Shown piece after piece: positions 1 to 28,702 of a stretch of DNA of 28,702 nucleotides. The stretch covers positions 1 to 28,702 of IMG/VR virus record IMGVR_UViG_3300034104_001348, one strand, 5' to 3'. The notes under the pieces are model-generated. The model was not told the DNA's origin and did not search any database. It saw only the letters and a list, made by a program, of their open reading frames with translations. Both the position numbers and the translations under genes were made by a program. Numbering within the stretch: position 1 is the stretch's first letter; each line of letters starts with the position of its first letter. The DNA comes from a virus.

Positions 1-186
1 GAGTTGACGGTAACATTTGAGCAGGTCTGCGATTGGGTTGATGTGATGGAAGATAAGGAGAAAGTAATTGCAGAAGTGAGCAAGGTTCTGGCTGATACAC
101 AAATCTGGCAAGACCTGGTGAAAAAAGGAACCGAAGAGATTGAGGAGAAAAAAAAAGCCATAGAGAACGAGCTTACGACAATTTAA
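1..186 (+). CDS. Tail assembly chaperone, C-terminal part (gpG-like), begins at 28529
   Basis: This is the continuation of the gene that starts at 28529. The frame is open from base 1, reading EL then TVTFEQVCDWVDVMEDKEK, and ends at TAA 184-186. The TTG at base 4 is not a credible start, because the frame joins perfectly to the one at the other end of the window. The C-terminal third is rich in Glu and Lys and probably helical. It contains the run of nine A at 148-156, where a fraction of ribosomes would slip to -1 and make the longer gpGT-like product. The short product is by analogy the abundant form that binds the tape measure; the long one recruits the tube protein. Confidence 0.8.
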   Translation, partial: ELTVTFEQVCDWVDVMEDKEKVIAEVSKVLADTQIWQDLVKKGTEEIEEKKKAIENELTTI

Positions 187-473
187 AGTTTGCCCTTGGC
201 AAACTTGGTTGGTCGGTGTACCAATATTATACGGCCCTACCGATGGAGTTTTATGCTGCGAGTGAGGGGTATTATGAGAAGCAAAGAGAATCGGTTATGG
301 TGGTTCGCTTTGCTTCTTATCGTATAGCGGAAAGCTTTGCAGGTACAAAAGCATTGAAGAGCATTGGAAACTTTTGGCCGATGGGTGAAGATAACGGTGA
401 AACGAAGAAAATAGAAATGACCAAAGAAAGATATGAGGCGATATTAAAAAGACATAATTTAAAAGTAAAGTAA
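144..473 (+). CDS. Tail assembly chaperone, frameshift extension (gpT-like)
   Basis: This frame opens immediately after a TGA at 141-143 and runs to TAA at 471-473. A GTG at 216 could be called a start, but the protein upstream of it (AYDNLKFALGKLGWSVYQYY) is clearly coding-like and continuous with the downstream part, so translation most likely enters from the chaperone frame by -1 slippage at 148-156. The fused product would be about 212 residues. The aromatic stretch with LPMEFYAASEGYYEK resembles the T domain of other gpGT proteins, which contacts tail tube subunits. The tape measure ATG follows the stop by one base. Confidence is high that this is not an independent gene; the T-domain function is inferred from the family. 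Confidence 0.8.
   Translation, partial: GEKKSHRERAYDNLKFALGKLGWSVYQYYTALPMEFYAASEGYYEKQRESVMVVRFASYRIAESFAGTKALKSIGNFWPMGEDNGETKKIEMTKERYEAILKRHNLKVK
148..157 (+). other. Programmed -1 ribosomal frameshift site
   Basis: Nine consecutive A lie in register as AAA AAA AAA followed by GCC, giving a canonical A_AAA_AAA slippery heptamer at 150-156 in the chaperone zero frame. A -1 shift moves ribosomes into the frame that opens at 144 and closes at 473. An AGGAG motif lies just 5' (143-147), probably too close to act like the stimulatory Shine-Dalgarno of dnaX. A perfect hairpin lies 29 bases 3'. Confidence 0.82.
186..206 (+). other. Perfect 9-bp hairpin downstream of frameshift site
   Basis: AAGTTTGCC (186-194) and GGCAAACTT (198-206) are exact inverted repeats with a CTT loop, starting at the last base of the zero-frame stop codon. 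There is no T tract, so it is not a terminator. It sits within the gpT-like coding frame. It may be an RNA structure affecting frameshifting or translation, although its distance from the slippery heptamer is larger than the usual 5-9 bases. Confidence 0.55.
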
Positions 474-474
474 G

Positions 475-2229
475 ATGGCTGAAGAGATTAAGATAATTAT
501 AACGGCTGATGGTGTTGACCAAGTTTCTAAAGGACTTAATGCCACATCGGACGCTTTAAAGAAAACAGCCACAGAAGCTTCAAAGACAGGGCAAGCGCTT
601 AATAGTACATTAAAGCCAGGAGCAGCCCAAGCAGGTCAATCGCTTAATAACTTATCAAGGATTGCGCAGGATGCGCCATTCGGCTTTATTGGTATTCAAA
701 ACAACATCAACCCATTAATCGAAAGCTTTGGTAGATTAAAAGCTGAGACAGGATCAACAGGTGGCGCATTAAAAGCTTTAGTTCAGGGGCTTGCTGGTCC
801 TGCTGGTCTTGGTCTTGCGGTTGGTGTTGGAACAGCGTTACTTACTGCTTTTGGTGACGAGTTATTTAAGTCAAGTAAAGAAGCAGATGTACTTGACCAA
901 AGTTTGGTGCAATTAGGCAAAGATATTACTGCTGCAAATGATGACTTTAAAGCTTTCTCTAAAGATTTAGACAATGCGCAAAAGACAAATGCTTTCAACA
1001 TCACAGCTAGATTTGGTAGTGAGTTTGAGGGGCAATTTTTGCAAGCTCAAGCAAACTTTGTAACTACATCGGAGAAGCTTGTAAAAGTTCAGGAAGATAT
1101 AAACAAAGCAAGACAAGCTTATAATGAAATCTCGGACAAGACACCTAACAATGCAACTGAGGAACAAATAAAACTTCAGGACGATGCAAGAAAAGGGTTG
1201 TTTGATTTATTAGAGCAAGAGAAAGAATTGATTGCTCAACGTGAGCAAATTGCGGCGCAAAATAGGTCATTAAGAGCGGAGGAAGACAGGAGATTAGCTG
1301 CTGAGAAAAAAGCCGCTGCAGAGCGCTTAAAAAATGTTGAGACAATAGATAGCTTAATTGCTAAACTTAACAAAAGTATTGCAGACCAAGACATTTTAGC
1401 AAATATACTCGGCACACCAAGGATTGAGACAATACAAAAAGATTTTAAACTTGTTGAGGGTGCAATTACTAAGCTAGTTGAGAAGTTTAACTTGACAACT
1501 GCTGATGCAAGATTGCTTAAACTACAAATAAAGGTAGAAAATCTTGAATCAATACTTAAGCCAGCGGAATTAATAAAAGTTACTCAAAAAACAAGTAAAG
1601 AGTTACAAACCGCTTTAAGCACTGAGTTAAAAGATATAAAAGTTTTGCCAAATGTATCTGTAGAGGGTGGCATAAAAAATATAAAAAATCTTGAAGAATT
1701 TACTAAAGAATTAGAAGGGTTTTTAGAAAATGCTGCAATAGATATAGCAACAAGCTTTGGCGAAACTTTAGCAGGGGTAATATCTGGGACTGCTAGTTTT
1801 GGAGATTTTTTTGCTGGTTTAATGGAAACTTTAGGTAAGGGTGTTGAACAATTAGGAAAAGATTTAATAAAAATTGGTGCCCTTGGAATTATTGCACAAT
1901 TGGCTCTTGATCAAATATACATAAACCCTTATGCTGCAATTGCTGCGGGTGTTGCTTTAGTTGCTCTAGGTAATTTAATAAGCCAGACAACATCAAAGAA
2001 TAGATTTGCGGTTGGTACTCGTAACGCTCCGGGCGGTTTGGCGTTAGTGGGTGAAAGAGGACCGGAGCTTGTAAGTTTGCCGGGCGGTTCGCAAGTTATT
2101 CCGGCGGCGCAAACATCACAAATGATGGGCGGCATGAGTGGAGCTGTTGAGGTGTTTGGAGTTTTACGTGGTCAAGACATTTACTTCTCTAACAAAAAAT
2201 ACGGTCAAACATATGGCCGAACAACATAA
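475..2229 (+). CDS. Tail tape measure protein
   Basis: A 584-residue protein that spans the tail lumen, sets tail length and helps DNA delivery. It sits directly after the frameshifted chaperone pair, the standard position. Visible features: a Gly/Ala-rich hydrophobic patch near residues 104-125 (GPAGLGLAVGVGTALL), a long Lys/Glu/Gln-rich helical region about 190-290 with coiled-coil character (EEDRRLAAEKKAAAERLKN), hydrophobic segments about 430-510, and the C-terminal VGERGPELVSLPGG element common at the end of tape measure proteins. It is short for the family. At about 1.5 Angstrom per residue a fully helical protein would give a tail near 85-90 nm, an inference only. No peptidase or lysozyme domain is evident. 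Confidence 0.88.
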   Translation: MAEEIKIIITADGVDQVSKGLNATSDALKKTATEASKTGQALNSTLKPGAAQAGQSLNNLSRIAQDAPFGFIGIQNNINPLIESFGRLKAETGSTGGALKALVQGLAGPAGLGLAVGVGTALLTAFGDELFKSSKEADVLDQSLVQLGKDITAANDDFKAFSKDLDNAQKTNAFNITARFGSEFEGQFLQAQANFVTTSEKLVKVQEDINKARQAYNEISDKTPNNATEEQIKLQDDARKGLFDLLEQEKELIAQREQIAAQNRSLRAEEDRRLAAEKKAAAERLKNVETIDSLIAKLNKSIADQDILANILGTPRIETIQKDFKLVEGAITKLVEKFNLTTADARLLKLQIKVENLESILKPAELIKVTQKTSKELQTALSTELKDIKVLPNVSVEGGIKNIKNLEEFTKELEGFLENAAIDIATSFGETLAGVISGTASFGDFFAGLMETLGKGVEQLGKDLIKIGALGIIAQLALDQIYINPYAAIAAGVALVALGNLISQTTSKNRFAVGTRNAPGGLALVGERGPELVSLPGGSQVIPAAQTSQMMGGMSGAVEVFGVLRGQDIYFSNKKYGQTYGRTT

Positions 2230-2232
2230 CAC

Positions 2233-4506
2233 ATGGCATACGGACTAAGATACACAGCGGACTTTGATTCACTTTCAAGCGGACCGCTTGACTTTACGGT
2301 ACAAATTTATGAAGATGGGTATGTAGGCGCATCACAAACAATCACATTAGGCCCTAATCCTGCGATTCAAGAATGGCAAGATGATGAGCCAAAGAAAGCA
2401 ATCAAAGGGTGCACAATGACCTTAGAAATCATTAATGATGGCACTATTAAGCTTGATGACTTTTATTCCGAAAATGACAATCAATTTAGAGTAGAGTTGA
2501 TATGGAATGCAACAGGTGAGACGCTTTTTGTTGGTTATGTGTTGCAAGATGACTGCTCGGAAATTATGGTTGATTATGCTCACATCATTAAAATTGTTGC
2601 TACTGATAATCTTGGATTGATTAAAGATGTTACACTTGATCAAGCTTCTGTTTTATATGGTGTACCAACAACATACACAATTTCTAATTTTAATGCTGTT
2701 AACAATCAATTTTTGACTGATAATGGTGCTGTATCTTCCATACAAGCAGGAGATAAAATTACTATAACAAATGTTGGTGCTGGGTATGATGGTGTTTATT
2801 ATTGTTTAGATATAGAGTATGATAATTTTTTAAATGTTTATAGGGTAACTTTAAATAATACATTTGCTACAGGTTTAAATTTGACAGGCGATTGGACTTG
2901 GAATAACCCAGTTGATCTTACTGGTTATGTAAATTTATTATCATTAATAACATTATGTATAAAAGCTACAAATATTGAATTGTCTGTCCGTGTTTTATCC
3001 GATATAATACCAATTGGTGGTACTACGCAAAGATGGCTTGATGATACATATATAAAAGGAAGCACATTTTTTAATAATAATGTTTATGATGATTGTTATG
3101 TAGTGTTAGAAAAAATATTGAGTCGCTTTTATGCAACATGTTTTCAATCTAAGGGGTTTTGGTATATTTTAAGATGGAATGAGCTTTATAAAATTGAAGC
3201 AACAAGCTTTTTAATGATTGGGTATGTTTATAATAGTGATTTTGTTTATCAGGTAGATTACACTGAAGATCCAAGAATTGACTTTGATTTTAGTGTTGGT
3301 AAGCCAGTAGAATCAGGGATAATAAAAAGTATTGAAAGACCTTTTATATTTTGCAGGGATAGTTTTAATTATGTTATTGACCAAAATTTAATTTTTAATG
3401 AAGATTTGCAAATAGTTGGCAATTTAGTTAATAATTATACAAGTGGCGGCAATACTATTTTTGAATATGAGGTTCCTTGGTGGCAAGTTAATCAAACTTA
3501 TCCCGTTCCTAATCCTACTAGATATATAAGAGTTGTCTATAATTCCGATGGGGAAGAAATCGATAGATTTTTAGTAATTCTAGGAGCTGGTTTTTCTGCT
3601 TTTGGTGCTTTGCAAAGTCAAGATATTTTTGTCAGCCAAGACGATGTTTTAAACTATTCTTACGATGTAAGGACAGATATTTCAATACCTGGACCAAATG
3701 ATAGGTTAAAATGTTTATTTGAATTAACAAATGGCACAACTACTTATTATCTTGATAATAATGGAAATTGGCAAACTACTTTTTCAGTGTTTACAGGTGG
3801 GTTAAGGTTGTCTATTGTAGCTGGTGATAATTGCAATAATTGGCATACATTTTCAGTAGAAGCAAAGGGCTTCCCTATTGATGGAGTTTGTAGAGTTTAT
3901 TTAGGTACACCATTGCCATCACCGGCTTATGTTAATGAAACTTTATACAAAAACTTTAAATTTCGTTTAACTAATAACATAGCGAGAAATGCTGATATAA
4001 ATGGGCAAAGTCACACATTTTCTCAATTTACTGAAATTAAGAATTTTCAAAAGAGAGATATAAGCTTAGATAATTCGCCTAGAAGTTCTATTAAGGGCAC
4101 TTTATATTTAAGCACTTACACTGGCTTAATAAGGAATAGATGCACCAATTGGAAGTATAAAAACCAAACAGAAACATTCGGGAATTTAGGGCAACTTATG
4201 ACTATTGAGGAGCTTTATTCAAGATATATCCCAAGATATAAATATCAAATGAATACTAGATTTATAAATGATGCATCATTAATGATGTCTAATTTTATAG
4301 CTTTTTGGAGTACAAATGCAGCTTTTAATAATACCAATTTAATGGTGCCTGGTTCAGTGTCAATAGATTATAAGAATAATGTGGCTGAGTTCAGCTTTTA
4401 TGAGATAGCTTATAACATAGCTACTACTTATGATTCATGGCAAATGTTTGTTGACTTTTATACCGAAAGATTATACGAATTTAAGTATCTTTACGAAAAT
4501 AGATAA
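2233..4506 (+). CDS. Tail-tip / baseplate-hub-like structural protein
   Basis: A 757-residue protein beginning 3 bases after the tape measure stop. Its place between the tape measure and the fibre gene is where distal tail and hub (tail-associated) proteins are encoded. The N-terminal 150 residues look beta-rich, with a pattern (TVQIYEDGYVG, ETLFVGYVLQDD) compatible with the beta-barrel start of hub or distal-tail proteins. The rest is rich in Asn, Tyr, Phe and Thr, typical of surface-exposed beta structure. No catalytic motif is recognisable. Base composition becomes noticeably AT-richer from about 2650 to 4450, with AT-ending codons, compared with the capsid gene. The specific family is not identified from sequence; the role is inferred mainly from position. 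Confidence 0.6.
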   Translation: MAYGLRYTADFDSLSSGPLDFTVQIYEDGYVGASQTITLGPNPAIQEWQDDEPKKAIKGCTMTLEIINDGTIKLDDFYSENDNQFRVELIWNATGETLFVGYVLQDDCSEIMVDYAHIIKIVATDNLGLIKDVTLDQASVLYGVPTTYTISNFNAVNNQFLTDNGAVSSIQAGDKITITNVGAGYDGVYYCLDIEYDNFLNVYRVTLNNTFATGLNLTGDWTWNNPVDLTGYVNLLSLITLCIKATNIELSVRVLSDIIPIGGTTQRWLDDTYIKGSTFFNNNVYDDCYVVLEKILSRFYATCFQSKGFWYILRWNELYKIEATSFLMIGYVYNSDFVYQVDYTEDPRIDFDFSVGKPVESGIIKSIERPFIFCRDSFNYVIDQNLIFNEDLQIVGNLVNNYTSGGNTIFEYEVPWWQVNQTYPVPNPTRYIRVVYNSDGEEIDRFLVILGAGFSAFGALQSQDIFVSQDDVLNYSYDVRTDISIPGPNDRLKCLFELTNGTTTYYLDNNGNWQTTFSVFTGGLRLSIVAGDNCNNWHTFSVEAKGFPIDGVCRVYLGTPLPSPAYVNETLYKNFKFRLTNNIARNADINGQSHTFSQFTEIKNFQKRDISLDNSPRSSIKGTLYLSTYTGLIRNRCTNWKYKNQTETFGNLGQLMTIEELYSRYIPRYKYQMNTRFINDASLMMSNFIAFWSTNAAFNNTNLMVPGSVSIDYKNNVAEFSFYEIAYNIATTYDSWQMFVDFYTERLYEFKYLYENR

Positions 4507-4508
4507 TA

Positions 4509-4949
4509 GTGGGAAAAGTAAACGGAAAAGATGTTTTGATAACGATTAACAATAGCTTGGGTGATCCAACACCTATTGGGTGCGCTCGTTCTATTGTATT
4601 CGATATTCAAAGAGATATGATTGAGACATCGGGACCAGGCAACGGTAACTACCGCACTTATATCCCTGCTGCAATCACTTTCACAGGATCATTGGAGGGG
4701 TTGGTATTTTTGGCTTTGGCTGATACAGGAAAAATAAACATGGGAGCAATGTACTCGTACATTCAAAATGGCACTTTGCTCACTTTGAAATATTACGAGG
4801 AAGATGTTGAGGGGTTGCAATATTTACAAAAGGAATGTCAAGTGTATATCAACAGCATAAATGAGACAGCGAGCTTTGATAACATGACAACATTCACGGC
4901 TAACTTTACCGGGGTTGGTGAACCATTAATAACTTATGGAGATGTATAA
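4509..4949 (+). CDS. Small tail-tube-like structural protein
   Basis: A 146-residue protein starting at GTG 4509, 2 bases after the preceding stop; no in-frame ATG offers a better start. It reads like a compact beta-sandwich of the tail tube/HK97-type fold: an N-terminal strand set (VNGKDVLITINNS), a basic/aromatic stretch with RDMIETSGPGNGNYRTYIPA, a GSLEGLVFLA segment, and a C-terminal TTFTANFTGVGEPL strand. This resembles tube proteins encoded before the chaperones, yet it lies downstream of the tape measure. It overlaps the fibre gene start by 14 bases, so expression is probably coupled. It could be a tail-terminator-like or tip-ring protein; a purely hypothetical structural protein is the alternative. 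Confidence 0.45.
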   Translation: MGKVNGKDVLITINNSLGDPTPIGCARSIVFDIQRDMIETSGPGNGNYRTYIPAAITFTGSLEGLVFLALADTGKINMGAMYSYIQNGTLLTLKYYEEDVEGLQYLQKECQVYINSINETASFDNMTTFTANFTGVGEPLITYGDV

Positions 4950-6924
4950 AAAAATCATATTTGCGATTCTACTTTGTTTTGCTGGTAAGGCATATGCTCA
5001 ACCAAGCCAATACACACCAATGACTGCAAATGGCTATCAAATGAAGCGTGTAAAAGTTGATTCAACTTTGCACATTCCAAGCTTTTGCGGTGTGCCAACA
5101 CTTAGCGGCTCAACATCAATAATGGGAGCTATTGCCTTTGATACTTGTAACAATATACTTTATAAATATAACCATGCAGATGGTTGGACCGAAGTTGGTG
5201 GCGGTGAAACCATAGATACAACTTCTTTAAGCAATCGCATAAACGGCAAAATTGACTCATTAAAAAAAAGCAATGATTCTGTGTTTGCTTATAAGAATGG
5301 AACTGCATATTTTCAATTTAAAGATAGCAGCGGCGGTGGCGGTTCTACATCAACACTTTTAGCTTTACCATTTACAACAGATCACATAAGTGCAAATAAT
5401 AATCAATATGTAGTAGGTGATGTAGTTTGGTATCTTGGCAATGTTTATAGATGTTTAGCTAATAATGATGCTATACTTCCAACAAGCACAATTTATTGGT
5501 CTAATCTTGGATCAGGTTATCCATTGGTGCAACAACCTGCAGATTGGAGCTCAACAAGTGGAAACAATCAAATACTTAATAAACCGACTATATTAACACC
5601 AAGCGACACAGTAAGCTTGAGCAATAGAATTAACGATAAGATTGATTCATTAGAAAGAAGAGCTGATTCTATCTACGCATTTAAAAACGGACAATGGAAT
5701 TTCCAATATAAAACATTAAGTACAAACACTGGCGGGGGAGCTTCCGTTAATTATTATTTGAATGGTAGTATATCACAAGGAACTTTCGGAGGCAATACAT
5801 ATTATCAATTAAGCAAAACACCAATCGCAGGAGCGGGGACAAACTTCACTAGAACCAATGCTCAGGGCAATGGTTATATTGCGTCTTTTATTACTGATGC
5901 TGGTGATCCTAACTTATTAAACATTCCGGGCGGTAATTGGAACTTAGAGTTCTATTTTAACTCTTCAAGTTCAGGCGGCAGTCCTTCTTTTTATGCTGAG
6001 ATTTATAAGGTAAGTGCTACAAATGTCTTTACACTTATTGCAAGTGGTTCTACAAATGCGGAAGGAATAACAAACGGTACTGTCGTTGATCAATATTATA
6101 CCTCAGTTCCTATGCCTCAAACAACACTTGTCGCAACTGATAGAATAGCGCTAAGAATCTTTGTAACTACAGGCGGAAGAAATATAACACTTCACACCGA
6201 AGACAATAACTTATCCGAAGTGTTAACTACTTTTTCAACAGGGTTAAATGCTTTGAATGGCTTAACTACTCAAGTGCAATACTTTCAAACAGGTGCAAGT
6301 GGAACGGATTTCAACATAAGCAGTGCAAGTGATATGCACACCTTTAACATTCCTAATGCTTCAACCGTTGGAGTGACAAGAGGATTAGTAAGTAATGCTG
6401 AATTGACTGCGAAATTAAACGCATCGGATACAACAATATTCCAGCGCAAGCAATTGCCAGCGTACTCAATTGCAGGGAACAACACAAACGCTGCTGCAAA
6501 TGCTACGGCTGTTTATTATAAAGATACTGCTGGCACATATACAGGCACAATAACTTTCACAGCAACTACAGCGCCATCGGGAACAACTAACCATTCTTAC
6601 AGATGGACTAGAATTGGCAATTTAGTTACACTTAACATCACTTTAGTGTATTCTGTTGCTGGTGGTACAGTTTCGCAAGTTATTTTAACGATTCCTAGCG
6701 ATGCTCCAACACCTGCAAAGCCAGCAGGACTAACAGCAGCAAGTAACACTATTTATCCTGTGCTTTATCAATATAGCGGCAACATATCTTCACAACCCGG
6801 TAACGCAGCGCAAAGGGCAATAATGAGAACCAATGCAGCAAATAACGGCTCGGAGATTGTGTCACTTAATACAGGAACAACAATAACCGTATTTTATTAC
6901 ACCGTACAATACACAGCTCAATGA
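4936..6924 (+). CDS. Tail-fibre-like protein with N-terminal signal peptide
   Basis: A 662-residue protein; ATG at 4936 or 4942 both precede a textbook Sec signal: MYKK, a hydrophobic core IIFAILLCFAG, then KAYA before Gln (likely cleavage AYA/Q, position about 22). Two copies of a 25-residue helical module (LSNRINGKIDSLKK at about 98 and LSNRINDKIDSLER at about 228) each lead into a Gly-rich linker, suggesting trimeric stalk units. Between them lies a CBM5/12-like stretch (YVVGDVVWYLGNVYRCL), followed by a DWSSTSGNNQILNKPTI motif typical of phage fibres. The C-terminal 250 residues are Thr/Ala/Gly-rich beta structure. It is likely an adhesin or receptor-binding fibre. The signal peptide is the odd part: virion proteins normally assemble in the cytoplasm. 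Confidence 0.7.
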   Translation: MEMYKKIIFAILLCFAGKAYAQPSQYTPMTANGYQMKRVKVDSTLHIPSFCGVPTLSGSTSIMGAIAFDTCNNILYKYNHADGWTEVGGGETIDTTSLSNRINGKIDSLKKSNDSVFAYKNGTAYFQFKDSSGGGGSTSTLLALPFTTDHISANNNQYVVGDVVWYLGNVYRCLANNDAILPTSTIYWSNLGSGYPLVQQPADWSSTSGNNQILNKPTILTPSDTVSLSNRINDKIDSLERRADSIYAFKNGQWNFQYKTLSTNTGGGASVNYYLNGSISQGTFGGNTYYQLSKTPIAGAGTNFTRTNAQGNGYIASFITDAGDPNLLNIPGGNWNLEFYFNSSSSGGSPSFYAEIYKVSATNVFTLIASGSTNAEGITNGTVVDQYYTSVPMPQTTLVATDRIALRIFVTTGGRNITLHTEDNNLSEVLTTFSTGLNALNGLTTQVQYFQTGASGTDFNISSASDMHTFNIPNASTVGVTRGLVSNAELTAKLNASDTTIFQRKQLPAYSIAGNNTNAAANATAVYYKDTAGTYTGTITFTATTAPSGTTNHSYRWTRIGNLVTLNITLVYSVAGGTVSQVILTIPSDAPTPAKPAGLTAASNTIYPVLYQYSGNISSQPGNAAQRAIMRTNAANNGSEIVSLNTGTTITVFYYTVQYTAQ

Positions 6925-7115
6925 TCCACATAAGACAAAAGCTTGACATTACAAACAGAACAGGTGAGCAGATTGCTTACTCAGTTGTTGATACAACAGA
7001 ATGGACCGCACCTTTATCGCAGCATCCATCTATTGTAGAGCATCCTGAATTGTTTGAGATTGTCGATGAAGATATACCAGCGCACGCACAAATATTAATC
7101 TACTCATCTAATTAA
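6921..7115 (+). CDS. Small hypothetical protein next to fibre gene
   Basis: A 64-residue protein whose ATG overlaps the fibre stop (ATGA), indicating translational coupling. It is mixed, slightly acidic and has no membrane segment or signal. The phrase HPSIVEHPELFEIVDEDIP suggests a small folded domain like those found after fibre genes (fibre assembly helper or a tail accessory subunit). I do not recognise the family. The tight linkage to the fibre supports a role in fibre attachment or folding, an inference from position only. Confidence 0.6.
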   Translation: MIHIRQKLDITNRTGEQIAYSVVDTTEWTAPLSQHPSIVEHPELFEIVDEDIPAHAQILIYSSN

Positions 7116-7124
7116 TAATACCCC

Positions 7125-7334
7125 ATGACAACGGCCATGATGACTAACTTTTTAATAACTATAGTAATAGCTTTGATAGGTTATGTATCAAATCAGTTTA
7201 TAAAGAGATTAGATAGGTTTGAGCGCATTGTGCAAGGTATATTGATGTCCGATGTAGCGGTAAATAAAGATTTGGAGCAGCTAAAGTCCGATGTAAAGGA
7301 CCATGAGAATCGTATTACTCAACTCGAAAAATAA
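7125..7334 (+). CDS. Small membrane protein with coiled-coil tail (holin-associated candidate)
   Basis: A 69-residue protein: one N-terminal membrane helix (residues about 8-24, FLITIVIALIGYVSNQF) followed by a charged amphipathic region (RLDRFERIVQG) and a C-terminal heptad-like coiled coil (LEQLKSDVKDHENRITQLEK). This architecture matches small phage lysis accessories of the XhlA/hemolysin type and some holins with soluble C-termini. It sits just before a second small membrane protein and upstream of the endolysin, which supports a lysis role. It starts 9 bases after the previous stop. The function is inferred from topology and location. Confidence 0.55.
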   Translation: MTTAMMTNFLITIVIALIGYVSNQFIKRLDRFERIVQGILMSDVAVNKDLEQLKSDVKDHENRITQLEK

Positions 7335-7339
7335 AAAAC

Positions 7340-7561
7340 ATGAATTCACCTTTTTTTAACTTGAACATCACAGACCTAGCAAAGGGTTTAATTGTAAGTG
7401 TATTAACAAGCGCACTTACCATCATTTATGACACTGTAAGCTTGGGCTCATTAGTGTTTGACTGGAAGCATATTGCAACCGTGTCGCTTACTTCGGCTGT
7501 TGCTTACTTATTGAAGAATTTTTTGACCAATTCTTCTGGCGACTTTCTTAAGAAAAATTAA
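7340..7561 (+). CDS. Putative holin
   Basis: A 73-residue protein with two hydrophobic segments, about residues 11-32 (LAKGLIVSVLTSALTIIY) and 45-62 (IATVSLTSAVAYLLKNFL), separated by a short turn and ending in a Lys-rich tail. Size, two-helix topology and location 5 bases after another small membrane gene and about 1.8 kb before the endolysin fit a holin that forms inner-membrane lesions at lysis. No family signature is decisive. A hairpin follows its stop. Confidence 0.6.
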   Translation: MNSPFFNLNITDLAKGLIVSVLTSALTIIYDTVSLGSLVFDWKHIATVSLTSAVAYLLKNFLTNSSGDFLKKN

Positions 7562-7565
7562 TCAC

Positions 7566-7583
7566 AGGAGGGGCAACCCTCCT
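7566..7583 (+). terminator. Hairpin with GNRA-type loop (weak terminator or RNA element)
   Basis: AGGAGGG (7566-7572) pairs perfectly with CCCTCCT (7577-7583) across a GCAA loop. The 3' side reads TTATAGTTTTTATATG, so a terminator with an interrupted T tract is possible. The stem hides an AGGAGG sequence. It lies 13 bases before the metallophosphoesterase ATG, so it could equally modulate that gene. A similar purine/pyrimidine hairpin occurs at 12716-12738. Confidence 0.45.
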
Positions 7584-7596
7584 TTATAGTTTTTAT

Positions 7597-8577
7597 ATGA
7601 AAACTGATACATGCAGAGAATACAGACGCAAATACCCTGATTTTCCTACTGCAAAGCTTGCACGAATTGTCTTTAATGACAACCCATTGCTATTTAAAGA
7701 CGTAGAAGATGCAAGATATTGGCTCCGTAGAATTGAGGGCAAAACAGGCACGCGAAAACAAAAAAAAGATGTGCAAGAGTTTCACATTGAAGAAAGACCT
7801 CGCAATCCTTACAATTTGCCTAGCTCGGATGAGACCATTTACGAGCCATTTATCTTCCCTAAGCATAAAAAAGTCGGTATTTTATCCGACATACATTTGC
7901 CTTACCACAATTTAGAGGCATTAACGGAAGCCATAACAGTGCTTAAAGATGAGCAAGTTGATGCAGTGCTTTTAAATGGCGATACAATTGACTGCCACAC
8001 CTTAAGCAGATTTATTAAGGATCCAAAGAAAAGAGATTTTAAATATGAGCTAGATTGCTTAAAAAATCTGTTTGATATTCTTGACAAAGTGCTTGGCTGC
8101 AAGATATACTTCAAAATAGGCAACCACGAAGCAAGATATGAGCATTTCTTAATGACCAAAGCTGGAGAATTGGCAGGGATTGAGGACTTTGAATTTAGCA
8201 ATATAATCAAAGCTAGGGAGAAAGGTGTCGAGGTAATTTCTTCTAATCGTTACATGAAGCTTAATGATTTAAACGGCATACACGGACACGAATACATAGG
8301 CGGAATTTCGGCACCTGTAAACGTGGCGAGGGGTTTATACCTTAGGGGCAAAGTATCGGCATTTCAGGGCCATAATCACGCTACAAGCGAGCATACTGAG
8401 ACCGATATGAATGGCAAGGTGACTACTACCTGGTCAATTGGTTGTTTAAGTGAATTACATCCGGCATATATGCCTTTAAATAAATGGAATCACGGCTTTG
8501 CGTGGGTTAATCTTGATGATAACGGCAAAGATTATCAGTTTTTCAACAAGCGCATCTATAAAGGCAAAATGTTATAA
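7597..8577 (+). CDS. Calcineurin-like metallophosphoesterase
   Basis: A 326-residue protein with the full set of di-metal phosphoesterase motifs: SDIHLP at about residue 97, NGDTIDCH at about 127, GNHEARYEH at about 175, a HGHEY element and GHNHA at about 258. The N-terminal 80 residues (basic, RRKYPDFPTAKLARIVF) look like a small helical DNA-binding-like region. Relatives cleave nucleic acids, nucleotides or phospho-sugars; the sequence alone does not say which. It sits inside the lysis cluster, between the holin candidates and the spanin/endolysin genes. The start is ATG 7597, just after a hairpin. The enzyme class is secure; the substrate is unknown. Confidence 0.85.
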   Translation: MKTDTCREYRRKYPDFPTAKLARIVFNDNPLLFKDVEDARYWLRRIEGKTGTRKQKKDVQEFHIEERPRNPYNLPSSDETIYEPFIFPKHKKVGILSDIHLPYHNLEALTEAITVLKDEQVDAVLLNGDTIDCHTLSRFIKDPKKRDFKYELDCLKNLFDILDKVLGCKIYFKIGNHEARYEHFLMTKAGELAGIEDFEFSNIIKAREKGVEVISSNRYMKLNDLNGIHGHEYIGGISAPVNVARGLYLRGKVSAFQGHNHATSEHTETDMNGKVTTTWSIGCLSELHPAYMPLNKWNHGFAWVNLDDNGKDYQFFNKRIYKGKML

Positions 8578-8595
8578 CATCTAAAACAAATAACA

Positions 8596-8901
8596 ATGAG
8601 CGAGAAAGTAATCATTGAAGATGGCAAAGAAAAAGTTGAAGTTGACATTGAGCCAATACAGCCACACATCGAGGAACCAATACCAGAAGAGTGGGAAGTG
8701 GAGTTTACATCTAACAGCGAATACATACAAGCTGCAGCTACAGCTATGGCTTCTGTAGATAACATCGACACTGCTTTACTAACTAAAGCCGATGAGAATA
8801 GAATTAAACGCATAAAGCGCCAAGGACTTAGAATAATTAGTGAATGTTTAAACGAATTATATGAAGAGATATTTGACGATAATAGCGATACTGCTGATTA
8901 G
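8596..8901 (+). CDS. Acidic hypothetical protein
   Basis: A 101-residue, strongly acidic protein. The first 45 residues are rich in Glu, Pro and Ile (EPIQPHIEEPIPEEWEVEF) and probably extended; the second half is helical (TKADENRIKRIKRQGLRIIS) with an acidic end (EEIFDDNSDTAD). The alternation of a disordered acidic arm and a helical bundle is seen in small phage accessory proteins. I do not recognise it. Its last 41 bases overlap, out of frame, the start of the spanin gene, suggesting coupled translation. Confidence 0.65.
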   Translation: MSEKVIIEDGKEKVEVDIEPIQPHIEEPIPEEWEVEFTSNSEYIQAAATAMASVDNIDTALLTKADENRIKRIKRQGLRIISECLNELYEEIFDDNSDTAD

Positions 8902-9403
8902 TTGTAATGCTGAAAAGCAAGCAATGAAGCACTTATACAAAGCCAATATGAAAAGCCCTGCAAAAGTGGCTGAATATTGCGCCGTGCATTACCCTGCAGT
9001 AATAACGAATGGCGATACTATCGTAAAAGTGGAATATGATTTTATTGAAGTTGAGTGCCCTCCAGTGCAAAAGCCCGATTGGGTATTGCAGAAAGATTCT
9101 GCTGGCAGATATTCAAAGCAAGGTGTTATCACCTATAAAAAAGCCACAAAAAGAGGTATTGTTAGAACAGACACCATAACAAAAGTTAAGGTAAAAGTTG
9201 AACGAGTGGAGAAAGTAGTCACAAAGTATGTACGTGATAGCGCTGCCGTTGCTCAGTACAAAAGCTTGTATGATAATTGTGTTCAATCTAGCATATTATC
9301 CAATGATAAAATGGAAAAGAAAAATCAATGGATAAAATGGCTGCTAATAGCACTGGCTTGCTCTATTATCCTTAATGTCTTATTTATAACTAATCACAAA
9401 TGA
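8861..9403 (+). CDS. Putative unimolecular spanin (lipoprotein with C-terminal membrane helix)
   Basis: A 180-residue protein. The start ATG 8861 lies inside the end of the preceding gene and yields a classic lipoprotein signal: MKRYL, hydrophobic TIIAIL, then lipobox LISC with Cys15. The middle is periplasmic in type, with a Lys/Val-rich heptad-like section (KVKVKVERVEKVVTKYV). Near the C-terminus a membrane helix (WIKWLLIALACSIILNVLF, about 157-176) is followed by a short polar tail. A protein anchored to the outer membrane by lipid and to the inner membrane by a C-terminal helix is the definition of a u-spanin, which fuses the two membranes at lysis. It overlaps the endolysin start by 4 bases (ATGA). 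Alternative: a generic lipoprotein with an unrelated membrane helix. Confidence 0.72.
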   Translation: MKRYLTIIAILLISCNAEKQAMKHLYKANMKSPAKVAEYCAVHYPAVITNGDTIVKVEYDFIEVECPPVQKPDWVLQKDSAGRYSKQGVITYKKATKRGIVRTDTITKVKVKVERVEKVVTKYVRDSAAVAQYKSLYDNCVQSSILSNDKMEKKNQWIKWLLIALACSIILNVLFITNHK

Positions 9404-9966
9404 ATTTAATCGCATTCCAGAATAGATTAAGGACACAGAATTTATATACTAAAGTCAATCCATCGCAGCTTCGTGGAATGAATGAGATTTTAGAGCATTG
9501 GGAGGCAAATGAGGAGCTCACAGATTTAAGGTGGCTTGCTTATATGCTTGCAACCGTGTACCATGAAACCGCTAAGACATTTGAGCCGATTGAAGAGTAT
9601 GGCAAAGGCGCTGCAAGACCTTACGGGCAAAAGATAAAGCAGAACAAAAGAAAATATACTAAACCTGATAAGCTTTATTATGGCCGTGGTTTTGTTCAGC
9701 TCACCTGGTACGAAAACTATGAGAAATTTGGCAAGCTTTTAGATATTGATCTATTGAATGAACCAGAGCAGGCGCTAAGATTAGATGTAAGCATTGACAT
9801 TCTTTTTATTGGCATGATTAGAGGTTTATTCACCGGTGTTGGATTGCCAAAGTATTTTAATGAAGATAAAGAGGACTGGATAAATGCAAGACGCATAATA
9901 AACGGAACAGACAAAGCAGAGCTGATAGGACTTTATGCAAAGAAGTTCTATCAGTGTCTTCTCTGA
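9400..9966 (+). CDS. Endolysin, GH19 chitinase/muramidase-like
   Basis: A 188-residue lysozyme-like enzyme that would cut peptidoglycan glycan strands. Recognised by the GH19 pattern: LAYMLATVYHETAKTFEP (His55, Glu56) with a second acidic cluster EEYGKG (Glu65, Glu66), then YYGRGFVQLTWYENYEKFG and a C-terminal INGTD segment. Glu56 is the likely catalytic acid. There is no signal peptide or membrane segment, so it needs the holin for export. ATG overlaps the spanin stop (ATGA). It is the last gene of the late transcript, with two terminators after it. Single domain, without an obvious cell-wall binding module. Confidence 0.9.
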   Translation: MNLIAFQNRLRTQNLYTKVNPSQLRGMNEILEHWEANEELTDLRWLAYMLATVYHETAKTFEPIEEYGKGAARPYGQKIKQNKRKYTKPDKLYYGRGFVQLTWYENYEKFGKLLDIDLLNEPEQALRLDVSIDILFIGMIRGLFTGVGLPKYFNEDKEDWINARRIINGTDKAELIGLYAKKFYQCLL

Positions 9967-9987
9967 TTGTTTAGTGTGTTTAATTGG

Positions 9988-10016
9988 CCCTGATGTTTCT
10001 ACATCGGGGTTTTTTT
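9988..10016 (+). terminator. Strong intrinsic terminator after endolysin
   Basis: A 9-bp stem CCCTGATGT/ACATCGGGG (one T-G pair) with a TTCT loop is followed by seven T. It lies 22 bases after the endolysin stop and would end the late tail/lysis transcript. Confidence 0.88.
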
Positions 10017-10078
10017 ATATCTTTACGGCGGTTTTGGTTATAAGCATGATGACTTTTAGTTTTGATTTGAATTTTCCG

Positions 10079-10103
10079 AGCCCCATTTCTATGGGGCTTT
10101 TTT
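10079..10103 (+). terminator. Second tandem terminator
   Basis: A perfect 8-bp stem AGCCCCAT/ATGGGGCT with a TTCT loop (the same loop as the first terminator) is followed by a T run at 10098-10103. It lies 62 bases after the first terminator and insulates the early promoter from late read-through. Confidence 0.85.
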
Positions 10104-10178
10104 AGTATAGTAATTTTACTATCTTATGAGTACTTTTACTCTATTTTGTATAATTTATAAAATAATTATAAAAAAACA

Positions 10179-10208
10179 TTGGTTGTATTGTAAAGGCATT
10201 TATCTTTG
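10179..10208 (+). promoter_or_regulatory. Bacteroidetes-type promoter for the early/replication operon
   Basis: A perfect TAnnTTTG -7 box (TATCTTTG, 10201-10208) is preceded by TTGG at 10179-10182 with an 18-base spacer, close to the known Bacteroidetes -33/-7 layout. The sequence upstream (10108-10180) is very AT-rich with A tracts. The first early ATG follows 33 bases after the box, leaving a short leader. Confidence 0.6.
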
Positions 10209-10240
10209 ATGTATCAAATCACAATTAAACTAAAAACATC

Positions 10241-10462
10241 ATGGAATTAGAACTTAAAAAGTTTACAAATGCCAACGGCGAAATCAATTACGAAGTTTGG
10301 CAAAACGGAAAGTATCTCCCAGATACAATTGTTTGGGGTGGTTATGCTGATAGCTCGGATGAGTACAAACAACAGCAACTCCAAAAAGCCATTAACATCT
10401 TCAACAATTGTAAGACCAACCCTTACAGAATTTCCGAAACATTATTAACCCACACTTTTTAA
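10241..10462 (+). CDS. Early hypothetical protein
   Basis: A 73-residue protein, first gene after the early promoter. It is polar, with aromatic residues (NYEVWQNGKYLPDTIVWGGY) and a Gln/Lys helix (DEYKQQQLQKAINIFNNC). There is no membrane segment, signal or recognised domain. First early genes of phages often encode small host-takeover proteins; that is inference from position only. The stop is followed 2 bases later by the next small gene. Confidence 0.6.
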   Translation: MELELKKFTNANGEINYEVWQNGKYLPDTIVWGGYADSSDEYKQQQLQKAINIFNNCKTNPYRISETLLTHTF

Positions 10463-10464
10463 TC

Positions 10465-10560
10465 ATGACACAAAACCAACGTAATTGGCTCACAGCCATC
10501 GCAGCATTAATCATCGCACTTCTTGGCGATGCAATCTTTAACCAAATTTTTAACTTCTAA
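10465..10560 (+). CDS. Tiny membrane protein, 31 residues
   Basis: ATG 10465 to TAA 10558-10560 encodes MTQNQRNWL followed by a single hydrophobic helix (TAIAALIIALLGDAIFN) and a short tail. It fits exactly between two genes: 2 bases after the upstream stop and sharing one base with the next ATG (TAATG). That tight packing supports it as a real gene. Function unknown; small early membrane proteins can alter the host envelope or block superinfection. Confidence 0.5.
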   Translation: MTQNQRNWLTAIAALIIALLGDAIFNQIFNF

Positions 10561-10763
10561 TGAAAACAGAAACAAGAGGCCGCAAGCCCATTGATCCATC
10601 AACCAAAAAAGTGCCTGTAACAATTTACTTGCCATCTGGAGACATCAACACACTTGGCGGCATAGCTCGCTTAAGAGATGACCTCTACCTCTATTCAAAA
10701 ACTAAAGTATCAATCAAAAACTACCACAATGAACCAACTGCCACAACCACAGCCACTATTTAA
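10560..10763 (+). CDS. Small basic protein, possible DNA-binding regulator
   Basis: A 67-residue protein. The N-terminus MKTETRGRKPIDPSTKKV contains an RGRKP element like an AT-hook core, followed by PVTIYLPSGDIN, which resembles the beta strand of ribbon-helix-helix proteins (the 'K-x-P-V-T-I-Y' pattern). The C-terminal part is low-complexity (Thr/Ala) and overlaps the next gene, so the functional part is probably the first 50 residues. It may bind DNA as a dimer; the assignment is weak because the following helix pair is short. Confidence 0.5.
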   Translation: MKTETRGRKPIDPSTKKVPVTIYLPSGDINTLGGIARLRDDLYLYSKTKVSIKNYHNEPTATTTATI

Positions 10764-11037
10764 CGTCATTGGCTACACACACAACACAACACTTAACATC
10801 ATTCACGTTCACTTAGAAGAAAACAAACACTTTGCTACAGAAGTGATAATAAATGGCGATGATTTCGAAAATTATCTCAACACATATGACCAACTTTACC
10901 GGGAATGTAATGAGATTATCCGTGGCGAATTAAGGACCATTACAGACATACTTTCACTCGAAGAATTTATGGAGTTTTCTTTTTATGGTGCTTGTAATAA
11001 TTTATATGATTATCTAAAAACATTAATCAAGTCATGA
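10729..11037 (+). CDS. Early hypothetical protein
   Basis: A 102-residue protein from ATG 10729 (an in-frame ATG at 10678 would add 17 residues but deepen the overlap with the previous gene). The first part is beta-like (FNVIGYTHNTTLNIIHVHLE); the second is helical and acidic (YDQLYRECNEIIRGEL, LSLEEFMEFSFYGACNNLYD). No family recognised. Its stop overlaps the next ATG (ATGA), so it is part of a tightly coupled early operon. Confidence 0.6.
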   Translation: MNQLPQPQPLFNVIGYTHNTTLNIIHVHLEENKHFATEVIINGDDFENYLNTYDQLYRECNEIIRGELRTITDILSLEEFMEFSFYGACNNLYDYLKTLIKS

Positions 11038-11198
11038 CATCATTAATAATTCTACTACCAATTTTAATTATTATTTTAATCTACTTGACACATGAATCAA
11101 TATTTTTTACCAACGATACAAGACAACAAAAAAGAATCGAAAAAAGAAAAGTGGAGTACTTTAATACAATTAATCAGGGAACAAGCAAAAAAAGATAG
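11034..11198 (+). CDS. Small single-pass membrane protein, 54 residues
   Basis: ATG 11034 overlaps the preceding stop (ATGA) and the frame ends at TAG 11196-11198. The N-terminus is strongly hydrophobic (SLIILLPILIIILIYL, about residues 3-18), and the rest is Lys/Arg-rich and cytoplasmic in type (RQQKRIEKRKVEYF). The positive-inside rule predicts the C-terminus in the cytoplasm. It overlaps by 107 bases with a second ORF in another frame (11092-11235). Function unknown. Confidence 0.45.
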   Translation: MTSLIILLPILIIILIYLTHESIFFTNDTRQQKRIEKRKVEYFNTINQGTSKKR

Positions 11199-11235
11199 AT
11201 ATTTACGTCTCAAAAAATTAAACACAACATCATGA
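11092..11235 (+). CDS. Small basic protein overlapping two genes, 47 residues
   Basis: ATG 11092 opens MNQYFLPTIQDNKKESKKEK, continues as a Lys/Arg/Gln helix (WSTLIQLIREQAKKDRYLRL) and stops at TGA 11233-11235, overlapping the exonuclease ATG as ATGA. The coupling junction favours this frame over chance, but most of it is nested against the membrane-protein frame at 11034-11198. One or both may be expressed. No family recognised. Confidence 0.4.
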   Translation: MNQYFLPTIQDNKKESKKEKWSTLIQLIREQAKKDRYLRLKKLNTTS

Positions 11236-11984
11236 GTAATTATTTCATTGACACCAACAGCAAACAAATCACATTCACAGACAACCGATTTTACCGCACG
11301 GAAGACGGCGGCTCGGTTCCATCAGTAACAACAATTTTGCAAGCTTATCCAAAGGATGCGCACTTCTTTCAGTGGCTCAAACAAATGGGCGAAGAAGCCG
11401 ACACCATACGTGATGAGGCAGGAAGAAGAGGATCAATAGTGCATAGCTTGACCGAGCGTTACGATGCAGGTGAAGAAATCACACTACTAACAGAGCACGG
11501 CGAAATTGGTTACAAGCTTAACGAGTGGGCTATGTTTGAGCGTTATGTTGACTTCCGCAACTGCCACCAGTTTGACATCTTACACAACGAGTTTAATGTC
11601 ATCAGCACAAAGCTTGGCTTTGCTGGAACGATTGACCGTGTCATTATATTAAACGGCAAAAACTATCTAGTAGACATTAAAACAAGCAATGCGGTGCATG
11701 AGTTTTATTGGTTGCAATTACAAGCTTATAAGCGCCTATTATGGGAGTATTATGAAAGCGATAAAGTCATTGATGGGGTTGCTATTTTATGGCTTAATGC
11801 TAAGACAAGGACATACGGCAAAGCTGATGCAATACAGGGCCCAGGATGGCAGCTAATTATCCGTGACAAAGCAGAAGAGGCGCAAGATTGGGAGCTGTTC
11901 AAAGCTACTCAATTGCTATGGTCCGCACAGAATCAAAATATTAAGCCAAGGGAGCTTACTTACAAATTATCTCACAAAATCTAA
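11232..11984 (+). CDS. PD-(D/E)XK exonuclease (RecB/Cas4-like)
   Basis: A 250-residue nuclease. Motifs in order: RRGSIVHSLTERY (about 65-77, the GxxxH element), HNEFNVI (about 117-123), GFAGTIDRVI (about 129-138), LVDIKTSNAV (about 146-155, the catalytic (D/E)xK) and YWLQLQAYKRLLW (about 159-171, the QxxxY element). Together these define the RecB-type PD-(D/E)XK fold. It would degrade or resect DNA ends for recombination or replication, and sits directly upstream of a single-strand-binding protein, a pairing typical of phage recombination modules. ATG overlaps the small upstream frame (ATGA). The class is secure; polarity and specificity are not readable. Confidence 0.85.
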   Translation: MSNYFIDTNSKQITFTDNRFYRTEDGGSVPSVTTILQAYPKDAHFFQWLKQMGEEADTIRDEAGRRGSIVHSLTERYDAGEEITLLTEHGEIGYKLNEWAMFERYVDFRNCHQFDILHNEFNVISTKLGFAGTIDRVIILNGKNYLVDIKTSNAVHEFYWLQLQAYKRLLWEYYESDKVIDGVAILWLNAKTRTYGKADAIQGPGWQLIIRDKAEEAQDWELFKATQLLWSAQNQNIKPRELTYKLSHKI

Positions 11985-11986
11985 TT

Positions 11987-12709
11987 ATGTTGTATTGTAA
12001 ATATTGCATGACTTTGACTGATATAGTCACCAAAAAAAACGGACCGCATATTTCTGCTTATTGTGACACTTGTAACAATTGGCTAAAACACATAAAACAA
12101 AACCCTGACATGGTACTGTCATCAAATAAAATGGGAGCAATTCAAACCAATTCTGCCAAAGTATTCTTATCAATTAGTGATGGTAAGATATGCAGACGAG
12201 TACAATCACCCACCGCAACATCAACACAACGCACGACAAAAGATGGCCGCATTGTTCACGAAGAACTGTATAGCGGTTGGGAGGGCAAAATCACTAACAT
12301 TGGGACCAGAGATTCCGACTATGGTAAAGAGTGGCAAATCACCATTGAAGACAACGATGGCACTGCTATCTTATCAATGAAGTACAGCAGCGGTTATGCT
12401 AACTCGTTTCTCAAAGCTTTGCCAAATGTTGACTTGTCAAAAAATGTCAAGTTAACCCCAAAAGTAAACATCGAGGGAGACAAAAAGCGCACGGTGCTTT
12501 TTATCAACCAAGACGGCAAAGCAATCAAGTGGTATTTTACCAAGGAAACACCTAACGGCTTGCCGGGGCTTAAAAAGGTAAAAATCAAAGGTGTTGAAAC
12601 TTGGGATGACAGTGACATGATGGACTTTTTGGAAGACATGGTGAAAAATAAAATTTTGCCACAGATTACAGGGTTTGAGCATTTCACTGATGACAATGTC
12701 CCATTCTAA
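11987..12709 (+). CDS. Single-strand DNA-binding protein with N-terminal zinc finger
   Basis: A 240-residue protein. The N-terminus holds two CxxC pairs (Cys4/Cys7 and Cys26/Cys29), a zinc-ribbon pattern. From about residue 90 a beta-rich OB-like region follows (EGKITNIGTRDSDYGKEWQI, then AILSMKYSSGYANSFLKALP). The last residues, TDDNVPF, form the acidic tip with terminal Pro-Phe that bacterial and phage SSBs use to recruit partners. Start ATG 11987, 2 bases after the exonuclease stop. It probably coats single-stranded DNA during replication and works with the adjacent exonuclease. The OB fold is inferred; the tip and cysteines are directly visible. Confidence 0.7.
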   Translation: MLYCKYCMTLTDIVTKKNGPHISAYCDTCNNWLKHIKQNPDMVLSSNKMGAIQTNSAKVFLSISDGKICRRVQSPTATSTQRTTKDGRIVHEELYSGWEGKITNIGTRDSDYGKEWQITIEDNDGTAILSMKYSSGYANSFLKALPNVDLSKNVKLTPKVNIEGDKKRTVLFINQDGKAIKWYFTKETPNGLPGLKKVKIKGVETWDDSDMMDFLEDMVKNKILPQITGFEHFTDDNVPF

Positions 12710-12715
12710 AACCAC

Positions 12716-12738
12716 AGGGGAGGTTAAATGCCTCCCCT
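12716..12738 (+). terminator. Intergenic 8-bp hairpin (possible weak terminator)
   Basis: AGGGGAGG (12716-12723) pairs perfectly with CCTCCCCT (12731-12738), with a 7-base loop TTAAATG. It is followed by TAATTTAAACC, which lacks a strong T tract. It lies between the SSB stop and the next ATG (12752) and may be an RNA stability or attenuation element. It resembles the hairpin at 7566-7583, and both are preceded by ACA. Confidence 0.4.
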
Positions 12739-12751
12739 AATTTAAACCATT

Positions 12752-13135
12752 ATGACAGATAAAATCGTTCAGCAAGTCATTGATAAATTTAGTCACAGAT
12801 CAGCAGTAGGCATTGAAAAATATGGCACTACCTTAGAACAAAACAATACTGATGACTATCTTAATCACCTTCAGGAGGAGTTAATGGATGCAACACTTTA
12901 CATACAAAAATTAAAATCGCAAAAAATGGACTTAACAATCAAACCAACCATCTTGACAATCACTAGCAACGGCATTACAGCCAGCGTAACTTTTGACCAT
13001 TCCGAAGTAACAATAGGCGAAATGTTTGACGCATTTAAAGCCGCAATGGTTGGCATAACTTTCACCGATGACCAGATACGTGAGTATGTTATGCACCTTG
13101 TTGATCAGTGGCAAGTAATAAATTATAATGACTAA
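12752..13135 (+). CDS. Two-part hypothetical with MazG-like N-terminus
   Basis: A 127-residue protein. Residues 1-56 resemble the start of phage nucleotide pyrophosphohydrolase-like proteins: GIEKYGTTLEQNNTDDYLNH followed by LQEELMDATLYIQKLK, with the helical EEL/DA signature. The second half is different: beta strands (LTIKPTILTITSNGITASVT) and a helix (GEMFDAFKAAMVGITFTDDQ), a module that looks like an independent small domain. The metal-binding set of a full MazG is incomplete, so activity is doubtful. It may act in nucleotide-pool control or as an adaptor. Neighbours are the SSB and the helicase. Confidence 0.55.
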   Translation: MTDKIVQQVIDKFSHRSAVGIEKYGTTLEQNNTDDYLNHLQEELMDATLYIQKLKSQKMDLTIKPTILTITSNGITASVTFDHSEVTIGEMFDAFKAAMVGITFTDDQIREYVMHLVDQWQVINYND

Positions 13136-13149
13136 TAAATAAAGATATC

Positions 13150-14418
13150 ATGGAGTTAAGAGATTACCAAACCGAGCTGTCAAACAATGCTTGTCAACTA
13201 CTACAGTCCTACGGCATTGCTTACTTATCAATGCAAGTCCGCACTGGCAAGACAATCACATCACTAAACACAGCCAAGCTATACGGCGCAAAAAAAGTGC
13301 TGTTTGTGACCAAGCTTAAAGCCATTCAGTCCATACTTGATGACTACAATAACGCTGGCTACCCCGAATCATTTGAGATAGTTGTGGTCAACTTTGAATC
13401 ATTGCATAAGCTCGAAGATTTAGTTGTCTTTAGCTTTGACCTAGTAATAATTGATGAGGCGCACTCACTCGGACAATTTCCACAGCCAGCAGACCGCACA
13501 AAACTACTTAAGCAGTTATGCTATGCAAAGCCGATTATCTTTTTGTCCGGAACACCATCACCCGAATCATATTCTCAACTCTTCCACCAATTTTGGGTAA
13601 GCAGCCGCTCACCATTCGGTCCGTGCAACTTTTACCAATGGGTTAAAATGGGTTATGTGCAACAACAATATAAGTATGTTTTCAACCGCACTATAAATGA
13701 CTATAGCAATGCTAATAAAGCCATGATTGATGAGCGTGTCGGTCATTTATTCCTAACATATACCCAAGAAGAAGCGGGCTTCACCGAGCTTGTAAAAGAG
13801 CACGTACATTTTGTTAAGCTTACCAACAAAACTTATAATCTCATAGACAAATTAAAAAAAGATAAAGTGATAGTTGGATATAATGGCCGCACCATTGAAG
13901 CAGACACAGCCGTAAAACTTATGAACAAGCTGCATCAAATATATTCAGGCACGGTTATCTTTGATCAGCACGAACCAACAGACAGCGACAGCGCAATAGT
14001 TGACACCAATAAGATTGAGTACATATTTGATACGTTTATAGGGAAGAAAATAGCTATTTATTATAAATTCCAATGCGAGCGCATGGCTATAAGTTTAGAA
14101 GCCAACAAAAGAGGTCTAAACATAGCCAACACCCCGGAAGAATTTAATTTAATGGATGAGGGCATTTTTATTTGTCAATTCGTGTCTGGTCGGGAGGGCA
14201 TTAACTTATCTACTGCCGATTGCCTTGTCTGTTATAACATAGATTTTTCAGCCGTGACCTATTTTCAAGTAAGAGCACGTCTTCAATCTAAAGACCGCAC
14301 CAGTGCTGCAGATGTGCACTGGATATTTGCTGAAAATGGCATCGAAGAGCAGATTTATGAGACGGTAAAGAATAAGAAAAATTACACACTTTCATATTTT
14401 AAGAAAAGCTACAAATGA
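13150..14418 (+). CDS. SF2 (SNF2/DEAD-like) DNA helicase
   Basis: A 422-residue helicase. Walker A is QVRTGKTITSL (about residues 29-39), Walker B LVIIDEAHSLG (about 98-108, DEAH), motif III FLSGTPSPES (about 131-140), and the C-terminal RecA domain shows FVSGREGINLSTADC and YFQVRARLQSKDR, which carries the arginine finger. It is short, lacking accessory domains, as in many phage replication helicases. It would remodel DNA or unwind forks using ATP. Its stop overlaps the HNH gene ATG (ATGA). The class is certain; the precise substrate is not. Confidence 0.88.
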   Translation: MELRDYQTELSNNACQLLQSYGIAYLSMQVRTGKTITSLNTAKLYGAKKVLFVTKLKAIQSILDDYNNAGYPESFEIVVVNFESLHKLEDLVVFSFDLVIIDEAHSLGQFPQPADRTKLLKQLCYAKPIIFLSGTPSPESYSQLFHQFWVSSRSPFGPCNFYQWVKMGYVQQQYKYVFNRTINDYSNANKAMIDERVGHLFLTYTQEEAGFTELVKEHVHFVKLTNKTYNLIDKLKKDKVIVGYNGRTIEADTAVKLMNKLHQIYSGTVIFDQHEPTDSDSAIVDTNKIEYIFDTFIGKKIAIYYKFQCERMAISLEANKRGLNIANTPEEFNLMDEGIFICQFVSGREGINLSTADCLVCYNIDFSAVTYFQVRARLQSKDRTSAADVHWIFAENGIEEQIYETVKNKKNYTLSYFKKSYK

Positions 14419-15041
14419 ACAGAAAAAAAGAATGGTCACCAATAGAGATTGACAAGCTTGTCAAATTATATCCGAACAGCGATACAAAAGAACTTGCTAA
14501 ATTGTTCAATACACCTGTTCATATTGTCTACGGCAAAGCCAATAAGCTTGGCTTAAAAAAGACACCTGAACACTTAAAAGAATCGCAAGCAAGAACTAAC
14601 AAAAACTTAATAATACACGGCCAAAAACACCGTTTTGTTAAAGGTCAAAAGCCCATGAATTTTGGACAAAAAATGTCCAAAGAGGTATATGAAAGAGTAA
14701 AGATTGGTATGTTTAAAAAAGGGGGCTTGCCGCATAATGTTAAGTTTGATGGTTACACTAGAGTTGATGTAGACGGTTATACTCACATAAGAATAGCACA
14801 AGGTAAATTTATCCCACTGCATCGAAAAATATGGATGGACCATCACGGCGAACTGCCACCGAATCACATCATAATTTTTAAAGACGGCAACAAGCAAAAC
14901 TTTGACATAAATAACTTAGTTTGCATATCCCGGCAAGAACATGCTATCCGAAACGCTCCGCATAAATATCCTGAAGAACTAAAGAAATTAATCAAATTAA
15001 ACAACAAACTAAAAAAGCAAATCAATGAGAAACAAAATTGA
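14415..15041 (+). CDS. HNH endonuclease with N-terminal DNA-binding helices
   Basis: A 208-residue protein. Residues 1-50 look like a Myb/SANT-like helix-turn-helix (EWSPIEIDKLVKLYPNSDTK, then ELAKLFNTP, GKANKLGLKKT). The C-terminal catalytic part reads LHRKIWMDHHGELPPNHII, then IFKDGNKQNFDINNLVCIS, which is the HNH_3-type fold with the first His before the strand and Asn-rich end. It could be a homing nuclease inserted between replication genes or a replication/recombination nuclease. It overlaps the helicase by 4 bases and the next gene by 17, so it is integrated in the operon; an independent invader would more often sit in its own spacer. Confidence 0.82.
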   Translation: MNRKKEWSPIEIDKLVKLYPNSDTKELAKLFNTPVHIVYGKANKLGLKKTPEHLKESQARTNKNLIIHGQKHRFVKGQKPMNFGQKMSKEVYERVKIGMFKKGGLPHNVKFDGYTRVDVDGYTHIRIAQGKFIPLHRKIWMDHHGELPPNHIIIFKDGNKQNFDINNLVCISRQEHAIRNAPHKYPEELKKLIKLNNKLKKQINEKQN

Positions 15042-15237
15042 AGACCTCCGAAACCATCTATTTGAGACCATCGAACAACTAAAAGATAAAGATGAGCCAA
15101 TGGATCTAGACCGAGCCAAAGCTGTAGCAGATGTAGCCCAGGTGATAATAAATTCTGCAAAAGTAGAGATTGATTTCTTAAATAAAGTTGGAGGCAACGG
15201 CACCAATTTTATAACCAGTGATAAGCTTATTGATTGA
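15025..15237 (+). CDS. Small helical hypothetical protein
   Basis: A 70-residue, mostly helical and charged protein (IEDLRNHLFETIEQLKDKDE, then DLDRAKAVADVAQVIINSAK). It has no membrane segment or metal site. It overlaps the end of the HNH gene by 17 bases, and the following nuclease starts about 20 bases after its stop. Similar small proteins are common next to phage nucleases. Function unknown; an adaptor role is a guess. Confidence 0.65.
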   Translation: MRNKIEDLRNHLFETIEQLKDKDEPMDLDRAKAVADVAQVIINSAKVEIDFLNKVGGNGTNFITSDKLID

Positions 15238-15256
15238 TTCCGTAAATTTACTGCCT

Positions 15257-15568
15257 ATGAAAGAGGCAGACCTACAGCATGACATCATTAAATACCTTGA
15301 AAAAATTGGCTGGTACCCGGTCAAAATAATTCAATCCAATAAGAACGGATGGCCCGATTTACAAGCTCACAGCGGAGGTCACACCGTCTTTATTGAGGTA
15401 AAATCGGAGAAAGGTATTGTCTCCGAGCTGCAGAAATACCGACACAAACAACTCGCAAAGCAGGGCTTCACAACAATTATCACCCACAATCTAAACGATT
15501 TTATCAATGACTTTACTTACGTCTGCACTGAATTACACAAAGAAAGGTATCTCAGTAATCCCAACTGA
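15257..15568 (+). CDS. VRR-NUC family nuclease
   Basis: A 103-residue minimal nuclease. The start at ATG 15257 is preferred over an upstream GTG (15218) because the domain begins immediately: MKEADLQHDIIKYLEKIGWY. The active site is WPDL (Asp34) and FIEVKSEKG (Glu47, Lys49), with the SELQKYRHKQLAKQG helix after it. VRR-NUC proteins are PD-(D/E)XK-type nucleases found in phages and in FAN1-like repair enzymes; they act on branched or flapped DNA. The last 62 bases overlap the primase-helicase start. It may resolve recombination intermediates or trim packaged DNA. Confidence 0.85.
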   Translation: MKEADLQHDIIKYLEKIGWYPVKIIQSNKNGWPDLQAHSGGHTVFIEVKSEKGIVSELQKYRHKQLAKQGFTTIITHNLNDFINDFTYVCTELHKERYLSNPN

Positions 15569-17864
15569 TGCACAAAAGCGCTCCATAGTTTCATGGAAAG
15601 AATATCAAAAAAGAATAGCAACCGCTCCCGAACTGGAGCGGCTTTTTTCACACAATAAATGTCAAGGCATCGCCGTTATATGTGGTCAAGTTAGCGGCAA
15701 CCTAGAAGTGATTGATGTGGATTGCAAATATGGGGTTAAATGGGAAGAATATGCCGATAAGATAATCGATGCTAACCCCGAGCTTTATGCCCGGCTAATG
15801 ATCATTAAAACCAAATCAAATGGCTACCACATTTACTACCGATGCGAAGTAATTGAGGGCAATCAAAAGCTTGCTGAACGGCCCGCAAATGATGATGAGC
15901 TGCACGACAACCCAAATGTCAAGCAGTGCGTACTTATTGAGACCAGAGGCGAGGGAGGTTATGTTATCGCTCCACCAACCACAGGGTACACAGCCATACA
16001 AGTGATGCAAGACATTCCAGTCATTACCATTGATGAGCGTGACCTATTGCACTCGCTTGCACGGTCCTTTAACTCAATCATTGAACAGGCAAGACAGCCC
16101 ATTATCCCACACAATAACGATAATGTCACTACTTGGGATGACTATAACAAAAGAGGTGACATCGTTGCCTTACTAGAAAAGCACGGCTGGACCAAAGTAA
16201 ACTCCGATGCAACAAAAACATATTGGCTGAGACCAGGAAGCACCAATTCTGCACATTCGGCTGTGCTTTTTAATGACACACGGATTTTTTATGTGCATAC
16301 AACCTCCACACAGTTTGAAAATAAGGGGTATAATCCTTTTGGGGTTTATACTATTTTGGAATGTAATGGAGACCACAGAAAAGCCGCAAAACAGCTTGCA
16401 GATGTTTACGGACAAAAGAACACTGCAGGTTGGTTCTGGACTTACACTAGAAGTGGAGCTGTTGTAATAAATAAATATAAACTTCAGCAATGGCTACATG
16501 CTAATAATTTTCAGCTATACTTTCTCAATGAAAAGAATGGCATTTATCGACTAATCCATGAGGACAACAAAATAGTGTCGGAAGTTTACCCGGAAGTCAT
16601 AAAGAAATTTATCAAATCTAAGCTAATTGACAACGGACACGAAGATGTAATGGAGGCCATAATAAAACAGACCGCATCAATCTTCACCGATTCATTTTTT
16701 GAATACATCGACAAGTCCGATGTGTCAATCCTTCGTGATGAGCCACATAAATGCTACTTCCCATTTCGTAACGGCATCGTGACAATAACAAAAGATAGCG
16801 TTGACCTAGTTAAATACGGAACGATTTCTCATAGCATTTGGAGCAAGCAAGTAAAGGACTTTGACATAGAAATCAATCAAGGTTTTGCACCTGAAGAGTG
16901 CGAATTTTACCGATTTATCTGCAAAATATCTGGAGATGAGGAAAGCCGAATATATTACGCTTTGTCTCTTATTGGATACATCTTACACGGTTATAAAGAT
17001 CCATCAAAGCCATATGCCCCAATCCTTGCCGAAGAAACTGATGACGAAGCCAAAGGAGGGGGAACAGGTAAAGGGATATTTTTTAAAGCAATTGATAAGC
17101 TTATCCCTTGCATCTTTATAGATGGCAAAAACTTTAAGCCAGACAAGACCTTTGCTTTCCAGCGTGTTGATCTTGGAACAAAGCTCGTAGTTATAGAAGA
17201 TTGCCCAAAGAACGTAGAATTTGAGCGCTATTATCCAACCATTACAGAGGGCATGACTATAGAAAAGAAAAACCAAGATGAGCTTTTTTTGGGTTACGCT
17301 GAATCTCCAAAGCTATCTTTTACCACCAATTACAGCATAGCTAACAACGCAGAACACGCTAAAAGAAGACAAAAAGTGCTTGAATTTGCGCCGTTTTTCT
17401 CATCAAAATATACACCTTTTGACTACTTTGGCCATAAATTATTTGATGACTGGAACCACGATGAGTGGCAAAAGTTTTATAATCTGCTCTTTTTTTGTGT
17501 CTCTTTTTACCTCCAGCAAGGGATAATGTCGGTTGATAATTCCGAAAAATTGAGACGCAAACAAGTCAAACAGCAATTCGGTGAGGACTTTTTGGAATAC
17601 TTGGATAACCTAATTCAAGATGATTTAGGCAAGTTTAAAGTGATGTCGGAAGAGTGGAAAAACTTCCTAAATATGTTCGAAATGGAGAAGAAAGAATACT
17701 CACTTAAGAGATTTAAAAAAGGGTTACAAATCGGTTCCCAACTGTTAGGGATTGATTACATCGAAATCAAAAACAGACAGAATAACAACCTGAAAGAGTT
17801 TAAAATGGTAAAAATTGATAATGTGTTGGATAAAAATGTAACCGATGTTACTGATTTTTTCTAG
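15507..17864 (+). CDS. Bifunctional primase-polymerase / SF3 (D5-like) helicase
   Basis: A 785-residue replication protein. The N-terminus (ALNYTKKGISVIPTDAQKRS) begins a prim-pol domain: NLEVIDVDCKYG (about 64-75, catalytic DxD) and KSNGYHIYYRC (about 107-117, active-site His). The C-terminal half is an SF3-type ATPase with GGGTGKGIFF (about 517-526), LVVIEDCP (Walker B-like, about 560-567), and FTTNYSIANN sensor-like residues. It would prime, possibly extend, and unwind DNA, and is the only DNA-synthesis enzyme seen here; the phage probably uses host polymerase. The Walker A has Gly where Ser/Thr is usual after GK. ATG 15507 lies inside the upstream nuclease gene. Confidence 0.88.
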   Translation: MTLLTSALNYTKKGISVIPTDAQKRSIVSWKEYQKRIATAPELERLFSHNKCQGIAVICGQVSGNLEVIDVDCKYGVKWEEYADKIIDANPELYARLMIIKTKSNGYHIYYRCEVIEGNQKLAERPANDDELHDNPNVKQCVLIETRGEGGYVIAPPTTGYTAIQVMQDIPVITIDERDLLHSLARSFNSIIEQARQPIIPHNNDNVTTWDDYNKRGDIVALLEKHGWTKVNSDATKTYWLRPGSTNSAHSAVLFNDTRIFYVHTTSTQFENKGYNPFGVYTILECNGDHRKAAKQLADVYGQKNTAGWFWTYTRSGAVVINKYKLQQWLHANNFQLYFLNEKNGIYRLIHEDNKIVSEVYPEVIKKFIKSKLIDNGHEDVMEAIIKQTASIFTDSFFEYIDKSDVSILRDEPHKCYFPFRNGIVTITKDSVDLVKYGTISHSIWSKQVKDFDIEINQGFAPEECEFYRFICKISGDEESRIYYALSLIGYILHGYKDPSKPYAPILAEETDDEAKGGGTGKGIFFKAIDKLIPCIFIDGKNFKPDKTFAFQRVDLGTKLVVIEDCPKNVEFERYYPTITEGMTIEKKNQDELFLGYAESPKLSFTTNYSIANNAEHAKRRQKVLEFAPFFSSKYTPFDYFGHKLFDDWNHDEWQKFYNLLFFCVSFYLQQGIMSVDNSEKLRRKQVKQQFGEDFLEYLDNLIQDDLGKFKVMSEEWKNFLNMFEMEKKEYSLKRFKKGLQIGSQLLGIDYIEIKNRQNNNLKEFKMVKIDNVLDKNVTDVTDFF

Positions 17865-17867
17865 TCG

Positions 17868-18053
17868 GGAATCGTTTATTTTAAAATCGGTTACGCTTGG
17901 GGCTATTGATAATCAATGATTTATCTTACTTTGTAATCAATGTAATCAATTATTTATACTTAACTAACTAAAGGTATAAATTATATATATATATAGAAAT
18001 AGAGAAAAATCGATTTATTGATATTTAGATTACACAAATAATAAAAAAATACT
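17868..18053 (+). other. Non-coding gap between replication and packaging modules
   Basis: This 186-base AT-rich stretch holds the 13-base palindrome ATTGATAATCAAT (17905-17917), three copies of TAATCAAT (17910-17917, 17934-17941, 17943-17950; the first two followed by G) and an alternating TA run (17982-17995). A weak -7-like TTACTTTG (17926-17933, seven of eight to TAnnTTTG) sits among the repeats. It could be a replication origin, an operator-promoter region, or both. No ORF of note is present. Confidence 0.55.
17905..17950 (+). repeat. TAATCAATG repeats and ATTGAT palindrome
   Basis: ATTGAT-A-ATCAAT is an exact inverted repeat at 17905-17917. TAATCAATG is repeated exactly at 17910-17918 and 17934-17942, and TAATCAAT again at 17943-17950, the last two back to back. 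The set looks like iterons or a protein-binding cluster. Confidence 0.6.
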
Positions 18054-18407
18054 ATGCTTATAGAAGATATAGGACCTACATTTTTTGGTCGAAGAATCTA
18101 CCGTTACAAGGTTTATTCGGATAACAATGCCATGATTTACAATTGCGTCACAATGGACCGAACAGAGGAAGAAATGATTACGCACATTTTGGAGAAGTTT
18201 TGTCAACCCATTACGGTCTACTGCAACGGCAAAAAAATAGGGCGGTACAATGTCAAGAAAAAAGTTAGGAAGAAAGTGAGAATCATTGACCAACTGGAGA
18301 ACAAATACTACAACGATGTTTTTGATATGGCTTATCAGCTCGACATATCGCTAAGGAAAGCAAAAGAGCTTATTGCTAAGCATATGAGGTTTGAGAAAGA
18401 AAAGTAG
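18054..18407 (+). CDS. Basic hypothetical protein before terminase
   Basis: A 117-residue protein. The N-terminal half is beta-like (FGRRIYRYKVYSDNNAMIYN), with a Lys/Arg-rich hinge at about 63-80 (KIGRYNVKKKVRKKVRIID) and a helical end (VFDMAYQLDISLRKAKELIA). The C-terminal helices could be a helix-turn-helix. As the first gene after the repeat-rich gap and just before terS, it is a candidate regulator or late-gene activator, an inference from place and charge. No family recognised. Confidence 0.6.
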   Translation: MLIEDIGPTFFGRRIYRYKVYSDNNAMIYNCVTMDRTEEEMITHILEKFCQPITVYCNGKKIGRYNVKKKVRKKVRIIDQLENKYYNDVFDMAYQLDISLRKAKELIAKHMRFEKEK

Positions 18408-18415
18408 TAACTTTG
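18408..18415 (+). promoter_or_regulatory. -7 box candidate for the late (packaging) operon
   Basis: TAACTTTG at 18408-18415 matches TAnnTTTG exactly and lies 25 bases before the small terminase ATG. A TTTG at 18390-18393 is upstream, but the spacer is only 14 bases, shorter than usual, so the -33 element is doubtful; the phage may use an activator. Confidence 0.35.
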
Positions 18416-18440
18416 AAAAGAATAACCAATTTATTTTTCA

Positions 18441-18761
18441 ATGGCAGGAAGAGGCGGCGCAATGCCTGGAGCAGGCAGAAAGCCAAAGCATGAGGAAGAA
18501 AAAATACGCAATATAGCAAAAGCAGCTATTGAGAAAACTTATGGCTCAATGGAAGAGGGCTTTATTTGGTTGCTTAAGTCGGGTGAGCCAGCACTGGTTA
18601 AGTTTGCTTGGGAGCATGCTGCAGGCAAACCAAAAGAGAAGTTAGAGATTGATTCCAATAGCACAGTACAATCGGTGCAAATAATTGAGCTACCGGATAA
18701 CAACAGAGACAAACCGAATGACATCACAGATGTTGAGGTTATAGAAGCTGACAATGGATAA
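18441..18761 (+). CDS. terS: Terminase small subunit
   Basis: A 106-residue protein that recognises phage DNA for packaging. It begins with the typical small-terminase opening (MAGRGGAMPGAGRKPKHEEE), a basic flexible arm, followed by helices (IAKAAIEKTYGSMEEGFIWL) and an acidic, Asp/Glu-rich C-terminus (DITDVEVIEADNG) that would contact TerL. It overlaps terL by 8 bases. The start ATG 18441 is clear. It is shorter than many TerS proteins but typical of small-genome phages. Confidence 0.85.
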   Translation: MAGRGGAMPGAGRKPKHEEEKIRNIAKAAIEKTYGSMEEGFIWLLKSGEPALVKFAWEHAAGKPKEKLEIDSNSTVQSVQIIELPDNNRDKPNDITDVEVIEADNG

Positions 18762-20253
18762 AATACGGCCACAAGAGGGCTATCAACAAATTGCGCTTTC
18801 AAGCCCTGCTGATATTGTTATCGGTGGGGCTGCTGCGTTTGTGGGGAAGACATTTGCTTTGCTGCTTGATCCTTTGCGTCACATACATTTGCCCGGCTTT
18901 GGCGGTGTGATATTTAGACGCACATCGGTACAGATACGAAACGAGGGCGGCTTATGGGACACATCAACAAAGCTTTATCCCATTACTGGAGCCGAGCCAA
19001 GAGAATCGGTGCTTGATTGGAAGTTCCCATCAGGGGCAAGAATTGCTTTTAGACATTTGGAATACGAGAAGAATAAATATGATTGGCAAGGTTCACAGAT
19101 TACTTTCCTTGGCTTTGATGAGTTAACACACTTTACTGAGACAATGTTCTTCTACTTGCTGTCAAGAAATAGAAGCGATTGTGGAGTTAAGCCATATGTT
19201 AGAGCAACGTGCAACCCTGATCCTGAAAGCTGGGTGTATAAGCTTATTAGTTGGTGGATTGATCCAGAGACAGGGTTTCCGATATTGGAACGCAGAGGCA
19301 AGCTAAGATACTTTGTGAAGTACGGCAATGATTATGTGTGGGGTGATAGTTACAACGAGGTATATGATAAAGCTGAGCACATCATTAAACCAATGATTGA
19401 GCAGTCAGGACTTAAAGCCGAGGACTTTATAAAGTCCATTACTTTTGTGTCTGGCTCAATATACGATAACAAAAAGGGGTTGGAGTTTGATCCTAGTTAT
19501 CCGGGTAACTTGTTAAGCCAAGATGAGGACACCAGGCGGCAACTATTGGAGGGAAGATGGAAAGTAAGCAACAGTCCAAATGATGTGTTTGATTACGATG
19601 CGTTTGTCGGAGTGTTTGACAATGTGAAGAGCATCAATAGTACTGGCAAGTACATCACAGCGGATATAGCCATGAAAGGAAGCAATAAGCTTGTTGTCGG
19701 ATATTGGGAGGGAATGGAGCTTGTTGACATTGAGATAATGGATAAGAGTGACGGTAAGCAGGTAATTGATTTAATTAGTTCAATGGCGAAAAGATATTCC
19801 GTGGAAAATCGTTATATTTGTTACGATGCGGATGGTGTTGGTTCGTATGTCGATGGCTTTATCAAGGGAGCTGTTCCGTTTAATGGCGGGGTGCAACCAA
19901 TTGCGGTAAAGGACCAGGCGAGTGGGCGGTTGATAAAAGAGAATTATTTTAACCTAAAGACACAATGCTACTACAGATCAGGAGCAAGAGTGAACAGGGG
20001 AGAAATGAAGATAAGTAAGGCCGTTGCTAACAAGATGTACGATTCAACGATGACAATGCGGCAAAGGTTTATGTTTGAACGCAAGGCAATACAAAGAGAC
20101 AAGGTTAATCATGACGGCAAGCTAAGGATTGTCGGCAAAGATGAGATGAAGATAAAACTTAACGGAGATTCTCCCGATTTAATGGATATGTTCATGATGA
20201 GGGAGGTATTCGAATTAAAACCAAAAATGGTGTTTGCATATGAAATGGACTGA
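18754..20253 (+). CDS. terL: Terminase large subunit (ATPase and nuclease)
   Basis: A 499-residue packaging motor. ATPase part: Walker A AAAFVGKTFALL (about residues 24-35; the [A/G]xxxxGKT form), arginine-containing IFRRTSVQIRNEGG, and Walker B ITFLGFDELTHF (about 116-127, Asp-Glu). Nuclease part (RNase H-like): YITADIAMKGSNK (about 297-309) and YICYDADGVGSY (about 352-363), supplying acidic catalytic residues. It cuts concatemers and pumps DNA into the prohead through the portal encoded next. Overlaps terS by 8 bases and the portal by 14. The full length and motif set suggest an intact gene. Confidence 0.93.
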   Translation: MDKIRPQEGYQQIALSSPADIVIGGAAAFVGKTFALLLDPLRHIHLPGFGGVIFRRTSVQIRNEGGLWDTSTKLYPITGAEPRESVLDWKFPSGARIAFRHLEYEKNKYDWQGSQITFLGFDELTHFTETMFFYLLSRNRSDCGVKPYVRATCNPDPESWVYKLISWWIDPETGFPILERRGKLRYFVKYGNDYVWGDSYNEVYDKAEHIIKPMIEQSGLKAEDFIKSITFVSGSIYDNKKGLEFDPSYPGNLLSQDEDTRRQLLEGRWKVSNSPNDVFDYDAFVGVFDNVKSINSTGKYITADIAMKGSNKLVVGYWEGMELVDIEIMDKSDGKQVIDLISSMAKRYSVENRYICYDADGVGSYVDGFIKGAVPFNGGVQPIAVKDQASGRLIKENYFNLKTQCYYRSGARVNRGEMKISKAVANKMYDSTMTMRQRFMFERKAIQRDKVNHDGKLRIVGKDEMKIKLNGDSPDLMDMFMMREVFELKPKMVFAYEMD

Positions 20254-21586
20254 CAGAATTAAAAATCTATTCACTAGAAACAAGCCGGTACAACAGAAAG
20301 CCCAGCGTCAAACATTAGGTTTGACCATCAATGCTTCTAATGCAGTTTACCCAAGCTACCAAGTGATTCAATCAATCTACCAATATACACAGATTGATGA
20401 CATCTATTCAATCATATCTTATCTATCGGACACAGCTGCAAGGGTGCCGATGTATGGCTATGAGATAATTGATGAGCCAGCAATGAAGCAGTATAAGAAG
20501 TTTGGTCAAGAAAGCATTAAGGGTAAGCACTACCAAAAGAAAGCAATGCAGGATCTACCGGAAGATGACAAGTTTGTTAAGTTCTTAAATAACATATCTT
20601 ATGCAGACAGGATAAAGTATTTTACTATCCTTTACATCAGCGGTGAATTGTTTTTGTGGAAAGAGGTAATTGAGTTAGGGCCAAATGCTGGTGATGTTTA
20701 TTTGCATGCTTTGGAAAATCAAAATGTGACTGTGATTGTTAGTGATACTTTCCCACAGCAAGTTGTTGGGTATCGTTACTTCGATGTGGCTTTTGATGGC
20801 ACGTTTGGAGTTGATGAGATTATCCATGTCAAGTATTACAATCCAACGATAACAAATGGCTATCAGTTCCGTGGCTTGAGCCCATTGCAGGTGTTATCAA
20901 AAAGAATAACAAGATTAGAAGCTGGAATGGATGCGTCTGTAGCGCAGATGCAAAATGGCGGTGTGCCTGGTATAGTGTACGAGAAAGATGCTTTTGCAGT
21001 TGAGACATTGGGAGAAAGGAAGAATGACTTTGCAAAGTATTTGCATAACTCTAGCAACAAGGGTGCTCCTTACTTTGCTGGCGGTGAAATGGGTTACATT
21101 GAGTTGGGGTTGTCGCTTGCTGATATGGATGTGAACAGCTTGCAAGCTGTGGACTTCACAAAGCTTTGCAATGCTTATAAGTTCCCAGAAGTGTTGCTTA
21201 ACAATACCGAGGCGAGCACATATGACAACATGGATACAGCACTTAAGATGCTTTACACTAACTCAATCCTACCAAATATTTATTTGTTCAAGGATGCGTT
21301 AATGAGAAGCGTGGCTCCAATGTTTATGGATGGCAAGCAAAGAGTGATTGAGGTGGACTTGTCACAGATACCAGCACTACAAAAAGATATGAAGCTTCAA
21401 GCCGAGGCGCTTAATGCAATGTGGTGGATAACCCCGAATGAGAAGAGGGCAATACAGGACTTTGAGATTATCAATAACCCAATGATGAACGAGATACTTG
21501 TTGATAGCGGCAAAGTTCCTTTAACTGACTTAGAGCCATCGGACTTTACCGATGTTGAAATGGAAGATGAAGAAAGAATTGTATGA
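20240..21586 (+). CDS. Portal protein (HK97 gp3-like)
   Basis: A 448-residue protein forming the dodecameric head vertex. ATG 20240 is chosen over the in-frame TTG 20234; it gives MKWTDRIKNLFTRNKP, a standard portal opening. Family signs: DDIYSIISYLSDTAARVPM (about 54-72), ELFLWKEVIE, the ITNGYQFRGLSPLQVL loop (about 201-216), the PEVLLNNTEASTYDNM element (about 317-332) and the NAMWWITPNEKRAIQD region near the end. It binds the TerL motor and later the neck proteins. It overlaps terL by 14 bases. Confidence 0.92.
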   Translation: MKWTDRIKNLFTRNKPVQQKAQRQTLGLTINASNAVYPSYQVIQSIYQYTQIDDIYSIISYLSDTAARVPMYGYEIIDEPAMKQYKKFGQESIKGKHYQKKAMQDLPEDDKFVKFLNNISYADRIKYFTILYISGELFLWKEVIELGPNAGDVYLHALENQNVTVIVSDTFPQQVVGYRYFDVAFDGTFGVDEIIHVKYYNPTITNGYQFRGLSPLQVLSKRITRLEAGMDASVAQMQNGGVPGIVYEKDAFAVETLGERKNDFAKYLHNSSNKGAPYFAGGEMGYIELGLSLADMDVNSLQAVDFTKLCNAYKFPEVLLNNTEASTYDNMDTALKMLYTNSILPNIYLFKDALMRSVAPMFMDGKQRVIEVDLSQIPALQKDMKLQAEALNAMWWITPNEKRAIQDFEIINNPMMNEILVDSGKVPLTDLEPSDFTDVEMEDEERIV

Positions 21587-21777
21587 CAAAATCTGTAGAT
21601 GAAATAGTGAACATTTGCGAGAAGAAAATAATGATGGTGCTTCTCGAACAATTGCCAATACCATCATGTCCTTTGAAGAAGCAGCAGAACGAATGGAAGA
21701 AAGAGCAAGTTAAGCAGATGTTGTCTGCAAGGTTGGGGCACGTTGGCTTAGGCATCACCGTAAAAGTTGAAGTATAA
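21583..21777 (+). CDS. Small hypothetical protein between portal and MuF-like gene
   Basis: A 64-residue protein with ATG overlapping the portal stop (ATGA) and sharing its last base with the next ATG. Mostly helical (SVDEIVNICEKKIMMVLLEQ, then KEQVKQMLSARLGHV), with two Cys. No recognised domain. Tight packing within the head operon argues for a real gene; it may be a small head or scaffolding accessory. Confidence 0.65.
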   Translation: MTKSVDEIVNICEKKIMMVLLEQLPIPSCPLKKQQNEWKKEQVKQMLSARLGHVGLGITVKVEV

Positions 21778-22568
21778 TGACAAGGGCTGAACAAAACAGA
21801 TATTGGAAAGATTGGCACGCATTTCAACAGAAATGGGAGAAAGCATTTATCCCTAAGTTTAAGAAAGCGTTGAAGATACAGATTGAAGCTTATGCTAAGA
21901 CAGGCAACACGATGGAGATTCCATCGTTTCCTATTTATACGGTGTTATTGGAGTTGTATTCAACTGTTGGGCCTAAGTGGGCAAGATATAATCGTGAGGC
22001 AAGTATAAAAGCAGATGATACATTTGCCACAGGGCAAATGGGTTTCAATGCAAGGATTGTGGAATTGATAAGACAATACTACGGCGAAAGATTGCTTAAT
22101 GATGCTCAACTAATGACTGACTATAGCCGTGAGATTATTGTTAGGGTATTGGGTGAAGCTGCTGGTACAGGTGCGAGCTTTGATGACATTGTCAAGATGT
22201 TGCTTGAACATCCAGAGTTTGGAGCAATGAGGGCCAGAAGAATTGCGAGGACTGAGACGGTGACTGCTGCCAATGGGGCGGCGATGGTGTATGCAGAGAA
22301 CAGCGGCAATGTAATGGAGAAAATATGGATTGCGGTAAAGGATGCAAGGACCAGACATGATCATAAAGCGGTTGATGCGACAAGATTGGATATACAGACA
22401 CCTTTCGACCTATTTAACCAAAAATATGGCAAGGTCCAAATGATGCAACCAGGTGCAAGGATACAGCCGAGTGGTTTGCCTGTTCCTGCGGTTGAGGTGG
22501 TTAACTGCAGATGTACGGTAGCATTTAGGGCGAAGAGGGGAGCAGATGGAAGAATAATAAGAAAATAA
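21777..22568 (+). CDS. Phage head morphogenesis protein (SPP1 gp7 / MuF-like)
   Basis: A 263-residue minor head protein. The C-terminal 110 residues carry the MuF signature: RRIARTETVTAANGAAMVYA (about 150-169), KIWIAVKDARTRHDHK (about 182-197), and a terminal CRC pair (Cys244, Cys246) after VEVVN. MuF-type proteins sit inside or on the head near the portal and may be ejected with DNA. The N-terminal helices (about 1-110) are charged and specific to the phage. It overlaps the preceding gene by one base. There is no C-terminal toxin domain, which some MuF relatives carry. Confidence 0.85.
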   Translation: MTRAEQNRYWKDWHAFQQKWEKAFIPKFKKALKIQIEAYAKTGNTMEIPSFPIYTVLLELYSTVGPKWARYNREASIKADDTFATGQMGFNARIVELIRQYYGERLLNDAQLMTDYSREIIVRVLGEAAGTGASFDDIVKMLLEHPEFGAMRARRIARTETVTAANGAAMVYAENSGNVMEKIWIAVKDARTRHDHKAVDATRLDIQTPFDLFNQKYGKVQMMQPGARIQPSGLPVPAVEVVNCRCTVAFRAKRGADGRIIRK

Positions 22569-22599
22569 TTGTTTCAGTAAATAAATTTTAATAACTTTA
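22569..22599 (+). promoter_or_regulatory. Weak promoter candidate before prohead protease
   Basis: TTG at 22569-22571, a 20-base spacer and TAACTTTA (22592-22599, seven of eight to TAnnTTTG) fit the Bacteroidetes spacing. The GTG start at 22604 follows almost at once, so a transcript from here would be nearly leaderless. Could boost protease/capsid expression; could be chance. Confidence 0.3.
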
Positions 22600-22603
22600 T
22601 ATC

Positions 22604-23341
22604 GTGAGTGAAATATATCAAATAAAGCAAGATACATTAAGCGCAAATGTTACCGATGTTGATGGTGTTAAAGGCATTGTCACTGGTTACTTTAGTCGCT
22701 TCAATAATGTTGATAGTGATGGTGACATCATTAGACCAGGTGCTTTCAAGAAAACAATAAAGGAGCAAGGACCTGATTCACTACAACCAAGAATCAAGCA
22801 TTTGCTTAATCATGATCCATCGCAGCCCTTGGGCAAGTTGATGAGTTTAAAAGAAGATAAGACCGGGCTTGCTTATGAATCGCAAGTCGGCACACATTCG
22901 CTTGGTCAAGATTTTATCAAGATGATTGAAAGTGGATTGATAACAGAACATTCAATCGGCTTTAGAATCATGAAGCGCAATCAATTGCAACCCTATGAAA
23001 ACTATATGAAAAACCCGGGTGAGGGGTTCTATGAGATTACAGAAGTAAAACTTTATGAGGGCTCTTCTTTAACAGCTTGGGGTGCTAACCCATTAACCCC
23101 CATTACAGGGCTTAAGAGTGAAGTAGATGTTGATTTGATTGTGGCAAGAGTTCAGGCGATTGAAAAGTTCTGTAAGAATACAACGGCAACAGATGACACA
23201 ATCGAGATGTTGTTGTTACACAGCAAGCAATTAGCTCAACTTGTTCTAGATATGAAGAAAGGCACTGAACCGGCGCAAGCCATTCAGCCGTCGGAAAGTA
23301 TTGCGGACATGATTCGTGAGTTTAATAATAAAATAAAATAA
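22604..23341 (+). CDS. Prohead maturation protease (HK97-type, S78/U35)
   Basis: A 245-residue protease starting at GTG 22604; no early ATG is available and the family N-terminus (VKGIVTGYFSRFNNVDSDGD) lies shortly after. Catalytic His is in KHLLNHDPSQPLGK (about residue 68), Ser in ITEHSIGFRIMK (about 116). The active fold cleaves the scaffold-like N-terminal part of the capsid protein during maturation. The 22-base gap before the capsid gene suggests joint expression. It is encoded immediately upstream of the capsid, as in HK97. Confidence 0.9.
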   Translation: MSEIYQIKQDTLSANVTDVDGVKGIVTGYFSRFNNVDSDGDIIRPGAFKKTIKEQGPDSLQPRIKHLLNHDPSQPLGKLMSLKEDKTGLAYESQVGTHSLGQDFIKMIESGLITEHSIGFRIMKRNQLQPYENYMKNPGEGFYEITEVKLYEGSSLTAWGANPLTPITGLKSEVDVDLIVARVQAIEKFCKNTTATDDTIEMLLLHSKQLAQLVLDMKKGTEPAQAIQPSESIADMIREFNNKIK

Positions 23342-23364
23342 CAAACCCTCTTTAAAAAACCAAT

Positions 23365-24570
23365 ATGGAAAAGAAAGAATTAATGGCTGAGCTCGAAGGC
23401 CTTAAGTCAAGCTTAGAGACAAGTATCTCCGAGAAGACAAAGAGCGAAATCGCTGATCAATTGAAGTCAGTGGTAACTGCAATTGATGAGAAAATCTCTT
23501 CATTTGCAAACGGTAATGATTCTGCTGAAGCTGTAAAAGCTATGTCTGCTGAATTTAACGCATTGAAAGCTGAGCAAGCTGCAATCCTTAAAGGATTCGA
23601 TTTGTTGCAAACTCGCGTTAAAGGAAACGGCAAAACTGCTGAATCTAAGAAATCATTTGGCGAAGTATTCGGCGAAACTTTGAAGAACAACTTTGATGCT
23701 TTCCAAGCTATCAAAAAGGGTTCTCCATTGCGTTTGGATATGAAAGCTGTAGGTAACATGACTTTGACTGGTAACTTAACCGGCGATGGTGTTGCTTCTT
23801 ACGCTGCTAACCAAGCTATATTGCCAGCACAGAAAACCAACATGCGTGACCTTATCAGCACTGCAATCTCTTCTACTGGTCTTTATGTTCAGTATCGTGA
23901 GACAGGTTCGGAAGGATCTATCAGCGTACAAACTGAGGGAAGTCCTAAGACACAGATTGACTACGATTTCTCGGAGATCAAAGTGGTTGAAGATTACATC
24001 GCAGGTTTCGCTCGTTTCAGCAAGCAAATGATGAAGCAATTGCCTTGGATGGAGACCACACTTGTTAGAATCTTAACTCGTGATTTCTTCAAAGCTGAGA
24101 ACAGTGCTTTTTATGGTGACTTCCAAACTCAAGCTGGTTCAACTGTTACTTCTACTGAAACTGACAGAATCAAGTTTATCATGGACCTTATCGCTGGTCA
24201 AAACAACAACAACTACAACGCTTCTTATGCTTTAGTGAATTACACTGACTTTGCAAGCTTGAACAAGTTGCTTTACACCAACGGATATTATCAAGGTTCA
24301 GGTGGAGTAGTTAGCCAACCAACTGGAGGAATCACCATCAGCGGTACACCTATCGTTCCTGCTGCTTGGATTGGTACTGGTAAGATTGCTATATTCGACC
24401 GTGACTACATCGAAAGAGTAGAAACTGAAGCTGTAGCAGTTGAGTTCTCTATGGAGGACAGCGACAACTTCCAGCGTAACTTGATCACTGCAAGAATCGA
24501 GTGTCAAGAAGCTCTTAACGTAATGTTGCCTGCTTCTGCTCTACACACTGACTTGCCAGCGTTATCTTAA
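23365..24570 (+). CDS. Major capsid protein (HK97 fold)
   Basis: A 401-residue protein. Residues 1-85 form a charged helical delta/scaffold region (LMAELEGLKSSLETSISEKT) expected to be removed by the upstream protease. The shell domain follows: NMRDLISTAISSTGLYVQYR, a GSEGSISVQTEGSPKTQIDY element (E-loop/spine region) and GFARFSKQMMKQLPW, with the C-terminal NLITARIECQEALNVMLPAS. Codon choice differs from neighbours: Ile ATC, Asn AAC, Phe TTC and Arg CGT are frequent, consistent with very high expression. It ends 24 bases before a strong terminator. Confidence 0.92.
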   Translation: MEKKELMAELEGLKSSLETSISEKTKSEIADQLKSVVTAIDEKISSFANGNDSAEAVKAMSAEFNALKAEQAAILKGFDLLQTRVKGNGKTAESKKSFGEVFGETLKNNFDAFQAIKKGSPLRLDMKAVGNMTLTGNLTGDGVASYAANQAILPAQKTNMRDLISTAISSTGLYVQYRETGSEGSISVQTEGSPKTQIDYDFSEIKVVEDYIAGFARFSKQMMKQLPWMETTLVRILTRDFFKAENSAFYGDFQTQAGSTVTSTETDRIKFIMDLIAGQNNNNYNASYALVNYTDFASLNKLLYTNGYYQGSGGVVSQPTGGITISGTPIVPAAWIGTGKIAIFDRDYIERVETEAVAVEFSMEDSDNFQRNLITARIECQEALNVMLPASALHTDLPALS

Positions 24571-24594
24571 GTTTAGTGGTTTAGTTTGATAATA

Positions 24595-24627
24595 AAAAAG
24601 CCCTGCCCAAGTTGGGTGGGGCTTTTT
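24595..24627 (+). terminator. Strong bidirectional-type terminator after capsid
   Basis: A 15-bp stem (24595-24609 with 24613-24627) with only two G-T pairs and an AGT loop; A5 on the left and T5 on the right make it active in both orientations. It would limit capsid read-through to the neck/tail genes and set a capsid excess. Confidence 0.9.
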
Positions 24628-24640
24628 AAAATTAATAAAG

Positions 24641-25159
24641 ATGGTTAACTATAATTCTGTTTTAGACATTGAGTTTTACGATGATGACATCGTGGAGCCA
24701 GTTACACTTACCGAGGCAAAAGATTTTTGTAAAATAGACATCGGAACCGATGACACTTTGATAACGGCTTTAATCACTGCAGCAAGACAGCAGTGCGAAG
24801 CTTACACAGGTGTTGGATTTGTGTCTAGAGAATTGGCTGCGGTGCTTAATAATATCAATGGCGATATTTATATCCCTTATGGTCCGATTAATGAGATTAT
24901 CTCTGTTGAGAATGAGAACGGCACAGAGTTGATTTATGGCACTGGTTATAAGTTAAGCGGCATATCTTTTAAGCGTTTGGAATATCCTAAAGAAACTAAT
25001 ATAACCGTAAGCTATTATGCTGGTTATTATGAGTTGCCTGAAGTGTTAAAGACAGCGCTGCTCAATCAAATATATTATCTTTACGATAACAGAAGCCAAG
25101 GCATTGATGACATTAGCCCAATTGCTAAGACATTATTAAATATTTACCGCCGTGTATAA
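24641..25159 (+). CDS. Head-tail connector (HK97 gp6-like)
   Basis: A 172-residue protein. The first half shows the gp6-like helical pattern: EPVTLTEAKDFCKIDIGTDD, TLITALITAARQQCEAYTGV, then IPYGPINEIISVE and an aromatic SYYAGYYELPEVLKTALLNQ stretch before the C-terminal helices. gp6-type proteins form a ring under the portal to which head closure proteins bind. ATG 24641 follows the capsid terminator by 13 bases. The end overlaps the next GTG by 8 bases, so the neck genes are coupled. Confidence 0.85.
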   Translation: MVNYNSVLDIEFYDDDIVEPVTLTEAKDFCKIDIGTDDTLITALITAARQQCEAYTGVGFVSRELAAVLNNINGDIYIPYGPINEIISVENENGTELIYGTGYKLSGISFKRLEYPKETNITVSYYAGYYELPEVLKTALLNQIYYLYDNRSQGIDDISPIAKTLLNIYRRV

Positions 25160-25733
25160 ATTAAACAGAAGAGTACAGGTTAACAGATATACAACTGCTA
25201 AGAATCAATTTGGTGGCTTAACGGCTATCTTGACTGGTAGTTGGGATAAATGGTGTGAGGTAAGAGACAGAACCGGAACGAGTGGCAATGATTATCAGCA
25301 GTCACAATGGTTGTACACTCATATCTTTGTAATGAGATACGAGAAAGAAAGACCGACAAGGTCCAATGATGTGATTGCTTATGAAAGCGAATACTACAAA
25401 ATAAACAGCATACAAATACGAACAGAGGGAGCAAAGTCATTCGAATATATTGAAGCGACAAAACTTGATGAAAACATTAACAGCGATGCACCTATGGACT
25501 TAAATAATATCACGTATGTAAACTATACGGCAAACGAGGATGAGTACGAGATAACAGATGCTAACTTGATTGGTAAGCATTTATTTTTAGTTCTAAAGGA
25601 TGGCATCGGTTACGAGCTGCTGACAAGTGGTTCACCAACAGGAAAACAAGTGGTATTTAATTCAACTACTGGCTTGCTAACATTTGGGGTGACTTTTGCG
25701 GCTGATGAGATTATAACTTACATTTACTATTAA
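25152..25733 (+). CDS. Head-closure protein with C-terminal decoration module
   Basis: A 193-residue protein starting at GTG 25152 inside the preceding gene. Residues 1-120 match the SPP1 gp16/HK97 gp7 style head-closure fold: LNRRVQVNRYTTAKNQFGGL, WDKWCEVRDRTG and YKINSIQIRTEGAKSFEYIE. The last 73 residues are an extra beta module (NYTANEDEYEITDANLIGKH and LLTFGVTFAADEIITYIYY), a type of add-on seen on phage surface proteins; closure proteins are usually shorter. It would decorate the neck. Its stop shares a base with the next ATG (TAATG). Confidence 0.75.
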   Translation: MYKLNRRVQVNRYTTAKNQFGGLTAILTGSWDKWCEVRDRTGTSGNDYQQSQWLYTHIFVMRYEKERPTRSNDVIAYESEYYKINSIQIRTEGAKSFEYIEATKLDENINSDAPMDLNNITYVNYTANEDEYEITDANLIGKHLFLVLKDGIGYELLTSGSPTGKQVVFNSTTGLLTFGVTFAADEIITYIYY

Positions 25734-26188
25734 TGAGCTATAAAGTTCCATACAATACGCTCCCAGATTTGGGGGCATTACAAAGCGGTGACTATGTGCC
25801 AATGCTTAGACCTCCTTTTGATGAGGGCAAAGCATTTGTGAGCGATTTTAAGGCGGCAATTTCGCCGTTAAAATGGTATGCGGTACAGATGACACAAGCG
25901 GGCGGTGGAGCGCCAACAGTTGGCACTACATACCTCAATGAGATTGGCGCTATCAGTTGGGCTTATGTAACTACTGGAACATATACAGGCACGCTTACCG
26001 GGGCATTTACCACACCATTCCCAAAACAAACAAATGTCTTTGGATTGATTGAGTTCGGTAAGACATATTTTTATGCTGTTGAGCGTGTTGATGCGGATAA
26101 CATAACACTATACACGTATCGTGAAGATTGGACTTTGCAAGACAATCTTTTGCTCAATAATGACATTAATTTCTACTGCTATGTTTAA
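25733..26188 (+). CDS. Virion-associated hypothetical with fibre-like C-terminal domain
   Basis: A 151-residue protein. The N-terminal 45 residues (YNTLPDLGALQSGDYVPMLR) may anchor it; from about residue 50 the pattern QMTQAGGGAPTVGTTYLNEI followed by TGTYTGTLTGAF is a beta module common in appendage proteins of Bacteroidetes phages. Location between head closure and the gp10-like gene suggests a neck whisker or decoration. No enzymatic motif. The C-terminus overlaps the next gene by 8 bases. Confidence 0.6.
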   Translation: MSYKVPYNTLPDLGALQSGDYVPMLRPPFDEGKAFVSDFKAAISPLKWYAVQMTQAGGGAPTVGTTYLNEIGAISWAYVTTGTYTGTLTGAFTTPFPKQTNVFGLIEFGKTYFYAVERVDADNITLYTYREDWTLQDNLLLNNDINFYCYV

Positions 26189-26705
26189 GATTGAGGTCAC
26201 TGGTGTTGATGCAACGCTTAAAAAGTTTGATACTTTGGCTAAAAAGACAAAGCAAGACGTTCAAGCGGCGCTTAATGACTTTGGAGACAGGACTGTAGAG
26301 AATGCGAAGATGTTGGTGTCTGCAAATTCAAGTGATGAGGGTGCTTTACTAAGAAGCATTACAACAACTTATGGCGATGGTAATGTGTCGGTGCAAGCTT
26401 CGGCAAGATATGCGGCTTATATTGAGTTTGGTACTAGAAAATTTGCTGCTGCTTATGTGTCTAGTTTGCCAGCGGATTGGGCGAGTTATGCGGCTACATT
26501 TAAAGGATCAGCAGGCGGCACATTTAAAGAAATGGTGTTAAGTATTATGGCTTGGTGCAAACGTAAAGGAATTGATGACAAAGCCGCTTATCCAATTGCT
26601 AGAAGCATCATGATAAATGGCATAAGACCAAAGCCGTTTATTTATCCATCATTTAACGCTGAATTTCCTTTGTTAATTCAAGATATAAAAGCTATCTTTA
26701 AGTAA
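26181..26705 (+). CDS. HK97 gp10-like neck/tail protein
   Basis: A 174-residue protein. ATG 26181 is preferred over an upstream GTG (26121) because the family opening MFKIEVTGVDATLKKFDTLA starts there. Later elements: DRTVENAKMLVSANSSDEGA, ARYAAYIEFGTRKFAA, and the C-terminal INGIRPKPFIYPSFNAEF. gp10-like proteins shape the tail terminator/neck interface. A 60-residue helical insertion (about 85-145) lies between the EFGT element and the C-terminus. It overlaps the previous stop by 8 bases. Confidence 0.85.
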   Translation: MFKIEVTGVDATLKKFDTLAKKTKQDVQAALNDFGDRTVENAKMLVSANSSDEGALLRSITTTYGDGNVSVQASARYAAYIEFGTRKFAAAYVSSLPADWASYAATFKGSAGGTFKEMVLSIMAWCKRKGIDDKAAYPIARSIMINGIRPKPFIYPSFNAEFPLLIQDIKAIFK

Positions 26706-26708
26706 TAT

Positions 26709-27131
26709 ATGAAAGATGTAAACTCGGCCATATTGCAAGCTTATTATGAGGTGATTGATGACCTTGAGATACCTTGTTATGAGGGCGAAGAACCTGATGA
26801 CGTTAAGCATCCCATTTATTGCGTTATCTCCGATGTAACTTCTACAGAGACATCAACAGATAGCAGCTCCGATGTAAATGCAACAATCCAGCTAAGCTTT
26901 CATTCATGGAAGTACAAGTACAATAATTCGGAAGATTTGAATAATGTGGTCGGAGATGTATTGGAGGCAATAAAGCCAAATTCAAAAAGTGTGCTAGATT
27001 TATCGAATTATGGATTACAAATGTTAAATTTGAGTGTGCAAACGGATAGAACAGACAGATTAGGTGAGTTGGGAGGTAAGATATTTATTACCAGGATATT
27101 GATTTTTAAGCAAGATATTTTTATTATATAA
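26709..27131 (+). CDS. Tail completion / tail terminator protein (gp11-like)
   Basis: A 140-residue protein. The order ILQAYYEVIDDLEIPCYEGE, KHPIYCVISDVTSTETSTDS, IQLSFHSWKYKYNNSEDLNN and ending with LSVQTDRTDRLGELGGKIFI is the pattern of small tail terminators (family DUF3168-like), which cap the tube and join it to the head. It starts 3 bases after the gp10-like stop and precedes the tail tube gene by 20 bases, the standard order. Confidence 0.75.
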   Translation: MKDVNSAILQAYYEVIDDLEIPCYEGEEPDDVKHPIYCVISDVTSTETSTDSSSDVNATIQLSFHSWKYKYNNSEDLNNVVGDVLEAIKPNSKSVLDLSNYGLQMLNLSVQTDRTDRLGELGGKIFITRILIFKQDIFII

Positions 27132-27151
27132 AACCCATAAATTAGAATAAA

Positions 27152-27583
27152 ATGGCAGAACACAAAGTAGCCGGCGGTACAATGTTACTTTTCATTGATC
27201 CAAATGGCGGAACAAGTTATGACACCGTTGTATGTTTGACATCGGTAGGAAAATCGGACAGCGTTACAGTTGTTGACGCATCTTCAGCTTGCGGACCAGA
27301 CAAGTCACCTGGTACATTAGAGTTGTCTTACTCATTTGAGGGACAGCATTTGCAAGATCCTGATAGCGGAAAAATCAGTGGTACATCACTTCGCCAGTTG
27401 TTGCGTTCTAAGACAACTATTGGCTGGAAGATTGCACCTGAAACACCAGTAACGGGAGATGAGATTGAAAGTGGAACAGGTTACTTGTCGGAATTGAGCA
27501 GCACTTATGCTTTTGATTCTGTTGGTACCTTTACCGGAACAATTCAGCCATATGGCACTCCTACTTTGTCTACTCAAGCATAA
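27152..27583 (+). CDS. Major tail (tube) protein, plain copy
   Basis: A 143-residue tube subunit. It begins MAEHKVAGGTMLLFIDPNGG, carries LTSVGKSDSVTVVDASSACG, then ELSYSFEGQHLQDPDSGKIS and ends with YAFDSVGTFTGTIQPYGTPT. This is the TP901-1/Bacteroidetes tail tube type. A second copy follows 9 bases later, with 126 of 140 aligned residues identical by eye (14 differences), yet many synonymous codon differences. The plain copy lacks the extra C-terminal domain of the second. It would polymerise as the tail tube around the tape measure. Confidence 0.88.
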   Translation: MAEHKVAGGTMLLFIDPNGGTSYDTVVCLTSVGKSDSVTVVDASSACGPDKSPGTLELSYSFEGQHLQDPDSGKISGTSLRQLLRSKTTIGWKIAPETPVTGDEIESGTGYLSELSSTYAFDSVGTFTGTIQPYGTPTLSTQA

Positions 27584-27592
27584 TAAAAACAA

Positions 27593-28510
27593 ATGGCCGA
27601 GCATAAAGTTCAAGGTGGCGACATGCTGCTTTTCATTGATCCTAACGGAGGCACAAACTATGATATAGTTGTGTGCCTTACTTCTGTTGGCAAAAACGAC
27701 AGCGTTACAGTTGTTGATGCGTCTTCAGCTTGCGGACCTGATAAAAGCCCAGGCACGTTAGAATTAAGCTACTCATTTGAGGGGCAACACTTACAAGATC
27801 CCGACACAGGCAAAATAAGTGGAACAGATTTGCGTCAGCTATTGAGAAGTGAGACAACTATCGGCTGGAAGATTGCACCTGAGAACCCTGTAGATGGTGA
27901 TGAGATTGAAGAGGGCACTGGCTACCTATCGGAGTTGAGTAGCACTTATGCTTTTGATTCTGTGGGTACATTTACCGGCACCTTGCAACCTTATGGTGAT
28001 CCTACATTGACCATTTATGGTGGCGGTGGCGCTTTGGTAGTTGGGCAAGATTATCAAGGCGGTGTCATTGCTTGGCTTGATGGTGGAGGAACAAATGGCA
28101 TAATCGTACAGAAAAATTATGACGGATTTGGTGTTTTAACTTCTAGATATTTTGCAAGTTGGTCAAGTCCAGACAATAACGATACAGGAGCGACATTGAC
28201 AGCGTGGGGTTCAGGTACAGCAAACACCAACAGCATTATAGCTACAACTACTACTTCTCTAGCTTTAAGTATTTATAACGATACTTACGGGGGTTATAGT
28301 GATTGGGTTATGCCAAGTCAAAACGATATGGATAACATTTTAAGCAACGGAGTGACTTTAAACATAGGAAGTGGAGATTATGCAACGTCAACTCAAAATG
28401 ATAATAATACCTTTAGAGGGTTTAATTATTTTTATGGTGATCCTGCTGGTACATTAACAAGCTTAAGCAAGACGTTCCCATTTGCAGCTTTTGGAGTAAG
28501 ATATTTTTAA
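27593..28510 (+). CDS. Second major tail protein with C-terminal lectin-like (DUF1566-type) extension
   Basis: A 305-residue protein. Residues 1-140 duplicate the preceding tube protein; after YGDPTLTIYGGGG comes a 160-residue extension with DYQGGVIAWLDGGGTNGIIV, then WGSGTANTNSI, and GGYSDWVMPSQNDMDNILSN, which is the DUF1566/Lcl C-terminal style signature, seen in Bacteroidetes surface proteins and thought to bind glycans. The tube would therefore contain plain and decorated subunits. Substitutions in the tube part favour Asp/Glu/Asn in this copy. The gene ends 18 bases before the tail assembly chaperone. Confidence 0.82.
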   Translation: MAEHKVQGGDMLLFIDPNGGTNYDIVVCLTSVGKNDSVTVVDASSACGPDKSPGTLELSYSFEGQHLQDPDTGKISGTDLRQLLRSETTIGWKIAPENPVDGDEIEEGTGYLSELSSTYAFDSVGTFTGTLQPYGDPTLTIYGGGGALVVGQDYQGGVIAWLDGGGTNGIIVQKNYDGFGVLTSRYFASWSSPDNNDTGATLTAWGSGTANTNSIIATTTTSLALSIYNDTYGGYSDWVMPSQNDMDNILSNGVTLNIGSGDYATSTQNDNNTFRGFNYFYGDPAGTLTSLSKTFPFAAFGVRYF

Positions 28511-28528
28511 ATAATAAACACTAACAAC

Positions 28529-28702
28529 ATGAGTTACATTCAAATCAACTTAGGCGGCGAGTTGCGTGGCCTTAAGTTCAATCAATTGGCTATAGAAGTC
28601 ATTGGCAATTATAACGATTCACAGACAACCACTGGCTTTTTATATGCCATGATTTATGGCGGTTTAAAGGGCAATGCTTATGTAAAGCGTGAAGAGTTGA
28701 CG
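28529..28702 (+). CDS. Tail assembly chaperone, N-terminal part (gpG-like), continues at base 1
   Basis: This frame opens with ATG at 28529, 18 bases after the stop of the second tail tube gene, and runs off the window end without a stop. Its last codons (GAG TTG ACG) equal the first three codons of the window, and the same frame continues there to a stop at 184-186. Joined with the 9-base overlap collapsed, the protein is 116 residues. Position between the major tail protein and the tape measure, the small size, and a downstream overlapping frame entered by frameshift are the hallmarks of the lambda gpG/gpGT family. These proteins coat the tape measure during tail assembly and are absent from the finished virion. 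The family assignment comes from context and frameshift architecture; I do not recognise the residues as a named family. Confidence 0.8.
   Translation, partial: MSYIQINLGGELRGLKFNQLAIEVIGNYNDSQTTTGFLYAMIYGGLKGNAYVKREELT

Follow-up and report, generated by a model that had tools for sequence, protein, structure and literature searches.

Decoration of the siphophage tail tube is known mainly from two genetic arrangements, frameshifting and single fused genes, and the decorating domains mostly have Ig-like folds. The closest described system is that of SPP1, in which two proteins, gp17.1 and gp17.1*, possess the same tube domain and one of them carries a C-terminal display domain. Both are products of one gene, in which a +1 frameshift adds an FN3 domain; they are mixed at a ratio of 3:1 in the tail, and virions with the plain form alone are viable (PMC8718954). 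A comparable arrangement is encountered in the MTP-TpeX proteins of the 936-group lactococcal phages, where a variable carbohydrate-binding extension (a BppA-type module) is added to a conserved tube domain by programmed frameshift from one gene, and where the TpeX extension binds host cells (PMC6669499). In lambda (gpV), T5 (pb6), YSD1 and JBD30 the decorating domain also points outwards from the tube domain, but here a single gene is used, all subunits are decorated and the folds are Ig-like. Two or more major tail genes have been annotated in actinophages (PMC11080557, PMC10652937), such as those of cluster EL and others (Damascus; Camille), for which "two major tail proteins" or several tail genes per genome are listed. 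The function of siphophage tail decorations is still called unclear (PMC9022992).

The locus described here lies in the virus record IMGVR_UViG_3300034104_001348, the whole of which (28,702 nucleotides) is referred to as the window. As in SPP1, two proteins share a tube domain and one has a C-terminal extension, but they are encoded by two anciently diverged genes instead of one, and the extensions found among the relatives of this phage are, unlike that of SPP1, mostly not Ig or FN3 domains. We consider it likely that the plain protein builds the tube while the extended paralogue co-assembles with it and displays a swappable adhesin.

Genome context and probable host

The record suggests a small siphovirus-like phage genome. 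Its ends (positions 1-9 and 28694-28702) overlap by nine bases, GAGTTGACG, the reading frame of the tail assembly chaperone runs uninterrupted through the joined ends, and a record from another metagenome (IMGVR_UViG_3300042387_000073, here L004) is 100% identical to positions 24594-28702 and 1-2304, thereby spanning the join. It follows that the genome is complete, either circular or circularly permuted, with a length of about 28,693 bp. The presence of a tape measure gene, with no sheath gene recognised, suggests a siphovirus. Helical tape measures follow a general rule of 1.5 angstrom of tail length per residue, by which the tape measure of 584 residues would correspond to a tail of about 88 nm, with some 20-22 rings and about 130 tube subunits.

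Downstream of the tape measure gene, at a place equivalent to that of gp089 in Cellulophaga phage phi10:1, a third and distant tube-like gene is found, the product of which is 29% identical to the extended copy. The original prediction recognised the two tandem tube genes and overlooked this one. In some relatives (L036, L025, L026, L012, L033, L055 and L078) the third gene encodes 271-272 residues, and in L036 well over 100 residues are inserted within the tube fold. Past the third gene in the window, at 4936-6924, there is a 662-residue protein with a weak match to CBM_5_12 (E 0.001, below the cut-off), which is probably a tail fibre.

The host probably belongs to the Bacteroidota. The nearest terminases at full length are those of Bacteroides phages (33%), the nearest tube proteins of cultivated phages are those of Cellulophaga phages (26-27%), and the FISUMP and SprB-like families to which extensions of the group are related are typical of surface proteins of Bacteroidota and Fibrobacterota. 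A search for the host among prophages, by a scan of species genomes, gave one weak match.

A tandem pair of tail tube genes

The two genes occupy the position that is usual for siphophage major tail genes, with the tail terminator before them and the chaperone and tape measure after them (Table 1). Both products belong by sequence to phrog_1407, the (TP901-1-like) siphophage major tail protein family. The AlphaFold model of the plain copy (pLDDT 75) consists of a predicted beta-sandwich tube fold with one helix, for which Foldseek returned the tail tubes of monocin, 80alpha, GTA, lambda and SPP1 (E 4e-7 to 3e-4); the model of the extended protein matches tail tubes too.

Table 1. Positions of tail genes and of the domains of the extended protein in the window.
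Feature	Coordinates	Strand	Evidence or remark
Tail terminator	26709..27131	+	phrog_176, E 8.2e-7
Plain major tail (tube) protein, 143 aa	27152..27583	+	phrog_1407, E 2.6e-9; Foldseek matches to tail tubes; present in 81/81 contigs
Extended ("decorated") tail-tube paralogue, 305 aa	27593..28510	+	phrog_1407, E 3.2e-9; falls in the clade of extended copies
Tube domain of the extended paralogue, residues 1-140	27593..28012	+	D79 and E87, where the plain copy has S79 and K87
Lcl_C/C-type-lectin-like extension (predicted fold), residues 141-305	28013..28507	+	Model, profile and Foldseek match to 8q4e; phrog_4245, E 4.9e-7
Tail assembly chaperone, 5' part	28529..28702	+	Open frame across the join; continues at 1-186 over the record end
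Tape measure protein, 584 aa	475..2229	+	phrog_19914 ("tail length tape measure protein"), E 4.3e-7; phrog_30292, E 1.5e-23
Third, distant tube-like protein, 146 aa	4509..4949	+	phrog_1407, E 1.9e-14

As had been predicted from the letters, the adjacent tail proteins are about 90% alike over 140 positions: 126 of 140 residues of the tube domains are identical in an ungapped alignment (125/138). At the DNA level identity is 74.5%, and 73 of the 105 differences over 138 codons are at third positions. The extended gene begins with its own ATG nine bases past the stop codon of the plain gene (TAA TAAAAACAA ATG), and its product has 165 residues beyond the tube domain. With a separate ORF, its own ATG and a second complete tube domain, the pair in the window is not the output of a programmed frameshift from one gene, and the proposal that duplication plus domain fusion here replaces the frameshifting of SPP1 is supported. 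The closest predicted viral structures, both from uncultured phages, are a 293-residue "uncharacterized protein" (52%) and a 142-residue "major tail protein TP901-1" (86%); sequences of this kind are already known, and it is the arrangement that is unannotated.

The extension in the window

In the model of the extended protein, pLDDT is mostly 84-95 from residue 151 on and lower in the tube part. The original prediction of a DUF1566-like extension of some 160 residues stands as regards length and predicted fold: the modelled residues 141-305 adopt the fold of the solved C-terminal domain of Legionella Lcl (8q4e), with a Foldseek E of 6e-5 and a TMt of 0.70, and a profile built from 14 relatives matches 8q4e with an E of 1.7e-9. 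The direct match is weaker, as the single sequence scores 16.9 bits (E 0.008) against DUF1566 (now Lcl_C, PF07603), short of the curated Pfam cut-off of 34.9 bits; the corresponding extension of relative L018, at 29.3 bits (E 1.1e-6), likewise falls under that cut-off. From the profile and the predicted fold, the extension is therefore described here as Lcl_C-like and not as a certified member of PF07603. In a single-sequence scan of viruses for this type of extension, two nearest relatives only were found, and there was no match among phage records.

The Lcl C-terminal domain is C-type-lectin-like and trimeric and binds sulphated glycosaminoglycans, and the solved structure is without the classical sugar-binding motifs of C-type lectins (PMC11162425). 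Legionella secretes Lcl as a collagen-like, trimeric adhesin, whereas the domain in the window sits on a phage tube protein.

Distribution of the pair among relatives

When IMG/VR was scanned for the tube domain, 80 loci were obtained, which with the window make 81 contigs. Many of these are closely related and the counts are not independent; distinct tube sequences number 62 for the plain and 38 for the extended form. The plain copy (142-144 residues) is universal. At least one further, longer copy is found in 50 contigs, mostly directly downstream of the plain gene, and in 44 of these it has at least 50 extra residues (a few are cut by the contig end). The second copy of the other six (L063, L064, L065, L066, L069 and L051) has 16-27 extra residues only, so that not every second copy offers a large display domain. 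Where these short tails measure 27 residues, they finish in TESGLILEIE or TESDLILEIE. Seven contigs, near-copies among them, have a plain and two extended genes; the order is extended-plain-extended in L068 and plain-plain-extended in L052. Among the 31 plain-only contigs, the chaperone follows directly in 29 and the other two are cut off. With a plain copy everywhere, an extended copy in 50 contigs and a chaperone directly after the plain gene in 29, the extended gene appears as an accessory one.

Collapse of near-identical repeats during assembly, which the original prediction had raised as a hazard, is a negligible explanation of the pair. The two copies are just 75% identical in DNA, L004 matches at 100% over 4109 + 2304 bases that include both genes, about 50 contigs carry a comparable pair, and no point was found in favour of an artefact.

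Age of the duplication and paralogue signature

By maximum likelihood, 30 of the 38 distinct extended tube domains group as a single clade (support 99/95), and the extended copy of the window is 97% identical to other extended copies but 91% identical to its own plain partner. This grouping places the duplication before the divergence of most relatives. An old duplication with both copies kept, as originally proposed, agrees with the tree and with the low dN/dS; as to the alternative offered with it, import of a homologue, the second copy is not a recent import. The remaining eight extended tube domains fall outside the clade and the best tree needs five label changes, although a single clade of all 38 is not rejected (p-AU 0.088). 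One of the eight, that of L067, groups with its own plain copy yet retains D79, I82 and E87. Gene conversion is perhaps the cause; the DNA identity profile of L067 showed no clear converted tract.

Between the two tube copies of the window, the dN/dS comparison proposed at the outset gives a dN of 0.119 and a dS of 2.66 (NG86), which is saturated, so that the ratio can be read just as much less than 1. The wide synonymous divergence that had been pointed out does reflect age, but there is nothing unusual in it: the pS of the pair is 0.74, and pairs of plain orthologues from different phages with a pN of 0.09-0.12 have pS values of 0.34-0.94 (median 0.62), so nothing beyond age is needed. A selected excess of synonymous divergence that would protect the tandem copies against recombination is therefore unsupported. 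Between close relatives the tube domain of the extended copy is under purifying selection (window versus L005, dN 0.012 and dS 0.162), and the extension evolves faster (dN 0.109 and dS 0.56).

The two paralogues are separated by a small set of positions. Position 87 is K in 61 of 61 plain copies and E in 28 of the 30 members of the extended clade, S79 is replaced by D in 29 of the 30, and Q82 gives way mostly to I, L or F; A7 is mostly Q or E, and T10 mostly N or D. In the plain-copy model, positions 79-87 are on the main helix (77-85) and the turn after it. Most of the segment 42-54 (DASSACGPDKSPG), like other core residues, is shared by the two paralogues. The signature at 79, 82 and 87 suggests a functional difference at the level of the tube.

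The extension as an exchangeable cassette

Extensions of at least 50 residues fall into seven groups without detectable similarity to each other in an all-against-all comparison. Pfam matches among the relatives include Fib_succ_major/FISUMP (E 2.2e-30), LRR_5 (E 1e-11), He_PIG (E 1.9e-12) followed by Lcl_C (E 1.1e-6), and a weak PKD. Extensions of 107-108 residues (L012, L022, L035 and L049) gave no significant Pfam match and a weak SprB one; on length and pattern they are at best weakly assigned as Ig-like. Closely related tube domains can thus bear Lcl_C-like, FISUMP, Ig-like, leucine-rich-repeat or PKD-like extensions.

The borders of exchange are visible in DNA. Between L017 (Lcl-like) and L035 (Ig-like), identity is 86% as far as base 417 of the extended gene, disappears across the extension and returns to 86% from the last codons onward; L014 (FISUMP) and L012 (Ig-like) break and resume in the same manner at the border of tube and extension. 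For both pairs identity is 84-86% before the border and 86-89% from the stop codon. L054 and L056 are about 95% identical around their first extended gene, and in their second one the tube domain has a dN of 0.013 and the extension a pN of 0.48. In other pairs the extension is the younger part, with a dS of 0.09 against 0.49 in the tube domain for L009/L014 and of 0.37 against 0.55 for L019/L020, a pattern that movement of extensions between phages would produce. Across the 30-member clade, the six extension classes require no fewer than nine changes on the tree. These comparisons show that extensions are exchanged between relatives as a cassette.

L054 and L056 are nearly identical phages, and the substitutions between the extensions of their first extended genes (L054:6862-7335 versus L056:1187-1660) are concentrated in a single loop region towards the C-terminus, with a dN/dS of about 0.6; this loop may be the binding face.

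A probable mixed tail tube and its alternatives

The plain gene would supply the bulk of the tail tube, and the downstream paralogue, which keeps a complete tube domain, would enter the same stack of hexameric rings with its C-terminal Lcl_C/C-type-lectin-like domain facing outwards, so that the tail would combine bare with decorated subunits in a mosaic. Co-assembly is suggested by the preserved tube domain and by analogy with the mixed tube of SPP1, and the viability of SPP1 virions with the plain form alone matches the accessory status of the extended gene. The ratio of the two forms would depend on how strongly the two separate genes are expressed and on the affinity of their products, and not on ribosomal frameshifting. 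The decorated tube domain would act as a standing socket, relatives swapping only what follows residue 140 or so and some of them keeping two decorated genes. The displayed domains are most likely weak, multivalent adhesins to host-surface or environmental glycans, as suggested by the nature of the domains and by analogy with the TpeX extension of 936 phages.

The main competing explanation places the extended paralogue in a specialised collar-like ring at one end of the tail (neck or tip) instead of along the tube. It draws on the consistent signature in the helix and turn at 77-90, on the two different extended genes of some phages, as expected for separate places, and on the third tube-like gene, from which the lineage may be thought to use specialised tube-fold proteins; with S79D and K87E, extended subunits could hold a special ring instead of being interspersed. 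It is nevertheless rather unlikely, as the extended gene adjoins the plain one and is missing from many relatives, and as its tube domain, unlike the divergent third copy, is 90% identical to the plain one with most core residues unchanged. Tentatively, and with less confidence than in the mixed tube as such, the decorated paralogue with its change of helix charge (S79D, K87E) may both assemble at defined positions with the plain subunit and be a stable socket for non-homologous adhesin domains (lectin-like, FISUMP, Ig, leucine-rich repeat, PKD) recombined at the exact domain border.

That the extended gene is a passive relic, a tolerated duplicate whose extension was gained without a function in adhesion, would fit its absence from 29 contigs, by which it is dispensable in the long term, and the fact that some second copies carry no more than short tails; the conserved clade, the low dN/dS in the tube domain and most extensions, and the repeated in-frame replacement of domains with intact borders make this improbable. 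Still more remote is the idea that the extension is the target of a diversity-generating retroelement with mutagenised binding loops. Such elements use the C-type-lectin-like fold, and most of the differences between L054 and L056 fall within a short stretch close to the 3' end, but the genome has no reverse transcriptase, the window and four loci contain no template repeat, and the substitutions are not adenine-specific.

Possible decorated paralogues in other phages

Tail decorations as such, and multiple major tail genes in actinophages, are already known. What appears undescribed is a decorated paralogue that is a gene of its own, diverged long ago and bears exchangeable domains, mostly other than Ig; no description of tandem plain and extended tube genes with swapped domains was found in a literature search largely confined to non-subscription journals. 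For a mixed tube with swappable adhesins, these phages offer a natural controlled comparison, in which the tube platform is constant, the decorated gene is free-standing and dispensable, close relatives bear many different swapped domains, and the role of tail decorations becomes directly testable. They would constitute a natural display system on the tube that requires no frameshift, and suggest a way of varying what the tail displays with the tube itself untouched.

For actinophage major tail paralogues, a role in extension swapping or decoration is not described in the available papers. In Camille (MH153800, L084), gp17, gp19 and gp20 are paralogues (phmmer E 2e-55 to 3e-66) with different C-terminal parts. 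They differ from the pair in the window in tube family and host, and gp17 and gp19 are not adjacent; they may represent an independent instance of this strategy.
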